Shown piece after piece: positions 1-64,000 of a stretch of DNA of 64,000 nt. The notes under the pieces are model-generated. The model had not been told where the DNA came from. It searched no databases and saw nothing but the letters and a program-made list of their open reading frames with translations. The DNA is from Lachnospiraceae bacterium. Lineage in GTDB: Bacteria > Bacillota > Clostridia > Lachnospirales > Lachnospiraceae. The stretch is taken from NCBI GenBank assembly GCA_022647575.1, contig JALCKY010000001.1:806001-870000 (forward strand), in the 5' to 3' direction. Position numbers and translations under genes: made by a program. The stretch's first letter is position 1. Every line of letters begins with the position of its first letter.

Positions 1-458
1 AACAGGTATCCTGAATTCAGAGCATCCCAGGAGGTATTCCTTCCATGGAGAATCAATCTTTTTATTTCCGCAGCATCCGCAGGAACACTTTCATTTCCGA
101 TTCTAATGAATGCCTCCAGTCTTCCGTCAGCGGAATAATAATATGGTGTCTCTTCGCCTCTAAAAACATCCAGTAACAAGAGGGACACGCCTTTTTCCTG
201 CTTGATCCGCATTCTGGTTTCAGGAATTGGCTGCATTTTGACCTTCAGTAATTCACTGATTTTTTCTGACACATGGCGAACATCCTTAATACCGATGATT
301 TCATCAGTATCGGAAATACCAAAAATCAATGTTCCGCCAAGAGAATTTGCAAAAGCACTGACACTCTTCAGCCAGCTTTTCGGTTTCTTCTCCTCGAGTT
401 CTGCTTTTTTATCGTATTCTGTTGTCTCACCAAGATACTTTTTAAGTTCTATATTCAT
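1..458 (-). CDS. AlbA_2 (Schlafen-type) domain protein, 3' end beyond window
   Basis: An open minus-strand frame of 152 codons runs off the left edge, so only the N-terminal part is visible. It starts MNIELKKYLGETTEYDKKAE and contains FANSLGGTLIFGISD near residue 40, then PETRMRIKQEKGVS, RGEETPYY, FIRIGNESVPAD and EIKRLIL. This order (acidic start, FAN-GGTLIFGI strand, RIG loop, EI-RL helix) is that of the AlbA_2 / COG2865 family, putative DNA-binding or ATP-binding proteins often annotated as RecG-like transcriptional regulators. An AGGAG lies about 14 bases upstream of the ATG, which is rather far. The C-terminal half is not visible, so the full architecture and function are unknown. Confidence 0.8.
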   Translation of the reverse strand, partial: MNIELKKYLGETTEYDKKAELEEKKPKSWLKSVSAFANSLGGTLIFGISDTDEIIGIKDVRHVSEKISELLKVKMQPIPETRMRIKQEKGVSLLLLDVFRGEETPYYYSADGRLEAFIRIGNESVPADAAEIKRLILHGRNTSWDALNSGYL

Positions 459-608
459 AATTCTATCTTAACGCTCCTAATACAATAAAACCCTGGCAAC
501 AATTGGCAACAGATCTACCGGATAATACAAATAATCGATGGAAATAGAAATCACTGATGCTAGTGGTATTCATTATCTGCTATTAAGTTATCCGAAAAGA
601 ATTTTTTC

Positions 609-2165
609 CTATTCGAACTCAATGGTTGCCGGCGGCTTGCTGGTGCAGTCATACAGCACTCTGTTCACATGTTTGACTTCATTCACGATCCGGCTGGCCA
701 CAATATGCAGCACCTCATACGGGATATCCGCAGAGTCCGCCGTCATGAAATCGATCGTATTGACCGCACGCAGGACGATTGCATAATCGTAAGTGCGCTC
801 GTCACCCATGACGCCGACGGAGCGCATGTTGGTAAGCGCCGCGAAATACTGTCCGACCGTTTTATTCATTCCTGCGCGGTCCATTTCCTCGCGGTAAATG
901 GCATCCGCTTCCTGGACGATTTTTACTTTTTCTTCCGTGATCTCACCGATGATGCGGATGCCGAGTCCCGGACCCGGGAACGGCTGACGCATGACAAGTT
1001 TTTCCGGAATCCCGAGATGAAGTCCTACCTTCCGTACCTCATCCTTGAACAGGTAGCGCAGCGGCTCGATGATTTCCTTGAAATCAACATAGTCCGGAAG
1101 TCCGCCGACATTGTGGTGCGATTTGATGACGGCCGATTCACCGCCCAGTCCGCTTTCCACGACGTCCGGATAAATAGTGCCCTGTACCAGATAATCCACC
1201 GTTCCGATTTTCTTCGCTTCTTCTTCGAAGACGCGTATGAATTCCTCGCCGATGATTTTTCTCTTTTTTTCGGGTTCCGTCACGCCTGACAGTTTATCAT
1301 AGAATCTCTGCTGAGCATTGACGCGCACGAAATTCAGGTCATACGGTCCTTCCGGTCCGAAGACTCCCGAAACCAGATCGCCCTCATCTTTTCTTAAAAG
1401 ACCGTGATCGACAAATACGCAGGTCAGGTTTTTTCCGACTGCCTTAGAAAGCAGGACCGCTGCCACGGAAGAATCAACGCCTCCGGAAAGCGCACACAGC
1501 ACTTTCCCGTCACCAACTTTTTCGCGGATTTCGCGGACCGTCCTCTCGGCAAAATCTTCCATCTTCCAGTCGCCGGAGCAGCCGCAGACACCCATCACGA
1601 AATTATGCAGCATTTCCTTCCCCTGTACGGTATGCAGGACTTCCGGATGGAACTGGAATGCATAAAGTTTCTTCGATTCATTTTCCGCAGCAGCATAGGG
1701 GCAGTCCGCCGTGTTGGCGCTGACCTCAAATCCCGGTGCCAGTGCTGAAATGTAATCGGTGTGGCTCATCCAGCAGACGGTCGGTGAATCAATCCCCTGA
1801 AACACTCTGGATTCTTTTCGGTCAAGAAGCACCTCCGTTTTTCCGTATTCACGGACAGGCGCCTTTTCGACATTTCCGCCCAGCACGAACTGCATCAGCT
1901 GGGCACCGTAGCACAGTCCGAGGACCGGCACTCCCATGTCAAATAATTCCGGCGTGCACGTCGGCGCACCCTGTTCATAGCAGCTGTTCGGACCGCCGGT
2001 CAGGATGATTCCTTTCGGATTCATTTTCCGGATGTCTTCCAGCGGTGTCCGGTACGAATAGATTTCACAGTAGACATTGCATTCACGCACCCGGCGCGCG
2101 ACGAGCTGATTGTACTGCCCGCCGAAATCGATGACGATGACTTTCTCATGACTGTTCTGATCCAT
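609..2165 (-). CDS. guaA: GMP synthase (glutamine-hydrolysing)
   Basis: Converts XMP to GMP with glutamine and ATP, the last step of de novo guanine nucleotide synthesis in the cytoplasm. The 518-residue protein has an N-terminal class I glutamine amidotransferase domain ([19 protein letters not shown] with the nucleophile Cys; AFQFHPEV with His and Glu), then the ATP pyrophosphatase P-loop [11 protein letters not shown], and the GMP synthase C-terminal dimerisation domain ending KPPATIEFE. Length is normal for the family. The open frame reaches upstream to 2405, but I chose the ATG at 2165: it begins [17 protein letters not shown] as expected, has an AAGGAG about 11 bases upstream, and avoids overlap with the amylase gene. 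It follows the amylase gene by 79 bases. Confidence 0.97.
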
Positions 2166-2244
2166 TTCCGTATCTTTCTCCTTCTTAAGGTTTAAAGTCT
2201 GCAGCTGCACAGTTTCCTGCTGCACTGTTTTTTCACGGTCCTCT

Positions 2245-3690
2245 TCAGCTTTTGATCCAGACGCTGACCGACCCTCCGTCCACGGTAAATAAACCGTTTC
2301 CGGAATCATCAATGACGGCGTTCCCTTTCTGATGTCCCGTCGCATCGATCCATTTCTCTCCCTTATGGGAAGTGCCGACGTACATTTTCTTGGAGCCGCC
2401 GGCATTATCGGTAATCAGGACTGCCGTGCCCGAATTTTCATGTGCCGCATCGCCTTCCAGCGTCCATCCGACGATGTTCGCATCATCGAAGTAATCATGC
2501 TGTGCACCGTAAAGCCTGCTGCGCCGCACGTTCAGCATGACGTCCAGAATGTCCCGGAATGCTTTCCCGCTGTGGCTGGGGATGCCGTAATAATTTCCGT
2601 AGAAGACGCACGGATATCCCTGAGGCCTGAGCAGCGTCACGGCATAGGCCAGAGGGACGAACCATTCCATGACCGCACTCTGGAGAGCCTGTCCTGCCTG
2701 CGTGTCATGATTGTCCACGAAGGTCACCGCCTTCTCCGGATCCCTTTCGACAAGCGATCCGTGAAGCAGGTTCCGCATGTCATAATTTCCCTGGCCATGG
2801 CTGGCACAGAAGAAATTGAAATGAAGCGGCACATCGAAAAGCGACATGCATCTCCCGCACGCATCGAGATATTTTTCAAGCACATTCACGTCCTGATGCC
2901 AGTATTCGCCGACCGCAAAAAATTCTTTCCGATTATTCCGGCGGAGCGTTCCCAGCCAGTCTCCGAAAAAAGTATCCGTTATGTGCTTGACCGCATCCAG
3001 ACGGAATCCGCTGACATGCGTCGTATCAATGTACCACTGTCCCCATTTCTTCAGCTGCTCCACGACCTTCGGATTGCTGAAGCAGACATCCGCGCCCATC
3101 AGGTAATCGTAGTTGCCGTTTTCCGAATCGACTCCGCTGTCCCACGGCGTACCTTCGAAATTGTAAATGGAAGACTTGCTTTTTCTCTGGTCCCAGTCGA
3201 CGCCGTCAAAGCAGGTGTGGTCCCAGGTAAAGGATGAATATTTTCCGTTTCTTCCGGGAAATGTAAACCTGGTCCAGGCCTTGATCGTTTCCGGACCGGA
3301 GACCTGACTTTCACGGTTGTTTCCCGCATCCTCAACCGCTTCGACATCTTCCGTCCCGTCCGCACCCATCATCTGATTGAAGACGATGTCGCCGTATACG
3401 TCGATGCCGGCAGCTTCCAGAGCTTTTACAGCCGCCGCATATTCCTCCTTCGTTCCGTACTTCGTCGGCACCGTATTCTTCTGGTTAAACTCCCCCAGAT
3501 CGTAGAGGTCATATACGCCGTAGCCGACGTCATTCACGCCGGCCTGTCCCTTGTATGCCGGAGGCAGCCAGACAGATGTCACTCCTTTGGCAGCGAGTTC
3601 TTCTGCCCTCTTCCCGACGCTTTTCCACAGCGTGGAATCTGCCGGAAGATACCATTCAAAATACTGAACCATGATTCCGTTTTCTGCCAT
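2245..3690 (-). CDS. Cytoplasmic alpha-amylase, GH13
   Basis: Hydrolyses alpha-1,4-glucan links in starch, maltodextrin or glycogen. The 481-residue protein opens [16 protein letters not shown], typical of the liquefying or cytoplasmic alpha-amylase group (GH13_5, AmyS/AmyA), and has no signal peptide. The catalytic triad is visible: [10 protein letters not shown] (nucleophile Asp), AVGEYW (acid/base Glu) and FVDNHDTQ (transition-state Asp), with the region I motif DIVFNQM where many relatives have DVVxNH. The expected C-terminal beta domain follows. AGGAG sits 8 bases before the ATG. It lies in a same-strand run with fbp and a nitroreductase. Lack of a signal suggests internal glycogen or imported maltodextrin as substrate; this is inference. 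Confidence 0.93.
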
Positions 3691-3752
3691 TCAATTCTCC
3701 TGTCGTTGAATCAATGCCTGCTGTTTACCGCTGTAACGGAGTTTCCGCTCTG

Positions 3753-4274
3753 TCAGTCCGCGTAAACGATGTAATCCTCTTTGCGCGGCGCTGCTGTCGG
3801 AGCATCTCCGTCCGCATATCCCAGGATGCAGATCCCGACTCCGACGTTGTCCTCGGAAATGCCCCATTCCCTGAGGAACGCCTTGCCGTCTGCATCGGCG
3901 AACATCTCCTTGGCGCGGTTAATCCAGCAGGAAGCCACGCCGAGTGCGTGTGCCGCCAGCATCAGATTTTCCATGACAAGGCTGGCATCCCGTACATAGT
4001 TCATCTGGACCTTCGGATTGCCGAAAACCAGAACCGCCGTCGGTGCGCCGTAGAACGGATCTGAATCGCTTCCCATGACGGCAGCATTCATTTTCGAGAG
4101 GGCTTTCAGCAGGACAGGATCCTGCACCACGACCATCTGCGCACTTTGCTTGCCCATTGCGGAAGGTGCCATCGTTCCGGCCGCAAGAATCTTCTTTAAG
4201 GTTTCAGCATCAATCTGGTCCTTCTTATACTTTCTTACCGCTCTTCTTGTCATTAAGCATTCCAAAGCATCCAT
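3753..4274 (-). CDS. Nitroreductase family protein (FMN-dependent)
   Basis: A 173-residue flavin oxidoreductase of the nitroreductase fold. It has the N-terminal FMN phosphate-binding signature MTRRAVRKYKKDQID (residues 8-22), then AGTMAPSAMGKQSAQMVVV, and the dimer-interface and FMN motif ENLMLAAHALGVASCWINRA. The C-terminal ILGYADGDAP is the usual GY-D/E loop. Members use NAD(P)H to reduce nitroaromatics, quinones or flavins; the physiological substrate cannot be read from sequence. The start has AAGGAGG about 8 bases upstream. It begins 37 bases after fbp ends, so the two may be co-transcribed. Confidence 0.92.
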   Translation of the reverse strand: MDALECLMTRRAVRKYKKDQIDAETLKKILAAGTMAPSAMGKQSAQMVVVQDPVLLKALSKMNAAVMGSDSDPFYGAPTAVLVFGNPKVQMNYVRDASLVMENLMLAAHALGVASCWINRAKEMFADADGKAFLREWGISEDNVGVGICILGYADGDAPTAAPRKEDYIVYAD

Positions 4275-4311
4275 TGTTATTTCCTCCTTATATTCTTATC
4301 AATAATCTCCA

Positions 4312-6279
4312 TCATCTCATCTTCTCTACGATCCGGCCGCTGCGGTATGCCTCGAGCAGTTCCTCCAGCTCGGAAATTCTTTCCTTCAGCTGGCGGCCGT
4401 TATCCGTGTCGCCGACCTTCAGCCTTCTCGGCATCTGTTCCACGATTGTCCGGTCGGAATGAATATCCGACCCCTTGCGGATCGCCTCCTCCGTCGAGGT
4501 AAATGGTTCATGCGCAACCAGCATCATGCCCCACGAATTGAAGATCAGCGTATATCCGGCAATGCCGGTTTCCCCCTGATAGGCTTTGGAGAAGCCGCCG
4601 TCGATGACAAGCACCTTTCCTCCGCATTTCATCGGGCTTTCGCCTTTCTTCGCCTGCACCGGAACGTGTCCGTTGATGATATGGGAATGGGCACCTTCCA
4701 GGCCGAACTCCTTCAGGATGGAATCGATGACTTTCTCATCATCCAGCAGGCTGTAATACGGGTTCTTGATTTCCTCGTGCGTCTCCGGCTCCTTCAGGAA
4801 ATATCTTTCGAAGGTTGCCATCCGGTGTTTTCCGAAAAGCGGGGAATCCTCATTGCACCAGATCCACCACAGGATATCTTTTCCTCTTTCCTTCACAATC
4901 GGATCGACCGAGAAAAATGCCTGCCGGACATAGGAATCCAGCACGTCGTACAGGGCTTTCCCCTTGTACTGATCGCCGTAGATTTCCACATCCTTGAAGA
5001 GACCGTTCCGGTCAAGCGGCATGCATCCGTGATACAGCAGGTTGCCGTTGCACACTTTATACAGCGAACCTTTGTTGAGCAGCAGCCGCATGTGTCTCTG
5101 CAGACGTTCGCAGTGGCGGAACGCGCCCTGCAGACGGTCGACCACATTCTGTTCGCCTTCCGTCAGCCGGTACGGATCTGCCGGATCGATCGTCGGAAAA
5201 TTCCTGTCCGCCAGTTCGTAGCATTTCCCGTCCAGCATAATGGTGCCTTTTTGATAATCAATCAAATGAAGCAGCCGCCGGCTTTCCATTCCGAACTGTT
5301 TCCTTCTGGCGATCAGCTCGCCTTCCAGCTTGAACTGGATTATGGAAATTGCTTTATGCATCTTGACGTTCAGCCGCGTCTCTTCGGAAGACATGTCGTC
5401 CTGCGTACAGCCTTTCAGGGCAAAGCAGGTACAGGGATCGTGCTTGTAGACCCTGTCGGCAAATGAGGCCAGCGGCAGAAGGTTGATGCCGTATCCGTCT
5501 TCAAGCATATCCAGGTTTCCGTAGCGGGCGCAGATGCGCACGACGTTGGCAATGCAGGCAGTCTGTCCCGCGGCAGCGCCCATCCAGACGATGTCGTGGT
5601 TGCCCCACTGGATATCCAGGCTGTGATAGGTCTCAAGCTTGTCCATGATGTCATCCGCTCCGGAGCCCCGGTCGTAGATGTCTCCGAGAATATGCAGATG
5701 GTCGACAACCAGTCTCTGGATCAGCTCCGACAGGGCAATGATGAAGACGTCCGCCCGCCCGGTCCGGATGATCGTGTTGACGATTTCCTCATAGTAATCT
5801 TCCTTGTCCTGCACATCCGATTTTTCCGTGATCAGTTCTTCGATCACGTACGCAAAATCTTTGGGAAGAGCCTTCCGCACTTTGGAACGGGTATATTTGC
5901 TGGACGAATGCTTGCAGATGGCAATGAGGCGGTACAGCATGATTTTGTACCAGTCGTTCATTTCCGCTTCATTTTTCGCAAGCTTCACCAGATCGATTTT
6001 CTCATGCGGATAATAAATCAGAGTTGCCAGTTCTTTCGTATCTTCTTCAGAAAGCGTTCTTCCGTATACCTCATCAATTTTCTTGCGCACGGAACCGGAG
6101 CCGTTCTTCAGCACGTGGGAAAATGCCTCGTATTCCCCATGGATATCCGTGATAAAATGCTCGGTTCCCTTCGGAAGATTCAGGATGGATGAAAGGTTGA
6201 TGATTTCCGTGGAAGCGGACGCAATCGTCGGATAGATTTCCGCAAGACATTCCAGGTATTTCAAATCTGTCTTTGCCAT
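4312..6279 (-). CDS. fbp: Fructose-1,6-bisphosphatase, class 3
   Basis: Hydrolyses fructose 1,6-bisphosphate to fructose 6-phosphate in gluconeogenesis. At 655 residues it matches the long class 3 enzyme of Firmicutes, unrelated to the class 1 and 2 enzymes. Calcineurin-like metallophosphatase motifs are visible: FITDIHGEYEAF, HILGDIYDRG, WGNHDIVWMG and, near the C-terminus, HIINGHVPV followed by VLVIDGGFSKAY. AAAGGA lies about 8 bases before the ATG. The leader holds a GC-rich hairpin (6301-6333), and the upstream hydrogenase operon ends at a terminator, so fbp probably has its own promoter. Confidence 0.96.
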   Translation of the reverse strand: MAKTDLKYLECLAEIYPTIASASTEIINLSSILNLPKGTEHFITDIHGEYEAFSHVLKNGSGSVRKKIDEVYGRTLSEEDTKELATLIYYPHEKIDLVKLAKNEAEMNDWYKIMLYRLIAICKHSSSKYTRSKVRKALPKDFAYVIEELITEKSDVQDKEDYYEEIVNTIIRTGRADVFIIALSELIQRLVVDHLHILGDIYDRGSGADDIMDKLETYHSLDIQWGNHDIVWMGAAAGQTACIANVVRICARYGNLDMLEDGYGINLLPLASFADRVYKHDPCTCFALKGCTQDDMSSEETRLNVKMHKAISIIQFKLEGELIARRKQFGMESRRLLHLIDYQKGTIMLDGKCYELADRNFPTIDPADPYRLTEGEQNVVDRLQGAFRHCERLQRHMRLLLNKGSLYKVCNGNLLYHGCMPLDRNGLFKDVEIYGDQYKGKALYDVLDSYVRQAFFSVDPIVKERGKDILWWIWCNEDSPLFGKHRMATFERYFLKEPETHEEIKNPYYSLLDDEKVIDSILKEFGLEGAHSHIINGHVPVQAKKGESPMKCGGKVLVIDGGFSKAYQGETGIAGYTLIFNSWGMMLVAHEPFTSTEEAIRKGSDIHSDRTIVEQMPRRLKVGDTDNGRQLKERISELEELLEAYRSGRIVEKMR

Positions 6280-6300
6280 GTCTGGGTCCTTTCACTGGCT

Positions 6301-6333
6301 GTCCGCGGCATCTTTCTTTCAGCAGCCGCGGAC
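6301..6333 (-). promoter_or_regulatory. GC-rich hairpin in the fbp leader
   Basis: Perfect 9-bp arms, GTCCGCGGC at 6301-6309 and GCCGCGGAC at 6325-6333, with a 15-base loop. It ends 22 bases before the fbp ATG, just upstream of the Shine-Dalgarno, and has no T-run. It could stabilise the mRNA or affect translation; the role is unknown. Confidence 0.45.
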
Positions 6334-6390
6334 CGGGCTCATTTCCCGATCTGTGTGTCCGGCGTTGATCCGGCACATCGCTACCATGCT

Positions 6391-6399
6391 ATGATAACA
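6391..6399 (-). promoter_or_regulatory. Possible extended -10 promoter of fbp
   Basis: On the minus strand the sequence reads TGTTATCAT, an extended -10 (TGn then TATCAT). No good -35 is seen, because that space is occupied by the hydrogenase terminator. This is the only promoter-like element I see between hydA and fbp. Confidence 0.3.
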
Positions 6400-6400
6400 C

Positions 6401-6436
6401 AAAAACGGCCGGAAGGAATATACCTCCCGGCCGTTT
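6401..6436 (-). terminator. Rho-independent terminator of the hydrogenase operon
   Basis: A 14-bp stem with one mismatch (left arm 6403-6416, right arm 6423-6436) around a 6-base loop, built on GGCCGG/CCGGCC. On the minus strand it is followed by TTTTTGTGT. It lies 32 bases past the hydA stop codon. Confidence 0.85.
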
Positions 6437-6467
6437 CATGCAGAAAAACAACGTTTCTTACAAAAAC

Positions 6468-8237
6468 TCAATCCTTGTTCAGCGGAATATCGTTAATCTT
6501 TCTCTTGACATACTTCGTGTGGAGAAGTTCATGCGCTTTCTCCGAGCCCGGTTTTCCGAGGAACTCCTTGTAGAGCTTCTGGATGGACGGATTCTCGTGA
6601 GACTTGCGGATTTCCTTCTTCTTGTCGTTGCTGTACAGAGCTTTTGCTCTCAGCGCGCGATAGTCCTCGAAGTTGCGGATATGGCTCGGGACGATCGGCT
6701 GGCCGCCGCCGTTGATGCAGCCGCCCGGGCAGCCCATGATTTCAATGAAATGGTACTGCTTCTTGCCGGACTTCACATCGTTGAGCAGGGCACGCGCATT
6801 GGCAAGTCCTGATGCGACAGCAACATTGACATCGGTTCCGGCTACGTTGTAGGTAGCTTCCTTGATACCCTTCATGCCGCGGACTTCCTTGAAGTCAAGG
6901 TCCTCAAGAGGTTTCTTGGTGACCCATTCAACTGCCGTACGGAGAGCTGCTTCCATGACGCCGCCGGTTGCTCCGAAGATAACGCCTGCACCGGTGGATT
7001 CGCCGAGCGGATCGTCGAAGCCTTCATTCGGAAGGTTTGCAAAATCGATTCCCGCTCTCTTGATCATACGGGCAAGTTCTCTTGTTGTCAGCGCGACGTC
7101 GCAGTCCGGAACATTCTTGCCCTCAGACTGGTATTTACGCGTGATTTCAAATTTCTTTGCTGTACACGGCATGACGCCGACGACAAACATGTCTTTCGGA
7201 TCAATGCCGGCTTTCTTTGCGAAATAAGTCTTCGCGATTGCGCCGAACATCTGCTGCGGAGACTTGCAGGAAGAAAGATTCTCACGCATATCCGGGAAAT
7301 AATACTCGCAGAACTTGACCCAGCCCGGGCTGCAGGAAGTGATCAGCGGAAGCGGTCCGGTATGCTTCGTCAGTCTTTCAACGAACTCGTTCGCTTCTTC
7401 CATGATGGTCAGATCCGCGCCGAAGTCGGTATCGAAGACTTTGGCAAAGCCCATGCGGCGCAGTGCCGCGGCAAGCTTGCCTTCGCAGTCCGTACCGATC
7501 GGGAAGCCGAATTCCTCGCCGATGGTGGCACGTGTGGACGGAGCCGTCTGTACGACGACATATTTCTTCGGATCTGCCAGAGCTGCCTCGACCTTGTCCG
7601 AATCGTCCTTCTCATGCAGAGCGCCTGTCGGGCAGACCACGATGCACTGTCCGCAGTTGACGCAGTTGGTATCTCCCAGCGGTACATCGTAAGCGCATCC
7701 GATATGGGCCTTGAAGCCGCGGCCGTTCGGTCCGAGGATGCCGATGCCCTGTGTTACATCGCAGGCTGCCACGCAGCGGCGGCAGAGGATGCATTTGTTG
7801 TTGTCGCGGATCAGATGGACCGATGAATCATCGATTTCATAATGTGTCCGCTCGCCGTCATAATAATGGGAATCTTCGATGCCGAGGTCTTTCGCCAGCT
7901 TCTGCAGCTCGCAGTTCTCGGAACGGATGCAGGAAAGGCACTTCTGGTCATGATTGGAAAGAATCAGTTCCAGTGTCTTCTTGCGTGCTTTGACGACTTT
8001 TTCAGTGTTGGTCCAGACTTCCATGCCCTCGCTGACCGGGTAAACACAGGAAGCCATCAGCGACCTTGCGCCCTTGATTTCGACAAGGCACATGCGGCAG
8101 TCGCCTACTTCATTGATTCCTTTCAGGTAGCAAAGAGTAGGGATGTCGATATTCGCCTTGTGGGCAGCTTCCAATACGGTGGTGCCGGTAGGTACGGTTA
8201 CCTCGACACCGTTGATTTTTAAAGTAATATCTGCCAT
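6468..8237 (-). CDS. hydA: [FeFe] hydrogenase catalytic subunit HydA (NADH-linked, multimeric type)
   Basis: Catalytic subunit that produces or oxidises H2 in the cytoplasm with HydB and HydC, probably electron-bifurcating or NADH-linked. Domains of the 589-residue protein in order: N-terminal [2Fe-2S] ferredoxin (C36, C47, C50, C64); His-Cys3 [4Fe-4S] site (H96, C100, C103, C109); two [4Fe-4S] sites (C149/152/155/159 and C192/195/198/202); the H-cluster domain with loop 1 TSCSPGW (301-306), loop 2 MPCTAKKFE (356-364) and loop 3 MGCPGGCINGGGQP (501-514); and a C-terminal small-subunit-like helix region ending AHELLHTKY. It is the last gene of the operon, 17 bases after hydB, with a GGGAGG site. 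No HydEFG maturation genes occur in the window. In loop 1, Ser occupies the second Cys position of the usual TSCCPxW. Confidence 0.95.
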   Translation of the reverse strand: MADITLKINGVEVTVPTGTTVLEAAHKANIDIPTLCYLKGINEVGDCRMCLVEIKGARSLMASCVYPVSEGMEVWTNTEKVVKARKKTLELILSNHDQKCLSCIRSENCELQKLAKDLGIEDSHYYDGERTHYEIDDSSVHLIRDNNKCILCRRCVAACDVTQGIGILGPNGRGFKAHIGCAYDVPLGDTNCVNCGQCIVVCPTGALHEKDDSDKVEAALADPKKYVVVQTAPSTRATIGEEFGFPIGTDCEGKLAAALRRMGFAKVFDTDFGADLTIMEEANEFVERLTKHTGPLPLITSCSPGWVKFCEYYFPDMRENLSSCKSPQQMFGAIAKTYFAKKAGIDPKDMFVVGVMPCTAKKFEITRKYQSEGKNVPDCDVALTTRELARMIKRAGIDFANLPNEGFDDPLGESTGAGVIFGATGGVMEAALRTAVEWVTKKPLEDLDFKEVRGMKGIKEATYNVAGTDVNVAVASGLANARALLNDVKSGKKQYHFIEIMGCPGGCINGGGQPIVPSHIRNFEDYRALRAKALYSNDKKKEIRKSHENPSIQKLYKEFLGKPGSEKAHELLHTKYVKRKINDIPLNKD

Positions 8238-8254
8238 TTTTCAGGTTCCTCCCT

Positions 8255-10042
8255 TTACTCTTTGTAGACGGCGCCGAACTTGCAGACGTCCATACAGGTG
8301 CCGCACTTGATACATTTCTGAGCATCGATTTCATGAGGCTGCTTGACGGTTCCGGAGATAGCTGACACCGGGCAGTTGCGCGCGCACATTGTGCAGCCGC
8401 GGCATTTATCCTTGTCGATGTGATAGCCGATGAGGGCTTTGCAGACGCCGGCCGGGCATTTCTTATCGACGATATGTGCCACATACTCATCATGGAAATA
8501 GCGCATCGTGGAGAGCACCGGGTTCGGAGCTGTCTGTCCGAGTGCGCACAGGGAGTTTTCTTTAATGGCATAGCAGAGTTCCTCGAGCTTGTCGAGGTCA
8601 TCCATGGTTGCCTTGCCTTCCGTAATCTTGGTCAGGTATTCCAGCATGCGCTTCGTGCCGATACGGCAGGGTGCGCATTTTCCGCAGGATTCATCGACCG
8701 TGAATTCCAGGAAGAACTTCGCGATATCGACCATGCAGTTGTCCTCATCCATGACGATGAGTCCGCCGGATCCCATCATGGAACCGATCTTGATCAGGTT
8801 GTCGTAATCGATCGGGACATCAAGATTCTCAGTGGAAATGCAGCCGCCGGAAGGTCCGCCGGTCTGAGCCGCCTTGAATTTCTTTCCGTTCGGGATGCCG
8901 CCGCCGATATCGAAGATGATCTCGCGGAGCGTCGTGCCCATCGGGATTTCGACAAGTCCGGTGTTGTTGATCTTGCCGCCGAGGGCGAAGACCTTCGTGC
9001 CTTTTGACTTCTCTGTTCCCATCGAAGCGAACCATTCCGCACCCTTCATGATGATCTGCGGAACGTTTGCCCATGTCTCAACGTTGTTCAGGATGGTCGG
9101 TTTTCCGAAAAGTCCCTTGACTGCCGGGAATGGCGGTCTCGGTCTCGGCTCGCCTCTCTCGCCTTCAATGGAGTGCATGAGGGCTGTCTCCTCGCCGCAG
9201 ACAAATGCGCCGGCGCCCAGACGAAGCTCGATATCGAAATCAAATCCCGTGCCGAAGATGTTCTTGCCGAGCAGGCCGTATTTATGAGCCTGATCGATGG
9301 CGATCTGAAGTCTCTTGACGGCGATCGGGTACTCAGCACGGACGTAAATGTAGCCCTGTGAAGATCCGATCGTGTAGCCTGCGATAGCCATGCCTTCCAG
9401 AACGACATGCGGATCGCCTTCAAGGACGGAACGGTCCATGAATGCACCCGGGTCGCCTTCGTCGGCGTTGCAGCAGACATATTTCTGATCTGCGGCATTT
9501 CCCTTTGCGAACATCCACTTGCGTCCTGTCGGGAAGCCTGCGCCGCCGCGGCCGCGAAGTCCGGAATCAAGAAGGACTTTAATGACGTCATCCGGGGTCA
9601 TTTCCGTCAGAACTTTTCCGAGTGCCTCATAGCCGCCCGTTCCGATGTATTCATCGATATTCTCCGGGTTGATGACACCGCAGTTCCGAAGGGCGATACG
9701 ATGCTGCTTCTTATAGAAGTTCGTATCATTTAAAGAACGGACGCCTGTATCCGTAACAGTCTCGTCATAGACAAGGCGCTTGACAGGACGGCCTTTGAGA
9801 AGATGCTCTGTGACGATCTCCGGAACATCGGAATCTTTCACTCTCGTGTAAAGGGTTCCTTCCGGATAGACCATCATGATCGGGCCGAGTGCGCACAGTC
9901 CGTGGCAGCCCGTTTCAACAACCTGGACTTCATCTTCCAGGTCGTTCTTTTTCAGTTCGGTTTTCAGGGAATCAATGACCTTCAGACTTCCGGAGGACGT
10001 ACACCCTGTTCCACCGCAAACCAAAACATGTGAACGATACAT
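8255..10042 (-). CDS. hydB: NADH-binding hydrogenase subunit HydB (NuoF-like)
   Basis: Flavoprotein subunit that exchanges electrons between NAD(H) and the hydrogenase. In the 595-residue protein I see an N-terminal thioredoxin-like [2Fe-2S] domain (LVCGGTGCTSSG and ETGCHGLCALGP), the NuoF core with the glycine-rich NADH/FMN loop RGRGGAGFPTGRKW and GAFVCGEETALMHSIEG, the NuoF [4Fe-4S] site ESCGKCAPCRIGTKR, and a C-terminal pair of [4Fe-4S] sites (CRGCTMCARNCP and CIKCGTCMDVCK). This four-part layout is that of HydB of trimeric and tetrameric NADH-linked [FeFe] hydrogenases. AGGAGG lies about 8 bases before the ATG. It sits between the [2Fe-2S] protein gene and hydA. Confidence 0.95.
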   Translation of the reverse strand: MYRSHVLVCGGTGCTSSGSLKVIDSLKTELKKNDLEDEVQVVETGCHGLCALGPIMMVYPEGTLYTRVKDSDVPEIVTEHLLKGRPVKRLVYDETVTDTGVRSLNDTNFYKKQHRIALRNCGVINPENIDEYIGTGGYEALGKVLTEMTPDDVIKVLLDSGLRGRGGAGFPTGRKWMFAKGNAADQKYVCCNADEGDPGAFMDRSVLEGDPHVVLEGMAIAGYTIGSSQGYIYVRAEYPIAVKRLQIAIDQAHKYGLLGKNIFGTGFDFDIELRLGAGAFVCGEETALMHSIEGERGEPRPRPPFPAVKGLFGKPTILNNVETWANVPQIIMKGAEWFASMGTEKSKGTKVFALGGKINNTGLVEIPMGTTLREIIFDIGGGIPNGKKFKAAQTGGPSGGCISTENLDVPIDYDNLIKIGSMMGSGGLIVMDEDNCMVDIAKFFLEFTVDESCGKCAPCRIGTKRMLEYLTKITEGKATMDDLDKLEELCYAIKENSLCALGQTAPNPVLSTMRYFHDEYVAHIVDKKCPAGVCKALIGYHIDKDKCRGCTMCARNCPVSAISGTVKQPHEIDAQKCIKCGTCMDVCKFGAVYKE

Positions 10043-10059
10043 GAATAAGTCCTCCTCGT

Positions 10060-10455
10060 TTATTTATTCTTTGCGGAATTTTCCGCATCACGTACGGTAT
10101 GAAGCATAAATTCGACGATCGGCTTTCCGCCCTCAAGATGTTCCTTGACGACGCGTTTCGCTTTATCCTTATCCATATGGACATAAGTGATCTTCGGCTT
10201 GCCCGGCTCATAGATCTCGACGATCGGCTCGTACTGGCAAAGTCCGATGCAGCCGGTCTGTGAAACCATGACATCCTTGACATGATCCTTCTGGACCTCA
10301 TCGGAGATCTCCGTAAGAACCGGTCTTGCACCGGCTGCGATTCCGCAGGTTGCCATTCCGACAAGCACGCGGGTCTTGGCATTCTCTTCTTCACGAAGAC
10401 CAAGCTGACCCTGCATCTTTTCGCGAATCGCTTTTAACTCTTCCAAACTCTTCAT
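10060..10455 (-). CDS. Thioredoxin-like [2Fe-2S] ferredoxin of the hydrogenase operon
   Basis: A 131-residue protein with the thioredoxin-like [2Fe-2S] fold: GMATCGIAAGA (first two-residue-spaced ligand region) and SQTGCIGLCQYEPIVEI (second pair), followed by a helix and HLEGGKPI. It resembles the free-standing ferredoxin domain found between the ATPase and hydB genes in hydrogenase operons of acetogens, where the equivalent open frame has been called HydD. It may be an extra electron-transfer subunit. The start has AGGAAA a few bases upstream, and the gene is 17 bases before hydB. Its need for activity is not known from sequence. Confidence 0.88.
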   Translation of the reverse strand: MKSLEELKAIREKMQGQLGLREEENAKTRVLVGMATCGIAAGARPVLTEISDEVQKDHVKDVMVSQTGCIGLCQYEPIVEIYEPGKPKITYVHMDKDKAKRVVKEHLEGGKPIVEFMLHTVRDAENSAKNK

Positions 10456-10490
10456 ATCATTTCCTGCCTTTCTAAAGGTTTTGAATTCGT

Positions 10491-11048
10491 TTATTCTACC
10501 TGGCCGTGATCGACTTCCTGTTTATTTTCCGCAAGGTAGCTCAGGATGTACTCCTGGACCTCCGGTTCGGAAAATGGAACGTCTCCCAGGATTTCCCTCA
10601 TTTCCCTGGTGTCAAGCGCAAAGGATTGACCGTCGTAGGAATAGGTATAGAGGAAATCTGTTTCAGGGTGATACACGACGAGCTGCTGTATCGTGTGACT
10701 GATATCGCCCAGCGGCATCCGGTCAATATTGGAATACTGAAAAGCCGCTCTTACATTTGTTCCTCTCCCGACTTCCGAGGCAATGGAGAAATCTCCGTTT
10801 GCCGCCAAAGCTGCCTGTTTGAGGAACGGCACTCCCAGTCCTACTTTCCTTGTCGTCCGTGTCGTGAAAAACGGATCTTCGACACGCTTTACCTGTTCTT
10901 CCGTCATCCCGCATCCGTCGTCGTCAATCGTCAGGACCATCGTATCTTTCACGGTGTCGATCGCGATTCCGATCCGGACCAGCGAAGCCTTTGCACGGGT
11001 TGAGTTCTCGGCAACATCAAGGATGCTGAGAGAAATTTCGGGCATCAT
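10491..11048 (-). CDS. Histidine-kinase-like ATPase in hydrogenase operon
   Basis: A 185-residue protein with an N-terminal GHKL ATPase domain: LDVAENSTRAKAS (N box), IDDDGCGM (G1 box), DPFFTTRTTRKVGLGVPFLKQAA (F and G2 boxes) and VGRGTNV. It lacks a dimerisation and phosphoacceptor His domain, so it is not a classical sensor kinase. Small ATPases occur at this position (hydE in the acetogen nomenclature, not the maturase HydE) in related hydrogenase operons; the role is unproven. The ATG lies 3 bases after the hydC stop and has no Shine-Dalgarno, suggesting translational coupling. An alternative start is the next codon, also ATG. Confidence 0.85.
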   Translation of the reverse strand: MMPEISLSILDVAENSTRAKASLVRIGIAIDTVKDTMVLTIDDDGCGMTEEQVKRVEDPFFTTRTTRKVGLGVPFLKQAALAANGDFSIASEVGRGTNVRAAFQYSNIDRMPLGDISHTIQQLVVYHPETDFLYTYSYDGQSFALDTREMREILGDVPFSEPEVQEYILSYLAENKQEVDHGQVE

Positions 11049-11051
11049 GGT

Positions 11052-11543
11052 TTATTTGAAGGATTCAAGGATCGGTTTCAGTTTGTCAAGCGAAAGTCTC
11101 CCGTAGACTTCTCCGTTGATCATCATGGCCGGAGCAAGTCCGCATGCTCCCAGGCACCTGCAGGCTTCCAGCGAGAACTTGCCGTCTGATGTGCACTGTC
11201 CTCCCGCGATGCCGAGAAGTTCCTGAAGCTTCGAATAGATCGGTCCGGAGCTCTTGACGTAGCATGCTGTTCCTAAGCATACCTGAATTTTGTACTTGCC
11301 TTTTGGATTAAGTGAAAACTGTGAATAGAATGTTGAGACACCGTAGACTCTCTCCAGCGGAATCTGAAGCTTGTCGGAGATGATGGTCTGTACCTCAATG
11401 GGGAGATAGCCGTAAATTTCCTGCGCCTGCTGAAGCACCGGTACCAGACATCCCGGTTTGTCCTTCAGTTCTTTGATGACGGCGAGGAGGGCTTTTTCCT
11501 GCTTTGCGGTGCCTTTGAAGGGAACTGTAGAGATTGTTGACAT
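11052..11543 (-). CDS. hydC: NuoE-like [2Fe-2S] hydrogenase subunit HydC
   Basis: The 24-kDa NuoE-like subunit that carries one [2Fe-2S] cluster beside the HydB flavin. The 163-residue protein has the helical start KQEKALLAVIKELKD, IYGYLPIE, YGVSTFYSQF, and the four cluster cysteines in CLGTACYVKS and CRCLGACGLAPAMMI. I chose the ATG at 11543 rather than the start of the longer frame at 11753: the upstream extension is AT-rich promoter DNA, and a strong AGGAGG lies 5 bases before this ATG. It is the first gene of the hydrogenase operon, facing away from the DRTGG/PHP operon. Confidence 0.95.
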   Translation of the reverse strand: MSTISTVPFKGTAKQEKALLAVIKELKDKPGCLVPVLQQAQEIYGYLPIEVQTIISDKLQIPLERVYGVSTFYSQFSLNPKGKYKIQVCLGTACYVKSSGPIYSKLQELLGIAGGQCTSDGKFSLEACRCLGACGLAPAMMINGEVYGRLSLDKLKPILESFK

Positions 11544-11561
11544 AGAGGCCTCCTTGAATGT

Positions 11562-11579
11562 TGAATAAATTTTTAACAA
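11562..11579 (-). promoter_or_regulatory. Weak Rex-like site in hydC leader
   Basis: The half-site TTAACAA (11573-11579; TTGTTAA on the minus strand) is a perfect half of the Rex consensus TTGTTAA-N4-TTAACAA, but the other half (TGAATAA) matches only 4 of 7. It lies between the hydC promoter region and start codon. NADH-linked hydrogenases are commonly Rex-controlled, which is why I record it, at low confidence. Confidence 0.22.
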
Positions 11580-11592
11580 AGCATGTATAGAC

Positions 11593-11601
11593 ATTTTAGC
11601 A
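11593..11601 (-). promoter_or_regulatory. Candidate extended -10 promoter of the hydC-hydA operon
   Basis: On the minus strand the sequence is TGCTAAAAT (extended -10). It lies 50 bases before the hydC ATG. No convincing -35 is present. Directly upstream, on its -35 side, is an inverted repeat, GAAAAT-N4-ATTTTC flanked by TGTCT and AGACA, which could be a regulator site. Confidence 0.4.
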
Positions 11602-11675
11602 TAAATATGTCTGAAAATCCATATTTTCAAGCACTTTAGACAGATTTTTATTTTCTGCCAATATATTTTTGATTT

Positions 11676-11704
11676 TTGTATGCATGCCCTGTTTATGCTA
11701 TACT
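11676..11704 (+). promoter_or_regulatory. Promoter of the DRTGG-PHP operon
   Basis: A -35 TTGTAT (11676-11681), 17-bp spacer and extended -10 TGCTATACT (hexamer 11699-11704), 42 bases before the first start codon. It is divergent from the hydC promoter. Confidence 0.6.
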
Positions 11705-11746
11705 GGACACGATATGACGACCCGATGCAAAAGGGGGAAAATGAAA

Positions 11747-12094
11747 ATGACAATCAAAGATGTCATGGATATTACCGGCGCCAAAGTACTGACCGGGGAA
11801 GAGAATCTGAACCGGGAGGTTTCGAACGCCTTCGGCTCGGACCTGATGAGCGATGTGCTCGCCTACGCAAAAGACTGTTCCATCCTGCTGACCGGCCTTG
11901 CCAACGCGCAGGCAATCCGGACGGCGGACATGCTGGATATCGGCTGCGTCATTTTCGTACGCGGCAAAATGCCGGACGAACAGATGCTTGCCCTTGCCCG
12001 CGACAAGGACATGGTCGTGCTGCAGACCGGAAACTTCATGTTCACGACCTGCGGCCTCCTCTATAAGGCAGGCATTACCGGAGCATCGGTATGA
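11747..12094 (+). CDS. DRTGG-domain protein, first copy
   Basis: A 115-residue protein beginning MTIKDVMDITGAKVLTGE, then SNAFGSDLMSDVLAYAKDCSILLTGLANAQAIRTAD. This matches the DRTGG domain family (found in phosphotransacetylase and HPr-kinase-like proteins and CBS-PPase), thought to bind a nucleotide or similar ligand. I chose the ATG at 11747 over 11741 because the GGGGG ribosome site then has normal spacing and the start aligns with the paralogue at 14014. It overlaps the next gene by four bases (ATGA). Its partners (RsbW-like ATPase, hydrogenase-like protein, PHP protein) imply a signalling role; the ligand is unknown. Confidence 0.85.
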   Translation: MTIKDVMDITGAKVLTGEENLNREVSNAFGSDLMSDVLAYAKDCSILLTGLANAQAIRTADMLDIGCVIFVRGKMPDEQMLALARDKDMVVLQTGNFMFTTCGLLYKAGITGASV

Positions 12095-12522
12095 GCGAAC
12101 CTGCTGAACCGCTGGTCCTGAATTATAATGTCGTCAAAGATGACTACACCCGCGCCGGCGAAGCCTCCGGAGACGTCAAGAAAAAGCTTCGGATGGCAGG
12201 CGTCGATTCGGCCGTCATCCGCAAGGTCGCCATCTGCATGTATGAGGGCGAAATCAATATGGTCATCCATGCGGAAGGCGGCAGGATCAGGGTCGAGATC
12301 TTTCCGGACAGAATCCGGATGATCCTGATGGACAAGGGTCCCGGCATCAAAGACGTGAGCAAGGCTATGCAGGCCGGCTGGTCGACTGCTTCCGAAGAGG
12401 CAAGAAATCTCGGCTTCGGAGCCGGCATGGGCCTGCCCAACATGAAAAAGAATTCCGATACGATGGATATCGACACGGTTCTCGGACAGGGAACGACCGT
12501 GACGATGACCGTCAACTGCTGA
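12091..12522 (+). CDS. RsbW/SpoIIAB-like ATP-binding protein
   Basis: A 143-residue stand-alone GHKL ATPase. Key motifs are YEGEINMVIHA (N box, with Glu and Asn), LMDKGPGIKD (G1) and NLGFGAGMGLPNMKKNSD (ATP lid and G2), ending GTTVTMTVN. This is the size and motif set of anti-sigma-factor or serine-kinase ATPases (RsbW, RsbT, SpoIIAB). No anti-anti-sigma (STAS) partner or sigma factor is beside it. The start overlaps the DRTGG gene stop, indicating translational coupling. Such ATPases recur beside the hydrogenase-like gene in clostridia; I infer it relays or gates the signal from that protein. Confidence 0.88.
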   Translation: MSEPAEPLVLNYNVVKDDYTRAGEASGDVKKKLRMAGVDSAVIRKVAICMYEGEINMVIHAEGGRIRVEIFPDRIRMILMDKGPGIKDVSKAMQAGWSTASEEARNLGFGAGMGLPNMKKNSDTMDIDTVLGQGTTVTMTVNC

Positions 12523-12557
12523 ACCAATAAAAAATATCCGGCAAAGGAGCTGAGGAT

Positions 12558-13973
12558 TTGGCTGATCAGGTCAATACCTATTTTCACAGCGTCGGCATCG
12601 ACAGAAACGCATGCAAGGGATGCATCCACTGCATCAAGTTCTGTCCTATGGAAGCCATCCGCGTCCGCAACCGCAAGGCGGTCATCACGGCGGAGCGCTG
12701 CATCGACTGCGGTGAATGCGTGCGCAACTGCAGTAACCATGCCGCACGCGCTACAGTCGACAATTTAAAAATACTCAGTACCCACAAGTACAATGTGGCA
12801 CTGGCGGCGATGCCTCTCTTTGCACAGTTCAAGAATCTGGATGACCCGAACATTCTTCTGAACGCCATTTTGAATCTGGGATTCGACGACGTTTTTGAAG
12901 TGGCGCTCGGGGCTGAGATCCTGGCGAACCGTTCCAGGGATTTCATCGCGACCCATCAGGAGAACTGGCCGTATCTGAGTACGAACTGTCCGGCCATCGT
13001 GCGTCTCGTCCGCATGAGGTTTCCGAACCTGGCGGACCATCTTCTGCCGCTCCGGAACTCCACGGAAATATCCGCGCAGATCGCGCTGGCCCAGGCCATG
13101 GAGAAAACCGGTCTTCCGGAAGAAGACATCGGCATCATCGATATCGCCCCGTGTCCAGCGCACGTGGCATTTTCCCACGAGCCTCTCGGCATCAAAAAGA
13201 GCCATGTAACGGGGAACCTTTCCATCAAGGGAATCTATCCTCTCCTTCTCCGGGAAATGCCCAAGGTGCGTGACAACCCGAAGAAGCTTTCACGTGCCAG
13301 CTCGCTCGGACTGGGATGGCGCGCGGACGGCACCGGCGGCGGGTACATTTCCAATAACTATATCTCCGCCAGCGGCGTTTCGAACGTCGTGGAAATCCTG
13401 GAAGAGCTGGAAGACGACAAGATCGTCGGCTACGACTATCTCGACCTTTATACCTGCAACGGCGGGTGCGTCGGCGGCATGCTGAATGTGGAGAACCCGT
13501 ACATCGCACGGGCGGACCTCCGTTCCGTGCGCGCCGCGATGCCGAAGAAGACAGCGAAAAATGACCTGCCGTTTGCCGGCGACATTTCCTGGACCAGCCG
13601 CATCCGCACGGACAACGTCTACAAGCTCGGCGACACCATGGTGGAATCCCTGCAGAGACTGGCCGCTGCCGAACAGATTCAGGAAGAATTCCCGGGTCTG
13701 GACTGCGGCTCCTGCGGCGCTCCGACCTGCAAGGCCCTCGCCGAGGACATCGTCCGCGGCAAGGCTTATAAGAACGACTGCATCTATTTCATGCGCGATC
13801 ATATCCATGCGCTGACAAAGGAACTCAATACCATTTCCGACGAGATCAACACTTCCATCGCCGGGGAAAATGGGCACCCGACCCAGAAACAGGTCGAGAA
13901 GCTTCAGCATTACATCACCCAGCTGTGGGCCGAACTCAATGAGCTGGACAGCCGCTTCAAGCAGGAATCCTGA
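12558..13973 (+). CDS. [FeFe]-hydrogenase-like protein, putative H2 sensor
   Basis: A 471-residue protein read from a TTG start at 12558, with AAGGAG upstream. Order: two [4Fe-4S] sites (C19/22/25/29 and C48/51/54/58); an H-cluster-type domain in which four presumed ligands remain (C144, C199, C300, C304); an extra Cys motif CGSCGAPTC (C383, C386, C391, with C408); and a C-terminal helical or coiled-coil tail from about residue 412. The loops differ from catalytic enzymes: STNCPAI replaces TSCCPxW, APCPAH replaces MPCxxK, and TCNGGCVGG replaces MxCxxGCxxGGG. The residue that is the proton-shuttling Cys in catalytic hydrogenases is Asn143. This fits the putative sensory [FeFe]-hydrogenase lineage (group C/D type), but without a PAS domain. 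It sits with two DRTGG proteins, an ATPase and a PHP protein, divergent from hydCBA. Confidence 0.85.
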   Translation: MADQVNTYFHSVGIDRNACKGCIHCIKFCPMEAIRVRNRKAVITAERCIDCGECVRNCSNHAARATVDNLKILSTHKYNVALAAMPLFAQFKNLDDPNILLNAILNLGFDDVFEVALGAEILANRSRDFIATHQENWPYLSTNCPAIVRLVRMRFPNLADHLLPLRNSTEISAQIALAQAMEKTGLPEEDIGIIDIAPCPAHVAFSHEPLGIKKSHVTGNLSIKGIYPLLLREMPKVRDNPKKLSRASSLGLGWRADGTGGGYISNNYISASGVSNVVEILEELEDDKIVGYDYLDLYTCNGGCVGGMLNVENPYIARADLRSVRAAMPKKTAKNDLPFAGDISWTSRIRTDNVYKLGDTMVESLQRLAAAEQIQEEFPGLDCGSCGAPTCKALAEDIVRGKAYKNDCIYFMRDHIHALTKELNTISDEINTSIAGENGHPTQKQVEKLQHYITQLWAELNELDSRFKQES

Positions 13974-14013
13974 ACGGCTTTTTCCGGAAATGAACCTGTA
14001 AGGGGGAAACGCA

Positions 14014-14346
14014 ATGACCGTACAAGAACTGATCGATACCGGAGACTTCAAAGTCCTGAACCAGGGGGACGATCTTTCCGCGGAAATTACCAAAGTCTTC
14101 TGCTGCGACCTGCTGTCCGTCGCCATGAGCCATGCACCGGCAGGCTGCGCCTGGGTAACCGTCATGGGCAATATGAACACCCTGGCCGTCGCTTCCCTGA
14201 CCGAATCCGCCTGCGTCATCATGGCGGAGAACACCGACATGGATGATGCGGGAATCGCGAAAGCTTCGCAGCAGGGCATCACCCTGCTGAAAACGTCCCT
14301 GCCGATTTTCGAGGCAGCCCTCAGCATCCATCAGAAACTCGGCTGA
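14014..14346 (+). CDS. DRTGG-domain-like protein, second copy
   Basis: A 110-residue protein beginning MTVQELIDTGDFKVLNQGDD and containing VFCCDLLSVAMSHAPAGCAWVTVMGNMNTLAVASL. It is similar in length and pattern to the first DRTGG protein of this operon (start, SD-L motif, GN/AN-A region), so I read the two as paralogues. Homologues are often annotated as DRTGG or serine-kinase-like hydrogenase-associated proteins. The ribosome site is AAGGGGG. It lies 40 bases after the hydrogenase-like gene and 5 bases before the PHP gene. Confidence 0.82.
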   Translation: MTVQELIDTGDFKVLNQGDDLSAEITKVFCCDLLSVAMSHAPAGCAWVTVMGNMNTLAVASLTESACVIMAENTDMDDAGIAKASQQGITLLKTSLPIFEAALSIHQKLG

Positions 14347-14351
14347 CGAAA

Positions 14352-15086
14352 ATGATCCCGATTTATTATGATTTCCATCTTCATTCCTGCCTCTCTCCCT
14401 GCGGATCCGAGGACATGACTCCCGCAAACATCGCCGGCATGGCTCTTGTGAACGGACTGCAGGCGTTTGCCCTGACAGACCACAACACGGCAAAGAACTG
14501 TCCGGCGGCCGCTGCGCACGCAAAGGAATACGGCCTTACCTTTCTCCCGGGAATGGAACTGACGACCCAGGAGGAAGTTCATGTCCTGTGTCTTTTTGCC
14601 AGAGTCGAAGATGCGCTGGCTTTCGATTCCTATGTCCACGAGCGCATCCAGCCGGTTGAGAACAAGCCGGATTATTTCGGACATGAAACCATCATGAATG
14701 AAAAGGACGAACCGGTCGGGGAGGAGCCTCTGCTTCTGATCAACGCCACGACGATTTCTTTCGATTCTCTCCAGGATCTCGTCGAGAAATACGGCGGCGT
14801 CATGGTGCCGGCCCACATCGACAAGTCTTCCAATGCCCTTTTGGCCAACCTCGGCTTCGTTCCGCCGGACAGTCATTTTACGACGGTCGAATATGCGCAT
14901 ATCGAAAATGCGGAACGGCTGGAAAAAGAAAACCCTTATCTTGTTTCCTGCCGGAAGATCACCGATTCGGATGCCCATTATCTGGAAAATGTCAATCAGG
15001 CTGTGAACATCCTCCATGTAAAAGAGAACACGCCGGAGGCCATTCTCGAAGTCCTGCGATCAGGACGCTCAAAACGGACAGAATGA
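14352..15086 (+). CDS. PHP-domain metal-dependent phosphoesterase
   Basis: A 244-residue protein with the four PHP metal-binding motifs: DFHLHSCLSPCG (HxH, residues 8-10), ALTDHNT, a conserved Glu in GMELTTQEE, and VPAHID and SDAHYL further on. PHP proteins hydrolyse phosphoesters, including nucleotides, with two or three metal ions; the substrate is unknown. It is the last gene of the DRTGG operon and starts 5 bases after the preceding gene, presumably by translational coupling, as no clear Shine-Dalgarno is present. A terminator follows at 15116-15148. In the context of two DRTGG proteins it could degrade a small signalling nucleotide; that is speculation. Confidence 0.9.
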   Translation: MIPIYYDFHLHSCLSPCGSEDMTPANIAGMALVNGLQAFALTDHNTAKNCPAAAAHAKEYGLTFLPGMELTTQEEVHVLCLFARVEDALAFDSYVHERIQPVENKPDYFGHETIMNEKDEPVGEEPLLLINATTISFDSLQDLVEKYGGVMVPAHIDKSSNALLANLGFVPPDSHFTTVEYAHIENAERLEKENPYLVSCRKITDSDAHYLENVNQAVNILHVKENTPEAILEVLRSGRSKRTE

Positions 15087-15115
15087 CGTCTTCGTTGCTT
15101 GAACAGGAAAGAGGG

Positions 15116-15148
15116 CTGTGCTAGAATTCACTTTGGCACAGTTTTTTT
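15116..15148 (+). terminator. Terminator of the DRTGG-PHP operon
   Basis: Stem CTGTGC (15116-15121) and GCACAG (15136-15141) followed directly by seven T. It lies 29 bases past the PHP stop and just before the aquaporin gene. Confidence 0.8.
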
Positions 15149-15176
15149 ATTTCATCACAGGAGGAGGGTTTTTATC

Positions 15177-15896
15177 ATGAAAAAGTATGCTGCTGAATTT
15201 ATCGGAACAGCCGTTCTTACACTGTTCGGCTGCGGGTCCGCAGCAATCTCCGGAGGCGTAACGGGTGTTCTCGGCGTTTTCGGAATTGCGGCAGCCTTCG
15301 GTCTGTCAATCGTGGCTATGGCTTATGTCATCGGAGACGTTTCCGGATGCCACATCAATCCTGCCGTTTCACTCGGTGTTTTCCTGAACGGCGGCATGAG
15401 TGCAAAAGATTTCATCGGCTATATCATTTCTCAGATTCTCGGAGGCCTCTTCGGCGCTCTTCTGCTTTTTGCCATCATGACGAACTGCACCGGAATCGAT
15501 GTCGCTTCCAACGGTCTCGGAACGAACGGCTATGACAGTGCTTCCTATGTCGGCCTGAATGCCGGCGGTGCTTTCCTGGTGGAAGTGATTCTTACTTTCG
15601 TTTTCGTCTTTACGATCCTCGGTGTTACGGCCCATGTCAAGAATTCACGCATCGCCGGTCTGGTCATCGGACTGACTCTTACGTTTGTTCACATTCTCGG
15701 CATCCCGCTGACAGGAACTTCTGTCAACCCGGCACGTTCATTCGGACCGGCTGTCGTTTCCGCTATCTTCGACGGCGGCGCTGCCTTCTCCCAGGTCTGG
15801 GTATTCATCCTCGCTCCGCTTGTCGGCGCAGTCCTTGCCGCCTTCCTTTACAGGCTGATCTGCAAGCAGGATGATACGAAGCAGGAAGCAGCCTGA
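15177..15896 (+). CDS. Aquaporin / glycerol facilitator family channel (MIP)
   Basis: A 239-residue membrane channel with six predicted membrane segments. Both half-helix NPA boxes are present: CHINPAVSLG and TSVNPARSFGPAV. The sequence between (GTNGYDSASYVGLNAGGAFLVEVILTF) and the short loops look like the AqpZ water-channel subgroup rather than glycerol facilitators. I chose the ATG at 15177, beginning MKKYAAEFIGTAVLTLFGCG, because GGAGGAGGG lies upstream; the longer frame from 15099 would read through the preceding terminator. It is monocistronic: a terminator precedes it and the long palindrome follows. Confidence 0.94.
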   Translation: MKKYAAEFIGTAVLTLFGCGSAAISGGVTGVLGVFGIAAAFGLSIVAMAYVIGDVSGCHINPAVSLGVFLNGGMSAKDFIGYIISQILGGLFGALLLFAIMTNCTGIDVASNGLGTNGYDSASYVGLNAGGAFLVEVILTFVFVFTILGVTAHVKNSRIAGLVIGLTLTFVHILGIPLTGTSVNPARSFGPAVVSAIFDGGAAFSQVWVFILAPLVGAVLAAFLYRLICKQDDTKQEAA

Positions 15897-15898
15897 AA

Positions 15899-16192
15899 CG
15901 GGCTCTTTCCGCTCTGCATAACGGACAGCCGTATAAGACAGAGCTGCTCTGACACGCTTGCTTCTGCCGTTTCTGCACTCGCCGATGGATGGGCTGCTCC
16001 GAAAACTGTAAACAATAACGGTCATCCGAGAGGGATTCTCTCTCGGATGACCGTTATATTTATGAGAATGAGCCCGCTTCAGACAATTCTGCGCAGCCCA
16101 TCGCATCGTGCAGAAACAGCAACGAAGCTGGCGCTATCGTCAGAGCAGCCCTGTCTCATTCGTTTGTCTGTGGGACATCTTAATAAAGCCCG
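15899..16192. repeat. Long imperfect palindrome filling a convergent intergenic region
   Basis: The 318-base gap between the convergent aquaporin and deacetylase genes has no gene. Instead the left half (about 15899-16014) matches the reverse complement of the right half (about 16058-16192) in several blocks: GGGCT near the ends, AGACAGnGCTGCTCTGAC (15936-15953 against 16138-16155), GTTTCTGCAC, and GATGGGCTGC. A perfect 18-bp hairpin occupies the centre. If transcribed it would fold into one long hairpin. I found no open frame with a ribosome site and no transposase. A comparable structure lies at 22758-23012. Confidence 0.7.
16015..16057. terminator. Perfect 18-bp hairpin, bidirectional terminator candidate
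   Basis: Arms 16015-16032 and 16040-16057 are exact inverted copies with a 7-base loop. The flanks are A/T-rich but have no long T-run. It lies between convergent genes, at the centre of the long palindrome. Confidence 0.6.
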
Positions 16193-16214
16193 CTAATCTC
16201 CGGTTCAGCCCATC

Positions 16215-17693
16215 TCAGGCCTTGCCGCTTGCGCTGACAGGAGTCGGACGTGCGGAATCGAAGACCGTGCTCACGTCGAACATGTCCTCAAAGACATTCG
16301 TCTTCGCTTCGCCGGAAAGAGCTCTCCACATCTGGAGTCCGTCGCAGTCGATACGTCCCTGACGGCAGTAGCGGTCGCGGATCTGGACCCAGTATTTATT
16401 CGATGCATCGACATTTGCGTAGAAATTATAGCCCTGGCCCTGATAATACGCGTAGACCGCGTTCGTAGAAGCATCATAATCATGCCAGTTTCCGATATCA
16501 TTTCCATGGGCAAAAATAATCGTGTCCGTCGTACCCACGATGTTCGAGACATTGGCAATCCATTTCTCATTGTCGGCCTGAAGCGTCTCGACGCTCTTGC
16601 CGGTAACGCTCAGATGCCCCCAGGTATGGTTGGCGAATTCCCAGCCGTCCTCCTTGCATTTGTCCGCGATTTTCTTTGCCTCGGCAATCTCCTGCTGCCT
16701 TGCGGCTTCATCGAATCCGGGATGCTGGTTCAGCCAGGCAACCTGGTCAGACTGCAGGTTCTGGCGCTTCACGTAATCTTCATCCGTCCGGTAACCGAAG
16801 CAGCCGTTGTAGCCCGTCATGGCAAGAAGCCCTCTCGCCCCTTTATAGGACGCATCCGGGTGCTCCTTCAGGAAGGTATTCATGCGGGGCACGACATCAT
16901 AATCTCCGACCGATACATTTCCCTTTTCATCGGTATACTCGCATTTCACATCGCCGTTCTCATCGAGGACTGCCTTGTCGGCATAGCCTTTCTGATCGTA
17001 GCTGTGGTAGTAGCTCCAGTCATCAACGGAAAGCACATAGGGATGCTTGCCCGCCGGAAGCATCAGGCTTTTATTCTTCTTGAAATGAACCGTCCCATCG
17101 GCATCGGTCGTCTGCGTCACCAGATCGCGCATCCGGACAAGGACGTACCCGTTGTCGTACATCTGCTGCGTAATCTTATCGAATTCATCGATGGTCGTCA
17201 TCCAGGCATTGATGCCCGCCACGGTGCTTTCCCCCCACACGCCGGTGTCGAAAGCCCTCGCCGTGCTGACAATCAGGGAATGATAGAAAATGTGGGGAAC
17301 GGTCGTGACGTCAACTGCCTGCAGGGTCGTCTTGGCGACCGTATACTTGGCGATGGCATCGATGACTTCGGAATCCGAATCATAATTCGGTGCTGTCTGC
17401 AGAAGGGCGATTGCCCCGTCGTAATCATACCCCGCCGCGATGGTTTCCGCCTGGGAAATGAGAGCGCGGTTCGCAGCGATCTGCGACTCTTCCGCCGCGA
17501 TCTCAGCCGCCTTCTCCGCCTTCTCTTCCGCCTTCTGCTGATTGCCCGCAGTGATGCCCATCGTCACAATCCAGATTGCGACCCCGATTGCGACAAACAC
17601 ACCGAGCAGAAGAAGCGTGCGCATCAGGATGGTCTTCCTGCGCCTGCGCTCCCGTACCGCCAGCTGTTCTTTTGTAAGCTTCTTTTTTTCCAT
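16215..17693 (-). CDS. Membrane-anchored polysaccharide deacetylase family protein
   Basis: With the ATG at 17693 the protein is 492 residues: a short basic cytoplasmic start (KKKLTKEQLAVRERRRRK), one membrane helix (about 22-46), an Ala/Glu-rich coiled stalk to about 85, and an extracellular NodB-like domain. LSVDDWSYY (about 221-229) corresponds to the TFDDG motif, and ANHTWGHLS (about 354-362) to the HxxxH zinc motif. It probably acts on cell-wall or secreted glycan. An upstream in-frame TTG at 17753 has its own AAGGAGG and would add 20 residues. The ATG at 17693 has no Shine-Dalgarno but a TGCTATAAT element ends 6 bases before it, so either start is possible. Confidence 0.85.
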   Translation of the reverse strand: MEKKKLTKEQLAVRERRRRKTILMRTLLLLGVFVAIGVAIWIVTMGITAGNQQKAEEKAEKAAEIAAEESQIAANRALISQAETIAAGYDYDGAIALLQTAPNYDSDSEVIDAIAKYTVAKTTLQAVDVTTVPHIFYHSLIVSTARAFDTGVWGESTVAGINAWMTTIDEFDKITQQMYDNGYVLVRMRDLVTQTTDADGTVHFKKNKSLMLPAGKHPYVLSVDDWSYYHSYDQKGYADKAVLDENGDVKCEYTDEKGNVSVGDYDVVPRMNTFLKEHPDASYKGARGLLAMTGYNGCFGYRTDEDYVKRQNLQSDQVAWLNQHPGFDEAARQQEIAEAKKIADKCKEDGWEFANHTWGHLSVTGKSVETLQADNEKWIANVSNIVGTTDTIIFAHGNDIGNWHDYDASTNAVYAYYQGQGYNFYANVDASNKYWVQIRDRYCRQGRIDCDGLQMWRALSGEAKTNVFEDMFDVSTVFDSARPTPVSASGKA

Positions 17694-17699
17694 GTGCCC

Positions 17700-17729
17700 A
17701 TTATAGCATCTTCCCTCCGCCCGAAACAA
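17700..17729 (-). promoter_or_regulatory. Promoter abutting the deacetylase start, possible leaderless mRNA
   Basis: On the minus strand: TTGTTT, 18-bp spacer, extended -10 TGCTATAAT (hexamer 17700-17705). Only GGGCAC separates it from the ATG at 17693, so transcription should begin at or next to the start codon. Confidence 0.5.
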
Positions 17730-17766
17730 CTCTTTCCGGACAATGCAAAACAACTCCCCCTCCTTC

Positions 17767-17795
17767 TTGCACCGCAGGGGGATTTCTGCTATGAT
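17767..17795 (+). promoter_or_regulatory. Promoter of the small membrane protein gene
   Basis: TTGCAC (17767-17772), 17-bp spacer, extended -10 TGCTATGAT (hexamer 17790-17795). A 5' leader of about 33 bases with AGGAGG follows before the GTG start at 17835. Confidence 0.7.
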
Positions 17796-17834
17796 GAATG
17801 GACTGAATCATTTGTCATACAGGAGGAAACGAAA

Positions 17835-18347
17835 GTGCCGGTTTGGGGGATATTACTGATCATATTAGGTGTTGCGGCAGCCGTTCTTCTGACGCTGTAT
17901 CTGGTCGGCAGACGCATGCAGAAGAAGCAGGAAGCTCAGAAAGAACAGATCGAAGCGATGAAGCAGACGACCACGATGCTGATCATCGACAAGAAGCGGG
18001 TGCGCCTGAATCAGTCCGGCCTTCCGCAGATTGTCATTGACCAGACGCCGAAGCTGATGCGCCGCAGCAAGCTTCCGATTGTCAAGGCGAAGATCGGTCC
18101 GAAGATCATGACCCTTGTCGCGGATGAGAAGATTTACGACTTGATTCCTGTCAAAAAAGAAGTGAAGGCAGACGTCTCCGGAATCTACATCGTCGGAGTG
18201 CGCGGACTGCGCGGGCCTCTGGAAGCAAAACCGAAGAAACAGAGCTTCGGTCAGAAAATGCGCAGCAGGCTTACGAAAGCTCAGGATAAAGCTGCCGAAC
18301 TTGACAAGGCAAAGAATGCTTCAGGGAAAAACAAGAAGAAAAAATAG
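17835..18347 (+). CDS. Single-pass membrane protein, unknown function
   Basis: A 170-residue protein read from a GTG start (AGGAGG about 9 bases upstream). Residues about 4-25 (WGILLIILGVAAAVLLTLYLVG) form one membrane helix. Then follow a charged coiled segment (RRMQKKQEAQKEQIEAMKQ), a compact region (TTTMLIIDKKRVRL to GIYIVGVRGLRG) that looks like a small beta domain, and a basic C-terminal tail ending KNKKKK. I recognise it only as a conserved-hypothetical type of Firmicutes protein. It has its own promoter and is divergent from the deacetylase gene. Confidence 0.8.
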   Translation: MPVWGILLIILGVAAAVLLTLYLVGRRMQKKQEAQKEQIEAMKQTTTMLIIDKKRVRLNQSGLPQIVIDQTPKLMRRSKLPIVKAKIGPKIMTLVADEKIYDLIPVKKEVKADVSGIYIVGVRGLRGPLEAKPKKQSFGQKMRSRLTKAQDKAAELDKAKNASGKNKKKK

Positions 18348-18381
18348 AAAAGTGAATTGAATATTGATTTCTGAGAAATAT

Positions 18382-18398
18382 GTCCCGCATTCCGGGAC
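18382..18398 (-). terminator. Small hairpin between convergent genes, weak terminator candidate
   Basis: GTCCCG and CGGGAC arms around a 5-base loop in the 59-base convergent gap; on the minus strand it is followed by ATATTTCT. The stem is short, so confidence is low. Confidence 0.35.
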
Positions 18399-18406
18399 GC
18401 GGCCCT

Positions 18407-18883
18407 TCAGCCTTCCGTGCTGTAATCCGCGTCAGGGGTGCGGGATTCTGCTGTCAGATGAAGACTGCAGTCTGCCACATGCTCTTCATTCATGGACAGG
18501 GCATATTCGATCTGAAGCGTGAGGCGGTCTGCCTCTTCCTTCAGGTCAATGTCCGTCGTCGCGATTCCCATTTCAATCGTGCCGTACGGAGTCGTATAGT
18601 AAGTCAGGTTCGCTTTCCCTTTTTCAAAAATCATATCGACATCCGCAGTTCCGGACTTGTGCACTTCGACATGTTCGGGGTTCATCGTGATGACATTATG
18701 CGTCTTTTCCTGAAATCCTTCCAGGACTTCATCGTACTCCAGGACATGACTTCCGTTCCGGAAAACATAGTCTCCGAAAGTCACGACTTCAATCGGCTCC
18801 TCAGAAGGGTTCTCTCCCGCTTCTTCTCCTCCTCCGAGCAGCATCTGTATTCCTTTTACGCTTACCAGTACATCTTTTTTCAA
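18407..18883 (-). CDS. DUF1934 (YwiB-like) beta-barrel protein
   Basis: A 158-residue cytoplasmic protein of the DUF1934 family, predicted lipocalin-like small beta-barrels of unknown function. Recognisable parts are the start MKKDVLVSVKGIQ, DYVFRNGSHVLEYDEVLEGF, THNVITMN, FEKGKANLTYYTTPYGTIEMGIATTDI and the C-terminal LTLQIEYALSMNEEHVADC. The start codon is TTG at 18883, with AAAGGA 7 bases upstream. It is the last gene of the ispE-gntR-murI operon, 24 bases after murI. The middle holds an acidic insertion (GGGEEAGENPSEEP) that looks disordered. Confidence 0.85.
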   Translation of the reverse strand: MKKDVLVSVKGIQMLLGGGEEAGENPSEEPIEVVTFGDYVFRNGSHVLEYDEVLEGFQEKTHNVITMNPEHVEVHKSGTADVDMIFEKGKANLTYYTTPYGTIEMGIATTDIDLKEEADRLTLQIEYALSMNEEHVADCSLHLTAESRTPDADYSTEG

Positions 18884-18907
18884 CTTTCATTCCTTTCGGC
18901 AAATGAA

Positions 18908-19735
18908 TCAGTAGCGGTCGATCGGTATCATTTTCGCCGTTTTTACATCGATGGGCAGAATCGAATTGGCAAAATCCGCAAAGCGCTCCGCATCGTCGCT
19001 GACAAAGAACTTATAGGGATAAGGCTCATCTTTCCCGGGCACTTCCCCGTTCAGCAGATTCTCTTTTTTCAGCAGTCCGGCCAGTGCCTGCGCAGTTTCA
19101 TACGCCGGGTTGACCAGCGTAATTCCGTCGCCGATCAGTCCGTGGATCTCACTCCGGAGAAGCGGATAATGCGTGCATCCCAGAATCAGCGTATCGATGT
19201 CTTTCCCGAGGATTTCCTTCAGATAGCGCATAATGATTTCATCGGTGACAGGATCATGCGTCCATCCTTCTTCAACGAGCGGAACCAAAAGCGGGCAGGC
19301 TTCCCCGATAACGGTAATGTCCGGGTCAATCCTGTGGATCTGGCGGGTATAGGCTCCGGATCCGATGGTTGCCTTGGTTGCAATGACCCCGACGCGCTTA
19401 TTTTTCGTTGCTTTGACCGCCATCAGGGCCCCCGGCTCTACCACGCCCAGCACCGGCACTCCGGCCTGGTCACGAATTTCATCGAGAGCCATGGCGGAAG
19501 CAGTGTTGCAGGCAATGACGATTGCCTTGATATTCTGTGTCTGCAGGAAACGCATGATCTGTTCCGAATAGCGGACCACCGTTGCCTTCGATTTATTTCC
19601 GTAAGGAACCCTTGCCGTGTCTCCGAAGTAAACGATTTTTTCGTTGGGAAGATTCCTCATGATCTCCCGTGCGACGGTCAGGCCTCCGAGTCCCGAGTCA
19701 AATACTCCGATCGGTGCACTTGCATTATTTCCCAT
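18908..19735 (-). CDS. murI: Glutamate racemase
   Basis: Makes D-glutamate from L-glutamate for peptidoglycan. The 275-residue protein has the family start IGVFDSGLGGLTVAREI, YFGDTARVPYGNKS, and both catalytic cysteines in VIACNTASAMAL and LGCTHYPLLRSEI. Length is normal. GGGAG lies 8 bases before the ATG. The gene overlaps the end of gntR by 11 bases, which ties its expression to that regulator. Confidence 0.96.
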   Translation of the reverse strand: MGNNASAPIGVFDSGLGGLTVAREIMRNLPNEKIVYFGDTARVPYGNKSKATVVRYSEQIMRFLQTQNIKAIVIACNTASAMALDEIRDQAGVPVLGVVEPGALMAVKATKNKRVGVIATKATIGSGAYTRQIHRIDPDITVIGEACPLLVPLVEEGWTHDPVTDEIIMRYLKEILGKDIDTLILGCTHYPLLRSEIHGLIGDGITLVNPAYETAQALAGLLKKENLLNGEVPGKDEPYPYKFFVSDDAERFADFANSILPIDVKTAKMIPIDRY

Positions 19736-20408
19736 TATCTGTCTCCCTGATGCTGCTGTTGATTGCCTGTCTCTGATTGTCGATATGAAGTGCCGTGACT
19801 CTCATGGCTTCTTTTGCGTCGTGTGCCGTGATCGCTTTTGTAATCTCGCTGTGTTCTTCCACGAGCGAATTCAGGACGGCATGTTCCTTCAGATATTCCA
19901 CACGAAAACGATACATCTGTTCCCGGAGATTGTTGAGGATCTGGATCAGCCGCCGGTTCTTGGTCGCCGTATAAATGACATCGTGAAAAGCGACGTCTGC
20001 TTCCGCAAGAGCAGTCAGGTCGCCCGAATCGATCAGGGCCGCAAATTCCCTCTCCCGGTTTTTCAGATCGACTGCTTCGGACGGAGTGATGCGCTGACAC
20101 GCTTTGTCCGCCGCCAGAAGTTCCAGCGACTTCCGGACTTCCAGAACGTCATTGAGTTCCTGCACGGTAATCTTGGATACCTGCGCTCCCTTGCGCGGGA
20201 TCATCACGACAAGCCCTTCATGCTCCAGCTTGCGGATTGCCTCGCGGATCGGCGTACGGGAAACGCCCAGCCGGTTGGCCAGCGTTATTTCCATCAGCCG
20301 TTCACCCGGCTTGAATTCTCCTTTCAGAATCGCCTTGCGAAGGGTCATGTAGACCACTTCCCGGAGCGGAAGGAATTCATTCATGTTGATATCAAGATTA
20401 TCTGCCAT
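19725..20408 (-). CDS. GntR-family transcriptional regulator, FadR (FCD) subgroup
   Basis: A 227-residue one-component regulator. The N-terminal winged helix contains LREVVYMTLRKAILKGEFKPGERL and the recognition-helix motif LGVSRTPIREAIRKLEHEG. The C-terminal all-helical FCD domain has the metal or effector site residues in ADVAFHDVIY and LVEEHSEI...ALHIDNQ. FCD effectors are usually organic acids. It overlaps ispE upstream and murI downstream by 11 bases each, so the three are translated together. A perfect TTTTGTATACAAAA palindrome next to the operon promoter suits a GntR operator, suggesting autoregulation. Confidence 0.93.
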   Translation of the reverse strand: MADNLDINMNEFLPLREVVYMTLRKAILKGEFKPGERLMEITLANRLGVSRTPIREAIRKLEHEGLVVMIPRKGAQVSKITVQELNDVLEVRKSLELLAADKACQRITPSEAVDLKNREREFAALIDSGDLTALAEADVAFHDVIYTATKNRRLIQILNNLREQMYRFRVEYLKEHAVLNSLVEEHSEITKAITAHDAKEAMRVTALHIDNQRQAINSSIRETDNGK

Positions 20409-21282
20409 TTCGTAAACCTCCGTTATTGTACGGCCGTGTCACGAACGGCCTCTGGGAAAGTTTCTGCCTCAGGATTTCCTTCTTTGCTTCATATGCTTTT
20501 TTCTCATCTTCGAAAATGCCGAAGACGGACGGCCCGCTGCCGCTCATGATGGCGCACAGGGCACCGTTTTCTTTCATGATTCTTTCAATCTTCGCGATGT
20601 CCGGGACTTTCGGACCGGTCACCCTCTCGAGGATATTCTCGCATTTCGCTGCCAGCTTATGCAGGTCATTCGCATTCAGGGCATCCAGCATTCCGAGAAT
20701 ATCCGGATGGTGCTTGATCCGCTCCATTTCAAGCTGCTCAAAGACCTTCTTCGTCGAAACCGAAACATTCGGTTTGGCAATCAGAATAAAGCAGGAAGGG
20801 ATCGGATGGATCTGCGTCAGGACTTCGCCGATTCCCTCCGCCAGCGCCGTGCCTTTCATGATGCAGTACGGAACATCGGCTCCGATTTTCTTTCCCCTGC
20901 GCATCAGCTCTTTTGGCTGAAGACCGAGTCCGAACAGTTTATTCGTTCCGATCAGCGCGGCCGCCGCATCCGCAGATCCTCCGGCAAGTCCGGCGGCTAC
21001 CGGAATGAATTTCGTCAGCCGGATCAGAAGGCCGTCTTCTTTCACGTTGAATTCTTCCATGAGCAGGGCTGCGGCCCGTACCGCCAGGTTTTTATCGTCT
21101 GTAGGGATATAGGGAATATCCGCCTCCAGACGGATTCCCGGCTTTCCCGCCGTGACCTTCATTTCCACAAGGTCATGCATCGCTACTGTCTGCATGATCA
21201 TGCGGACCTCATGGTATCCGTCCTCTCTTTCGCTGACAACATCCAGCCCGAGATTCACTTTGGCAACAGCTTTGATAATCAT
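20398..21282 (-). CDS. ispE: 4-diphosphocytidyl-2-C-methyl-D-erythritol kinase
   Basis: GHMP-family kinase that phosphorylates CDP-ME in the MEP isoprenoid pathway. The 294-residue protein has KAVAKVNLGLDV at the start, the ATP loop PVAAGLAGGSADAAAAL, and the C-terminal MSGSGPSVFGIF. It is the first gene of the operon ispE-gntR-murI-DUF1934. A sigma-A-type promoter and a palindromic operator candidate lie 53-97 bases upstream. The ribosome site is weak. Confidence 0.95.
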   Translation of the reverse strand: MIIKAVAKVNLGLDVVSEREDGYHEVRMIMQTVAMHDLVEMKVTAGKPGIRLEADIPYIPTDDKNLAVRAAALLMEEFNVKEDGLLIRLTKFIPVAAGLAGGSADAAAALIGTNKLFGLGLQPKELMRRGKKIGADVPYCIMKGTALAEGIGEVLTQIHPIPSCFILIAKPNVSVSTKKVFEQLEMERIKHHPDILGMLDALNANDLHKLAAKCENILERVTGPKVPDIAKIERIMKENGALCAIMSGSGPSVFGIFEDEKKAYEAKKEILRQKLSQRPFVTRPYNNGGLRNGR

Positions 21283-21334
21283 GTAAACCGCCCGAAAAGC
21301 CTTCTCTGATTGTACAGAAAATGGCGTTCTTGTT

Positions 21335-21348
21335 TTTTGTATACAAAA
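21335..21348 (-). promoter_or_regulatory. Candidate GntR operator, TTTTGTATACAAAA
   Basis: A perfect 14-bp palindrome immediately downstream of the -10 of the ispE promoter, covering the expected transcription start. Palindromes with a TTGTATACAA core are typical of FCD-type GntR regulators, and one is encoded in this operon. Confidence 0.5.
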
Positions 21349-21350
21349 TA

Positions 21351-21379
21351 ATTATACATACAAAGTAACAGATATGCAA
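21351..21379 (-). promoter_or_regulatory. Promoter of the ispE-gntR-murI operon
   Basis: Minus strand: TTGCAT (21374-21379), 17-bp spacer, TATAAT (21351-21356). It is close to the sigma-A consensus. Confidence 0.75.
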
Positions 21380-21469
21380 GTCTGTTGTAGAACGGGAATA
21401 CATCTGAAACGGAGAAATGGCTTGCTGTTTCAAATGCACAAAATGGATTTATTCAAATTGCGAATAAAT

Positions 21470-21522
21470 AAATGCAAAGCACCGGGCAAATGAGAGATTC
21501 ATTTGCCCGGTGCTTTGCATTT
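21470..21522. terminator. Perfect 24-bp terminator hairpin
   Basis: Arms 21470-21493 and 21499-21522 are exact inverted copies around a 5-base loop; minus-strand flank TATTTATTCG is T-rich. It should terminate the small peptide gene at 21550-21810. Confidence 0.8.
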
Positions 21523-21549
21523 CCGCAGTCATCCGGTAAAACCTGCCGG

Positions 21550-21810
21550 TTATGTATTTCTGTCCATAATAACCTTGAGCTCTTCTGCCGTTGGCTTTCT
21601 GCCCATACACCTGTGGAAATACACGAGTTCTTCTGCAGTAGCCTGGTTAACGTACAGGCCGTCAAAGTTATAGGTGTCTCTTGAAAATATATTATATGTA
21701 TATTTTATTCCTACCTGATCATACTCTGATTCACTATACTTGTCTGTCCCGACGAATCCGCCCGCAACACCTTCCAAATCTTTTTCATCAATTTTCTTCT
21801 CTTCGTTCAT
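21550..21810 (-). CDS. Small peptide with a double-glycine-type leader
   Basis: An 86-residue protein whose first 18 residues, MNEEKKIDEKDLEGVAGG, resemble the leader of peptides exported and cleaved after Gly-Gly (acidic helix, LxxVxGG). The remaining 68 residues are rich in Tyr, Asp and Glu with one Cys (YFHRCMGRKPTAEEL), unlike a classical class II bacteriocin. I chose the ATG at 21810 because AAAGGAG lies 4-5 bases before it; the frame also opens at a GTG at 21825. A strong terminator follows. No transporter, immunity or modification gene is nearby. It could instead be a small soluble protein with a chance GG. Confidence 0.6.
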   Translation of the reverse strand: MNEEKKIDEKDLEGVAGGFVGTDKYSESEYDQVGIKYTYNIFSRDTYNFDGLYVNQATAEELVYFHRCMGRKPTAEELKVIMDRNT

Positions 21811-21963
21811 TTTTCTCCTTTTCACAGCAACAGTTATTTTACATGATGATTGAAAAGCGATGCTTCTGTTTTCATTTGCCTCATAACCGGCAATCTACAA
21901 CAAAACTGAAACAAAAAGAAAAAATATTCAGCAAAGAGATTCGGCATGTCCCGTTTCAATTTC

Positions 21964-21992
21964 TTGCGAAACACGCCTGTTTTCGCTATAAT
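21964..21992 (+). promoter_or_regulatory. Promoter abutting the acyltransferase start, possible leaderless mRNA
   Basis: TTGCGA (21964-21969), 17-bp spacer, TATAAT (21987-21992), then only GACAGT before the ATG at 21999. No Shine-Dalgarno is present. Confidence 0.6.
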
Positions 21993-21998
21993 GACAGT

Positions 21999-22739
21999 AT
22001 GATACGTTTAATCATCGGTGTTCTTTTTGTAGTGGTTTTTCTCATTGTCTCCATCCCGATCCAGCTTGTCGAACTGATTGTCAAAAAAATCAGTCCGAAC
22101 GCGGCAGAAATGTCGCAGCTGCGGATCGTGCAATGGGCTTTTAAAGTTCTCATTTTTTTATCAGGGGCTAAGGTCACGCTGATCGGCGAGGAAAATATCG
22201 CACAGGATGCACCGGTGCTCTATGTCGGAAACCATCAGAGTTTCTTCGACATCATTATTTCCTACAGCCTGATGAAAAACCGGACAGGATATATCTCAAA
22301 GCAGACGATTGGAAAAATTCCGGTCCTGAACGTCTACATGAAGCGGATGCACTGTCTTCTGCTGGACCGCAGCTCAATGGCCGACGGCTTCAAGATGATT
22401 TCCCGGGCAGCCTCCTTTGTCAAAGAAGGCGTATCGATCTTCATCTATCCGGAAGGGACGCGGAACAAATCGGGCGATGAAACGAATCTCGCCCCGTTCC
22501 ATGACGGATCCTTCCTGATTGCCTCAAGGGCAAGATGTCCGGTCGTGCCGGTCAGTTTCAACAACACGGAGGCTCTTTTTGAGAGGCATCTTCCGTTCCT
22601 GCGTCCGGCCCATGTAGTCGTGGAATTCGGGAAGCCGATTTCGATGGACTCTCTCGACCGCGAACAGAAACGGCATGTCGGAGAATATTTCCGGAAGATT
22701 GTCCTGGATATGGTTCTGAAAAATCAAAAACTGGTCTGA
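21999..22739 (+). CDS. 1-acyl-glycerol-3-phosphate acyltransferase (PlsC family)
   Basis: A 246-residue membrane-associated acyltransferase that would acylate lysophosphatidic acid in phospholipid synthesis. An N-terminal membrane helix (LIIGVLFVVVFLIVSIPI) precedes the catalytic motif GNHQSFFDI (HX4D), a middle block around LDRSSMADG, and the substrate-binding motif IYPEGTRNKSG, with CPVVPVSF further on. The frame extends upstream to 21681, but that part overlaps the divergent peptide gene and the promoter. I chose the ATG at 21999, where a -10 element lies exactly 6 bases upstream and no ribosome site exists. It ends at a long palindrome shared with convergent murF. Confidence 0.92.
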   Translation: MIRLIIGVLFVVVFLIVSIPIQLVELIVKKISPNAAEMSQLRIVQWAFKVLIFLSGAKVTLIGEENIAQDAPVLYVGNHQSFFDIIISYSLMKNRTGYISKQTIGKIPVLNVYMKRMHCLLLDRSSMADGFKMISRAASFVKEGVSIFIYPEGTRNKSGDETNLAPFHDGSFLIASRARCPVVPVSFNNTEALFERHLPFLRPAHVVVEFGKPISMDSLDREQKRHVGEYFRKIVLDMVLKNQKLV

Positions 22740-22757
22740 CCATTTCCCGATCATCTT

Positions 22758-23012
22758 CCATCTGTCTGATTGAAACTGTGTCCGGCCTCTGCCGGGAGTG
22801 CCTGTATGAGCAAACATGGGCGTTCCTGCCCTGAGTTTCGATGATTACTGAGCAAAAAATCCCCCTCTTCGAGGACCGTTCAAGCGAAGCGCGTTCCGCA
22901 GAAGAGGGGGATCTTATTTTTTGCGAAGCAATCATCAGAAACTCGTGGCAGGGTTGCCCGTTTGAGCATACAGGTACTCCCGGCAGAGGCCGGCTGCAGA
23001 TTTCAGCCAGAA
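22758..23012. repeat. Second long imperfect palindrome in a convergent intergenic region
   Basis: The 311-base gap between convergent plsC-like and murF genes has no gene. Its left arm (about 22758-22870) matches the reverse complement of the right arm (about 22901-23012): blocks CCGGCCTCTGCCGGGAGT (22782-22799), CCTGTATG, AGTTTC, ATGATT, GCAAAAAAT and CCCCCTCTTC recur inverted with small gaps. A central A-run/stem/T-run forms a bidirectional terminator. The sequence differs from the palindrome at 15899-16192, but size, position and architecture are alike. Confidence 0.7.
22854..22922. terminator. Bidirectional terminator at centre of palindrome
   Basis: Six A, then TCCCCCTCTTC (22860-22870), a 30-base loop, GAAGAGGGGGA (22901-22911) and a T-rich tail ending in six T. 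It suits termination from both convergent genes. Confidence 0.75.
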
Positions 23013-23050
23013 ACCGGCTGCAGATCTCAGGCAGTGACCGGAGTCAGATT

Positions 23051-24424
23051 TTAAACGGACTTCGTCAGAAGCTCCACGATTTTCTCGAAATGCATGAAGT
23101 GCGATGCCTTGACCAGGACCGTATCGTCCGCCTGCAGAAGCGCCGGCAGGTCTTTCGCCATCTCATCCGCGTCGGAAAACTCCTTCACTTCAATGGCCGT
23201 ATTTTCTTTCCGGATCTCCTCTCCGATCAGGGACGCAAGCGGGCCTGCCGTAATGACCAGGTCCAACGGCATTTCCGAGGCAGCCTGACCGACTTCGCGG
23301 TGAAGCTCCTTCTCATTTTTTCCGAGTTCGCCCATGTCGCCGAGAATCGCGACCTTTCGTCCGTCCGCATGGCTCAGGACCTTCAGTGAAGCTTTCATCG
23401 ACATGGGGTTGGCATTGTAGCAGTCATCAATCACAGTCCTGCCGCCGTTCTTCAGAATATGGAAACGCCCGGACAGGGACTCCAGCGATTCAATTCCCTT
23501 TTTGATCTGGCGGTTTGTTTCGCCCCAGAGAGAACCTACGGCTGCTGCCGCACAGGCATTCATCACCATATGCTCTCCCGGAATCGGGACCGTCACATGA
23601 AAGGTCGTGCCGTTCAGATGAATCCTGCAGGAAATGCCTTCCAGTCCGAGCGGCTTCACTTCATCTGCCCAGACGTCATTGTCCGGACTCATGCCGAAGA
23701 AAATGGGCTTCTGTCCTTTTACTTCCCTGACTGTCCGGAGCTTGTCATCGTCTCCGTTCAGCACGGCCCTGCCGCCGTCTTTCAGGAAATCAAAAACTTC
23801 CGTTTTCGCCTTCAGCACTCCGTCCCGGTCTTTCAGGAATTCCAGATGGCAGGTACCGATGTTCGTAATGACCGAGGTCGTCGGCGGTGCAATGGATGCG
23901 AGAACGCTCATCTCTCCGAAATGGCTGATGCCCATTTCCAGAACCGCGATCTGATCCTCTTCCGTCAGTCGGAAAATCGTAAAGGGCAGGCCGAGATCAT
24001 TGTTGAAGTTTCCAAGGGTCTTCAGGGTCCGGTACTTCTGCGAAAGGACTGAAGCGATCATTTCCTTCGTGCTGGTCTTGCCGACCGAACCCGTGACCGA
24101 AACGACCGGCGTGCCGAGCGACTGCAGATAGAATGCCGCGATTTTGCGCATCGCGTCCGTCGTCGATTTCACGTAAATAAACGGATGCCCCTTCGCCGCC
24201 GTCTTTTTCTCCGTCAGCGTGACAAGTGCACCTTTCTCCATGACCTGGGAAATGAAGCTGTGCCCGTCGGCTTTCTCGCCTTTTATCGGTATGAAAAGAC
24301 AGCCGGGCTTTGCTTCCCTGCTGTCTGCCGTAACGCTCGTAATCTCCCTGTCGGCAATCTCATACGGCCCGAAGTAATCGCCGCCGCATGCCTTGATAAT
24401 ATTCCTGATCGTCAGATTTTTCAT
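23051..24424 (-). CDS. murF: UDP-N-acetylmuramoyl-tripeptide--D-alanyl-D-alanine ligase
   Basis: Adds D-Ala-D-Ala to the UDP-MurNAc tripeptide, the last cytoplasmic peptidoglycan precursor step. The 457-residue protein shows the Mur ligase order: N-terminal domain with DSREAKPGCLFIPIKGEKADGH, ATP loop VTGSVGKTSTKEMIASVL, LEMGISHFGEMSVL, the C-terminal IDDCYNANPMSMKASL and ILGDMGELG. Length is normal. The Shine-Dalgarno is weak (AGGT); it follows ddl by 36 bases. The pair ddl-murF makes and uses D-Ala-D-Ala. Confidence 0.96.
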   Translation of the reverse strand: MKNLTIRNIIKACGGDYFGPYEIADREITSVTADSREAKPGCLFIPIKGEKADGHSFISQVMEKGALVTLTEKKTAAKGHPFIYVKSTTDAMRKIAAFYLQSLGTPVVSVTGSVGKTSTKEMIASVLSQKYRTLKTLGNFNNDLGLPFTIFRLTEEDQIAVLEMGISHFGEMSVLASIAPPTTSVITNIGTCHLEFLKDRDGVLKAKTEVFDFLKDGGRAVLNGDDDKLRTVREVKGQKPIFFGMSPDNDVWADEVKPLGLEGISCRIHLNGTTFHVTVPIPGEHMVMNACAAAAVGSLWGETNRQIKKGIESLESLSGRFHILKNGGRTVIDDCYNANPMSMKASLKVLSHADGRKVAILGDMGELGKNEKELHREVGQAASEMPLDLVITAGPLASLIGEEIRKENTAIEVKEFSDADEMAKDLPALLQADDTVLVKASHFMHFEKIVELLTKSV

Positions 24425-24460
24425 ATTCTACCTGTCTTTATTGAAATGCTGTCATTTTTC

Positions 24461-25501
24461 TTATTCTGAATATTTCTTCATCGATACCCGGATCAGCTCT
24501 TCGCAGAGCGTCGGATAATCCATCCCGGTCTGTGCCGCTTCCTGCGGCATGAGGGAGGTCGGCGTCATGCCCGGCAGCGTATTTGCCTCCAGGCAGTAGA
24601 CATCTCCGTTTTCATTCATCATGAAATCAAACCGTCCGTAGGCATCCAGCGCAAGGGTACGGTACCCGGCTTCCGTGTAGCGCTGCATCATTTCCGCAGT
24701 CTTATGCGGGATATTGGCCGGGCAGGTCTCGATCGTCGATCCGGGAGTGTATTTATTTTTATAATCATAGAAACCCTTGATCGGAGCTATCTCGATTACC
24801 GGAAGCGCATGGCCGTCGATGACGCTGACGGAAAATTCTCGTCCTTTGATATAGTCCTCAACGACGATTTCATCCTCCAGCCGGAAGGCCTCTTTCAGTG
24901 CTTTTTCGTATTCTTCCTGCGTATAGACGATGCGGACGCCGACCGAGGAGCCGCCGTTGCACGGCTTGACCACGACCGGGAATTTCATCGTGTAGGCTTC
25001 GATATCCGTCAGATAGCTTTCTTTCTTCAGCATGACTCCGTGAGGCGTCGGAATATTGGCATCCCTCAGCATGATCTTCGTAATGCCCTTATCCATGGCG
25101 ATTGCCGAACCCACATGACCGGTGCCGGTATACTGGATTCTGAAAAGATCAAAGGCTGCCTGGACCTTTCCGTTCTCACCGTTTTCACCGTGAAGCGCCA
25201 GAAAAACGATATCGCTGGCCTTGCAGATTTCCAGGACATTCGGACCGAAGAAGGCACGGGATGCATCTGCCTTCATTTCCTCGATTTTATCATTGAAGGC
25301 GCTGATGTCAGCCGCCGCCCTGTCCACGTCATAGTTTTCCGGAAACGCATCGTTCAGATCCGCTTTGGCATCTCCGCAGAAAACATCAACCAATACGGCG
25401 CGATGGCCTTTCGTCCTCAGTGCCTTGCATACGCCTGTCCCCGAAACGATTGAGATTTCCCGTTCCGTGGAAATTCCTCCGCACAGTACCGCAATATTCA
25501 T
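24461..25501 (-). CDS. ddl: D-alanine--D-alanine ligase
   Basis: ATP-grasp ligase making D-Ala-D-Ala. The 346-residue protein has GGISTEREISIVSG at the start, ALHGENGENGKVQAAFDL, VVKPCNGGSSVGVRIV, KGREFSVSVIDG and the metal-site motif FMMNENGDVYCLEANTLPGMT. AGGAGG lies about 8 bases before the ATG. The DxxN-NxxPGMT block and length are normal. It is upstream of murF. I cannot judge depsipeptide (VanA-like) specificity with certainty; the sequence looks like a housekeeping Ddl. Confidence 0.96.
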   Translation of the reverse strand: MNIAVLCGGISTEREISIVSGTGVCKALRTKGHRAVLVDVFCGDAKADLNDAFPENYDVDRAAADISAFNDKIEEMKADASRAFFGPNVLEICKASDIVFLALHGENGENGKVQAAFDLFRIQYTGTGHVGSAIAMDKGITKIMLRDANIPTPHGVMLKKESYLTDIEAYTMKFPVVVKPCNGGSSVGVRIVYTQEEYEKALKEAFRLEDEIVVEDYIKGREFSVSVIDGHALPVIEIAPIKGFYDYKNKYTPGSTIETCPANIPHKTAEMMQRYTEAGYRTLALDAYGRFDFMMNENGDVYCLEANTLPGMTPTSLMPQEAAQTGMDYPTLCEELIRVSMKKYSE

Positions 25502-25555
25502 TTCCGATTCCTCCTGCTTGTCAAACGCTTTCCGGCCTTCATGCCGGCCGCCTGA

Positions 25556-25792
25556 TCAGATGACCAGGTCTGTTGCTTTCTGATAAATGAGTCCCCTCGT
25601 TTCGCAGAACGAAAACATTTCCTCTTTATAGAGAACCGGCAGGGCCCATGAAAGGCCGCACCCTGCAGAGACAGCAGAAGGCGTCGGAATGATCCTTCCG
25701 GGCATGCCTTCCTCCCTGCATTTTGCTTCCAGTGCCATGGCATCGGTCGTTGCCGCAAAACTGAGAACCGTCATGAGTTCTTTTTTTCGCAT
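25556..25792 (-). CDS. DUF3343 (putative Se/S carrier-like) protein
   Basis: A 78-residue protein matching DUF3343: VLSFAATTDAMALEAKCREEGMPGRIIPTPSAVSAGCGLSWALPV. The two Cys (in AKCREE and AGCGLSW) and the IPTP-AGCG core are family hallmarks. The family is annotated as a putative Se/S carrier; function is unproven. It starts one base after the LUD gene stop codon region, so translation is coupled; an alternative start is the ATG six codons later. Confidence 0.88.
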   Translation of the reverse strand: MRKKELMTVLSFAATTDAMALEAKCREEGMPGRIIPTPSAVSAGCGLSWALPVLYKEEMFSFCETRGLIYQKATDLVI

Positions 25793-25793
25793 T

Positions 25794-26432
25794 TCAGTAT
25801 CCGAAGTCCTCGCCGATCAGAATGACCTTGATCTTCTTCGGAGGATTGCATCTGCGGATCCTTTCAAAATAATTGCAGATGGAATCCGGCGAATTGCAGT
25901 CTGCGCAGATGCCCGTCATCTTGCAGGGCGTCTTGATTTCAAATCTCTGCGCATTGGTCGTCGCCGCAACTGCACGTGCCCTGGCCATCGCATCCATGAC
26001 CGTCGGCATGACCTTCTTCATGCTCGCCACGATAATGACCGATTTCGGTCCGAACGTCATGGCCGCGACCCGGTTGCCGTTTCCGTCGATGTTGATCAGC
26101 TGACCGTCTTCCGTAATGGCATTTGTCCCGCTGATGAAGACATCTGCAAAGAAGGCCTGCCTCATCAGGTCAAGCCGCTCTTCCCTGCTCTTCGCCTTAT
26201 CCCGGTCAATGGTCTTGTATTTTTCACGGATGACATCCATGAGACCGATTTCCTCGGCGGTCATGCAGCCGCCCCAGGAAATGACATCGGTCTTCTTAAT
26301 CAGCGACAGGGCTTTCTTCTTCGCTTCTTCGCCTGTCGCACAGTAATAAGCATCGAAATACCTTGCCTTCAGAGCGGCAACGACTTTCTTTCCCGCCTTT
26401 TCATTGCGGTCCGTTACTGGTTTTCCGGCCAT
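25794..26432 (-). CDS. LUD-domain protein (lactate utilisation type)
   Basis: A 212-residue LUD-family protein (formerly DUF162). It has SWGGCMTAEEIGLMDVI, FISGTNAITEDGQLINIDGNGNRVAAMTFGPKSVIIV and a C-terminal Cys cluster, KTPCKMTGICADCNSPDSICNY, that could bind an iron-sulfur cluster or zinc. LutC and LutB relatives take part in lactate oxidation, but this stand-alone clade is uncharacterised. I chose the ATG at 26432, with AAGGAGG 7 bases upstream, over the longer frame from 26507. It is followed at once by the DUF3343 gene. Confidence 0.9.
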   Translation of the reverse strand: MAGKPVTDRNEKAGKKVVAALKARYFDAYYCATGEEAKKKALSLIKKTDVISWGGCMTAEEIGLMDVIREKYKTIDRDKAKSREERLDLMRQAFFADVFISGTNAITEDGQLINIDGNGNRVAAMTFGPKSVIIVASMKKVMPTVMDAMARARAVAATTNAQRFEIKTPCKMTGICADCNSPDSICNYFERIRRCNPPKKIKVILIGEDFGY

Positions 26433-26458
26433 GGGAATCCTCCTTCTTTCAAACAAAA

Positions 26459-26478
26459 GAGGGGGTTTCATCCCCCTC
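26459..26478 (-). terminator. Terminator between mntP-like and LUD genes
   Basis: GAGGGGG/CCCCCTC stem with a 6-base loop; on the minus strand it is followed by TTTTGTTT. It should end transcription from the mntP-like gene. Confidence 0.7.
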
Positions 26479-26566
26479 CTTCGGGCAGTTTCACTGCCTT
26501 TTATCATAGTTCTTTTTCAGCAGAACCGCAATATGAAATTGTCCGCCCCTGACCGGATCTCCGCTC

Positions 26567-27139
26567 CTACAGCTGAAGCACGATGGAAATGATGCAGAGC
26601 ATTCCTCCGCCGATGGCATAGGCTTTATGGCTCGGCGTCGGGCCGAAGCTCCTTCCGCTGAAGTAGCCGACCGCTGCAAAGATGGCCGTGCCCATGGCAA
26701 TCGCAATGACCATATACAGGAAATTGTACGTCATGATGCCGCAGACGACTCCTGCCAGCAGGGCATTGATGCACTGAAGCAGTGAAATCTTTAAATCCGT
26801 CCGGATATCTACCTCATCCATGCGGTGCTCGGTCATTCCGTTTTTCTTAAATGCCTGGATCAGCATTCTGACTCCGATGGCTGCGAGCAGGACGCCGGCA
26901 AATGCATGCACCCAGAAGGCCGAGTGTTCTGTCGTTCCGTTCTGAAGCAGCAGGCTTCCCAGCCAGTAGCCGACGCAGGCCGATGTCAGCTGGAGGGCAG
27001 CACAGGAAGCGACGATTTCCGCAACCTTCTTATCAAGTTTTACCAGCAGGGCACCGCGGTTGCACAGCGCTCCGAAAATGTCCAGAGACAGGGCAACGGC
27101 AATCATGATGATAAACAGGGCATGCATCATTTCTTCCAT
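26567..27139 (-). CDS. MntP/YtaF-family membrane protein (putative Mn2+ efflux)
   Basis: A 190-residue protein with six predicted membrane helices and the MntP-type pattern: ALSLDIFGALCNRG in helix 1 (Asp in the DxFx motif), then a charged central loop KKNGMTEHRMDEVDIRTDLKIS, and a second half starting ISLLQCINALLAGVVCGI. The family exports Mn2+; the YtaF branch is linked to sporulation. Substrate is inferred from family only. It lies 5 bases after the heptad lipoprotein gene, so it may be the last gene of the MMPL operon. Two ATG codons 3-4 codons downstream are alternative starts. Confidence 0.78.
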   Translation of the reverse strand: MEEMMHALFIIMIAVALSLDIFGALCNRGALLVKLDKKVAEIVASCAALQLTSACVGYWLGSLLLQNGTTEHSAFWVHAFAGVLLAAIGVRMLIQAFKKNGMTEHRMDEVDIRTDLKISLLQCINALLAGVVCGIMTYNFLYMVIAIAMGTAIFAAVGYFSGRSFGPTPSHKAYAIGGGMLCIISIVLQL

Positions 27140-27144
27140 GTTCC

Positions 27145-30100
27145 CTATGCCTCCGTATTGTCTGCCTTGATGCTGTCCGTCTTGATGATGAACTTGACAG
27201 CTGAAGTCTCGCCCTGAGCCGCGCCCGTAAAGGTCGTATAGTTTTCAGCCGCTGTCTTCATTTCATCAAATTTGTCTTCAAGAGTCTTTGCATCCGTATT
27301 ATACAGATCTGCCAGTTTCTGAATCCCTTCCGTGTTGAACTTGAGAACGCCGTCCTTGAGTTCGACGGAGCCTGACAGGAGTTTGGCAATGCCGTCCGCC
27401 AGCGTCTGGGCGCCTGAGGAAAGCTGCGCCGCACCGCTCTTCAGTTCGGACGACTTGCTGTCCAGTGTCGATGCACCGGATGCTAAAGTATTTGCGCCGT
27501 CCTGCAGCGTATTCAGACCGCTGTTCAGTGAAGAAGCTCCATTGCTGAGCGTCGAGGAGTTGCTGTCCAGTGCCGCCGTGCCGGCTGCCAGCTGCGATGC
27601 ACCGGAGTTCAGTGTATTGAGTCCGGACGACAGACTGGAAGCACCGCTGGTCAGAGCGGAAGAATTGCTGTTCAGGGTTGAAGTGCCGGAAGCAAGCTGC
27701 GAAGCCCCGGAAGAAAGAGTACTTAATCCGCTTGCAAGGTCAGAGGCACCTGATGTCAGCTGAGAAGATGAACCTGTCAGAGTTCCGAGACCAGTGGAAA
27801 GCTGAGCTGCGCCTGCATTCAGTTTATATAATCCTGAAATCGTACTGGCATCTGTTGAGTTCACGCCGATGATGGCGCAGATTCCCTGATAAACCTTGCT
27901 GAGTCCTGTCTGAAGTGCCGTTATGCCTGCAGGAATTGCGGCAGCCTGGGTTTTCATTGTTCCGACTACAGTACTGACAGCTTTCACTGCCGCACCGGAA
28001 GCCACACTCTGAATGGTACTGGTAATCGACTGTGCAAATTTTCCTGAACCTATTGTAAAGTAACTGTCAACTGCCCCTTTTAAATTGGTCTTATATGTAG
28101 CAGCAGCCGTATTCGCTGCATCCTGTGCTGCTGATGTCGCCGCGGACGAAACCGCATTTGCAGCTGCACTTGTCGCTGCTGTAGAAGCAGATGCTGCTGC
28201 CGATGTCTTGCATTGAGATATAATACTGTCGGCCAAAGTCCCTGCAGCAGCAGCATCTACATTTTGCGCTTCAAGTGCTGTGACTATACTATTGCGTGTT
28301 GTATCATCAACCGTTACACTTCCTGCATCTACCGTTACATTTCCCGCATTTACCGTTACGGTTCCTACTGAAATATCGGTGCCGTTAATCAGATTGTCAA
28401 CACCCTGATTAAGTCCGGCTGCAAGCTGTTTATCTGCTGAAGCAGTCGTTCCCTGATTGGTCGTTGCCCCGGATGCCGCATTAGCAGATACATCATTTAA
28501 TTGCTTCGACCCTTCTGTCGAGTAAACTGTCATGGCTTCGCAGAGTGTATCCATTCCGCTTTTAAGACTCGAAATGCCGTTGTTGATGCACGGAGTCACA
28601 TTGCCGCTTGCATCCGTGGTATCGGTATCAAATCCGCTCTTGATAGAATTCATGCTTTGGAGAACAGTCGATACGCCGCTGCTGACAGCTGCGGCACCGC
28701 TTGCCGCCGTGGAAACACCGGACGTATAGGCAGATACGCCGCTGTTCAGCGTATTGGCACCGCTTGCCGCACTTTCCGCTCCGGTTTTCAGAGCTGCTGC
28801 TCCATCGTTAATGCTTGATACGCCTGCCGTATAAGTGCTGACGCCGTTCGCCAGCGTCGCCGCGCCGGTCGCTGCGGAAGATGCTCCGCCGGCCACCTGC
28901 TGTGCACCGCTGTTCACGCTGCTGACGCCTGCCGTATAGGAATTGACTCCGTTCATGAGAGTGGCTGCACCATTTGCCGCCGTTGCACAGCCGAATGACA
29001 GTGACGCTGCACCGCTGCTGACCTGGGAAACACCGTCTGTGTACTGGCTGACGCCGTCGGACAGGGAAGAAGCACCGCTGGTCAGAGTCGGCATGTTATC
29101 GCTTGCTTCCTGGACTCCGTCGTTCAGGTCGGAAGCGCCGTCTGCCAGCTTATTGCCGTCATCCGAAAGTTCCGTTACCTTGCTGTCCAGGTCATCCGAG
29201 GCGCTGTCCGCATCTGCCGTGTCTTCGTCTATCGTGCTCTGTACATCCGTCAGCAGATTGGAGAAGACCATCGTCATGCACATGCCCATTTCAAATTTAT
29301 CGGCATCCATCGTGATTTCAACGGAATCCGGGATATCCAGATCCGTAATCTTATCCCTGATTTTCTGAAGGGAATCGGAGGAGTCGCTGTCCGAAGCCTG
29401 GTCCACGGCATCCGTCGCGGTCTCCTTTGCAGACTGCAGACTTTCGTTCATGCCCGGGAAAGCCATGCCGACGACAACCGTATTCTTGCCTTCGGAAACG
29501 ACCGAGCCGTGATCGACCGATACGTTGCTCACGTTGTCATTGGAAAATGCAATGCCGGTAACGGCCGTGAACGGTACATATACATCTCCGCTCTTGGCAG
29601 TGTTCGTATAATCAATATGGATCCTGACCTGACCGCTCTGTCCTGCAATGTCTTCCGGCTGAACCTGCTGGTCATTCAGATAGTAGGTAATGCTCTCGCT
29701 GACAGGCGGCTGCTCCGAAGTGCTGCCCTGATAGAAAATGTCCGATCCGTCTGCGTTCCAGGTCAGCGTATCTCCGTCTTCCGTATAAGTCTCATTTCCC
29801 TTGACGTTCGTGATATCGGTCAGGGAAGTGGAATCGGTAAGCGTGCTGGCCTTATCCGTATTCTTCAGCCAGTTGCTGACCGTGATGTTTTTCGTATTGC
29901 CGCTTGCGTCGGTAAAGACATAGACTGTCTCTTCCTTGTCGACGCCGTCCGTTGATCCGGTATTTCCGACCGCGCTGTCGATTGCGGACGTAATCATATT
30001 TTCTTCAGACGAAGCTTCCGTCGATGCGGAATCCGTATCCGCCGAAGACGTGCTCTGCGCCGCGCTTCCCGATCCGCAGGCGGCAAGTCCCACCGCCATG

Positions 30101-30147
30101 CTTCCCGAAAGAACGACAGCCAGTAATTTTTTCATTTTGCCTTTCAT
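27145..30147 (-). CDS. Giant heptad-repeat lipoprotein (YhgE-related coiled coil)
   Basis: A 1000-residue secreted lipoprotein: signal peptide MKKLLAVVLSGSMAVGLAACGSG with lipobox Cys, a Ser/Thr-rich linker, a beta-rich N-terminal region (to about 250), then two long stretches (about 330-520 and 790-950) of seven-residue units with the pattern L-x-x-G-A-x-x-L, e.g. LSSGASQLASGTSTLNSNSS. An Ala-rich helical section lies between. Such X-X-X-Leu-X-X-Gly proteins occur with MMPL or YhgE transporters in Firmicutes; they may form long rods spanning the cell wall. No C-terminal membrane helix is seen. It follows the MMPL gene by 59 bases, with AGGAGG before the start. Confidence 0.85.
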   Translation of the reverse strand: MKGKMKKLLAVVLSGSMAVGLAACGSGSAAQSTSSADTDSASTEASSEENMITSAIDSAVGNTGSTDGVDKEETVYVFTDASGNTKNITVSNWLKNTDKASTLTDSTSLTDITNVKGNETYTEDGDTLTWNADGSDIFYQGSTSEQPPVSESITYYLNDQQVQPEDIAGQSGQVRIHIDYTNTAKSGDVYVPFTAVTGIAFSNDNVSNVSVDHGSVVSEGKNTVVVGMAFPGMNESLQSAKETATDAVDQASDSDSSDSLQKIRDKITDLDIPDSVEITMDADKFEMGMCMTMVFSNLLTDVQSTIDEDTADADSASDDLDSKVTELSDDGNKLADGASDLNDGVQEASDNMPTLTSGASSLSDGVSQYTDGVSQVSSGAASLSFGCATAANGAATLMNGVNSYTAGVSSVNSGAQQVAGGASSAATGAATLANGVSTYTAGVSSINDGAAALKTGAESAASGANTLNSGVSAYTSGVSTAASGAAAVSSGVSTVLQSMNSIKSGFDTDTTDASGNVTPCINNGISSLKSGMDTLCEAMTVYSTEGSKQLNDVSANAASGATTNQGTTASADKQLAAGLNQGVDNLINGTDISVGTVTVNAGNVTVDAGSVTVDDTTRNSIVTALEAQNVDAAAAGTLADSIISQCKTSAAASASTAATSAAANAVSSAATSAAQDAANTAAATYKTNLKGAVDSYFTIGSGKFAQSITSTIQSVASGAAVKAVSTVVGTMKTQAAAIPAGITALQTGLSKVYQGICAIIGVNSTDASTISGLYKLNAGAAQLSTGLGTLTGSSSQLTSGASDLASGLSTLSSGASQLASGTSTLNSNSSALTSGASSLSSGLNTLNSGASQLAAGTAALDSNSSTLSNGASSLNSGLNTLQDGANTLASGASTLDSKSSELKSGAAQLSSGAQTLADGIAKLLSGSVELKDGVLKFNTEGIQKLADLYNTDAKTLEDKFDEMKTAAENYTTFTGAAQGETSAVKFIIKTDSIKADNTEA

Positions 30148-30206
30148 GTTTTTTTCCTCCTGTATGAAAATGAATCCGTTCTCAATTTCTGATCGATTCG
30201 TTCCGT

Positions 30207-32321
30207 CTACGCCGCTTCATGCATTTTATGCACATGCAGTTTTTTTCTTCCCGTGGTCTCCGGAAGGAAACCTTTGCTGGTCCGCACGATGACCGGATCA
30301 AACAGCGTCAGGATTGCCGGCAGCACCGTCATGACGGTTACCATCGAGATCAGGGCTCCCCGTGCCATCAGGATGCACATCGAGGAAATGATGCTGATGT
30401 TGGAATACATGCCGACTCCGAAAGTCGCTGCAAAGAAGGAAAGCCCGCTGACGAAAATACTCTGCAGGGAAGTCGTATGCGCAATCGTGATGGCATCGAC
30501 CTTTCCTTTTCCGAGGCTCCGTTCCTTCTGGTAGCGGCTGGTCATCAGGATTGCGTAATCGACTGTCGATCCCAGCTGGATCGTCCCGATGACAATGGAA
30601 GCAATGAACGGAAGCTTCGTGCCCGTGAATCCCGGAATGCCCATATTGATGAAGATTGCAAACTCGATCGTCGAAACCAGAAGCACCGGCAGGCTGAACG
30701 ATTTGAAGACGAACAGCACGATCAGGAAGATCAGGGCAATGGATACCCAGTTGACGACATTCAGGTCGTGGTTGGAAATCGTAATCAGATCCTTCGTGCA
30801 GGGTGCATCTCCGATCAGCATTCCCGTCGAGTCGTATTTTTTCAGGATCGTATTCAGCGTATCGATCTGTGTATTGACTGCATCGGATGCCGTCTTGTAC
30901 TCGCTGTTGATGATGATCAGCTGATACTGATCGGACGTCAGGGCATCCTTGATCTTATCCGGCAGCATTTCCTTCGGGAAACCGGAGCCGAGCAGCGCAT
31001 CGATGCCGAGAACGTTCTTCACTCCGTCAACCTTCTTCATTTCATCGCACATCTCGGAAATGTCTTCGCTGCTGACTGAATTGTCTGCCAGGACCATATG
31101 CGTCGCACTCATGTCGAAGGTGCTCTGAAGTTTCTGGTTCGCCTCAACCGATGCCAGCGTGGACGGAAGCGATTTGTCCAGTTCATAATAGACGCCGGTA
31201 TGCATGTATCCCCAGATGGCCGGGATCCAGATGATCGCGAACGCAATCAGAATGGCTTTGTAGTGTTTCGCGACAAAGCCCGGCAGCTTGGAGAACTTCG
31301 GGATCAGCGGCCTGTGCTTGGTCTTCTCGATCAGCGGGTCGAAGATCAGGATCATCGACGGCAGGATCGTGACGCAGGAAATGACTCCGAAGAGAACGCC
31401 CTTGGCCATGACGAGACCGATATCAAGACCGAACGTAAAACTCATGAAGCACAGGGCAATGAATCCGGCGATGGTCGTCACCGATGAACCGATGACCGAC
31501 TGCAGCGTCGCGCTGATGGCATGGGACATGGCCCGCTTTTTATCATCCTTGTATTTCTGCTCGTATTCCTCAAAGGAATGCCACAGGAAGATGGAATAGT
31601 CCATCGTGACGCCCAGCTGCAGGACCGCGGAAATCGCCTTGGTAATATAGGAAATCTGTCCGAAGAAATAGTTGCTCCCCATGTTGTAGAGGATGGCCAT
31701 TCCAATCGACAGAAGGAAGAAGACCGGAGCAAGAAACGTATCCATGGCAAACATCAGGACGATAAAGGCCAGTGCCACGGCGATGCCGACGTAAATCGGC
31801 TCCTCCTGTTCCGTCAGGTTCTTCGTATCGACGATGACGGCCGTCACGCCTGCCAGGAAGCAGTTCTGGTTCGCGATGCTGCGGATATCCGTGGCAGCCT
31901 GCATCGTGGCATCAGAAGATGTCGTCGTATCATAGACGATGAACATCAGGGTCGAATCATCCTTAAAAAATGCATCCTGGACTTCCTGCGGCAGTGCCTC
32001 GACCGGAATCGAAAGATCCGCCAGACTGTCGTACCAGTAGACGTCCTTGACATGGTCAACGGCAAGAATCTTCTGCTTCAGTGCCGCAACGTCCTTATTG
32101 TCCATTCCGTCCACGACCATCATGGAAATGGCTCCGGTGCCGAACTGGTTCTCCAGAATATCCTGCCCCTTCATCGTCTCAATGTCCGAGGGCAGATAAG
32201 TCAGCATATCGTAATTGACTCTCGTATGGACCATTCCCCAGACAGACGGAAGAAGCAGCGCGATCGCCACTGCCAGAATGATGAATCTGGACTTCACAAC
32301 TGCTTTGCCGAAATTACGCAT
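30207..32321 (-). CDS. MMPL/RND-family transporter
   Basis: A 704-residue polytopic membrane protein with the duplicated RND half: helix, large extracellular loop, then five helices, twice. The first half has LQLGVTMDYSIFLWHSFEEY, and the second IQLGSTVDYAILMTSRYQKE, the MMPL helix-4 motif with the proton-relay Asp-Tyr pair. Length is typical of Firmicutes YdfJ-like pumps. Substrate is unknown; lipids or amphiphilic toxins are usual guesses for this family. AAGGGAAGG is the ribosome site. It sits between a TetR regulator and the heptad lipoprotein, which probably acts as its extracellular partner. Confidence 0.93.
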   Translation of the reverse strand: MRNFGKAVVKSRFIILAVAIALLLPSVWGMVHTRVNYDMLTYLPSDIETMKGQDILENQFGTGAISMMVVDGMDNKDVAALKQKILAVDHVKDVYWYDSLADLSIPVEALPQEVQDAFFKDDSTLMFIVYDTTTSSDATMQAATDIRSIANQNCFLAGVTAVIVDTKNLTEQEEPIYVGIAVALAFIVLMFAMDTFLAPVFFLLSIGMAILYNMGSNYFFGQISYITKAISAVLQLGVTMDYSIFLWHSFEEYEQKYKDDKKRAMSHAISATLQSVIGSSVTTIAGFIALCFMSFTFGLDIGLVMAKGVLFGVISCVTILPSMILIFDPLIEKTKHRPLIPKFSKLPGFVAKHYKAILIAFAIIWIPAIWGYMHTGVYYELDKSLPSTLASVEANQKLQSTFDMSATHMVLADNSVSSEDISEMCDEMKKVDGVKNVLGIDALLGSGFPKEMLPDKIKDALTSDQYQLIIINSEYKTASDAVNTQIDTLNTILKKYDSTGMLIGDAPCTKDLITISNHDLNVVNWVSIALIFLIVLFVFKSFSLPVLLVSTIEFAIFINMGIPGFTGTKLPFIASIVIGTIQLGSTVDYAILMTSRYQKERSLGKGKVDAITIAHTTSLQSIFVSGLSFFAATFGVGMYSNISIISSMCILMARGALISMVTVMTVLPAILTLFDPVIVRTSKGFLPETTGRKKLHVHKMHEAA

Positions 32322-32360
32322 TTGTTTCCTTCCCTTCTTTTCTGAACTGAAAATGAGTAT

Positions 32361-32400
32361 AAAAAAAGAACCTCGGATTGAAAATATTCAATCCCGGTTC
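32361..32400 (-). promoter_or_regulatory. Terminator-like hairpin with embedded perfect palindrome before MMPL gene
   Basis: Between tetR and the MMPL gene, the minus strand has a hairpin (32368-32400) followed by seven T and TATACT. Its core is the perfect palindrome GGATTGAA-N4-TTCAATCC (32375-32394), which overlaps a plausible -35 (TTTCAA, 17 bp before TATACT). It can be a terminator for tetR, a TetR operator for the MMPL promoter, or both. Confidence 0.55.
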
Positions 32401-32436
32401 CCTGTCAAAAGCCTCTATACAAATCGCGGATTCTGT

Positions 32437-33108
32437 CTATGAACCCGGCGACATTTTTTCGGAAATGTCGACTGCTTTCAGTTCGTCAATCACATCCCAC
32501 ATCGAACGCTTTGCAATGTATTCGTAGATCCTGGCCATCTCCTCCGGAGCAGCCTTCATGTCTTCATGGATCCATTCCATGACCACATAGCACATCGACT
32601 GTGCATAATACTTTGCCACATACTCCGGCGTAATCCACGGATGCTTCGCCGATTTTCCCTCCCCGGCTTCTTCGAGGAAGAAATGAAGCAGCAGATTGTA
32701 GAGCGTTCTGTTGGCAATCTCATCCAGGGAATTCTGTCCCTGCGTCTTTGATACGTGGATATAGAATTCCTTGTCCTTCAAAAGATTCGTAAAAATAAGG
32801 ACCAGTGCTTCCCGGTACATTTCATTCTTCAGGAGGATATGCACCGGCTCCAGAATCTCCGTTTTAATAATCCATTCAAGCAGCTCATATTTATCCTGAA
32901 AATGGTTATAAAAAGTAACACGGATGACATTTGCGCCGTCCGTGATCTCCTTGATTGTTATTTTTTCAAAAGGCTCCCTGACGGCCAGATTCTTGAGGCT
33001 GGCCGCCAGCGCCTTTTCCACATCGGGTTTTTCTTCCACTTCGGAACTACTCTTCTTCCGCTCTGTGCTCGGAAGCATCTTCATTGATCCGGTCGCTGAC
33101 GCTTTCAT
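32437..33108 (-). CDS. TetR-family regulator, probable controller of the MMPL operon
   Basis: A helix-turn-helix regulator: VEKALAASLKNLAVREPFEKITIKEITDGANVIRVTFYNHFQDKYELLEWII is the TetR DNA-binding domain, followed by an all-helical C-terminal domain (TetR_C-like, about 130 residues). The N-terminus is unclear. The ATG at 33108 gives 223 residues; other starts are ATG at 33084 and 33078 and TTG at 33126, and none has a good ribosome site. A strong site instead serves a 46-codon overlapping frame at 33047-33187, so translation may be coupled or there may be a frameshift. The residues before VEKAL are low-complexity and charged. Confidence 0.82.
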   Translation of the reverse strand: MKASATGSMKMLPSTERKKSSSEVEEKPDVEKALAASLKNLAVREPFEKITIKEITDGANVIRVTFYNHFQDKYELLEWIIKTEILEPVHILLKNEMYREALVLIFTNLLKDKEFYIHVSKTQGQNSLDEIANRTLYNLLLHFFLEEAGEGKSAKHPWITPEYVAKYYAQSMCYVVMEWIHEDMKAAPEEMARIYEYIAKRSMWDVIDELKAVDISEKMSPGS

Positions 33109-33187
33109 GTCTTCCGGCCGTTGCAACGGGTTTATCTTTCTTCTTCTTTTTCTTCTTCTCTTCTTTGCGGTAATCGCGGTTACCCAT
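33047..33187 (-). CDS. Short lysine-rich upstream frame overlapping tetR
   Basis: A 46-residue frame with the best ribosome site of the operon (TAAGGAGG) and a strong promoter upstream. It reads MGNRDYRKEEKK, a run of Lys, then DKPVATAGRHESVSDR and an acidic end. It overlaps the tetR frame by 62 bases in another frame. It is either a leader peptide that couples tetR translation or the true N-terminus of the regulator separated by a one-base indel. I cannot tell which. Confidence 0.4.
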   Translation of the reverse strand: MGNRDYRKEEKKKKKKKDKPVATAGRHESVSDRINEDASEHRAEEE

Positions 33188-33280
33188 AAAAAACGCCTCC
33201 TTACGGCAACTTATAGAATGTAGGATCGTGCGGCATTTCCCCTGTCTGTGCAGAGAATCTGTCTCCGGATCCATAGATGA

Positions 33281-33309
33281 ATTTTACCACATTTACCGCC
33301 TCTTCACAA
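33281..33309 (-). promoter_or_regulatory. Promoter of the tetR-MMPL region
   Basis: Minus strand: TTGTGA (33304-33309), 17-bp spacer, extended -10 TGGTAAAAT (hexamer 33281-33286). It gives a leader of roughly 87 bases before the 33187 start. Confidence 0.6.
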
Positions 33310-33400
33310 TAATTTCACATTTTCCCCACAGACTCGGTACAAATAAAACGTACGATGCTTTCAACAGGGAATTATGGGCTGATATGCCCGGGAGGTAAAT

Positions 33401-35509
33401 ATGAAGAAATTAAAATCATGCAGAAAAATAATGGCAGTTCTTTCTGCTGCCGCACTGATTGCCGTATCGGCAGCCGGGTGCGGAACATCCTCAGCAGCAT
33501 CAGGTACGGCTTCCGCGGATTCCGCCTCGACTGAATCTTCTTCATCTGAAGACAGCAATGTCAAATACGGCCAGGTCACGGCAGTCGACGGAAGCACCGT
33601 CACGCTGAACATGGGCACGATGTCCTCAGGCGGCATGGGCGCGCCGTCCGGCGACAATTCCGGCACGACTTCCGGCAATACGCCGCCTTCCATGCCGTCC
33701 GGCGACAACTCCGGCACGACCTCAGGAAATACGCCGCCTTCCATGCCGTCCGGCGGCAACTCCGGCACGACCTCCGGAAATACGCCGCCTTCCATGCCGT
33801 CCGGTGACAACTCCGGCACGACTTCCGGCAACACGCCGCCTTCCATGCCGTCCGGCGACAACTCCGGCACAACTTCCGGAAATACGCCGCCTTCCATGCC
33901 GTCCGGCGGCAACTCCGGCACGACCTCCGGAAATACGCCGCCTTCCATGCCGTCCGGTGACAACTCCGGCACGACCTCCGGTGACACTTCCGGTTCAGCC
34001 GGCGGTCAGAATGCTCCGGGCGGAGGACAGGGAGGCATGGGTTCCTCCTTCATTGCAGACGGGACGACAGCAACCATCACGATTTCCGATGAAAGCATCA
34101 TTTCCGTCGAAAATGCAGGAACGACTTCCACAGGTTCCCTTTCCGATATCTCCGTTGATTCCATCCTGAAGCTGGAATACGATACCGACGGAACAACCCT
34201 GAAATCCGTCACCGTCATGCAGACCGGCATGGGCGGCGGAACCGCTCCCGGCGGTACGGGAAATGGTACTGCCGCAGGCGGCACGACGGATTCTTCTTCC
34301 GAATCTGCAGACCTGACCGGTGCGACGACAGTCGACGGTCAGACACAGACGATCGACAGCCAGACACTTTCCTCCACGAACGCCGATGAAAATACTCTTC
34401 TCGTCACCAACAGCGGAACCGCGACGGTCACAAACAGCACCCTGACCAAAAGCGGCGACACCTCCTCAGCGGACAACTCAAACTTTACCGGGCAGAATGC
34501 AGTTCTGTGCGCACAGGCCGGCTCGACAGTAAAGATTTCCGATTCAAAGCTGACCTCTGATTCCGAAGGCTCCAATGCCATCTTCGCAACCGGAGACAAT
34601 GCCAAAATCACGGCAGACAGCATTACGATCAGTACCTCCGGAGATTCTTCCCGCGGTCTGGATGCCACCTACGGCGGCACCATAGATGCTTCGAACGTCA
34701 GTATCACGACGACCGGAGCCCACTGCGCACCAATTGCCACAGACCGCGGAGGCGGAACCGTCACGGTTGACAAGGGTACTCTCTCCGCATCAGGAGACGG
34801 ATCTCCCTGCATTTATTCGACAGGCGATATCACCGTCACCAATGTAACCGGCACGGCGACCGGTTCCCAGTGCCTGTGCGTGGAAGGCAAGAATTCCGTG
34901 ACCATCACGAAATGCGATCTCACCGGTGCCGGGGAAAACGGCGTCATGCTGTATCAGAGCACCTCAGGCGATGCCGATGAAGGAACCGCCCTTTTAAGCG
35001 CCGACAGCTGCTCCCTGACGACAACCTCCGATGGGCCGATGTTCTACATTACCAATACGCAGGCTGAAATCGACCTGACCAATACGGTCCTCAATTTCGG
35101 TTCCGGCACCCTGATCAGCTGCTCCGGAAATGACACCAACAACTGGGGCACCTCGGGTTCCAACGGCGGCACGCTTACGGTCAAGGCCTCATCCCAGACT
35201 CTCAAGGGCGACATTGCCTGCGACGCCATCAGTTCCGTTGCCCTTGCGCTGTCCGATTCTTCGTCGCTGACCGGAGCCGTCGACAATGCCAATACAGGCG
35301 ACTGCTCCGTCACGCTCGACAGCACTTCTTCCTGGACGCTCACAAGCGATTCGTATGTGACCTCCCTTACGGATTCGGATACAAGCTGCAAGAACATCAC
35401 TTCGAACGGCCACACCATTTATTACGATTCGACAAATGAAGCCAACAGCTGGCTGAACGGACAGACAATCACTCTTTCCGACGGCGGCACGATTGCTCCG
35501 ATGGCCTGA
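33401..35509 (+). CDS. Cell-surface lipoprotein with 17-residue repeats and beta-helix domain
   Basis: A 702-residue lipoprotein. Signal peptide and lipobox are at residues 1-27 (ALIAVSAAGCGTS). Residues 82-194 are six identical-length 17-residue units (PSGDNSGTTSGNTPPSM with D/G variation) plus a partial seventh, a flexible wall-spanning stalk. From about 300 to 690 come short beta-helix-like strands (NSGTATVTNSTLTKSG; GSTVKISDSKLTSD; DNAKITADSITIST), resembling carbohydrate-binding or adhesin right-handed beta-helices. A GGGAGG ribosome site is present. Binding partner is unknown. Some Cys occur in the beta-helix (CAPIAT, SQCLCVEG). Confidence 0.85.
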   Translation: MKKLKSCRKIMAVLSAAALIAVSAAGCGTSSAASGTASADSASTESSSSEDSNVKYGQVTAVDGSTVTLNMGTMSSGGMGAPSGDNSGTTSGNTPPSMPSGDNSGTTSGNTPPSMPSGGNSGTTSGNTPPSMPSGDNSGTTSGNTPPSMPSGDNSGTTSGNTPPSMPSGGNSGTTSGNTPPSMPSGDNSGTTSGDTSGSAGGQNAPGGGQGGMGSSFIADGTTATITISDESIISVENAGTTSTGSLSDISVDSILKLEYDTDGTTLKSVTVMQTGMGGGTAPGGTGNGTAAGGTTDSSSESADLTGATTVDGQTQTIDSQTLSSTNADENTLLVTNSGTATVTNSTLTKSGDTSSADNSNFTGQNAVLCAQAGSTVKISDSKLTSDSEGSNAIFATGDNAKITADSITISTSGDSSRGLDATYGGTIDASNVSITTTGAHCAPIATDRGGGTVTVDKGTLSASGDGSPCIYSTGDITVTNVTGTATGSQCLCVEGKNSVTITKCDLTGAGENGVMLYQSTSGDADEGTALLSADSCSLTTTSDGPMFYITNTQAEIDLTNTVLNFGSGTLISCSGNDTNNWGTSGSNGGTLTVKASSQTLKGDIACDAISSVALALSDSSSLTGAVDNANTGDCSVTLDSTSSWTLTSDSYVTSLTDSDTSCKNITSNGHTIYYDSTNEANSWLNGQTITLSDGGTIAPMA
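33644..33985 (+). repeat. 51-bp coding tandem repeat, 6.7 copies
   Basis: Six full 51-bp units and a shorter seventh encode the Pro/Ser/Gly/Thr stalk of the surface lipoprotein. Units are nearly identical, differing mainly at GAC/GGC (Asp/Gly) and third positions. Copy number may vary by slippage or recombination. Confidence 0.9.
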
Positions 35510-35563
35510 GGTGTTTAGAAAAAATTAAGCATTGCCCACGCCTCTTTGTGTTATGATTATTTC

Positions 35564-36337
35564 ATGGAAAACTTATTATTCCCGAAAATCAAACTGTCCG
35601 ACGGAACGATATCCTATGGGGGCAATCAGGCGTGGTATTCTTCAAAGGCGGCAGCTGACGGCGGCTGCGGATCCGTGGCTGCGGCAAATGCGCTGACGGC
35701 TCTGGCCTCTTCCTCTTCCGAGGTTGCCAGGAAACTCGGCATCTCGCCGGGACGCGACGGAATCTACCAGGAAAGTTCTTTCAAGTCTTTCATGGAAAAT
35801 GTCTACAGCTACGTCGGCTCCGGTTTTTATTTCATCCGTCCGTTCGGAATCGGCATCGCAAGATATGTACAGCGTGTTCTGCTCTATGCATCGCGCCGCG
35901 GCATCTACCTGCGGCCGCATGTTTATCCGACGGCGTTTGCGTCGTACAACCGTCCGGTCCGGTTCATTTACAAAGGACTTAAGGAAAACGGTGCCGTCGG
36001 GCTGATGGCCTCCTGGAATTCCTACAATGCCGTTTTTCCCTATCCGAAGGGAAGCGCCACGGCGAAGATCAAGAATCATTTCCTGACGGTCACCGGCATC
36101 GAAAAAACCGAAGACGGCGATTACAGACTGACCGTTTCGACCTGGGGAAAGAAAGGAACCATTTCCTACAAAGAAGTGTATCAGTCCTGGCAGGGCTTCC
36201 GGGCATTCGGCACGGCTCTCGTCTTCTTCACGGCAGGCGGGAACAGTTTCTCGGTAAAGAAAGACATCCCTGCGGCACCGCTGAAGATCTGGAGCGCCTT
36301 TATTGCCAATATGATAACCGGCATCCGCAAGACCTGA
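35564..36337 (+). CDS. Putative C39-like (papain-fold) cysteine peptidase
   Basis: A 257-residue protein without a signal peptide. ADGGCGSVAAANALTAL (about 33-49) has the Cys and helix of a bacteriocin-peptidase or BtrH-like C39 fold; KNHFLTVTGIEKT (about 170-182) supplies the His, and LTVSTWGKKGTISY the possible third residue and following strands. Expected activity is peptide or amide hydrolysis, but the substrate is unknown and catalysis is inferred. The ATG at 35564 has no Shine-Dalgarno; a TGTTATGAT extended -10 ends 6 bases before it, so it may be translated from a leaderless mRNA. It follows the repeat lipoprotein by 54 bases. Confidence 0.65.
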   Translation: MENLLFPKIKLSDGTISYGGNQAWYSSKAAADGGCGSVAAANALTALASSSSEVARKLGISPGRDGIYQESSFKSFMENVYSYVGSGFYFIRPFGIGIARYVQRVLLYASRRGIYLRPHVYPTAFASYNRPVRFIYKGLKENGAVGLMASWNSYNAVFPYPKGSATAKIKNHFLTVTGIEKTEDGDYRLTVSTWGKKGTISYKEVYQSWQGFRAFGTALVFFTAGGNSFSVKKDIPAAPLKIWSAFIANMITGIRKT

Positions 36338-36383
36338 AAACCTCCGTAAAAAATAGCCGATTCCTTTTTGAGCGGCATTAGGC

Positions 36384-36412
36384 TTGCACACCGTCCGGGA
36401 TGCGCCTATAAT
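36384..36412 (+). promoter_or_regulatory. Promoter of the LEA-like small protein
   Basis: TTGCAC (36384-36389), 17-bp spacer, TATAAT (36407-36412). It is near-consensus, with an AAAGGAG ribosome site downstream. Confidence 0.8.
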
Positions 36413-36465
36413 AAAAAAGTATTTTTGAGCAATCACTAATCACATTATGAAAGGAGCTGATTCCA

Positions 36466-36672
36466 ATGGCAGACGAAAAGCAGGAAAACAGCGCAGTCAG
36501 CGAGGCTGAAGAGAAAGCTAAGGAATTCGGAGCAAAAGCCGAAGAAGAAGCAAAGAAATTCGGAAGCGAAGCAAAAGAAGACGCTGAAAAGTTCGGCGAA
36601 GAAGCTAAGGAAAAAGTCGGCGGACTTTTTGATAAGATTAAAGATAAATTCGACGGCGATCCGAACACGTAA
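36466..36672 (+). CDS. Small charged LEA-like amphipathic protein
   Basis: A 68-residue soluble protein made almost wholly of Ala, Lys, Glu and Gly, with repeating units such as AKEFGAKAEEE, AKKFGSEAKED and AEKFGEEAKEK (11-residue periodicity), ending GGLFDKIKDKFDGDPNT. This resembles group 3 LEA or stress-related amphipathic helices. It has its own near-consensus promoter, strong ribosome site and a perfect terminator, all signs of high expression. Function is inferred only from composition. Confidence 0.8.
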   Translation: MADEKQENSAVSEAEEKAKEFGAKAEEEAKKFGSEAKEDAEKFGEEAKEKVGGLFDKIKDKFDGDPNT

Positions 36673-36700
36673 TCCAACAGTTGGTCATAAACTGCGAAAC

Positions 36701-36733
36701 AAAAAGTACTTCCTCTGCGGAAGTACTTTTTTT
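36701..36733. terminator. Bidirectional terminator
   Basis: A-run with AGTACTTCC (stem to 36713), 5-base loop, GGAAGTACT and seven T. It serves the LEA-like gene (+) and the sigma-like gene (-). Confidence 0.9.
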
Positions 36734-36758
36734 GCGTTCTGTATTTACCTGATCTCAG

Positions 36759-37172
36759 CTACTCTTCTCCGTAGTCTTCGCCCGCCAGCTTCAGGATGTC
36801 GATCACCTTGTCCTGGGAAATACCCATGTCGTTGGCGATTTCATCAACCGTCGGCTTATTTCCCAGTTCGCGCGTAAGCTTTTCTATGCTCTTGTTCAGC
36901 AGTTCAACCTGCTGGACAAGCTTATCGTCTTTTTCCGACTGCTCGGCATATTCTTCCTTCGCGCGGCGGATTTCCCCGCGGATCGCTTCTTCAATGATAT
37001 CGTCATCCGTATCCGGATCGCCGGTGCATTTCGTAAGTCCGGCTGAAAGTCCGACATACCCGTCTTCAATCATATCCCCGACAGGCATCGTACCGTCATC
37101 CATTTCACCGGCGATTTCATCAACCTGCGGCATCCATCGCTTTACGATTTCGTCTCTTTGCTGTTCGTTCAT
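36759..37172 (-). CDS. Sigma-70-like small protein coupled to mscL
   Basis: A 137-residue protein. MPVGDMIEDGYVGLSAGLTK resembles sigma region 2.1-2.2 (DLIQEGNIGLM), and LTRELGNKPTVDEIANDMGISQDKVIDIL matches sigma region 3. A normal region 2.4 and region 4 are absent, so it cannot be a complete sigma factor. It may be an orphan domain protein that binds RNA polymerase or an adaptor; similar proteins are annotated as sigma-70 domain-containing. I chose the ATG at 37172 (AAAGGG before it), 2 bases after the mscL stop, so it is translationally coupled to the channel. Confidence 0.75.
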   Translation of the reverse strand: MNEQQRDEIVKRWMPQVDEIAGEMDDGTMPVGDMIEDGYVGLSAGLTKCTGDPDTDDDIIEEAIRGEIRRAKEEYAEQSEKDDKLVQQVELLNKSIEKLTRELGNKPTVDEIANDMGISQDKVIDILKLAGEDYGEE

Positions 37173-37174
37173 AA

Positions 37175-37687
37175 TCAACCCTTTGCTTTTTTCTCCGCCG
37201 GCAATTCCGATGTGCAGTGCGGGCAGCGCGTCGCATCAATCGGGATATCGGATTTGCAGAACGGGCATTTCTTTGTTGTCGGTGCTGCTTCCTTCTTCGG
37301 TTCGATCCTGTCCTCAATTCTGTTCAGCGCCCGCACGATGAGGAAAATGCAGAACGCCAGGATAATGAAATAAAGAATAGCGGAAATAAAGTTGCCGAAA
37401 TTGAGCGTTGAGGCCCCGGCGGCCTGAGCCTCGGCCAGCGTCGCGTAATGCTGTCCGTTCAGGGAAATGAACCAGCTGCTGAAGTTCAGTCCCCCTGTTG
37501 CAAGCGAAATCAGCGGCATCAGGATGTCATCGGTAAGCGATTTGACGATCGTGCCGAATGCGCCGCCGATAATGACGCCGACCGCCAGGTCCATGACATT
37601 TCCGCGTGTAATGAATTTCCTGAATTCTCCGAAAAATCCCTTGGCGGATTTTTCCGCCTTTTCCATATTTTCCTTGTCTCCGTTCAT
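37175..37687 (-). CDS. mscL: Large-conductance mechanosensitive channel with C-terminal zinc ribbon
   Basis: Opens under membrane tension to release solutes during hypo-osmotic shock. The 170-residue protein has the MscL start GFFGEFRKFITRGNVMDLAVGVIIGGAFGTIVKSL (amphipathic N-helix and TM1) and TM2 ISAILYFIILAFCIFLIVRALNRI. After about residue 135 comes a zinc ribbon, KKCPFCKSDIPIDATRCPHCTSEL, with two CPxC pairs, in place of the usual short C-terminal helix bundle; it would hang in the cytoplasm. Ribosome site AAGAAGG. It is directly followed by the sigma-like gene. Confidence 0.94.
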   Translation of the reverse strand: MNGDKENMEKAEKSAKGFFGEFRKFITRGNVMDLAVGVIIGGAFGTIVKSLTDDILMPLISLATGGLNFSSWFISLNGQHYATLAEAQAAGASTLNFGNFISAILYFIILAFCIFLIVRALNRIEDRIEPKKEAAPTTKKCPFCKSDIPIDATRCPHCTSELPAEKKAKG

Positions 37688-37770
37688 CCCATTGCCTTCT
37701 TTCCGCTTTTACCGAACTGCAGTTATTTGTTTTCCCCGGAATTCCCGTCATTCATTGACTGGGGCATCCT

Positions 37771-38889
37771 TTATACGTTCACTACTTCTCCGTACTTTGC
37801 ATGTTCCTTCACCTTCTGCGTCAGTTCCGCCAGACGGCTTGTGTCCCCGATCAGGATGACGCCGACCAGGCGGTTGTTCTCGAAGGTATATTTCTCATAC
37901 TGGCTGCGCTTCGTATCCTTGAGTTCCACCGTGCGATAGACCTTGTCCGGATTCATTCCGTTGTCACCGATGGAATACAGGGAAGTCCCCATCCCGTTGA
38001 ATGTCAGCGCGCCGTCCACGGTCTCGTAAGATGCTTCACCGCCGGATGCATTCGTGCCGGCCGTCTTGCCCTGGTCGACTGCCTGGCTCCACAGGGCATA
38101 ATTGACTCCGCCGAATTCCGCGCAGTCGCCTGCCGCATAGACATCCGGAGCACTGGTTTCCATCTTCTCATTTACGACAACCGCTTTCCCGCAGACGATG
38201 CCGGCTTCCTTTGCGATTTCGACATTCGCGCGCACGCCCGTGGAAATGATGACGAGGTCGGCCGGCAGTTCTCTTCCGTCCTTCAGGGTGAGCCCGGCGT
38301 CCGTAATCTTCGCAGTCTCGGCATCCGTCAGGAACTTAACGCCGGCATCCGCGACAACTTTTGCCAGAACATCGGAAGCGTCCTCCGTCAGCTGACGGTT
38401 CAGAAGCTTTCCTGCATTCTGCAGGACCGTCACATCAATCTTTCCTCTCTTCAGCGACCAGGCAGCCTCAAGCCCGAGGACACCGCCTCCGATGACAACA
38501 GCCGTCTTAACCTGCGGAAGCATTTCCTGTATTCTCCTGACGTCCGCAGTGGTGCGGACATGTACGACCTTCGGAAGATCCGCCCCTTCAATCGGCGGGA
38601 TAAAGCACCTTGCCCCGAGAGCATAGATCAGACGGTCATAGACCAGGCTCATTCCGCCGCAGGAAACCGTCTTGGACGCTGTATCGATCTTCGTGACCTT
38701 CGTGTTCAGAACGACGGAAATCTGATGATCGTCGTAGAATTTCTGCGGCTCAACTGCCAGCTGATCCTTCTCGAAATCCGACAGCATGGCCTTGGTCAGC
38801 ATCGGACGGTTATACGGCAGATCCGGTTCATCGGAAATGATCGTGATGCCGCCGGTGCGGTCATTCCCGCGGATGGCTTTTGCGGCCTC
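37771..38889 (-). CDS. NADH:rubredoxin oxidoreductase part of F-type flavodiiron fusion (after frameshift)
   Basis: Continuation of the flavodiiron gene in a second frame (372 codons). Reading on from the GGGAAA FAD loop encoded in the first frame, it has EAAKAIRGNDRTGGITIISDEPDLPYNRP, GVLGLEAAWSLKRG with the NAD-binding GGG just before, and the FAD motif APDVYAAGDCAEF. This is the pyridine nucleotide-disulfide oxidoreductase fold that feeds electrons to rubredoxin. A single extra base near 38890 separates it from the N-terminal part, so only a corrected sequence or an in vivo frameshift would give the fused protein. An internal ATG at 38802 lacks the N-terminal FAD-binding segment. Confidence 0.85.
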   Translation of the reverse strand, partial: EAAKAIRGNDRTGGITIISDEPDLPYNRPMLTKAMLSDFEKDQLAVEPQKFYDDHQISVVLNTKVTKIDTASKTVSCGGMSLVYDRLIYALGARCFIPPIEGADLPKVVHVRTTADVRRIQEMLPQVKTAVVIGGGVLGLEAAWSLKRGKIDVTVLQNAGKLLNRQLTEDASDVLAKVVADAGVKFLTDAETAKITDAGLTLKDGRELPADLVIISTGVRANVEIAKEAGIVCGKAVVVNEKMETSAPDVYAAGDCAEFGGVNYALWSQAVDQGKTAGTNASGGEASYETVDGALTFNGMGTSLYSIGDNGMNPDKVYRTVELKDTKRSQYEKYTFENNRLVGVILIGDTSRLAELTQKVKEHAKYGEVVNV

Positions 38890-40291
38890 AAGTGGCTGCT
38901 GCTCCGCCTCCGAGGATGAGATATTTCTTATCCGAATCGTGCATGCCGGTTTCTCCGCTGTCTTCGACCGGAATAAAGTTCTCTTTGCCCACTCCGCAGA
39001 CCGGGCAGATGGTCAGGGAGGAATCAAAAATGGCTCCGCAGACCAGGCATTTTACCAGGGATCTCGTGCCGTTCTTCGGCTTTGGTTCTTTCTTCAGAAG
39101 GACGCAGCCGAAATTGTATCCAAAATCATAGGCATCCGTCAGCTGGTTGGCGCTCGGTTTGAAACGAACGCGGAAGCCGTCAACGACCTTCAGCTTGGAC
39201 TGCTTCAGTCTTTCGATGATATGCGGCACACCTTCTCCGGACCATCCGTATGAGCCGAAAGCGGAAGCCAGCCTGCCCTTGAAGACCGGCGGGAACATCC
39301 CGATGGTCAGTTTCCAAATCGGTTCCAGTGCTTCTCCGACAATCGTCGGCGTTCCGAACAGGTAAGCATCTGCATCTGCCATATCGCCTGCCAGCTTTGC
39401 CGTGTCGTCAAAGATCAGGTCGTAGCGGTGCACTTCGATTTCCCCTGCATCCTCGCAGCCTTTGGCGATCTGCTCGGAGAGTTGCTTTGTATAACCGTAA
39501 GCGCTGACATACGGCATGACGATGAGTTTCTTAGCCCTCGGTGCCGGTGCCGCGCACCATTCCTTATACCAGTCAAATACCTGATCCAGATGGGAATCCA
39601 GAACCGGGCCGTGTCCTGTGCAGATTCTTTCAATTTCAAGATCCTTGATGCGGTCCAGCGCATTGCTCATATACGGGCGCTTGAACGGTCCGATGATGCA
39701 GTCAAAATAATACTTCGTAGCATCGGCATAGCCGGCCTCATCCGTAACGGCTGACCTGACGATACCGTCGCACGAATAATGCGAACCGAAGGAATCGCAG
39801 GTAAAGAGCGTCTTGATTTCCGGGCAGTAGGTGTACATTGTATCCGGCCAGTGCAGGAAAGGAAGCACCATGAATTCCAGGGTCTTGTCGCCGAGGGAAA
39901 GCGTATCATTTTCCTTCACGGCGATGCTGTTGAAGTCATGGTTGACGATATGCTGAAGGAAGGAAATCGCCGTGCCGGTTCCGACAATGGTCATTCCGGG
40001 ATTGATTTCCAGAAGCTTCTCCACCGTCCCGGCATGATCCGGTTCCGTGTGGTCCATGATCAGATAATCGATATCCGTGATTTCCGCAACCGATTCAATG
40101 TATTCTTTCATATCATCCCAGAAGGCAAACTTCGACGTCTCGAACATCGCCGTCTTCTTGCTGCCCTTCAGAATATAGGAATTATAGGAAGTGCCGTATT
40201 TCGTTTCCATGATGATATCAAAAACTTTAAGGTTCGGATCCAGAACGCCGGTCCAGTAAAGATCTTTCTGAAGCTGAAATGCTTTTTTCAT
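38888..40291 (-). CDS. Flavodiiron protein core plus short-spaced rubredoxin (F-type, N-terminal part)
   Basis: Reduces O2 (or NO) to protect an anaerobe. From the ATG at 40291 (AAGGAGG upstream): a metallo-beta-lactamase-like diiron domain with MDHTEPDHAG (H81, E83, D85, H86) and FLHWPDT and GHGPVLDSHL; a flavodoxin domain (IVMPYVSAYGYTKQLSEQI; FGSYGWSGEG); then a rubredoxin with only ten residues between Cys pairs (CLVCGAIFDSSLTICPVC); and finally the first FAD-binding residues KYLILGGGAAAT before a stop. This order plus the next frame equals an F-type flavodiiron protein, as described in Clostridioides difficile. The stop results from one extra base. Confidence 0.92.
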   Translation of the reverse strand: MKKAFQLQKDLYWTGVLDPNLKVFDIIMETKYGTSYNSYILKGSKKTAMFETSKFAFWDDMKEYIESVAEITDIDYLIMDHTEPDHAGTVEKLLEINPGMTIVGTGTAISFLQHIVNHDFNSIAVKENDTLSLGDKTLEFMVLPFLHWPDTMYTYCPEIKTLFTCDSFGSHYSCDGIVRSAVTDEAGYADATKYYFDCIIGPFKRPYMSNALDRIKDLEIERICTGHGPVLDSHLDQVFDWYKEWCAAPAPRAKKLIVMPYVSAYGYTKQLSEQIAKGCEDAGEIEVHRYDLIFDDTAKLAGDMADADAYLFGTPTIVGEALEPIWKLTIGMFPPVFKGRLASAFGSYGWSGEGVPHIIERLKQSKLKVVDGFRVRFKPSANQLTDAYDFGYNFGCVLLKKEPKPKNGTRSLVKCLVCGAIFDSSLTICPVCGVGKENFIPVEDSGETGMHDSDKKYLILGGGAAAT

Positions 40292-40325
40292 AGCCTGACC
40301 TCCTTGTATGCTTGAATCTTCCGCT

Positions 40326-40354
40326 ATTGTATCATTTTCGACCTGCTGCAACAA
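40326..40354 (-). promoter_or_regulatory. Promoter of the flavodiiron gene
   Basis: Minus strand: TTGTTG (40349-40354), 17-bp spacer, TACAAT (40326-40331), 35 bases before the ATG. Confidence 0.6.
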
Positions 40355-40378
40355 GCCATCCGCACATTGGACTGAATT

Positions 40379-41404
40379 TTACCCATCGGTAATTTTGAAA
40401 TCTGTACGGATGCTGCCGCAGTAGTTCCCGATCCCTGTACAGACGACAGTGGCAGTTCCCCTATCGGTATTAGAAAAATATTCGACCGTATAATCGCGTC
40501 CTTCCTTCAGAATCATGCGGTTGTAATCCAGGACTACTGCCGGCGTCTGAGCACTGCCTGTCCAGATACAGTCTTCCGCACCGCTGATGTAAGCATTGAA
40601 AATATTTTCCTTTGTCCCGCCTGACTGATACGCATCGGTTGCCGCCTGTGAAAAATAGACTGTACAGCCGGCCGTTTCACCGATCTTGCTGAAGCCTGCG
40701 CTCTCCAGGGTTTCAGAGACCGCGGCTCCGGGCAGGGCTGCAACATAATTGCACTGGGCATCGGTCAGAAGATCCGGAAGCCGGCTCACGTCCTTCTCTG
40801 TCCCGTCCAGAATCTCCTCCAGGATTTTTGGTCCGCGTTTGCTGTCTGCATCCATCTGGCGCGGATAAGACAGAATGATCTTTCCGTCATAAGTCCGGAT
40901 ATAATCGGTTATATTCGTTCCGGCTGCCAGTTTTTTACAGGAAATGCCGCTGTCTGCTGCATGTTTTTCGATGATTTCCGAAGCATCTGCCGCTTCCGTC
41001 GGAATTTTTTCCATATTGGCTGCCGCAGTGAAACCGCCGTGCGTATAAACGAATGAACCTCCGAAAAAAAGAAGAAGCGAGAAAACGACTGCCGCAGCAA
41101 TCCGAACCGCCCGGTATTTCCACATGCCGACAGCTTCCGCAGCCGCCGCAGCGATAACGGGTATCATCGGCACGATCCAAAACATGCGCCAGTAGACCAG
41201 CCCGCCTTCAAAATTCCGGACAATGAAACCCGGGATGGATGCAGCGAAGAAAAAAACAAATGACGCAGCCGCATAGACATTGAAGAAGCGGTATGCCGGG
41301 GAACGTCTTTTCCAGACAATCAGAAAAAGAAGGGCAGCAAGAAAAATCGGAAGATAGATTCCTCCCGCAAAGATCTTCTGCAAAGCCCCGACCGCGACGC
41401 TCAT
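40379..41404 (-). CDS. C-terminal half of a DUF6077-like membrane protein, with Ig-like tail
   Basis: A 341-residue protein with four to five membrane helices (GIYLPIFLAALLFLIVWKRR; GLVYWRMFWIVPMIPVIAAA; AAAVVFSLLLFFGGSF), a soluble domain (about 130-260), and a C-terminal tail of about 70 residues (IWTGSAQTPAVVLDYNRMILKEGRDYTVEYF to GIGNYCGSIRTDFKI) like repeats in clostridial secreted proteins. It is in the same frame as the preceding gene: TGA, GGAGGG, three codons, ATG. The two thus look like one large membrane protein cut by a nonsense codon, with a new start after it. Function unknown; location suggests a polysaccharide role. Confidence 0.65.
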   Translation of the reverse strand: MSVAVGALQKIFAGGIYLPIFLAALLFLIVWKRRSPAYRFFNVYAAASFVFFFAASIPGFIVRNFEGGLVYWRMFWIVPMIPVIAAAAAEAVGMWKYRAVRIAAAVVFSLLLFFGGSFVYTHGGFTAAANMEKIPTEAADASEIIEKHAADSGISCKKLAAGTNITDYIRTYDGKIILSYPRQMDADSKRGPKILEEILDGTEKDVSRLPDLLTDAQCNYVAALPGAAVSETLESAGFSKIGETAGCTVYFSQAATDAYQSGGTKENIFNAYISGAEDCIWTGSAQTPAVVLDYNRMILKEGRDYTVEYFSNTDRGTATVVCTGIGNYCGSIRTDFKITDG

Positions 41405-41419
41405 TTCTTCTTTCCCTCC

Positions 41420-42457
41420 TCAGATGAACAGATACAGAAGTGCGATGACCAGACACGGAGCCGTGCAGACTGCCAGTTTCAGAATCATTTTCCAATCCTT
41501 CTTCCTCACGCACAGAATCAGCGTCAGGATGCCTGCCGAAAAAATCGACAGAACCATGCCAAGCGATGTCAGAAGAGCTGCCGAAAGAAAAATCAGAAGA
41601 AGAAAGAGCCACTGCCTGAAGTCATTCTTCATTTCCCCCGCAAGCCTCATGAAGAAAAGCAGGATTGCCGGAAGCACGATAGCTGCAATCTGCGCCTTGC
41701 CCTGCCATATCCGTACCAGGGCAAAGGTTCCTGCCGTATAAGCTGAGAAATAGGAACAGGTGACGGCAAGCGATGTGAACAGAAGGAAAATGGCATTCTT
41801 TTTTCTGTCACCCCGGAAAAGCACCCTGCCGATTCCCATATCGATTCCATAAGTGCACAGAAGCAGCGGAATCGGAAGGACTGTGTGGGCAAGGACGACC
41901 GGGCGGATCCCGGAAGCAGCGGAAAGAACCGCATAAAGCAGTCCGACCGGAGCAAAGAAATACTGGCTCTGTTCATGGGCTGCACGGATCAGCCTGGTTC
42001 CCGTGGAAGGGTCAAAGGCAAAAAGCTGGTTGGTGTCGACAGCCGACGTCGCATAGGCGATATAATAGGAGTCATCCTGATCATAGTGCAGGAAAAAAAC
42101 GACAGCCAGGATCTGGATAAGGACAGCGATGAAGGCAATGATTTCGAGAAATGAAATGCTGCGGAAAAATGCCGACAGGTTTCCGGGCAGCATCCGGAGA
42201 CGCTTCCGGTTCTTGTAAGCCGAAAACAGAGAAAATGAAATCAGAATGAAGAAAAAGAAGACTGTCAGGAAAGACAGTGAGATTCCTGCCGCCATCCCCA
42301 GGATCGCCGGAAGATAAAAAGCCCCGCAGATGACAAAATAACCGGCGCAGAACGCATCGGCCAGTCCGCCATCCGAATCCTTCCCTCCGGCCGTGAAAGA
42401 CAGGCCGAGCACAGGCTGAAGGATTCCGAAAAATAAGATCAGTACAAGGATTCCCAT
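41420..42457 (-). CDS. N-terminal half of a DUF6077-like membrane protein
   Basis: A 345-residue integral membrane protein with about nine helices. The motif HYDQDDSYYIAYATSAVDTNQLFAFDPSTG on an external loop after helix 4, followed by VLAHTVLPIPLLLCTYGIDMG, is like DUF6077 or GT-C-type glycosyltransferases with an acidic DD pair. It stops at TGA, and the same frame continues into the downstream gene. The start overlaps the end of the GT4 gene by 19 bases. It could be a polyprenyl-sugar transferase or the missing polymerase of this locus; both are speculation. Confidence 0.65.
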   Translation of the reverse strand: MGILVLILFFGILQPVLGLSFTAGGKDSDGGLADAFCAGYFVICGAFYLPAILGMAAGISLSFLTVFFFFILISFSLFSAYKNRKRLRMLPGNLSAFFRSISFLEIIAFIAVLIQILAVVFFLHYDQDDSYYIAYATSAVDTNQLFAFDPSTGTRLIRAAHEQSQYFFAPVGLLYAVLSAASGIRPVVLAHTVLPIPLLLCTYGIDMGIGRVLFRGDRKKNAIFLLFTSLAVTCSYFSAYTAGTFALVRIWQGKAQIAAIVLPAILLFFMRLAGEMKNDFRQWLFLLLIFLSAALLTSLGMVLSIFSAGILTLILCVRKKDWKMILKLAVCTAPCLVIALLYLFI

Positions 42458-42771
42458 GTTTCCTCCTGATACAGTTTTCGATAATCTTCCAGCATTTCCG
42501 AAGAAGAACGGACATGTCTCCTTCCTGTCTTCGCTGCGGCAGTCAGGCTGCGTATCCGTTCCGCCAGTGCTTCCATATCCCCGTAAGGCACGAAATTTTC
42601 CGGATGCTCCGGATCCGTTTCCTTTGTGCCGCCCGTATCAAAGCCGCAAACAGGCGTTCCGCAGGCCAGGGCTTCCAGACAGGTCGTCGGATAATTTTCC
42701 CTTTTGCTGCAGATCACAAAAGCATCCGCCAGGGAATACCACTGTGCCAGCAGCTCCTGGTCACGGATCAG
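42439..42771 (-). CDS. Glycosyltransferase family 4, C-terminal part (after frameshift)
   Basis: 110 residues continuing the GT4 domain of the upstream gene in another frame: LIRDQELLAQWYSLADAFVICSKRENYPTTCLEALACGTPVCGFDTGG, containing the nucleotide-sugar-binding EALACGTPV motif. The shift lies at about 42772, where one extra base separates it from ...ENVLPME in the first frame. Without correction the transferase would be inactive. Confidence 0.8.
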   Translation of the reverse strand: MIRDQELLAQWYSLADAFVICSKRENYPTTCLEALACGTPVCGFDTGGTKETDPEHPENFVPYGDMEALAERIRSLTAAAKTGRRHVRSSSEMLEDYRKLYQEETWESLY

Positions 42772-43636
42772 TCTCCATGGGCAGCACATTCTCCGGAAAC
42801 TCCTGCTGCAGACTGCTGATACCCGCCATTGCAAAACGGATGCCTTCACCTTTCATTTTTTCAGCCAGTTCAAGAACCCGTCTTCCGCCCTTTCCTTCGC
42901 TCAGAAGATCCGGAGCCGCTGCAAAGACGACTTTCTCCCCCGGCGCGATGCCGTTTTTCTTCCTGAGCTCCGCCGTTTTCCTGGGCCGGAAAAGATCCGT
43001 ATCGATTCCGTTGCGGATGACACGGATGTCCCTGTCCTTCAGGAAGGACTGTCTGATCCTGTCGGCAAGCCACTGCGACGGCGAGACGATTTTAAGAAGA
43101 GGAAAATCACGGAACATTTCCTTCTTCTGCTTCAGCATTTCCGCCGTGCGGTCGAACGCCAGCGTCGAGACGTAATCATGAAGCCTGGGGCATCTGCCGC
43201 ATCCGTCCTGCCATCTGTTGCACTCATAGGCATGACCGCATTTTCCGGTGTACATGAATTCACAGTGGAAGGTCCAGACTGTCCGGATGCGTTTCTCCTT
43301 GATATAATCAAGCAGCGGCTTCAGATTGACGAAATAGGCATGCAGTTCATGGATGTGGATGATGTCAGGCTGGAACTCGTCAATGAAACGGATCAGACGT
43401 CCGGTCGAAAAATGGGACCAGCAGCCGGTATAACCGGTGAGCCGCGTCATCAGTGCATGGAAATCCGTTTCGGCATCGTACCCGAACTTCAGGATATTCT
43501 CCTCTTCCACGAGCGGGCCGCGTCCGTAGCAGACTGCCGCGTCATCCCCGTTTTTCCTCAAAAAGGAATAGAGATCGTAGACAATCTTTCCGGTGCTGCT
43601 GTTTTTGCAGTTGACATCAATCAGTAAAACCTTCAA
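42761..43636 (-). CDS. Glycosyltransferase family 4, N-terminal part
   Basis: 291 residues from a TTG start (GGGGGAG upstream). KVLLIDVNCKNSSTGKIVYDLYSFL is the GT4 N-terminal Rossmann start, and FQPDIIHIHELHAYFVN, FHCEFMYTGKCGHAYECNRWQDGCGRCP and VSPSQWLADRI follow. The Cys-rich stretch around CGHAYECNRWQDGCGRCP is typical of WcaK/WbaZ-like colanic-type GT4 enzymes. It stops at 42761, ten bases after the GT-B C-domain changes frame. It lies after the HisF-like gene in the polysaccharide operon. Confidence 0.85.
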   Translation of the reverse strand: MKVLLIDVNCKNSSTGKIVYDLYSFLRKNGDDAAVCYGRGPLVEEENILKFGYDAETDFHALMTRLTGYTGCWSHFSTGRLIRFIDEFQPDIIHIHELHAYFVNLKPLLDYIKEKRIRTVWTFHCEFMYTGKCGHAYECNRWQDGCGRCPRLHDYVSTLAFDRTAEMLKQKKEMFRDFPLLKIVSPSQWLADRIRQSFLKDRDIRVIRNGIDTDLFRPRKTAELRKKNGIAPGEKVVFAAAPDLLSEGKGGRRVLELAEKMKGEGIRFAMAGISSLQQEFPENVLPMETDP

Positions 43637-43654
43637 AAGATACTCCCCCGTATT

Positions 43655-44431
43655 TCAGTCATCGATATAGATACCGGCATCCAGGAATTCCTGTTCCGTC
43701 GGTGCCGTGATCAGGACAGCCCTGTTGCGGCCGTAATAGACGAAAAAGCTTCCGGCTGCCGCCGCATGTGCTCCTCCCTCCAGAATCACCTGCTTCAGGT
43801 CCTGTATCGAACCGCAGCCGCCGCATGCAATGACCGGAATAGAAACTGCCCCGGTGACCGACTTTACCAGTTTGATGTCATAGCCCTTCATTTCTCCATC
43901 ATGGCTGATGGAATTGAGCAGGATTTCGCCGGCTCCCAGCTCCTGCGCATAAGAAGCCAGATCCGCCGGTGTTCTTCCGACTTTTTCGGTTCCGTCTGCA
44001 GCATAGCAGCTGTATCTGCCGAAAACATCCGCCTTCGCATCAATGGAAACGACGATACTCTGGCTCCCGGCAAGACGGACCGCTTCCCTGACCATCTCCG
44101 GATTCCGGATGAACGAAGTATTCAGGATTGCCTTCTCATAACCAATGGAAAAAAGCCTGCTGATCTCTTCCGTCGAAGTGATTCCTCCGCCGTAGGAAAG
44201 CGGCATGAAGGCCTCGGAAGCAATATCGGCAAGCAGTGAAAAATCAGGCCCTGACTTTTCCTTCGAAGCGCTGATATCGAGGATTGACAGTTCATCAACG
44301 CCTTTGTTGTTGAAGATCCGGACGGCGTTGATGATATCGCCGAGATATCTCGGCTTTTCAAAATGGACCGTCTTGACCATTGACTCATGGTCAATCAAAA
44401 GACATGGAATGATACGAGGCCTGAAATACAT
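43655..44431 (-). CDS. HisF-like cyclase partner of sugar acetamidino transfer
   Basis: A 258-residue (beta/alpha)8 protein related to imidazole glycerol phosphate synthase HisF: RIIPCLLIDHESMVKTVHF, PLSYGGGITSTEEISRLFSIG, VVSIDAKADVFGRYSCY, GAGEILLNSISHDGEMKGYD, IPVIACGGCGS. The HisF2/AglZ/WbuZ subgroup works with HisH2 and WbpG to convert an N-acetyl group on a surface sugar to acetamidino. No other his genes are here, which supports the surface-sugar role. Its ATG overlaps the hisH-like stop (TGATG). Confidence 0.92.
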   Translation of the reverse strand: MYFRPRIIPCLLIDHESMVKTVHFEKPRYLGDIINAVRIFNNKGVDELSILDISASKEKSGPDFSLLADIASEAFMPLSYGGGITSTEEISRLFSIGYEKAILNTSFIRNPEMVREAVRLAGSQSIVVSIDAKADVFGRYSCYAADGTEKVGRTPADLASYAQELGAGEILLNSISHDGEMKGYDIKLVKSVTGAVSIPVIACGGCGSIQDLKQVILEGGAHAAAAGSFFVYYGRNRAVLITAPTEQEFLDAGIYIDD

Positions 44432-45048
44432 CAGCTTTTCTCCACAAAATTCTTAAGCAGCGCCATCCCGTACAGGTGGCTCTTTTCCGGATGGAACTGA
44501 ACACCGTATACATTTTCTCTCTGCACTGCTGCAGCGAAATCATATCCATAGCTGCAGGTCATCAGGACGTTTTCCCTGTCCTCGCAGACCGCATGATAGG
44601 AATGCACGTAATAATACCGCTGCGGGGAACTGAGCCCCTCCGTCAGCTTCGACTCCCTGCTGAAATAGGTACGGTCCCATCCCATATGGGGAATCTTCAG
44701 CTCCGATGCATCGCCGAAGGAAAACTTCCTGCAGGAAAATGGAATCAGTGAAAGCCCCGGGAGGCTCCCTTCTTCCGAACCATTTCCCAGAAGCTGCATG
44801 CCGAGACAGATGCCCAGCACGGGCCTGTGCTCCGTCAGTGCATAGCCTCGGATGACTTCAGCAAGCCCCAGCTCGTTAAGCCGGGCCATGCCGGCATCGA
44901 AGGCACCGACTCCCGGCAGGATCAGATGATCCGAAGAGCGGATCTCCTCCGCATCATGCGTCAGGATGATTTCCCCGACTCCGATTTTCTTCAGCATGTT
45001 CCGAATGGATCCGATGTTTCCCATCCCGTAATCTAAAATAGCAATCAT
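44431..45048 (-). CDS. HisH-like glutamine amidotransferase of sugar acetamidino transfer
   Basis: A 205-residue class I glutamine amidotransferase that makes ammonia for the partner proteins: ILDYGMGNIGSIRNMLKKIG, LILPGVGAFDAGM, VLGICLGMQLLGNGSEEG (nucleophile Cys) and VYGVQFHPEKSH (His, Glu). It is of the WbuY/HisH2 type in this setting, between the WbpG-like and HisF-like genes. Ribosome site GGAG. Confidence 0.93.
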   Translation of the reverse strand: MIAILDYGMGNIGSIRNMLKKIGVGEIILTHDAEEIRSSDHLILPGVGAFDAGMARLNELGLAEVIRGYALTEHRPVLGICLGMQLLGNGSEEGSLPGLSLIPFSCRKFSFGDASELKIPHMGWDRTYFSRESKLTEGLSSPQRYYYVHSYHAVCEDRENVLMTCSYGYDFAAAVQRENVYGVQFHPEKSHLYGMALLKNFVEKS

Positions 45049-45077
45049 TTCCGACTCCGATTTCCGTGCACTGCCGC

Positions 45078-46217
45078 CTACCGGTACAGCTTGTTTTCCG
45101 CACCGGTCTTTCTGAGAACCTTTGCACCTATCTCAAACAGGCGATACGAATTCTTATAGTCCCTGTATGTCTTATTCTCTCCGCCGATGATATCATCGAA
45201 TTCCCGAACCGTGATGCCGAGTTTTTTGGCAATGTATTCCTTATCCTCCGTCATCATCTTTTCATCATAGGGATCATTCTTAAGTTCTTCCAGCGCCTGA
45301 TCGCGGGTCATTTCACCCGTCAGAATCAGGTTGGAGAAGTAGCACCTGCGTTTATCATAGCCGAATTTGCGTGGCAGGTAATAGCCTTCGTAAAAGCGGG
45401 TAAAAACATTCTCATAATGCTTGTTCTCATATGCTTCCCAGCCGAAACGCTCATGAAGGAATTTCTGCGCTTCATTCTTATCGTATTTCACGATGTTCAG
45501 GGGAGCAACCTTCTTCATGCCGCGGAAATAGGTATAATACAGACGGGACTTGAGGACGCTGCAGGTCGGAAAATCCTTCAGTTTCATTTTCCCGAACTTC
45601 TTATGGATATCCCTGATCAGCGTCAGGTCGTTCTGGTACACCCACTCCATAGGCGGCCGGATGCATTCCGTCGAATTATTTGCTCCCGTCAGCACATATT
45701 TGATTTTATTCTTTACTGCATAATTATACAGCCCTGCGAAGATGGCATGGTCCTGCGGCAGATCCTGATAGGGCACCTGCGATTTGAAAAAGGCAAGCTG
45801 CAGGTCGCGCATTTCCGGCCAGCTGATGACTTCCGTATACATTTCCAGATTCAGCGCACGGACGATCCTTTCGATGTTCTCGACCGCAACGTTCAGGTTC
45901 CAGCCCGTATCCACGACATAGATCAGCGGCCGGAGCCCCATGACCTCTTTAGCGATGTAGCACAGATAGGAACTGTCGACGCCGCCGCTCATGCCGATGA
46001 TGCAGTCATAGCGTTTTCCCCGTCCGGCTTCTTTGATCTTATCTGAAATTTCCTTCAGCTCCGTTTCCGCATTGTCCATATCCTGCTTCCACTTCGGCAG
46101 AATATTCTGATAATAGTCACGGCAGAAATCGCAGACCCCCTTTTCATCAAAAGTAATGTGGGGGTCGGACGTGTCCATCACGCAGCTGGTGCATATCTGA
46201 TAAGATTTATCTTCCAT
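45078..46217 (-). CDS. N-acetyl sugar amidotransferase, WbpG family
   Basis: A 379-residue ATP-dependent enzyme. It begins with a Cys cluster, QICTSCVMDTSDPHITFDEKGVCDFC, typical of the family, then the PP-loop GMSGGVDSSYLCYIA that activates the amide with ATP, and VLTGANNSTECIRPP. WbpG, with HisH and HisF homologues, changes an N-acetyl on a 2,3-diamino uronic acid to acetamidino in Pseudomonas O antigens. The start has a weak ribosome site. It lies upstream of the HisH-like gene by 29 bases. Confidence 0.92.
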   Translation of the reverse strand: MEDKSYQICTSCVMDTSDPHITFDEKGVCDFCRDYYQNILPKWKQDMDNAETELKEISDKIKEAGRGKRYDCIIGMSGGVDSSYLCYIAKEVMGLRPLIYVVDTGWNLNVAVENIERIVRALNLEMYTEVISWPEMRDLQLAFFKSQVPYQDLPQDHAIFAGLYNYAVKNKIKYVLTGANNSTECIRPPMEWVYQNDLTLIRDIHKKFGKMKLKDFPTCSVLKSRLYYTYFRGMKKVAPLNIVKYDKNEAQKFLHERFGWEAYENKHYENVFTRFYEGYYLPRKFGYDKRRCYFSNLILTGEMTRDQALEELKNDPYDEKMMTEDKEYIAKKLGITVREFDDIIGGENKTYRDYKNSYRLFEIGAKVLRKTGAENKLYR

Positions 46218-46255
46218 TATTCAATCTGCCTTTTCTCTTTTGCGTTTTCTCTATA

Positions 46256-47476
46256 CTAATGTTTCGTGCCGTTTTTGGCAATAAGCAGCGCGAGCTGTTT
46301 CTCCGTCTCTTCAAAGAATCTCTCCTCGCTGAAGTTCTCCCGGAAATATTTCCTTCCCTTTTCTCCGCATTCCGAAAACTTCTCCGGCGCATCCAGATAG
46401 GAAATGAAAAGCTGCGAAAGCCCTCCGGCATCGCCGGCCGGGACGCAGGCTCCGCATCCGCTTTCTTCGATCACCTGTCTCCCTGCCCCGTTAATGGCAC
46501 CGAGAACAGGCTTGCCCGCAGCCATATAGGTCTGCAGCTTTCCGGGAAGCGTTTCCCCGATTCTGTCCCTGCCTTCCAGTGTCAAAAGGCATGCATCCGC
46601 CTTCCTGTAAAATCCTGTCGCTTCCTTAAATGGCTTCGGTCCGTAAAAGAGAACCTTTTCCTGCAGATGAAGCTGCTCCGCCAGTTTTTTCGAATTCTCC
46701 AGTTCGGATCCGCCTCCGACAATATGGATGGTGAAATCTCTTCCTCTTTCGGAAACGGCTGCAGCAGCACGGAGAAGACAGCCCATGTCCTGTACCTTGC
46801 CTACATTTCCTATGAACAGAAAATCCGTATGCCCGTCCGGCTGCTTCGCAAAGTCATCCTTCAGCAGTTCTCCGCTTCCATACTGCGGCAGATAGCACAT
46901 CCGGCTGCGGTCGCACCCGTCCGTCTCTTCCAGGTAATCCAAAAAGGGCATGGAGGAGACCGCAATACGGTCGCAGGCCTGATAGACCTTCCGGCTGACT
47001 CTCCCGACAGCTGAAAAGAAGGGACTGCCTTCATGGAAGCCCATGGCCTTGATGCATTCCGGCCAGATGTCCATGCAGTACAGAAATATCGGTCTGCCGA
47101 ATCTCTTTTTAAAAGCAATGGCAGGAATTCCCATCGTGACGGGCGAAACCTGCCATACATAGATCACATCGAATTCTTTCCAGGTTCCGTGCAGGGCTGC
47201 ACGGCGTCCGTTCCGGGCAAAGGAAAGATAGGACAGGCTTCTCCAGAAGGGGCCATGCCTCCTGGCAACCGTCGGCACCCGCCGGACATCCGCCCCGTAA
47301 TAATCCTGATGACGGTTCTGTCCATGCTGATATTCTTCCGGGATCCTCGAAGTCGTATAATCCGGGAGGCCGGTCAGCACAGTCACTTCATGGCCGCGTT
47401 CGACAAACCTGCGCACAATGTCATTGACCGCATAAGTATCGGGATAAAAACACGATGTCACGACCAGTATGCGCAT
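46256..47476 (-). CDS. Glycosyltransferase family 4, WbuB-like
   Basis: A 406-residue GT-B transferase: MRILVVTSCFYPDTYAVNDIVRRFVERGHEVTVLTGLPDY at the start, YVWQVSPVTMGIPA, FLYCMDIWPECIKAMG, and a C-domain with IGNVGKVQDMGCLLRAA, YRKADACLLTL, GETLPGKLQTYMAAGKPVLG. This pattern fits WbuB/WbpH-type enzymes that transfer L-FucNAc or related amino sugars. That fits the CapEFG genes in the same locus. Ribosome site AAGGAGAGG. Confidence 0.88.
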   Translation of the reverse strand: MRILVVTSCFYPDTYAVNDIVRRFVERGHEVTVLTGLPDYTTSRIPEEYQHGQNRHQDYYGADVRRVPTVARRHGPFWRSLSYLSFARNGRRAALHGTWKEFDVIYVWQVSPVTMGIPAIAFKKRFGRPIFLYCMDIWPECIKAMGFHEGSPFFSAVGRVSRKVYQACDRIAVSSMPFLDYLEETDGCDRSRMCYLPQYGSGELLKDDFAKQPDGHTDFLFIGNVGKVQDMGCLLRAAAAVSERGRDFTIHIVGGGSELENSKKLAEQLHLQEKVLFYGPKPFKEATGFYRKADACLLTLEGRDRIGETLPGKLQTYMAAGKPVLGAINGAGRQVIEESGCGACVPAGDAGGLSQLFISYLDAPEKFSECGEKGRKYFRENFSEERFFEETEKQLALLIAKNGTKH

Positions 47477-47509
47477 GAGCCTCTCCTTTCTTCCGTTTTA
47501 ATCTGATTC

Positions 47510-48880
47510 TCAGGTATCCGTTTTATCCGTCGGCTTCATTTTCACGATATCGACCGAAGCATCGAAGCCTTCTGTGCTCTCCGGCACAAAAACGGCCTTA
47601 AAGGTAAGAAATACGATTTTAATATCTTCGATAACGCTCTGGTTTTCAATATAGGCCAGATCCCAGAGAGCCTTATCGTAAGGTGAAGTATTGTATTTTC
47701 CGTAAATCTGCCCGTATCCTGTCAAACCGGCCTTGACACGGCTCCGGTACCGGAACTCCGGTACGATCTCATCGAATTTTCGTACATGCTCAATCCTCTC
47801 CGGACGCGGTCCCACAATCGACATATCTCCCTTGAGGATGTTCAGGAACTGCGGAAGCTCATCGATGCGGAATCTCCGGATGAAACGTCCAACCTTCGTG
47901 ACTCGTTCATCATCCGTCCGGTATGGGTTCACCTCACCGGGCCTGTCCGCATTTTCCTTCATGCTGCGGAACTTAATGATATTAAAAACCTTTTCGTTCT
48001 TCGTGCAGCGCTTCTGTCTGAAGAATATGGGGCCTCCGTCCTCCGCCTTGATGGCAATCATCGTACCCACAAAGATTGGAGAAAGAATGCCCAGGAAAAG
48101 GACTGAGAAAATGATGTCCAGCAGCCTCTTCACGAACAGTTTGACAGGGTCATCGTAATAATACTCATATTTCATGACAGGCGTATCAATCAGCATGCGG
48201 TAGCTGAATCCCTGCATGATCAGATCTTCTGCTCTCGGTGTGATGTAAACCTGTTTTCCGTGTCCCGTGCAGTATTCCATCAGTTTCTTCCTGGCATCCG
48301 TGGAGATATTGAAAAGAAAAATCACAGGATACTGATTAATCTTCTGCCATAGCTTTTCCGCCGGTTCCCTGCAGGATACTGCCTCCCGGAAATAGAACAT
48401 GTGGCTGTATTTCTTCTCCAGCTTTGCCCGGAACACATCCGAATCTGACCTTCCGTAAACAATCAGCGCATCGGATGGTTTTACATGATGGATAAAATAG
48501 TTTTTAGCCAGCACGACGAGAACAATCACTCCTGCAATCTGCACCGCCGCACACAAAAGCCCCGGCCACAGTGAAACCGGCTGTCTGTAGACGAGACAGC
48601 ACTCGATCCACAGGATAAGGTCGGCGAGACCGAAGGAAAGAATCTGGGAAAAAACCGTTTCCGGAATGGAATAAGTCGCGATCTTGAAAGCACCGTAAAC
48701 ACGCGAGAAATAATAATACAGCAGCCAGAATATCAGGATGGAAAAGATGGCTCCAAGCTTCAGATGCGTACGGAATGCATAATTATTATAGTAAAGAAGC
48801 CATACGGCCGTAAAGGAGCCGACGATGAACAGATAAATGATTCTTTTGTAAATCGGCAAAATATTCGTTTTATCCGTCAT
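47510..48880 (-). CDS. Initiating undecaprenyl-phosphate sugar phosphotransferase
   Basis: A 456-residue polyisoprenyl-phosphate hexose-1-phosphate transferase (WcaJ/WbaP class) that starts the lipid-linked unit. Four N-terminal membrane helices, a CoA-binding-like middle domain (HVKPSDALIVYGRSDSDVFRAK), then the catalytic domain: KRLLDIIFSVLFLGILSPIF, GPIFFRQKR, FNIIKFRSM, RFIRRFRIDELPQFLNILKGDMSIVGPRPE. A promoter candidate lies 120 bases upstream in a structured leader, so it may head a second transcript of the locus. Confidence 0.94.
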   Translation of the reverse strand: MTDKTNILPIYKRIIYLFIVGSFTAVWLLYYNNYAFRTHLKLGAIFSILIFWLLYYYFSRVYGAFKIATYSIPETVFSQILSFGLADLILWIECCLVYRQPVSLWPGLLCAAVQIAGVIVLVVLAKNYFIHHVKPSDALIVYGRSDSDVFRAKLEKKYSHMFYFREAVSCREPAEKLWQKINQYPVIFLFNISTDARKKLMEYCTGHGKQVYITPRAEDLIMQGFSYRMLIDTPVMKYEYYYDDPVKLFVKRLLDIIFSVLFLGILSPIFVGTMIAIKAEDGGPIFFRQKRCTKNEKVFNIIKFRSMKENADRPGEVNPYRTDDERVTKVGRFIRRFRIDELPQFLNILKGDMSIVGPRPERIEHVRKFDEIVPEFRYRSRVKAGLTGYGQIYGKYNTSPYDKALWDLAYIENQSVIEDIKIVFLTFKAVFVPESTEGFDASVDIVKMKPTDKTDT

Positions 48881-49000
48881 TGGACTGTCCTGCTGCTCCG
48901 TTATCCTGTAGTATGAATTAAAATAATCCTGCTGTGTGCTGTAAAACCGCTCTCTGCAGAACAGCCGGACTGTCTGCGGCTTTCCGCATAGATAATCGTA

Positions 49001-49006
49001 TTATAT
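49001..49006 (-). promoter_or_regulatory. Possible internal promoter (-10) of the polysaccharide locus
   Basis: Minus-strand TATAAT preceded by an eight-T run that may be the tail of a terminator for the upstream GT4 gene. The following 120-base leader contains small hairpins (GCGG-AAAG-CCGC; ACAG/CTGT). It lies in the only gap longer than 100 bases inside the locus. Confidence 0.4.
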
Positions 49007-49064
49007 CTCAAAAGCAGAGTAAAAAAAAGCCTGCACAGCTGCCCGCCATCCGCTTCTCCCCTGC

Positions 49065-50216
49065 TTACTGCGATGCCGGCCCGGTAAGAATGCCTTTATA
49101 TATTTCCGCAAGTCTGCGTGCCAGGGCATTGCCGCCATACTTTTCCATTGCAGCCGCCGCAATTTTGCTGCGGTCATACCCGAAGCTGCCCTGACAGATT
49201 TTTTTCATGGCATCCGCAAGCGCAGCGGAATCCTTCACCGGTATCAGGATTCCGTTTGTTTCGTCCACGAATTCTTCGGGTCCGCCGCACTTCGTCGCGA
49301 TAACCGGCAGTCCGCAGGACATCGCCTCGATGCAGGCAACGCTGAATGTCTCGTACTCTGACGGAAGGACGAAGCAATCCGCATCCGCGTACAGCAGCGG
49401 CAGCTGCTCATTCTTTACATTTCCCATAAAATGCACGCATTCTTCGATGCCGAGACTTTTTCTTTCCTCCTGAAGCTCGGCCATCATCGGCCCGTCCCCG
49501 ACTGCTGTCAGTTCCGTATCCGGCAGCATCTTATGCACTTCCGCAAAAGCCTGCAGCAGCATCACAACGCCTTTTGCCCTGATCAGACGTCCTGTAAAAA
49601 CATACCGGAAGTTCCTGTTTCCCCCGGCATTTTCCGGAGTTCCAACAGTTCCCGTAAAGACTTCCGACAGACAGTTCGGCACGATCTGCACGTTCTGTTT
49701 CGTCAACTTCGCAGCCGCATCCGCAAGCGGCCTGCTGACCGCCATGACTGCAGAGGCGTGGTCATAGCTTTCCGAAGTTTTCTTCAGGATGGTGTCGGAA
49801 AGCATATTTTTCAGAATACCTGAGCTGTGTTCCGTCACCGCATATGGTATACCGGTTTTCTTCGACAGCAGATAAGCAAAATAGGCCGCATCATAAAAAT
49901 GCGCATGGATGATGTCCGGCCTGCCGAAGGTTTTTTCCACCCGTCCATAGCATGACAGAACCGCCCGCGGACCTGCCGCATCGATCAGTTTCTGAACAGG
50001 TCCGCACGGAACCGCATAGCGATAGACCGGTATCCCCTTCATCGTATAAGCGGAAAAACCCATCGGCCTTTTCCGGCGTACAGACCTGGTGTCCAGGAAA
50101 AGGACCGCTGTTTCTATCCCATTCCTCTGCAGCGCTTCCGCCTGGCTGGCAAGAAAAACCGCATTCTGGCATCCGCATTCATCCGGATAGGAAGTCGTCA
50201 GCAGCAGGATTTTCAT
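49065..50216 (-). CDS. Glycosyltransferase family 4
   Basis: A 383-residue GT-B transferase. N-domain: KILLLTTSYPDECGCQNAVFLASQAEALQRNG, PDIIHAHFYDAAYFAYLLSK, YAVTEHSSG. C-domain: YVFTGRLIRAKGVVMLLQAF, VGDGPMM, FMGNVKNEQLPLLYADADCFVLPSEYETFSVACIEAMSCGLPVIA with the E-x7-E motif. The acceptor cannot be predicted. Its ATG overlaps the flippase stop by four bases, with AAGGAG upstream. Confidence 0.92.
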   Translation of the reverse strand: MKILLLTTSYPDECGCQNAVFLASQAEALQRNGIETAVLFLDTRSVRRKRPMGFSAYTMKGIPVYRYAVPCGPVQKLIDAAGPRAVLSCYGRVEKTFGRPDIIHAHFYDAAYFAYLLSKKTGIPYAVTEHSSGILKNMLSDTILKKTSESYDHASAVMAVSRPLADAAAKLTKQNVQIVPNCLSEVFTGTVGTPENAGGNRNFRYVFTGRLIRAKGVVMLLQAFAEVHKMLPDTELTAVGDGPMMAELQEERKSLGIEECVHFMGNVKNEQLPLLYADADCFVLPSEYETFSVACIEAMSCGLPVIATKCGGPEEFVDETNGILIPVKDSAALADAMKKICQGSFGYDRSKIAAAAMEKYGGNALARRLAEIYKGILTGPASQ

Positions 50217-51697
50217 GATTTCTCCTTTTCCGCAGCTGCATCGCCTGAGGTGCGCAGAGCTGTTTTCATATCTTTAATAAACGGAATGGATACAAGACAG
50301 CACAGCGCCAATGCTGCGGACCCGAAAATGACAAGGTTCAGAATCGTCCCGAAGGAAATAAAATGATGAATCAGAATCACGATCCCGCTTGCTGCTGCGC
50401 AGCGCAGCATAGCCAGCAGGATCTTCCTGTACGGAAATGCTTCCCTGAACCGGATATCCGCCTTCCGGCAGCCGATGCTGCTCTGGACGATAAAATTCGC
50501 AGTCGAAATCAGCAGTGTCGCGACAGCCGGCCCGATAATGCCGAAAAAATGCAGCAGTACCGCATTCAGTACGATATTGGCTCCGAGCGCCGCACAGTTG
50601 CAGATTAAAAGGAGCCTGGAATTGCCCGTCACAGTCAGGAGAAGTCCCGGATATGCAAAACCGATGATGTCCACAAAAAGATATACGATGAAAATCGGCA
50701 GACCGCTGATATATTTCTCGGAATACAGGAATATGACCGCATCCCTTGAAACGGCAAGGACCGCCATGCCGATCAGAACTGTCGTCAGCGCACCGCTGAA
50801 ATAATAAACATTCAGGTACTGGTAAATCTCCGCCTGTTTTTTTTCATGGATGCTCTTCGTCAAATGCGGTATGATCAGCGAGGAAATGGACGCTGCGAAC
50901 AGGGCAACGGGCAGCTGTCTCGATACCGCCGCGTATGTCGCATAATCCGCCGTCGGGCACTGGTTGCTGATCATCAGCTTGTCACACTCCCGCATGATGC
51001 TGTTCACGACAATGGCGATGCCGAGCGGAATGCTGTATTTCAGGATGGTCCCGAAAAGCTTTGCATCGTATTGCAGGATGCGGATCTTATGTTCCGTCCT
51101 GCGGTTATAGTAGACCAGGAAATACAGGATCTGCAGAAGGTCCAGTACAATCATGAAAATCCAGTACAGCATGACCTGCTGAGTCCCGCAGAAAACAGCG
51201 ATGATCGTGACCACCAGCTTCAGGCTGGAAAACAGCAGATTCCGGATTGCAATTTCCCGTGCAAGAGACGCCGAGAAGAACAGCATCTGGCAGCTGTTGA
51301 TCAGATTCGTAAACAGCGGTTCGATCAGGATGATCGGGATGATATACTGCAGATCTGGATTCTGCATCCAGTCGGCAATAAAGACCCGTGCGAAGAAAAG
51401 AAAGAGAGCGGCTGCGACACCTGCAAGCGTCTGGATAAAGAAAATGGTATTCAGATAAACCGTACGCCTGTTTTCATCCGCATTGCGGTTATAATAAAAC
51501 GTCACGCTGTCCGCCAGTCCCAGAAGGGAAAGGCTGGCCGCCAGGGTGACACAGGTCGTCGACTGTGAATACAGGGCGAAATTCCCGGTACTGAGGCTGT
51601 GCGCAAGGATCATGGTCTGAACCATGCCCAGGATCATCGTCACGACCTTTACGACCGTCAGCAGCACGGAATCGCCTATCAGCTTCTTACTGTTCAT
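50213..51697 (-). CDS. Oligosaccharide flippase (Wzx/RfbX type)
   Basis: A 494-residue membrane protein with about 12-14 helices in the polysaccharide-transporter (MOP/MATE-like) pattern: KKLIGDSVLLTVVKVVTMILGMVQTMILAHSLSTGNFALYSQ at the start, SIPLGIAIVVNSIMRECDKLMI in the middle. It would flip the lipid-linked repeat unit across the membrane. It starts 5 bases after the CapG gene stop without a clear ribosome site, suggesting coupling. No Wzy partner was recognised nearby. Confidence 0.93.
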   Translation of the reverse strand: MNSKKLIGDSVLLTVVKVVTMILGMVQTMILAHSLSTGNFALYSQSTTCVTLAASLSLLGLADSVTFYYNRNADENRRTVYLNTIFFIQTLAGVAAALFLFFARVFIADWMQNPDLQYIIPIILIEPLFTNLINSCQMLFFSASLAREIAIRNLLFSSLKLVVTIIAVFCGTQQVMLYWIFMIVLDLLQILYFLVYYNRRTEHKIRILQYDAKLFGTILKYSIPLGIAIVVNSIMRECDKLMISNQCPTADYATYAAVSRQLPVALFAASISSLIIPHLTKSIHEKKQAEIYQYLNVYYFSGALTTVLIGMAVLAVSRDAVIFLYSEKYISGLPIFIVYLFVDIIGFAYPGLLLTVTGNSRLLLICNCAALGANIVLNAVLLHFFGIIGPAVATLLISTANFIVQSSIGCRKADIRFREAFPYRKILLAMLRCAAASGIVILIHHFISFGTILNLVIFGSAALALCCLVSIPFIKDMKTALRTSGDAAAEKEKS

Positions 51698-51701
51698 CGG
51701 A

Positions 51702-52892
51702 TCAGAACTTTCTCCATACCATCCTGTTCACGACAGACGTGCAGGACTGAATAATCTTTACCACCTTCATGCTGACATTTTCATCCGTATAATCGGGAAC
51801 CGGTGCACCGTAATCCTGTCTCGCATTCAGGGTTACCGCCGTTTCAGCCGCCTGCAGGATTGAATCACGGTCAATGCCGGCAAGCACGAAATTTCCTTTT
51901 TCAAGAGCCTCCGGGCGTTCTGTTGAGGTTCGGATGCAGACAGCCGGGAAAGGATGCCCGACGCCTGTAAAATAGCAGCTCTCCTCCGGCAGGGTGCCGG
52001 AATCCGAAATCACGGCAAAAGCATTCATCTGCAGATGATTGTAGTCATGAAATCCGAGCGGCTCATGAATGACGACATGAGGATTGAGAACAAAACCGGA
52101 TTCCTGCAGACGTTTTCTGGAACGCGGATGGCAGGAATAGAGAATCGGCATGTCATATTTTTCAGCCAGCGCATTGATGGCCGTAAACAGCGACCGGAAA
52201 TTCTCTTCCTTGTCGATGTTTTCCTCCCTGTGCGCGGAGAGGACAATATATTTTCCGGCCTCCAGTCCGAGCCTTTTAAGGATATCCGACTTTTCAATCG
52301 CTTCCAGATTGGCATGCAGCACCTCGGCCATCGGAGAACCCGTCACAAAAGTCCTCTCCTTCGGAAGGCCGCATTCAGCCAGGTACCTGCGGGCGTATTC
52401 GGAATAGGCCATGTTGACATCGGAAATGATATCAACGATCCGCCGGTTCGTTTCCTCCGGCAGGCACTCGTCCTTGCAGCGGTTTCCCGCCTCCATATGA
52501 AAGACCGGGATGTGCAGTCTTTTGGCGGAAATCGCCGAAAGGCAGGAATTCGTATCCCCGAGGATAAGAAGTGCATCCGGGCAGATCCGGCACATCAGCT
52601 TATAGGAAGCATCGATGATGTTGCCGACTGTTTCCCCCAGATCTTCCCCGACCGCATCCATATAGACTTCCGGGTCCTCCAGTTTCAGGTCATGGAAGAA
52701 AATGCCGTTCAGGCTGTAATCATAATTCTGTCCCGTATGGGCCAGAATCGTATCGAAATACTGCCGGCATTTTTTGATCACGGCGGAAAGCCGGATGATT
52801 TCCGGCCTTGTGCCGACGATAATCAGAAGCTTCAGTTTTCCGTCTTCACGGAATGCGATATCCGAATAATCCTTTTTCATTGTCATTTTCAC
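51702..52892 (-). CDS. capG: CapG/WbjD-like UDP-sugar 2-epimerase (UDP-L-FucNAc synthesis)
   Basis: A 396-residue non-hydrolysing UDP-GlcNAc 2-epimerase relative: LKLLIIVGTRPEIIRLSAVIKK, LAHTGQNYDYSLNGIFFHDL, VFHMEAGNRCKDECLPEETNRRIVD, LSAHREENID, ISDSGTLPEESCYF. In CapE-CapF-CapG order the last enzyme epimerises UDP-2-acetamido-2,6-dideoxy-L-talose to UDP-L-FucNAc. The order here (capE, capF, capG with four-base overlaps) is exact, which is why I prefer CapG to WecB. Confidence 0.92.
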   Translation of the reverse strand: MKMTMKKDYSDIAFREDGKLKLLIIVGTRPEIIRLSAVIKKCRQYFDTILAHTGQNYDYSLNGIFFHDLKLEDPEVYMDAVGEDLGETVGNIIDASYKLMCRICPDALLILGDTNSCLSAISAKRLHIPVFHMEAGNRCKDECLPEETNRRIVDIISDVNMAYSEYARRYLAECGLPKERTFVTGSPMAEVLHANLEAIEKSDILKRLGLEAGKYIVLSAHREENIDKEENFRSLFTAINALAEKYDMPILYSCHPRSRKRLQESGFVLNPHVVIHEPLGFHDYNHLQMNAFAVISDSGTLPEESCYFTGVGHPFPAVCIRTSTERPEALEKGNFVLAGIDRDSILQAAETAVTLNARQDYGAPVPDYTDENVSMKVVKIIQSCTSVVNRMVWRKF

Positions 52893-54088
52893 ACTTCCTC
52901 GTGAAATGTATCCGGCTTCTTCCTGTCGAATGTTTCATTTGCCCACATCACCGTAACCAGGTCATCTGTTTCCGAGAGGTTCGTGATGCTGTGTGTATAC
53001 CCCGGCAGCATATGCACCGCCTCAATTTTTTCTCCGGACACTTCAAATTCCAGCACCTCACTGCTGCCGATCCTGCGTTCCCTGATCAGGGCGTGTCCGG
53101 AAACGACTATGAAAAATTCCCATTTGCTCTGATGCCAGTGTTCACCCTTCGTAATGCCCGGACGGGAAATGTTGACGCTGAACTGCCCGCAGTTTTCAGT
53201 TTTCAAAAGTTCCGTGAAACTGCCGCGCGCATCGCTGTTCATTTTCAGCGGAAAGGAGACCTTCTCTTTCGGCAGATAAGACAAATATGTCGAATACAGT
53301 TTCTTTTCAAAAGAGCCCGCTGGAATCTGCGGCATCATCAGCGTATCCGGCTGGGCATGGAAAACCTGCAGCAGATCTGCAATTCTGCCCAGTGTCTCGT
53401 GATGCGTCACCGGTGCAAAACAGTATTTACCATCCCTGTCCGGAACGGCTGTCATGCCGTCGAAGCAGCATCTGTGCTCTCTTCCTTCCAGTGCATCCAG
53501 CATTTCTTCCAGCAGATCGTCAATATAAAGAAGCTCCAGTTCCGTCGAACGGTCATTGACCGTAACCGGCAAATCGTTTGCAGTATGATGGCAGAAGGTA
53601 GCCACGGCGGAATTGTAATCGGGCCGGCACCATTTTCCAAAAAGGTTGGGGAAACGGTAGACCAGGACTTTGGCTCCGGTTTGTTCCGCATAATCGAAGA
53701 AAAGCTCTTCAGCTGCCATCTTCGATGCTCCATAGACAGAACCTGAAAAGCGTCCCTGCTGAGAAGCCTGAATTGAGGAGGACAGCATGACCGGGCAGGT
53801 ATTGCCCGCTGCGGCAAGCAGTTCCAGAAGTTTCCGGGAAAGATCACGGTTCCCGGTCATGAAATCATCCCGGTTTTCCGGGCGATTGACTCCCGCCAGA
53901 TGAAAGACGAAATCGCAGCTCCTGCAGAATTCTGCCAGCTCCGTTTCCGGCGTGTCCAGATCGAAGCGATAGATCTCCTCAATCTTCAGTTCCGGGCGCG
54001 TACCGTCCAGACCCTTTCTCAGGTTCTCCAGACAGGCGCAGAGGTTGCGCCCGACGAACCCCGAAGCTCCGGTGATCAGAATCTTCAT
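52889..54088 (-). CDS. capF: CapF/WbjC-like reductase with C-terminal cupin
   Basis: A 399-residue two-domain enzyme: an N-terminal SDR/NAD(P)-binding domain (KILITGASGFVGRNLCACL; FHLAGVNRPEN; YGASKMAAEELFF) and, from about 280, a cupin domain (NSDARGSFTELLKTENCGQFSVN; GITKGEHWHQSKWEFF) with likely metal-binding His. CapF carries out the second, epimerising and reducing step toward UDP-L-FucNAc. Overlaps capG by four bases and capE by four bases. Confidence 0.93.
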   Translation of the reverse strand: MKILITGASGFVGRNLCACLENLRKGLDGTRPELKIEEIYRFDLDTPETELAEFCRSCDFVFHLAGVNRPENRDDFMTGNRDLSRKLLELLAAAGNTCPVMLSSSIQASQQGRFSGSVYGASKMAAEELFFDYAEQTGAKVLVYRFPNLFGKWCRPDYNSAVATFCHHTANDLPVTVNDRSTELELLYIDDLLEEMLDALEGREHRCCFDGMTAVPDRDGKYCFAPVTHHETLGRIADLLQVFHAQPDTLMMPQIPAGSFEKKLYSTYLSYLPKEKVSFPLKMNSDARGSFTELLKTENCGQFSVNISRPGITKGEHWHQSKWEFFIVVSGHALIRERRIGSSEVLEFEVSGEKIEAVHMLPGYTHSITNLSETDDLVTVMWANETFDRKKPDTFHEEV

Positions 54089-55125
54089 TTCTCTTCCTTC
54101 TCCAGAAGCTCACGGACATAATCCGTGGTCAGCAGCTTCCGGACAGTTCCGTCGACATCCAGCCGATTCGTATTGTCGCTGGTATAGGCTTCATCCGCCA
54201 TCGTGCGGATTTCCCCGTTTACGACGAACTGATCGTAATTGAGGTCGCGGCTGTCCGCTGAAACACAGAAATATTTGCCCATGTCCGTACTGCGCACGCG
54301 TTCCTCCCGCGTCATCAGTGTTTCGTAAAGCTTCTCGCCGTGACGGGTCCCGATGATTTTCGTTTCGGTATTTCCGAACAGCTTCTGAACCGCCGTTCCC
54401 AGATCGCCGATTGTCGATGCATCCGCTTTCTGTATGAAAAGATCACCCGGATGTGCATGCTCGAAAGCAAACATCACGAGAGCCACTGCCTCATCCAGAT
54501 TCATCATGAACCTTGTCATCTTTGGATCCGTGATCGTAATCGGCAGGCCTTTTTTTATCTGGTCGACGAAAAGGGGAATGACGGAGCCGCGGCTGCACAT
54601 GACGTTGCCGTACCGGGTGCAGCACAGGATTGTTCCGCGCTCCGCCGCAACCCGGGCATTGGCATACATGACATGCTCCGCCATGGCCTTGCTCATTCCC
54701 ATTGTGTTGATCGGATAGGCTGCCTTGTCAGTCGACAGAAGGACCACGCTTTTTACATGGTTCTGCATCGCTGCATGGACCACGTTATCTGTCCCGCAGA
54801 TATTTGTACGGACTGCCTCCATCGGGAAAAACTCGCAGCTCGGAACTTCCTTGAGTGCCGCTGCATGGAAAATATAATCCACTCCCGGCATCGCATCCTC
54901 CAGGCTGGCAAGGTTCCTCACATCACCGATATAGAATTTGGCCTTCTCGAAATCGTGCGGATATTTTTCCTGCAGTTCATGGCGCATGTCATCCTGTTTT
55001 TTTTCATCCCGTGAAAAAATCCGGATTTCCGCAATGTCAGAACCTATAAAGTGTCTCAGGACCGTATGTCCGAAGCTTCCTGTGCCGCCTGTGATCATCA
55101 AAGTTTTGTTTTCAAATACAGACAT
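54085..55125 (-). CDS. capE: CapE/WbjB-like UDP-GlcNAc 4,6-dehydratase/5-epimerase
   Basis: A 346-residue SDR enzyme that starts UDP-L-FucNAc synthesis: NKTLMITGGTGSFGHTVLRHF (NADP loop), RIFSRDEKKQDDMRHE, AALKEVPSCEFFPMEAVRTN, and LSTDKAAYPINTMGMSKAMAE, where the usual active-site Tyr-Lys is replaced by Met-xxx-Lys, as in CapE/FlaA1 relatives. I chose the ATG at 55125 (AAAGGAG upstream) over the longer frame from 55209. It is cytoplasmic, with no membrane segment, unlike PglF/WbpM. Confidence 0.94.
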   Translation of the reverse strand: MSVFENKTLMITGGTGSFGHTVLRHFIGSDIAEIRIFSRDEKKQDDMRHELQEKYPHDFEKAKFYIGDVRNLASLEDAMPGVDYIFHAAALKEVPSCEFFPMEAVRTNICGTDNVVHAAMQNHVKSVVLLSTDKAAYPINTMGMSKAMAEHVMYANARVAAERGTILCCTRYGNVMCSRGSVIPLFVDQIKKGLPITITDPKMTRFMMNLDEAVALVMFAFEHAHPGDLFIQKADASTIGDLGTAVQKLFGNTETKIIGTRHGEKLYETLMTREERVRSTDMGKYFCVSADSRDLNYDQFVVNGEIRTMADEAYTSDNTNRLDVDGTVRKLLTTDYVRELLEKEEK

Positions 55126-55147
55126 CTCAGCATCTCCTTTAATATAT

Positions 55148-56293
55148 TCAGTCGCGGTAGAGTCTTGCGGCCAATTTGACATAATCCAGCTTTTCTCTGG
55201 CAATGGCATAGGATTTCACCCGTTTTTCTTCCAGAAGCTCCGGATGGTCTGCTATTCTCCGAAGAAGGTCTTCCATGCCGGCTTCATCCTTTATATAAAA
55301 AGCAGCGTCATGAAAAAGATATGTGTAACTGCTGTAGGGATAGAGTGCCAGCGCAGCCCCGCAGCAGGCAGCATTTTCCATCGTTGCTGACTGGGTTCCC
55401 GGCTGGAAATAAAGATCTGCGGCACAAAGGTATTCCATGATTTCGCTGCTGTTCTTCCAGCCTGCATAGATAATGTTCGGGTCTTCCTGAATCATAGGCA
55501 TCACTTCATCCCTTACATCATCAGAAAATGAACCGATAATCACAAGCCGAAGATTCTCTTTGTGCACAGCGCGAAAGGCCCTGACCGTCTCAGCCGTTTT
55601 CTTAGTCTTCTCCATTTTACCGCTGTGGACGATTACGATATCCGCTTCGGAAGCATGAATCTCTGCCCTTTTTATTTCCCGTTTTTTACTTCTTTCCTCT
55701 CCTTCGATGAGAATTCCGCCAAGCGGGTAAAATTCCATCGCTGAATCAGGCATGTGATACATCTTCTTCAGAAACAGCCCGCGTTCATAGCTGACAAAAA
55801 GCACTTTATCTATATAGGGAAGCGCCCTGCCGACAAGATACCGATTATACATACGGTACTGCACGACACGGGAAAGAATGTTTCTGCCTGAATTATAGAA
55901 GTCTTCGTGACAATCGACAAAAAACCGGATTTCCGGATGCTGTTTCTTGTAATGTGATGCCGTGAGCAACTCATATCCGCAGGTGCCGTGGAATAAAATA
56001 ACGTCCGGCTTAAATTCACAGATAATCGGGTACAGTCCATCGACACGCTGAAGCTTTCCTGATACAAAATCATTAAAATAACGATGGTAAGGAAGTCTCA
56101 CAAGCCTGAGCCCATCTTCCAGGACTTTTGTTTCAGGGGGCACTTCCGTCAGAATGCCATTAATAAACTTATGATTATCCGAAACGTAGAGGACTTCATG
56201 CCCATCACGCAGATTCTGCTCACACAGCAGATTATCCTGATAGGTCATTCCTTCAGTAAAATGGCTCGCAACGCCGATATGCATGATTTTCAT
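55148..56293 (-). CDS. Glycosyltransferase family 4
   Basis: A 381-residue GT-B transferase. N-domain: MKIMHIGVASHFTEGMTYQDNLLCEQNLRDGHEVLYVSDNH, FKPDVILFHGTCGYELLTAS. C-domain: VIVHSGKMEKTKKTAETVRAF, YAGWKNSSEIMEYLCAADLYFQPGTQSATMENAACCGAALALYP; the usual E-x7-E motif is weak here. Donor and acceptor unknown. It lies between the dehydrogenase and capE. Ribosome site AGAGGT. Confidence 0.88.
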   Translation of the reverse strand: MKIMHIGVASHFTEGMTYQDNLLCEQNLRDGHEVLYVSDNHKFINGILTEVPPETKVLEDGLRLVRLPYHRYFNDFVSGKLQRVDGLYPIICEFKPDVILFHGTCGYELLTASHYKKQHPEIRFFVDCHEDFYNSGRNILSRVVQYRMYNRYLVGRALPYIDKVLFVSYERGLFLKKMYHMPDSAMEFYPLGGILIEGEERSKKREIKRAEIHASEADIVIVHSGKMEKTKKTAETVRAFRAVHKENLRLVIIGSFSDDVRDEVMPMIQEDPNIIYAGWKNSSEIMEYLCAADLYFQPGTQSATMENAACCGAALALYPYSSYTYLFHDAAFYIKDEAGMEDLLRRIADHPELLEEKRVKSYAIAREKLDYVKLAARLYRD

Positions 56294-56324
56294 GAATGCA
56301 CCTCTGCAAACCTGTTCATTTTCT

Positions 56325-57125
56325 CTATAGAACCTCTATGTTGTCGCGCGGCTTGATATTCTTCATGACATTTTTGAGATCAAATATAAACTTTGCATTT
56401 TTCTGAACCATCTGATAATCCACATCGGAATGGGCACACGCAATGACCACAAGATCCGAAGCTTTCAGCTCTGCAGGCGTCAGAGACAAAATGGATTTTC
56501 CGGACGTGCCGTAAAGTTTATACTCCGGAACATGTGAATCATAATAACTGACCTTTGCTCCTGCTTTTTTTAGCGCCATGATGACCCGTATAGCCGGACT
56601 TTCACGATAATCGTCAATGTCCTGTTTATAAGCAACACCCAGGACAAGTATTTTGGCGCCGTTGATGGCTTTCTTTCTTCTGTTCAGGATCTGCATCGCC
56701 CGATTAACGCAGTATTGAGGCTGACTGTCATTAATAATCATGCTGTTTTCAATCAATGTTGTGTGGAAACTGTATTCCCGGGCTTTCCAGGTTAAATAAT
56801 AAGGATCCAGCGGAATACAATGGCCTCCCAGACCCGGGCCGGGGTAAAATGGCTGGAAACCATAGGGTTTCGTCTTGGCTGCGTCAATGACTTCCCAGAT
56901 GGAAATCCCCATATCATTGCATAACCGGGCCATTTCATTGATCATACCGATATTTACATTGCGATAAGTATTTTCCAGTATTTTTTCCATTTCTGCCACA
57001 GCAGGCGAAGAAACCGTGTAGACATCTCCTTCAAGAACTTCACGGTACATTGAGGCAATCACTTCAGTGGCGTCCCTGCCGATAGCCCCTACGACCTTCG
57101 GGGTATTGCTTGTCTTATAGATCAG
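56325..57125 (-). CDS. Nucleotide-sugar dehydrogenase, C-terminal part (after frameshift)
   Basis: 266 residues: LIYKTSNTPKVVGAIGRDATEV, then ENTYRNVNIGMINEMARLCNDMGI, FYPGPGLGGHCIPLDPYYL (catalytic Cys) and LVLGVAYKQDIDDYRESPA. This is the middle and C-terminal part of a UDP-GlcNAc/UDP-glucose 6-dehydrogenase. It is out of frame with the N-terminal part; adding one A in GGGAACCTG (making the Asn codon of DPGN) would restore the frame. Confidence 0.88.
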   Translation of the reverse strand: MIYKTSNTPKVVGAIGRDATEVIASMYREVLEGDVYTVSSPAVAEMEKILENTYRNVNIGMINEMARLCNDMGISIWEVIDAAKTKPYGFQPFYPGPGLGGHCIPLDPYYLTWKAREYSFHTTLIENSMIINDSQPQYCVNRAMQILNRRKKAINGAKILVLGVAYKQDIDDYRESPAIRVIMALKKAGAKVSYYDSHVPEYKLYGTSGKSILSLTPAELKASDLVVIACAHSDVDYQMVQKNAKFIFDLKNVMKNIKPRDNIEVL

Positions 57126-57637
57126 GTTCCCGGGTCGACCCTTTCAGGGCTGAAGCCCAGATAGAAATCTTTTCCGCAGGTAAGCCCGCTGCCTTCTTCC
57201 AGGATCGGCCGAAGAAGTTCTTCCGTAGTGCCTGGATACGTAGTCGATTCCAGGACAACGATTGAACCCTTTTTTAAGTATTTTGCTATGGATTCAGCAG
57301 ATGCGCGGACATAGCTGATATCCGGTTCCTGATGCTTATCCAATGGTGTCGGGACACAGATGGCAACAAAATCAACCTCGCTGATTCTGCTGAAATCAGA
57401 AGTGGCACTCAGTTTTCCCTCTTTTACTAGTTTGGCCAGATCGGCATCGACCACATCGCCAATATAGTTCTTTCCGGCATTGACATTGTCAACTTTAAAC
57501 TGACGGATATCAAATCCGATTGTCCGGAACCCGGCCTTTGCTTTATCGACGGCAAGAGGCAGGCCGACATAACCCAGTCCCACAACTCCGGCCTTCAGGG
57601 TATGATCTTTTATTTTCTTCAGCAGCTCTCGTTTCAT
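57122..57637 (-). CDS. Nucleotide-sugar dehydrogenase (WbpA/WecC-like), N-terminal part
   Basis: 171 residues: VGVVGLGYVGLPLAVDKAKAG-type NAD loop (AGVVGLGYVGLPLAVDKAKA), GFDIRQFKVDNVNAGKNYIGD, FVAICVPTPLDKHQEPD, STTYPGTTEELLRPILE, LGFSPERVDPG, then a stop. The sequence resembles WbpA-type UDP-GlcNAc 6-dehydrogenase, which makes UDP-GlcNAcA, the first step toward diamino uronic acids. It is the first gene of the polysaccharide operon, with GGGAG before the ATG and a promoter about 30 bases upstream. Confidence 0.88.
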   Translation of the reverse strand: MKRELLKKIKDHTLKAGVVGLGYVGLPLAVDKAKAGFRTIGFDIRQFKVDNVNAGKNYIGDVVDADLAKLVKEGKLSATSDFSRISEVDFVAICVPTPLDKHQEPDISYVRASAESIAKYLKKGSIVVLESTTYPGTTEELLRPILEEGSGLTCGKDFYLGFSPERVDPGT

Positions 57638-57666
57638 GACTTTCTCCCGTAAAAATTAATTAATAT

Positions 57667-57695
57667 ATTATACCATAGACCCATTGATTTCGAAA
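57667..57695 (-). promoter_or_regulatory. Promoter of the polysaccharide operon
   Basis: Minus strand: TTTCGA (57690-57695), 17-bp spacer, extended -10 TGGTATAAT (hexamer 57667-57672), 29 bases before the first ATG. Confidence 0.6.
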
Positions 57696-57717
57696 GGAAA
57701 CTAATCCCTGCCTTCTC

Positions 57718-57761
57718 ACAAAAAGATACCGACATCGCCGGCAGAGCCGGCATGTCGGTAT
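57718..57761 (-). terminator. Terminator after degV gene
   Basis: Stem ATACCGACAT-C-GCCGGC / GCCGGC-ATGTCGGTAT with a one-base bulge and AGA loop; the minus strand continues ATCTTTTTGTG. It lies 20 bases past the DegV stop. Confidence 0.85.
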
Positions 57762-57780
57762 TTGAGATTTCTTCTTACTT

Positions 57781-58671
57781 TTATTCTGTTCGCATGTCAC
57801 CCATAAAATACAAAGCAACCGTGCCCGGTCCTGTATGGGCTCCGATGACGGTTCCGACAGAACTGATCCCGATTTCTCCCTTGATCTTCGGGAATTTTTC
57901 GTGCACCAGCTTCCGTACGGCTTCCGCATCCGCCATGCAGTCTGATTCGCTCAGATAGCATTTCCCGTCGTAATCATGGCCGTTCTGGACATGGTTCTCC
58001 ATTTCCTTCACCATTTCCTCAATGACCCTTCTCTTCATACGGACATTGCGTCTCGGATGGAGATGGCCTTCCGTGTCCATGTTCATCAGCGGGCAGATGT
58101 TGAGAACATTCCCGAAGGCAGCTGAAGCCCTGGAAATGCGCCCGCCTCTCCAGTAGCTTGTCAGATCCGTCGAGAAGAACCAGTGATGCAGAAGAAGCCT
58201 GTTCTTCTGGCCCCAGTCGTAAGTTTCTTCCAGTGTTTTTCCTTCATCCCTGAGATCTGCCAGATACTCCACCAGCATGCCGTAGCCGCCGGATGCTCCA
58301 AGTGAGTCTAAAATCATGATCTTTCGATCCGGATATTTATCTTCCAGAATATCCTTTGTCGCATTGGCTGAATTGATAGCTCCCGACAGGCCTGAGGATA
58401 ACGTGACATGAAGAATGTCTTTGCCCTCTTCCAGGATCGGCCGCCAGAGATCTTCATACTGACCTTCACTTGGCTGTGATGTCGTGGGCATCGCGCCATC
58501 CCGGATAGCCTGATAAAAATCCTTATATGAAATCGTCTGTCCGAGATCATCGTTGTATTCCGTGTCATTCATCCGGAAATGAAACATAAGATAGGGAATC
58601 TTTTTCGTTTCATAAAACTCCGGCTTGTGGTCCGATGTCGAGCAGCAGGTCAGTACAAATTTCGGTTCCAT
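57781..58671 (-). CDS. DegV family fatty-acid-binding protein
   Basis: A 296-residue two-domain DegV protein that binds a fatty acid: CCSTSDHKPEFYETKKIPYLMFHFRMND, the motif TSQPSEGQYEDLWRPILEEGKDILHVTLSSGLSGAINSA, and C-terminal ISSVGTVIGAHTGPGTVALYFMG. Relatives act with fatty-acid kinase (FakB) to phosphorylate exogenous fatty acids for phospholipid synthesis. No FakA is in the window. Ribosome site AAGGAGG. Confidence 0.93.
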   Translation of the reverse strand: MEPKFVLTCCSTSDHKPEFYETKKIPYLMFHFRMNDTEYNDDLGQTISYKDFYQAIRDGAMPTTSQPSEGQYEDLWRPILEEGKDILHVTLSSGLSGAINSANATKDILEDKYPDRKIMILDSLGASGGYGMLVEYLADLRDEGKTLEETYDWGQKNRLLLHHWFFSTDLTSYWRGGRISRASAAFGNVLNICPLMNMDTEGHLHPRRNVRMKRRVIEEMVKEMENHVQNGHDYDGKCYLSESDCMADAEAVRKLVHEKFPKIKGEIGISSVGTVIGAHTGPGTVALYFMGDMRTE

Positions 58672-58699
58672 GGAATCTCCTCCTTAAAAGAATGCTGTC

Positions 58700-59158
58700 T
58701 TATTTTCCCTGATAGTCTTTCTCAATCTGCGTAATCATGTCAATTCTTCTCTGATGTCTTCCGCCTTCGAATTCAGCATCGAAGAAAGCATCGACGATCA
58801 TCTTGGCCATTTCCGTTCCGACGACTCTGGAGCCCATCGCGATGATATTCGCATTGTTGTGTCTCTTCGTCATCATGGCCGTGTACGGTTCCGAGCATGC
58901 GCAGGCACGGATTCCCGGCACTTTATTGGCCGACAGCGAAATTCCGACACCTGTTCCGCAGATCAGGACTCCCTGGTCGACTTCACCTTTCATGATTGCT
59001 TCGGCGACTTTGCGTCCCGGCACCGGATAGTCATCCGTACGGTCATTCGGATCATCATTTCCGTAATTGACGCACTCATATCCTTTTTCGGTCAAATGCT
59101 CCATGAGTATCTTTTTCAGCTCAACGCCTGTATGGTCATTTCCAAATCCGATTTTCAT
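58700..59158 (-). CDS. rpiB: Ribose-5-phosphate isomerase B (RpiB/LacAB family)
   Basis: A 152-residue isomerase interconverting ribose 5-phosphate and ribulose 5-phosphate: KIGFGNDHTGVELKKILMEHL, GVLICGTGVGISLSANKVPGIRACACSEPYTAMMTKRHNNANIIAMGSRV, with the active-site Cys in ICGTG. I chose the ATG at 59158 because GGGAGG lies upstream; the longer frame from 59353 would overlap a terminator. Some family members act on allose or galactose 6-phosphate, so substrate is not certain. Confidence 0.93.
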   Translation of the reverse strand: MKIGFGNDHTGVELKKILMEHLTEKGYECVNYGNDDPNDRTDDYPVPGRKVAEAIMKGEVDQGVLICGTGVGISLSANKVPGIRACACSEPYTAMMTKRHNNANIIAMGSRVVGTEMAKMIVDAFFDAEFEGGRHQRRIDMITQIEKDYQGK

Positions 59159-59238
59159 TTTATCCTCCCGCAATCTGATACGAAACAGAGAATTTACTGT
59201 CTCATTTTCCGGCAGCATTCTTATTCTCACATAAGAAA

Positions 59239-59271
59239 CGGAGACTGTCAACATCCAGGTGACAGTCTCCG
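59239..59271 (-). terminator. Terminator after the aldehyde dehydrogenase / Cys-rich genes
   Basis: Perfect 12-bp stem CGGAGACTGTCA / TGACAGTCTCCG, 9-base loop; on the minus strand TTTCTTAT follows. It lies 31 bases beyond the Cys-rich gene stop. Confidence 0.8.
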
Positions 59272-59301
59272 CTGATTGTTCCCCGTCTTCCAGACAGGTG
59301 C

Positions 59302-59493
59302 TCAGTTTTTTTTCTCGAAGAGCGGATAGCCGTTTTCTTCTCCGCATTCGCATGGAAGAACCGTCTTTCTCTGATTCTTCATATCCTCTTCATCCACCCA
59401 GTCCAGAGAGCATCCGCTGCCGGCTGCCCGGGCACATTTGGGATATTTCATGCATTCCCAGTTATAGCAGAGCCGGTCCGGTCTTTCGTTCAT
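59302..59493 (-). CDS. Small Cys-rich protein downstream of aldehyde dehydrogenase
   Basis: A 63-residue protein with six Cys: CYNWECMKYPKC, SGCSLDW and PCECGEENG. The pattern suggests a metal- or iron-sulfur-binding mini-protein. It starts 3 bases after the aldehyde dehydrogenase stop, whose last codons supply its GGAG site, so the two are co-translated, and a strong terminator follows. I do not recognise the family. It could be a redox partner of the dehydrogenase. Confidence 0.7.
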   Translation of the reverse strand: MNERPDRLCYNWECMKYPKCARAAGSGCSLDWVDEEDMKNQRKTVLPCECGEENGYPLFEKKN

Positions 59494-59496
59494 GCC

Positions 59497-60222
59497 TCAT
59501 TTCTCCGGATAGAATCCTGACGGAGCTTCGGACAGGTTAATCATGATGTTCTTCATCTGCGTGTAATGTTCCAGTATGACCTTGTGCGTCTCGCGCCCGA
59601 TTCCGGAATTCTTGTAGCCGCCGAAAGGTGCTCCTTCCGGAATGGAATTATAGGTATTGACCCACATGCGGCCTGTTTCGACAGCGCGGGAGACACGGAT
59701 TGCCCGGTTGATGTCTCTGGTCCAGACAGCTCCGCCCAGACCGTAGGTGCTGTCATTTGCCATCCGGATGACATCCTCTTCATCCTTGAATTTGATGACG
59801 ACCGCTACCGGCCCGAATATCTCTTCCTGGGCCACGCGCATGTCATTCGTGACATTCGTCAGAAGCGTCGGTGCCATGAAGCATCCTTTGTCATAGATGC
59901 CGCCGGTCAGACGCTTCCCTCCGCATGCAGCGACCGTCGCTCCTTCTTTCTTGCCGATTTCAATGTAGCTCAGGATCTTCTGGACCTGACGCTCATTGAT
60001 CTGAGAACCCATCTGTGTCGCCTTGTTCAGCCACGGGTCTCCGACCGTCACGCTGTTGAAGCGTTTCCGGACCGCTTCTTCCACGAATTTGTCGTAAATT
60101 CCTTCCTGGACAAATACCCGGGAGCCCGCGCAGCAGACCTGGCCCTGATTGAACAGGATGCCCAGCTGAAGGCCGTCCATCGCCATGTCCCATTTGCAGT
60201 CATCAAAGAAAATGTTGGCTGA
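59497..60222 (-). CDS. Aldehyde dehydrogenase, C-terminal part (after second frameshift)
   Basis: 241 residues from SANIFFDDCKWDMAMDGLQ. It holds the catalytic Cys in FNQGQVCCAGSRVF, the NAD-binding and catalytic C-terminal motifs EEIFGPVAVVIKF, NDSTYGLGGAVWT and PFGGYKNSGIGRE, and the usual family end. It continues the middle part after one extra base at 60223. An internal ATG at 60186 lies past the first 13 residues. Confidence 0.88.
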   Translation of the reverse strand, partial: SANIFFDDCKWDMAMDGLQLGILFNQGQVCCAGSRVFVQEGIYDKFVEEAVRKRFNSVTVGDPWLNKATQMGSQINERQVQKILSYIEIGKKEGATVAACGGKRLTGGIYDKGCFMAPTLLTNVTNDMRVAQEEIFGPVAVVIKFKDEEDVIRMANDSTYGLGGAVWTRDINRAIRVSRAVETGRMWVNTYNSIPEGAPFGGYKNSGIGRETHKVILEHYTQMKNIMINLSEAPSGFYPEK

Positions 60223-60448
60223 CTTTGCCGCCGAGTTCCAGTGTTGCCGGAATCAGCTTCTCAGCCGCAGCGGAAGCAACTTTCAGTCCGACTTCTGTGG
60301 AGCCTGTAAAGGCAAGCTTGCGGAATCCTTTGTTGTCCAGCATATACTGTCCGGATTTTGATCCGGATCCGGTTACGACATTAAAGACGCCTGCCGGAAT
60401 CACATCCTGCACCAGACGTGCAAATTCCAGGATGGACAGCGGAGTATC
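60203..60448 (-). CDS. Aldehyde dehydrogenase, middle part (between two frameshifts)
   Basis: 81 codons in a third frame: DTPLSILEFARLVQDVIPAGVFNVVTGSG, FTGSTEVG (NAD-binding) and the motif with the general-base Glu, LELGGK, after which the frame is lost. Joined to the flanking parts it rebuilds a normal family sequence. Confidence 0.8.
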   Translation of the reverse strand, partial: DTPLSILEFARLVQDVIPAGVFNVVTGSGSKSGQYMLDNKGFRKLAFTGSTEVGLKVASAAAEKLIPATLELGGKVSQHFL

Positions 60449-60992
60449 GGATCGACGGCTTGATGACCGTGCAGTCTCCGGCAGCCAGAACCGGTGCCAG
60501 CTTCCATGCCGCCATCAGGAACGGGAAGTTCCAGGGAACGATCTGCCCGACGACACCGATCGGCTCCCGCAGGATCAGGCTCAGCGTATCATTCCCGAGC
60601 ATATTCGCGGAGCCTTCCTCATCCAGGATGCATCCTGCAAAATAGCGGAAATGCGCGGCAGACATCGGGACATCGATGGCCATGGTCTCGCGGATCGGTT
60701 TCCCGTTATCCATGGATTCCACCTGAGCCAGGAATTCCGTGTTCTCATCTATGATATCCGCGATTTTATTAAGGATCTTTGCCCTTTCCGCAGCAGGAAC
60801 CAGTTTCCATTTCAGAAAAGCTTTCTGCGCCGCTTTTACGGCTTTATCCACATCTTTCTCCGTAGCCTGCGGAACAGATGCCAGCACGGCTCCCGTAGCC
60901 GGTGATTTTGTCGTAAATACTGCCTTGTCCGAAGCTTCTGTCCATTTTCCGCCGATAAACATCCTGTAGCTTTTCTGGATTTTTGCTTTCAT
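60381..60992 (-). CDS. Aldehyde dehydrogenase (NAD-dependent), N-terminal part
   Basis: The first 180 residues of an aldehyde dehydrogenase of about 498 residues, which would oxidise an aldehyde to the acid with NAD(P): SYRMFIGGKWTEASDKAVF, NPATG-like KSPATGAVLASVPQATEKDV, REPIGVVGQIVPWNFPFLMAAWKLAPVLAAGDCTVIKPS. I chose the ATG at 60992 (GGGGG upstream). The true reading changes frame after KPS at about 60450. A terminator-like hairpin with an 11-T run lies 21 bases upstream of the start. Substrate unknown; it resembles the betaine/AldA-like group. Confidence 0.88.
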   Translation of the reverse strand: MKAKIQKSYRMFIGGKWTEASDKAVFTTKSPATGAVLASVPQATEKDVDKAVKAAQKAFLKWKLVPAAERAKILNKIADIIDENTEFLAQVESMDNGKPIRETMAIDVPMSAAHFRYFAGCILDEEGSANMLGNDTLSLILREPIGVVGQIVPWNFPFLMAAWKLAPVLAAGDCTVIKPSIRYSAVHPGICTSGAGCDSGRRL

Positions 60993-61009
60993 CCAAATGC
61001 CCCCTTTCG

Positions 61010-61061
61010 GCAAAAAAAAAAACCGTTCCCTGCCCTCCGTTCTTCACGGATGGCCGGAACG
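61010..61061 (-). terminator. Terminator/attenuator in the aldehyde dehydrogenase leader
   Basis: Interrupted stem CGTTCC-GCC-CCGT (61024-61040) against ACGG-GGC-GGAACG (61046-61061), followed on the minus strand by eleven T and then the ribosome site of the dehydrogenase. It is too close to the gene to be the end of another transcript (no minus-strand gene upstream until 61530, which has its own terminator), so it may be an attenuator. Confidence 0.6.
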
Positions 61062-61107
61062 ATCCTGCGCCATCCTCATTTTCGAATGGCATTTTCATTA
61101 CAGCCCC

Positions 61108-61136
61108 ATCTTAGATCCGATGCCATGAAAAAACAA
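61108..61136 (-). promoter_or_regulatory. Possible promoter of the aldehyde dehydrogenase gene
   Basis: Minus strand: TTGTTT (61131-61136), 17-bp spacer, TAAGAT (61108-61113). It would give a leader of about 110 bases containing the attenuator. Confidence 0.4.
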
Positions 61137-61144
61137 GCATTTCC

Positions 61145-61173
61145 TTGACTTTATTCCCTGATTCCTGTATATT
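61145..61173 (+). promoter_or_regulatory. tRNA-Cys promoter
   Basis: TTGACT (61145-61150), 17-bp spacer, TATATT (61168-61173), 31 bases before the tRNA. Confidence 0.8.
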
Positions 61174-61204
61174 TATTGATGCGTCTTGTATCGTTTTTCC
61201 ATAC

Positions 61205-61275
61205 GGCGCCTTAGCCAAGCGGTAAGGCACGGGTCTGCAAAACCCTTATCCCCGGTCCGATTCCGGGAGGCGCCT
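61205..61275 (+). tRNA. tRNA-Cys (GCA)
   Basis: A 71-base cloverleaf: acceptor GGCGCCT (61205-61211) pairs with AGGCGCC (61268-61274); discriminator T (U73, a tRNA-Cys identity element); D arm with GCC/GGC; anticodon loop CTGCAAA with GCA; T arm CCCCGG/TCCGATT/CCGGG. CCA is not encoded. It closely resembles B. subtilis tRNA-Cys. Confidence 0.95.
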
Positions 61276-61282
61276 CTTTCAG

Positions 61283-61311
61283 GAAGTCCGGAACTCCGGG
61301 CTTCTTTTTTT
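61283..61311 (+). terminator. Terminator of tRNA-Cys
   Basis: GAAGTCCGG / CCGGGCTTC stem with AACT loop, then seven T, starting 7 bases past the tRNA. Confidence 0.9.
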
Positions 61312-61316
61312 GCATC

Positions 61317-61344
61317 AAAAAGCCGCCTGGTAGGCGGCGGCTTT
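61317..61344 (-). terminator. Terminator of the GT-C membrane protein gene
   Basis: AAAGCCGCC / GGCGGCTTT stem with an 8-base loop; on the minus strand T follows. It lies about 190 bases beyond the stop of the gene at 61530-63245. Confidence 0.65.
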
Positions 61345-61529
61345 CTGAACTTATTAAGTTGGGGGGGAAGGAATAAATTTGAAGAAAATTCTTTGGTACT
61401 GTCCTTTGCTTTATCGATCTTACAAGACATATGATACTGCCGGTCTGTGAACACTTTGTGTTCAACTTTTGCATCTTCTGTGAAAAATCGCAAGTCACAG
61501 AAAATCATGTCCGCTTTACAGGATACTGT

Positions 61530-63245
61530 TTATTTCGTCCGTCCGAAAATCGAATCCATGCTTCCGTAGAGCTGCGGATCGTAGAGAATGGGAATATCCT
61601 TCTCTTCTGCAATCGTTTTCCTGACATAGATCGGCACGTAGCCATAGAAATAAGACGCTTTCCAGATAAAGGTATAGGGGATTTCGGCAACCAGCACGTA
61701 GTCCGATTCCGTCACGGTCTGGTCCGGATACAGCTCGCTGAAATCAACCATTCCGATCACGACATCCGGTTTCCCCGCTTTTCTCCATGCGCGGTAATTT
61801 TCTTCATTTTCCTCATCGGTCGTATAGACATGCGTATCATAGCTGACGTGGCTGCGTAGGACGTTCACATTATAGACAATATCCCTTTTGAAATAAGGCA
61901 GATAGCAGATAGCGTAGGAAATCTCGTTGGTGTCCCCGCTCTCCCAGCTTGTCATGATCTTGTTCTTCTGCAGACCGTATTTCGTAATGAATTCATACAC
62001 GCCGCGCCCGTAGCCGTAGCGCAGGTTGACTTCGTTGATGGCCGAGCAGACGCTGAAGGCAAATGTAATCGCAAGGGAAAGTACCAGGGAGTAAACAGAA
62101 ATCTTTTTGACGGCTTTCCGGACAGCCGGCTTCAGAAGCCTCTTCATCCTCCCGCGGTCAAAATCCAGCACCCTTTCTTTTTCCTTCTTCGTATACAGGC
62201 ATACCCAGAACCAGAAGACAAGGAAGACATAGACCAGTCCGATGTGATGCATGTAAATATACACGAAGGCACAGAAAAGCGAGAAAATGACAGCCGGTAC
62301 GGTCAGCAGCAGCATTCTCTTCTTCCGGTATCCGTAATACAGCAGGATGGCTGCCATGAAAAGCCCGATCAGGATTTCGGCCGCCATGATCCAGGGATTG
62401 AACTTGTAACGGTTGAGGAGCGTATAGCTGCCGATGGAATCACCGAACGCCGATTCAACCGGAAGCCCGAATAAGTTGTAAATAAACATGAGAACCGGAC
62501 TGTTGTCGTCCGACATCTTTTCAATGGCATACGTATCGCTGCGCGGCAGAATCTCCGCGACAAGTGCCAGAAGATAAGCCAGCAAAAGCAGCATTCTCCG
62601 GAACAGGCGGCCCTTCAGAAAGGCTTTGATTCTTTCCTTCAGCGGTCCTCTCATGGCGTACAGGGTTTCCAGAAGCCATACGAGCCCCAGTGATGCTCCG
62701 AAAATCAGGCCGTAGGCACAGGTTGAGGACAGAAAGGCGATGCAGAGCGCAAACCGTCCCGGCTGCCGCCGGCGTTTCGGATAGGCAAGTGCTGTCAGGA
62801 AAAATGCCAGGATCATAAGACCGTAAGGTCTTGCGATGACTGCGTACTGATAAAAGAAATAATACGTAAACGGCAGGATGATCCGGACGATTCTGGGAAA
62901 CGGCGATTTGAAAATCAGAAGAGCCATCGCCAGGGCAGCAATAGATACCGAAATGATTTTCAGCGACAGTTCATAGGGAGCCCCGAGATTGGCTAACGGA
63001 TAAAGAATCAGATACCAGAGAGGCGGATGCCCTTCGTAATGCGGAATCGTAAAGAAAATGTCATAAAGGGTCGCATCGCGGGCAATGAGCCAGGCCTGTG
63101 CTTCATCAAACCACGGTTCATGAAAAGCTGAAAGAACGGCGGCTGATGCAACATAGAGCAGAAATGCAGCTTTCTCAGCTGCTCCGCTTTTCCGGGAATT
63201 GAATGTGCTTAAAGCAGCACGGGCTTTCTTCAGAATTTTATCCAT
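61530..63245 (-). CDS. GT-C fold membrane glycosyltransferase-like protein
   Basis: A 571-residue membrane protein with about ten helices. The first extracellular loop holds HEPWFDEAQAWLIARDAT, the acidic DE motif of dolichyl- or polyprenyl-phosphate-sugar mannosyltransferases and ArnT, and IPHYEGHPPLWYLILYPLA follows. A C-terminal soluble domain (about 420-571) ends in DPQLYGSMDSIFGRTK. Probably transfers sugar from a lipid carrier to a surface glycan. No ribosome site; TGCTATAAT lies 11 bases before the ATG, leaving a leader of only about 5 bases. Confidence 0.8.
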   Translation of the reverse strand: MDKILKKARAALSTFNSRKSGAAEKAAFLLYVASAAVLSAFHEPWFDEAQAWLIARDATLYDIFFTIPHYEGHPPLWYLILYPLANLGAPYELSLKIISVSIAALAMALLIFKSPFPRIVRIILPFTYYFFYQYAVIARPYGLMILAFFLTALAYPKRRRQPGRFALCIAFLSSTCAYGLIFGASLGLVWLLETLYAMRGPLKERIKAFLKGRLFRRMLLLLAYLLALVAEILPRSDTYAIEKMSDDNSPVLMFIYNLFGLPVESAFGDSIGSYTLLNRYKFNPWIMAAEILIGLFMAAILLYYGYRKKRMLLLTVPAVIFSLFCAFVYIYMHHIGLVYVFLVFWFWVCLYTKKEKERVLDFDRGRMKRLLKPAVRKAVKKISVYSLVLSLAITFAFSVCSAINEVNLRYGYGRGVYEFITKYGLQKNKIMTSWESGDTNEISYAICYLPYFKRDIVYNVNVLRSHVSYDTHVYTTDEENEENYRAWRKAGKPDVVIGMVDFSELYPDQTVTESDYVLVAEIPYTFIWKASYFYGYVPIYVRKTIAEEKDIPILYDPQLYGSMDSIFGRTK

Positions 63246-63337
63246 AACAAAGGCATATTATAGCACAAAACTTCTGAAAGAAATGTGAAATTTCTGTGGA
63301 ATTCCGGCCGTCGCAGTCAGGACCCGGAAAAACGCAG

Positions 63338-63364
63338 AAAAAGACCGCTGCCGAAACAGCGGTC
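63338..63364 (-). terminator. Terminator of the oligopeptide-binding protein gene
   Basis: Perfect 8-bp stem GACCGCTG/CAGCGGTC with 6-base loop; five T follow on the minus strand. It lies 31 bases beyond the stop. Confidence 0.85.
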
Positions 63365-63395
63365 CTCTGTTTTTCTGTCTGTGAAGCTGTAAAAC

Positions 63396-64000
63396 TTAGG
63401 AAGCGCTGGACGTGGATGCCGCAGCTTCTGATGCCGTCTTGCCGAACTGGCAGTCGTTGTTGCCGGACTCGGTTACCCACATCTCAAGCATGTTGATCGG
63501 GTCATTGAAGTCAGCGAGCCAGCCTTCACGTGCGAAGTCGAAGTTGCCGCTCTTTCTCTCTTCCAGGAAGACATTCCAGTCTTCAGACTGAATCGTCATG
63601 TTGATGCCGATTGCTCCGAAGTCCTGCTGCATTGCTTCTGCAACTGCAACATGGCCTGTGCCGTTGTTGGTCAGGTACTCGATGGAAATCGGGGTTGAGG
63701 AATCCAGCATGCCGTCATCGCCGAACTTGTATCCGGCTGCCTTCAGAAGGGTACGTGCTTCCTCAAGGGTTGCATCCGTATCATCTGTGATGGCCTTGAC
63801 GTCATAGTAAGCATTTGCGTTCTCATCTGCCTTGAAGACTCCGCCGTTGCCGTCCGCCATACCGATCGGGATGAAGGAGTTAGCCGGCTTCTGGCCTGTC
63901 TGGCCGATGTTGTCGCAGATGTACTGACGATCGATCAGGATGCAGAATGCCTTGCGCATGCAGGCTGCTTCTTCAGCTGTCTTGCCTTCGAAAAGTTTGC
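63396..64000 (-). CDS. Oligopeptide ABC transporter substrate-binding protein, C-terminal part, 5' end beyond window
   Basis: The visible 200 residues belong to the SBP_bac_5 family: MRKAFCILIDRQYICDNIGQTGQKPANSFIPIGM, LLKAAGYKFGDDGM, SIEYLTNNGTGHVAVAEAMQQDF, INMTIQSEDWNVFLEERKSGNFDFAREGWLADFNDPINMLEMWVTESGNND. It normally delivers peptides to an Opp/Dpp permease. The end is unusual: instead of the roughly 90-residue closing lobe it stops after NNDCQFGKTASEAAASTSSAS, a low-complexity tail like the linkers after lipoprotein signals. The start lies outside the window. Confidence 0.85.
   Translation of the reverse strand, partial: KLFEGKTAEEAACMRKAFCILIDRQYICDNIGQTGQKPANSFIPIGMADGNGGVFKADENANAYYDVKAITDDTDATLEEARTLLKAAGYKFGDDGMLDSSTPISIEYLTNNGTGHVAVAEAMQQDFGAIGINMTIQSEDWNVFLEERKSGNFDFAREGWLADFNDPINMLEMWVTESGNNDCQFGKTASEAAASTSSAS

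Follow-up and report, generated by a model that had tools for sequence, protein, structure and literature searches.

Putative sensory [FeFe]-hydrogenases of the group D class are the closest described relatives of the protein at the centre of this locus. That putative sensory hydrogenases exist, as the earlier note stated, is borne out by the published proposal of a group D HydS as a sensor (PMC8163306, in the text accessible). The HydS of the window (the whole stretch of 64,000 nucleotides analysed here) resembles TamHydS of Thermoanaerobacter mathranii, group D (M2e), in its two N-terminal [4Fe-4S] motifs, H-domain, C-terminal Cx2Cx4Cx16C motif and lack of a PAS domain, but unlike TamHydS it is devoid of K358, E252, D265, E289 and a serine or threonine at the M353 position. 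The neighbour mentioned in the accessible parts of the TamHydS papers is of AraC type, and DRTGG and PHP proteins do not figure there (PMC8163306, PMC10407848, PMC13104023). An H-domain and a C-terminal Fe-S motif are also shared with TmHydS and the group C (M2f) sensory hydrogenases, described in part of PMC10055695 as proposed sensors in hydrogenase operons, and with HfsB of Thermoanaerobacterium, again a proposed sensor according to an excerpt of PMC11837493. Group C HydS proteins carry a C-terminal PAS domain, however, for which the window HydS gave no Pfam match, as expected of group D and not of group C (M2f).

The ATPase adjoining HydS shares the GHKL fold and the N-box E and N with the SpoIIAB/RsbW partner-switching kinases. 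The usual partners of RsbW are a STAS protein and a sigma factor, the kinase binding sigma and phosphorylating the STAS antagonist. The window module, in contrast, encodes neither a STAS antagonist nor a sigma factor nor a PP2C phosphatase, and its ATPase has HydS and DRTGG neighbours instead. The DRTGG fold is that of AF1212 and of the CBS-DRTGG region of family II pyrophosphatase, and sister modules likewise pair CBS with DRTGG domains; the DRTGG pair of the window differs in being free-standing and in having a D-x-x-S site, and the GDR stretch of AF1212 aligns with different residues in the window DRTGG protein.

Two further precedents concern whole gene sets. A list similar to the window's is given for Halanaerobium hydrogeniformans Halsa_1862-1871 (hydrogenase, NADH dehydrogenase, ferredoxin-like, histidine kinase, NuoE, PHP, Fe-S hydrogenase, Fe-S protein, anti-sigma factor and an unidentified ORF), standing in the accessible text of PMC4237134 as a bare gene list with no discussion of module, mechanism or sensor variant. 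The window hydABC, and the formate dehydrogenase (Fdh)-linked sets of sister modules, fit the BfuABC bifurcating flavoenzymes, which include Fdh types; sensor, anti-sigma, histidine kinase and neighborhood are absent from that text (PMC9304861). In our literature search we found neither the module's mechanism nor the window HydS variant described, nor any account of DRTGG and PHP proteins in such a setting, in agreement with the earlier note. HydS chemistry is already published; the module mechanism and the H2-pocket variant are apparently undescribed.

A recurrent five-gene module facing hydABC

The locus consists of two divergent operons, hydC-HATPase-Fdx-hydB-hydA and the five-gene module, facing each other across 197 bp:

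6468..8237, - strand: hydA, group A6 [FeFe]-hydrogenase catalytic subunit (NF040763, 908.9 bits, cut-off 765)
8255..10042, - strand: hydB, NuoF-like flavoprotein subunit (PF01512, PF10589)
10060..10455, - strand: Fdx, thioredoxin-like [2Fe-2S] protein of the hyd operon (PF01257, 21.2 bits, below cut-off; order conserved)
10491..11048, - strand: HATPase, second GHKL ATPase, inside the hyd operon (PF02518, 50.5 bits)
11052..11543, - strand: hydC, NuoE-like subunit of the bifurcating hydrogenase (PF01257, 164.5 bits)
11544..11740, no strand: shared control region of 197 bp between the divergent operons (gene coordinates)
11562..11579, + strand: Rex-operator-like site TGAATAAATTTTTAACAA (3 mismatches to TTGTTAAN4TTAACAA)
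11741..12094, + strand: DRTGG1, DRTGG-domain protein, 117 aa (Pfam PF07085 over cut-off; conservation)
12091..12522, + strand: SpoIIAB/RsbW-like GHKL ATPase, 143 aa (HATPase_c_2; profile match; conservation)
12558..13973, + strand: HydS, group D (M2e) type, 471 aa (Pfam, alignment, AlphaFold)
14014..14346, + strand: DRTGG2, DRTGG1 paralogue, 110 aa (fold match, hhalign, conservation)
14352..15086, + strand: PHP-family metallophosphoesterase, 244 aa (PF02811 and PF13263 over cut-off; conservation)

Five tightly packed genes with a control region of some 200 bp had been described here beforehand, and the description holds: the five ORFs are all on the + strand, DRTGG1 and the RsbW-like gene overlap by 4 bases, and gaps of 35, 40 and 5 bases precede HydS (TTG start, AAAGGAG upstream), DRTGG2 and PHP, respectively. 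The same order recurs in many genomes, ruling out a chance arrangement. The hydA score, together with the hydB and hydC domains, identifies a bifurcating HydABC of group A6. The earlier note's start, 11593, falls inside the intergenic region, and it was silent on the GHKL ATPase and the thioredoxin-like protein within the hydCBA operon. An Rfam scan of 11400-15300 revealed no RNA element, and a sigma-70 promoter scan returned few, non-decisive sites. A defence system was dismissed (PADLOC without match for six proteins), and so was a plasmid origin: a single plasmid record of 90 kb matched, with 28% coverage and 68.6% identity.

Linkage was assessed in 80 loci, the best among 579 confirmed relatives when chosen by HydS similarity; one locus (L038) on the same contig as the seed (L031) was left out of the conservation, tree and Rex counts and included in the linkage counts. 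Among these best 80 of 579, in loci with enough flank, RsbW adjoined HydS in 77/78, DRTGG1 was linked to it in 66/74, DRTGG2 in 62/77 and PHP in 55/69, and the complete module was present in 51/64, upholding the proposal of a linked, probably regulatory module beside hydABC. Retention of the neighbours is nonetheless not universal: Spirochaete loci keep RsbW-HydS without DRTGG2 or PHP, which places these two outside the core. Where both flanks reach 8 kb or more, hydA/hydB shared the stretch with 26 of 31 complete modules (same 80 of 579). Across 398 genomes of the phylum, HydS was found in 161, a module-type PHP in 154 and both in 148; DRTGG1 occurred in 156, together with HydS in 144, the counts not being independent because the genomes are related. 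Natural fusions join DRTGG1 to RsbW (L129, L130), HydS to DRTGG2 (L131, L132), RsbW to HydS (L133) and PHP to the HATPase of the hyd operon (L128, L144, L157). The five genes are a probable signalling set common to many anaerobic bacteria.

Iron-sulfur clusters and hydrogen pocket of HydS

HydS matches Fe_hyd_lg_C (73.4 bits, cut-off 22.1), ferredoxin domains and the C-terminal FeS domain (45.3, cut-off 23), and its AlphaFold model (mean pLDDT 88.4) has [FeFe]-hydrogenases as closest solved folds (TM about 0.6). Cysteines are present for both N-terminal [4Fe-4S] motifs (C19, C22, C25, C29; C48, C51, C54, C58), the H-domain cluster (C144, C199, C300, C304) and the C-terminal Cx2Cx4Cx16C (C383, C386, C391, C408), the last eight being kept in 117/117 alignment rows. 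As is often the case in group D, it is encoded with a group A hydrogenase, hydA in the divergent operon.

The hydrogen pocket, in contrast, scores 0/5 in the window, the full five positions being retained in 103/117 rows. K358, a lysine that contacts the [2Fe] subcluster, is replaced by H202 (K in 111/117 rows), E252 by T, D265 by S and E289 by D; the M353 position is A (S or T in 115/117 rows) and S249 of the proton path is also A. With the group D S/T at M353 and the proton path residues E252, E289, S249 and D265 absent, the protein is filed, on its residues, as a divergent group D relative and not among the functional H2 enzymes of that group. All five positions were kept in 20/20 HydF-positive control genomes. 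Where HydA, HydE, HydF and HydG all went undetected, the lysine was lost in 5/8 genomes, four of the five from one family, and the whole pocket was kept in the other three (G144, G178, G194); one genome (G407) has lost the lysine despite the presence of HydE and HydG.

In a studied HydS homologue, per the accessible text of PMC10407848, E252V/D left <0.01% of H2 oxidation and E289A/D at most 3%, with H2 evolution kept at 70% in E289D and 10-20% in E252V/D, so that such pocket changes need not end all chemistry. A decaying pseudogene was set aside on the strength of the kept cysteines and a pN/pS of 0.23 against the sister copy, a ratio that is rough because dS is saturated yet indicates persisting purifying selection. 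In a HydS tree built by a quick method, the K-less label takes four changes, three forced by starred branches, with L143 and L122 on long branches and unsure in placement; regain of K is possible. The window's own genome encodes a separate, PAS-type homologue, 26% identical (G000:C1:929532-930758).

Since the pocket residues are lost and the Fe-S sites kept, HydS is more likely to report on the electron balance of the cell than on H2, and the best interpretation is an Fe-S redox sensor blind to H2. Of the suggestion that the operon senses H2 or redox state, the redox half stays likely, whereas five changed pocket positions make H2 sensing by this HydS unlikely. The retention of K358 in 111/117 rows makes H2 chemistry plausible for most of the family, and the HydS of most relatives may also react with H2. 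A rival reading is that the window HydS, despite its altered pocket, still activates H2, reports H2 pressure to the kinase and tunes hydABC. TamHydS turns over H2 and is a proposed sensor (PMC8163306, in part), the H-cluster cysteines are all kept, hydA is adjacent, and the genome holds HydA, HydE and HydF. We nevertheless consider this unlikely given the pocket score, the absence of a HydG over cut-off in this 94% complete genome, and the persistence of the module next to formate dehydrogenase as well as in genomes where no hydrogenase was detected.

Missing HydE/F/G was dropped as proof of an H2-blind HydS: 28 of the 36 HydS-positive, HydF-negative genomes still have a HydA over cut-off, five of which were read and have canonical L1 and L2 motifs. 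HydE and HydG were both over cut-off in only one (G323) of these genomes, and HydF was scored on the top 6 candidates per genome only. Maturase negatives are thus partly false, or HydA is matured otherwise; a heliobacterium has been reported with HydA but without hydEFG (PMC9147875, in part).

The ATPase, the DRTGG pair and the PHP protein

The RsbW-like protein matches HATPase_c_2 (40.7 bits, cut-off 27.4) and, by profile, anti-sigma F factor 1til (E 6.5e-12), and scores below the curated anti-sigma models (TIGR01925 49.8/135, NF003144 20.1/145). Its E52 and N56, which align with the N-box E and N of SpoIIAB, are conserved to 95% or more across 102 rows, consistent with a probable serine kinase. 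None of the five module proteins matched a STAS protein or sigma factor.

DRTGG1 exceeds the PF07085 cut-off (29.6 bits against 25.2), its nearest solved relatives being AF1212 and CBS-pyrophosphatase regulatory domains (E 0.002-0.003); across 95 rows, the residues conserved to 95% or more are D34, S37, D38, T51, G52, Q57, R60, T61, R74, G75 and K76. DRTGG2 falls under that cut-off (21.7 bits) and is tied to the family by hhalign to DRTGG1 (probability 98.9, E 1.1e-17) and by its AlphaFold model (mean pLDDT 97.2; best fold match AF1212, TM 0.81), with D32, L33, L34, S35, W47, T49 and N55 conserved to 95% or more across 89 rows. The PHP protein matches PHP (32.6 bits, cut-off 26.4) and PHP_C (26.6, cut-off 21.3), and the metal-ligand motif set by which the family is recognised is conserved in 83 rows (H9, H11, D43, H44, E69, H77, H155, D207, H209). 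Its nearest solved relatives are 7ug9, 2anu, 3e0f and 2yb1; it lies under the curated models for 3',5'-nucleoside bisphosphate phosphatase and CehA-McbA (NF041577 39.6/400, NF038032 50.5/80). The earlier note suggested that the DRTGG and PHP proteins may bind and destroy a small phosphorylated signal; the conserved PHP metal ligands would allow this, and our results point to no particular substrate.

These relatives, which act on nucleotides or RNA, lend some appeal to a nucleotide signal bound by the DRTGG pair (the CBS pair in sister modules) and hydrolysed by PHP, with HydS as a structural relic. A CBS pair does stand in for HydS in sister modules, and among the solved DRTGG relatives is a pyrophosphatase's CBS-DRTGG part, a structure solved with nucleotides. 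Yet HydS is under purifying selection with all cluster ligands kept, DRTGG2 and PHP are not core, and PHP scores far below the nucleotide phosphatase model NF041577, all of which makes this reading rather improbable.

Redox settings and proposed signalling

In sister modules without HydS, the RsbW-like part carries two fused CBS domains, recognised by Pfam in L118 and L125 and by sequence in L119, L120, L126 and L135. The gene rex is directly upstream of the module in L121, L123 and L125, and rnfC lies beside it in L135 and L119. An Fdh alpha gene after an in-frame TGA adjoins the module in L143 and L151, and the Fdh pattern was also recognised, from sequence or with a regex, in L141, L142, L144, L153, L157 and L159. 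The common theme of these settings is ferredoxin/NADH redox rather than hydrogen alone, and with the same parts beside Fdh, rex or rnf, also without HydS, a role confined to hydrogenase does not fit.

The gene order HydC-HATPase-Fdx-HydB in 54/70 loci with hydB puts an ATPase within the enzyme operon, and the module tracks the BfuBC core with either hydrogenase or formate dehydrogenase as catalytic part. The genes could on these grounds be assembly, repair or activity factors of a BfuABC-type flavoenzyme, with no signalling chain. HydS-less modules beside rex with no hyd genes within the stretch examined (L121, L123-L126, L134), and an RsbW-like fold that is that of anti-sigma kinases, make this improbable.

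We give about an even chance to the locus being a copy of a widespread ferredoxin/NADH redox-signalling module in which an H2-blind HydS acts on the RsbW-like kinase and, through it, on the DRTGG pair as likely targets. The Fe-S clusters of HydS would trade electrons with the cell's redox pool, and its state would act on the adjoining ATPase, to which gene linkage and one fusion tie it and with which contact is presumed. The probable serine kinase might then modify DRTGG1 and DRTGG2 at the conserved D-x-x-S site, and the DRTGG pair, PHP and the second ATPase of the hyd operon could relay the signal to the bifurcating enzyme or its genes. A broader version, which we offer tentatively, is a general redox module with a plug-in sensor (HydS or a CBS pair) and a kinase phosphorylating DRTGG as RsbW does STAS; HydS would have lost its H2 chemistry in several lineages and would now serve ferredoxin/NADH enzymes purely as an Fe-S electron sensor, in the window beside a working hydrogenase.

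Counted against the main reading were the missing STAS and sigma partners, the H2 evolution left in the E289D and E252V/D variants, the pocket kept in 3/8 genomes in which HydA/E/F/G went undetected, the lysine loss in G407, the HydA, HydE and HydF of the own genome, and the Spirochaete loci.

The linkage and fusions bear on signal relay by group C and D 'sensory' hydrogenases, group D having neither a PAS domain nor a known partner: they point to the RsbW-like ATPase as the partner of HydS and to the DRTGG proteins as the next step. If HydS can function without reacting with H2, the term 'sensory hydrogenase' may in many cases stand for an electron sensor, which would change the reading of H2 regulation in gut and syntrophic anaerobes; the window HydS offers a natural H2-pocket variant for comparison with the studied TamHydS. 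The ten-gene set of the window recurs in Thermoanaerobacter wiegelii (L059).

The repressor Rex probably acts alongside the module, as rex adjacency and Rex-like sites suggest. The window site is the sole match with at most 3 mismatches in 64 kb, where 1.38 are expected by chance, and taken alone points weakly to a Rex operator. Upstream of DRTGG1, Rex-like sites with at most 1 mismatch were found in 5/107 loci (shuffle mean 0.06) and with at most 3 mismatches in 29/107 (shuffle mean 8.66, maximum 16, 50 shuffles).

Organization and conservation of the module

The five genes of the module are positioned and tightly packed as the earlier note had described them, overlapping once by 4 bases and otherwise spaced 35, 40 and 5 bases apart, and are separated from hydC by 197 bp. 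Its domain assignments also hold, except that DRTGG2 is recognizable only through its modeled fold.

11741-15086, forward strand: module encoding DRTGG1, the RsbW-like ATPase, the HydS-like protein, DRTGG2 and the PHP protein
15171-15896: putative MIP-type channel (aquaporin/glycerol facilitator) gene, directly 3' of the PHP gene, of which no counterpart was seen among the seed relatives

The two DRTGG proteins are paralogues of each other (hhalign probability, 98.9%). In the hyd operon on the opposite strand (hydC-HATPase-Fdx-hydB-hydA), HATPase is the second GHKL ATPase of the locus and Fdx is a [2Fe-2S] protein of the thioredoxin-like type.

Neighbors were counted at named loci with sufficient flank among the best 80 of 579 relatives. 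RsbW adjoined HydS at 77 of 78 such loci, while DRTGG1, DRTGG2 and PHP were present with HydS at 66/74, 62/77 and 55/69, respectively, and the complete five-gene set was found at 51 of 64. For full modules, hydA/B lay in the same stretch in 26 of 31 cases (counting loci flanked by 8 kb or more on each side), and for partial ones in none of 10 (loci with at least 4 kb). Ten Spirochaete loci, some of them with short flanks, kept RsbW-HydS, with DRTGG1 in four and neither DRTGG2 nor PHP seen in any. Given these neighbor counts and the Spirochaete loci, RsbW-HydS is the core of the module, and DRTGG2 and PHP accompany the full set. Upstream of RsbW-HydS in partial modules, we also noted a predicted CheW-like gene (L058) and predicted response-regulator genes (L063 and L096).

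Across 398 genomes of the phylum, HydS was found in 161, module-type PHP in 154 and DRTGG1 in 156; HydS co-occurred with PHP in 148 and with DRTGG1 in 144, leaving six genomes with PHP and 12 with DRTGG1 but no HydS. Of the 25 genomes in the window's genus, only four carry this HydS. A HydA sharing 65% or more identity with that of the window occurs in exactly these four, the remainder having a HydA at most 56% identical or no match at cut-off. The module therefore travels together with its hydA allele.

HydS and its H2 pocket

The window HydS-like protein harbors two N-terminal [4Fe-4S] motifs, an H-domain and a C-terminal Cx2Cx4Cx16C motif, and is devoid of a PAS domain. This is the architecture of group D (M2e) HydS, which published work has examined in TamHydS, the Thermoanaerobacter mathranii protein (PMC8163306, PMC10407848, PMC13104023). 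A HydS relative from T. wiegelii (L059) is located within the same ten-gene set. A sensory role was proposed by Land et al., who listed genes for an ATPase and an AraC-type protein as neighbors, the accessible part of their text making no mention of DRTGG or PHP (PMC8163306); a comparable gene list for Halanaerobium hydrogeniformans appears in the portion available of PMC4237134. In the literature covered, which included few subscription papers, we found no report explaining how the module works and none describing a group D HydS blind to H2.

The pocket was scored at five positions, partly in TamHydS numbering: K358, S/T at the M353 position, and TamHydS E252, D265 and E289. All five are kept in 103 of 117 aligned HydS sequences; in the window HydS none of them remains, and in L028, its sister within the genus, one does. 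According to the part of PMC10407848 available, TamHydS E252V/D and E289A/D mutants retain <0.01% and at most 3% of H2 oxidation, respectively, H2 evolution being less affected (10-20% for E252V/D; 70% for E289D). Each of the 117 sequences has all four cysteines of the H-domain and all four of the C-terminal motif, the fold of the window HydS is retained in a structure model whose lowest-confidence pocket stretch is 251-260, and pN/pS against the genus sister is 0.23. The protein and its clusters have thus been kept, and its H2 chemistry has probably been lost.

Overall, K358 is replaced by another residue in 9 of 153 HydS sequences. In a sample of 299 genomes, 120 were HydS-positive, and 36 of these had no HydF, one of the [FeFe]-hydrogenase maturases; only one of the 36 (G323) had HydG and HydE over cut-off. 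HydA was over cut-off in 28 of the 36 and not in eight. K358 was lost in five of these eight (G068, G334, G212 and G262, which form one family, and G092), the pocket being intact in G144, G178 and G194, and in one (G067) of the 27 readable genomes among the 28 with HydA; it was lost in none of 20 HydF-positive controls. This pattern agrees with HydS functioning without the [2Fe] site. The maturase negatives are themselves no proof of this, because 28 genomes have HydA but no detected maturases (G323 excepted). HydE and HydG were also not over cut-off in 27 of those 28, for instance G131 and G273, each a single contig. The window's own genome has HydE (G000:C1:270489-271475) and HydF (G000:C11:25590-26738) on different contigs; HydG over cut-off was not found in it. 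It also encodes, at G000:C1:926324-930758 (locus L037, 6234-10800), another H-domain protein, 26% identical to HydS and with a PAS-like C-terminus, adjoined by a small HydC-like ORF, as well as a third hydrogenase-like ORF; these genes are probably a group C sensory cluster.

Fusions, sensor swaps and proposed mechanism

Several of the genes are fused into single ORFs at some loci: DRTGG1-RsbW in L129 and L130, HydS-DRTGG2 in L131 and L132, RsbW-HydS in L133, and PHP-HATPase in L128, L144 and L157. Six loci without HydS (L118, L119, L120, L125, L126 and L135) pair DRTGG1 with an RsbW-like protein bearing an N-terminal CBS pair (confirmed by Pfam for L118 and L125), followed by DRTGG2, PHP and HATPase in all except L135, where the CBS-type module leads into an rnf operon. 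L121, L123, L124 and L134 have DRTGG1-DRTGG2-PHP-HATPase only.

Beyond the linkage, fusions, conservation and pocket loss observed, we infer the following contacts, phosphorylation and output. The Fe-S clusters of HydS would read the electron pool, and the RsbW-like ATPase, whose E52 and N56 align with SpoIIAB and are at least 95% conserved (102 rows), would be switched by HydS or by the CBS pair. STAS proteins are substrates of RsbW; by analogy, DRTGG1 and DRTGG2 would be likely substrates of the RsbW-like ATPase. Both contain an invariant or nearly invariant D-x-x-S, which the DRTGG2 model places at a helix start. The PHP protein might either counteract the ATPase as a phosphatase or have a nucleotide as its substrate. 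That PHP is fused to HATPase at some loci, and that HATPase is encoded inside the operon of the enzyme, suggests a branch that bears on the enzyme.

Redox enzymes and Rex

The region upstream of DRTGG1 is enriched in Rex-like sites, both at one mismatch or fewer (5/107 vs 0.06 expected) and at three or fewer (29/107 vs 8.66); the window's own site, with three mismatches, is weak when taken alone. The rex gene itself lies directly upstream of the module in L121, L123 and L125 (NCBIfam-confirmed). In L143 and L151, a formate dehydrogenase alpha subunit following an in-frame TGA closes the module's hyd-like operon (TIGR01591, over cut-off), a pattern also found by sequence or regular expression in L141, L142, L144, L153, L157 and L159. 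What these settings share is Rex together with ferredoxin/NAD(H) enzymes, rather than hydrogenase by itself. Some of the HydS-less sister modules (L118-L126, L134 and L135) adjoin rex or rnf genes. In L141 (8575-9950; G131, a one-contig genome), the HydS coding sequence is broken, by frameshift or decay, into a pair of overlapping ORFs of 133 and 329 aa, in a module that is otherwise complete and adjoins formate dehydrogenase.
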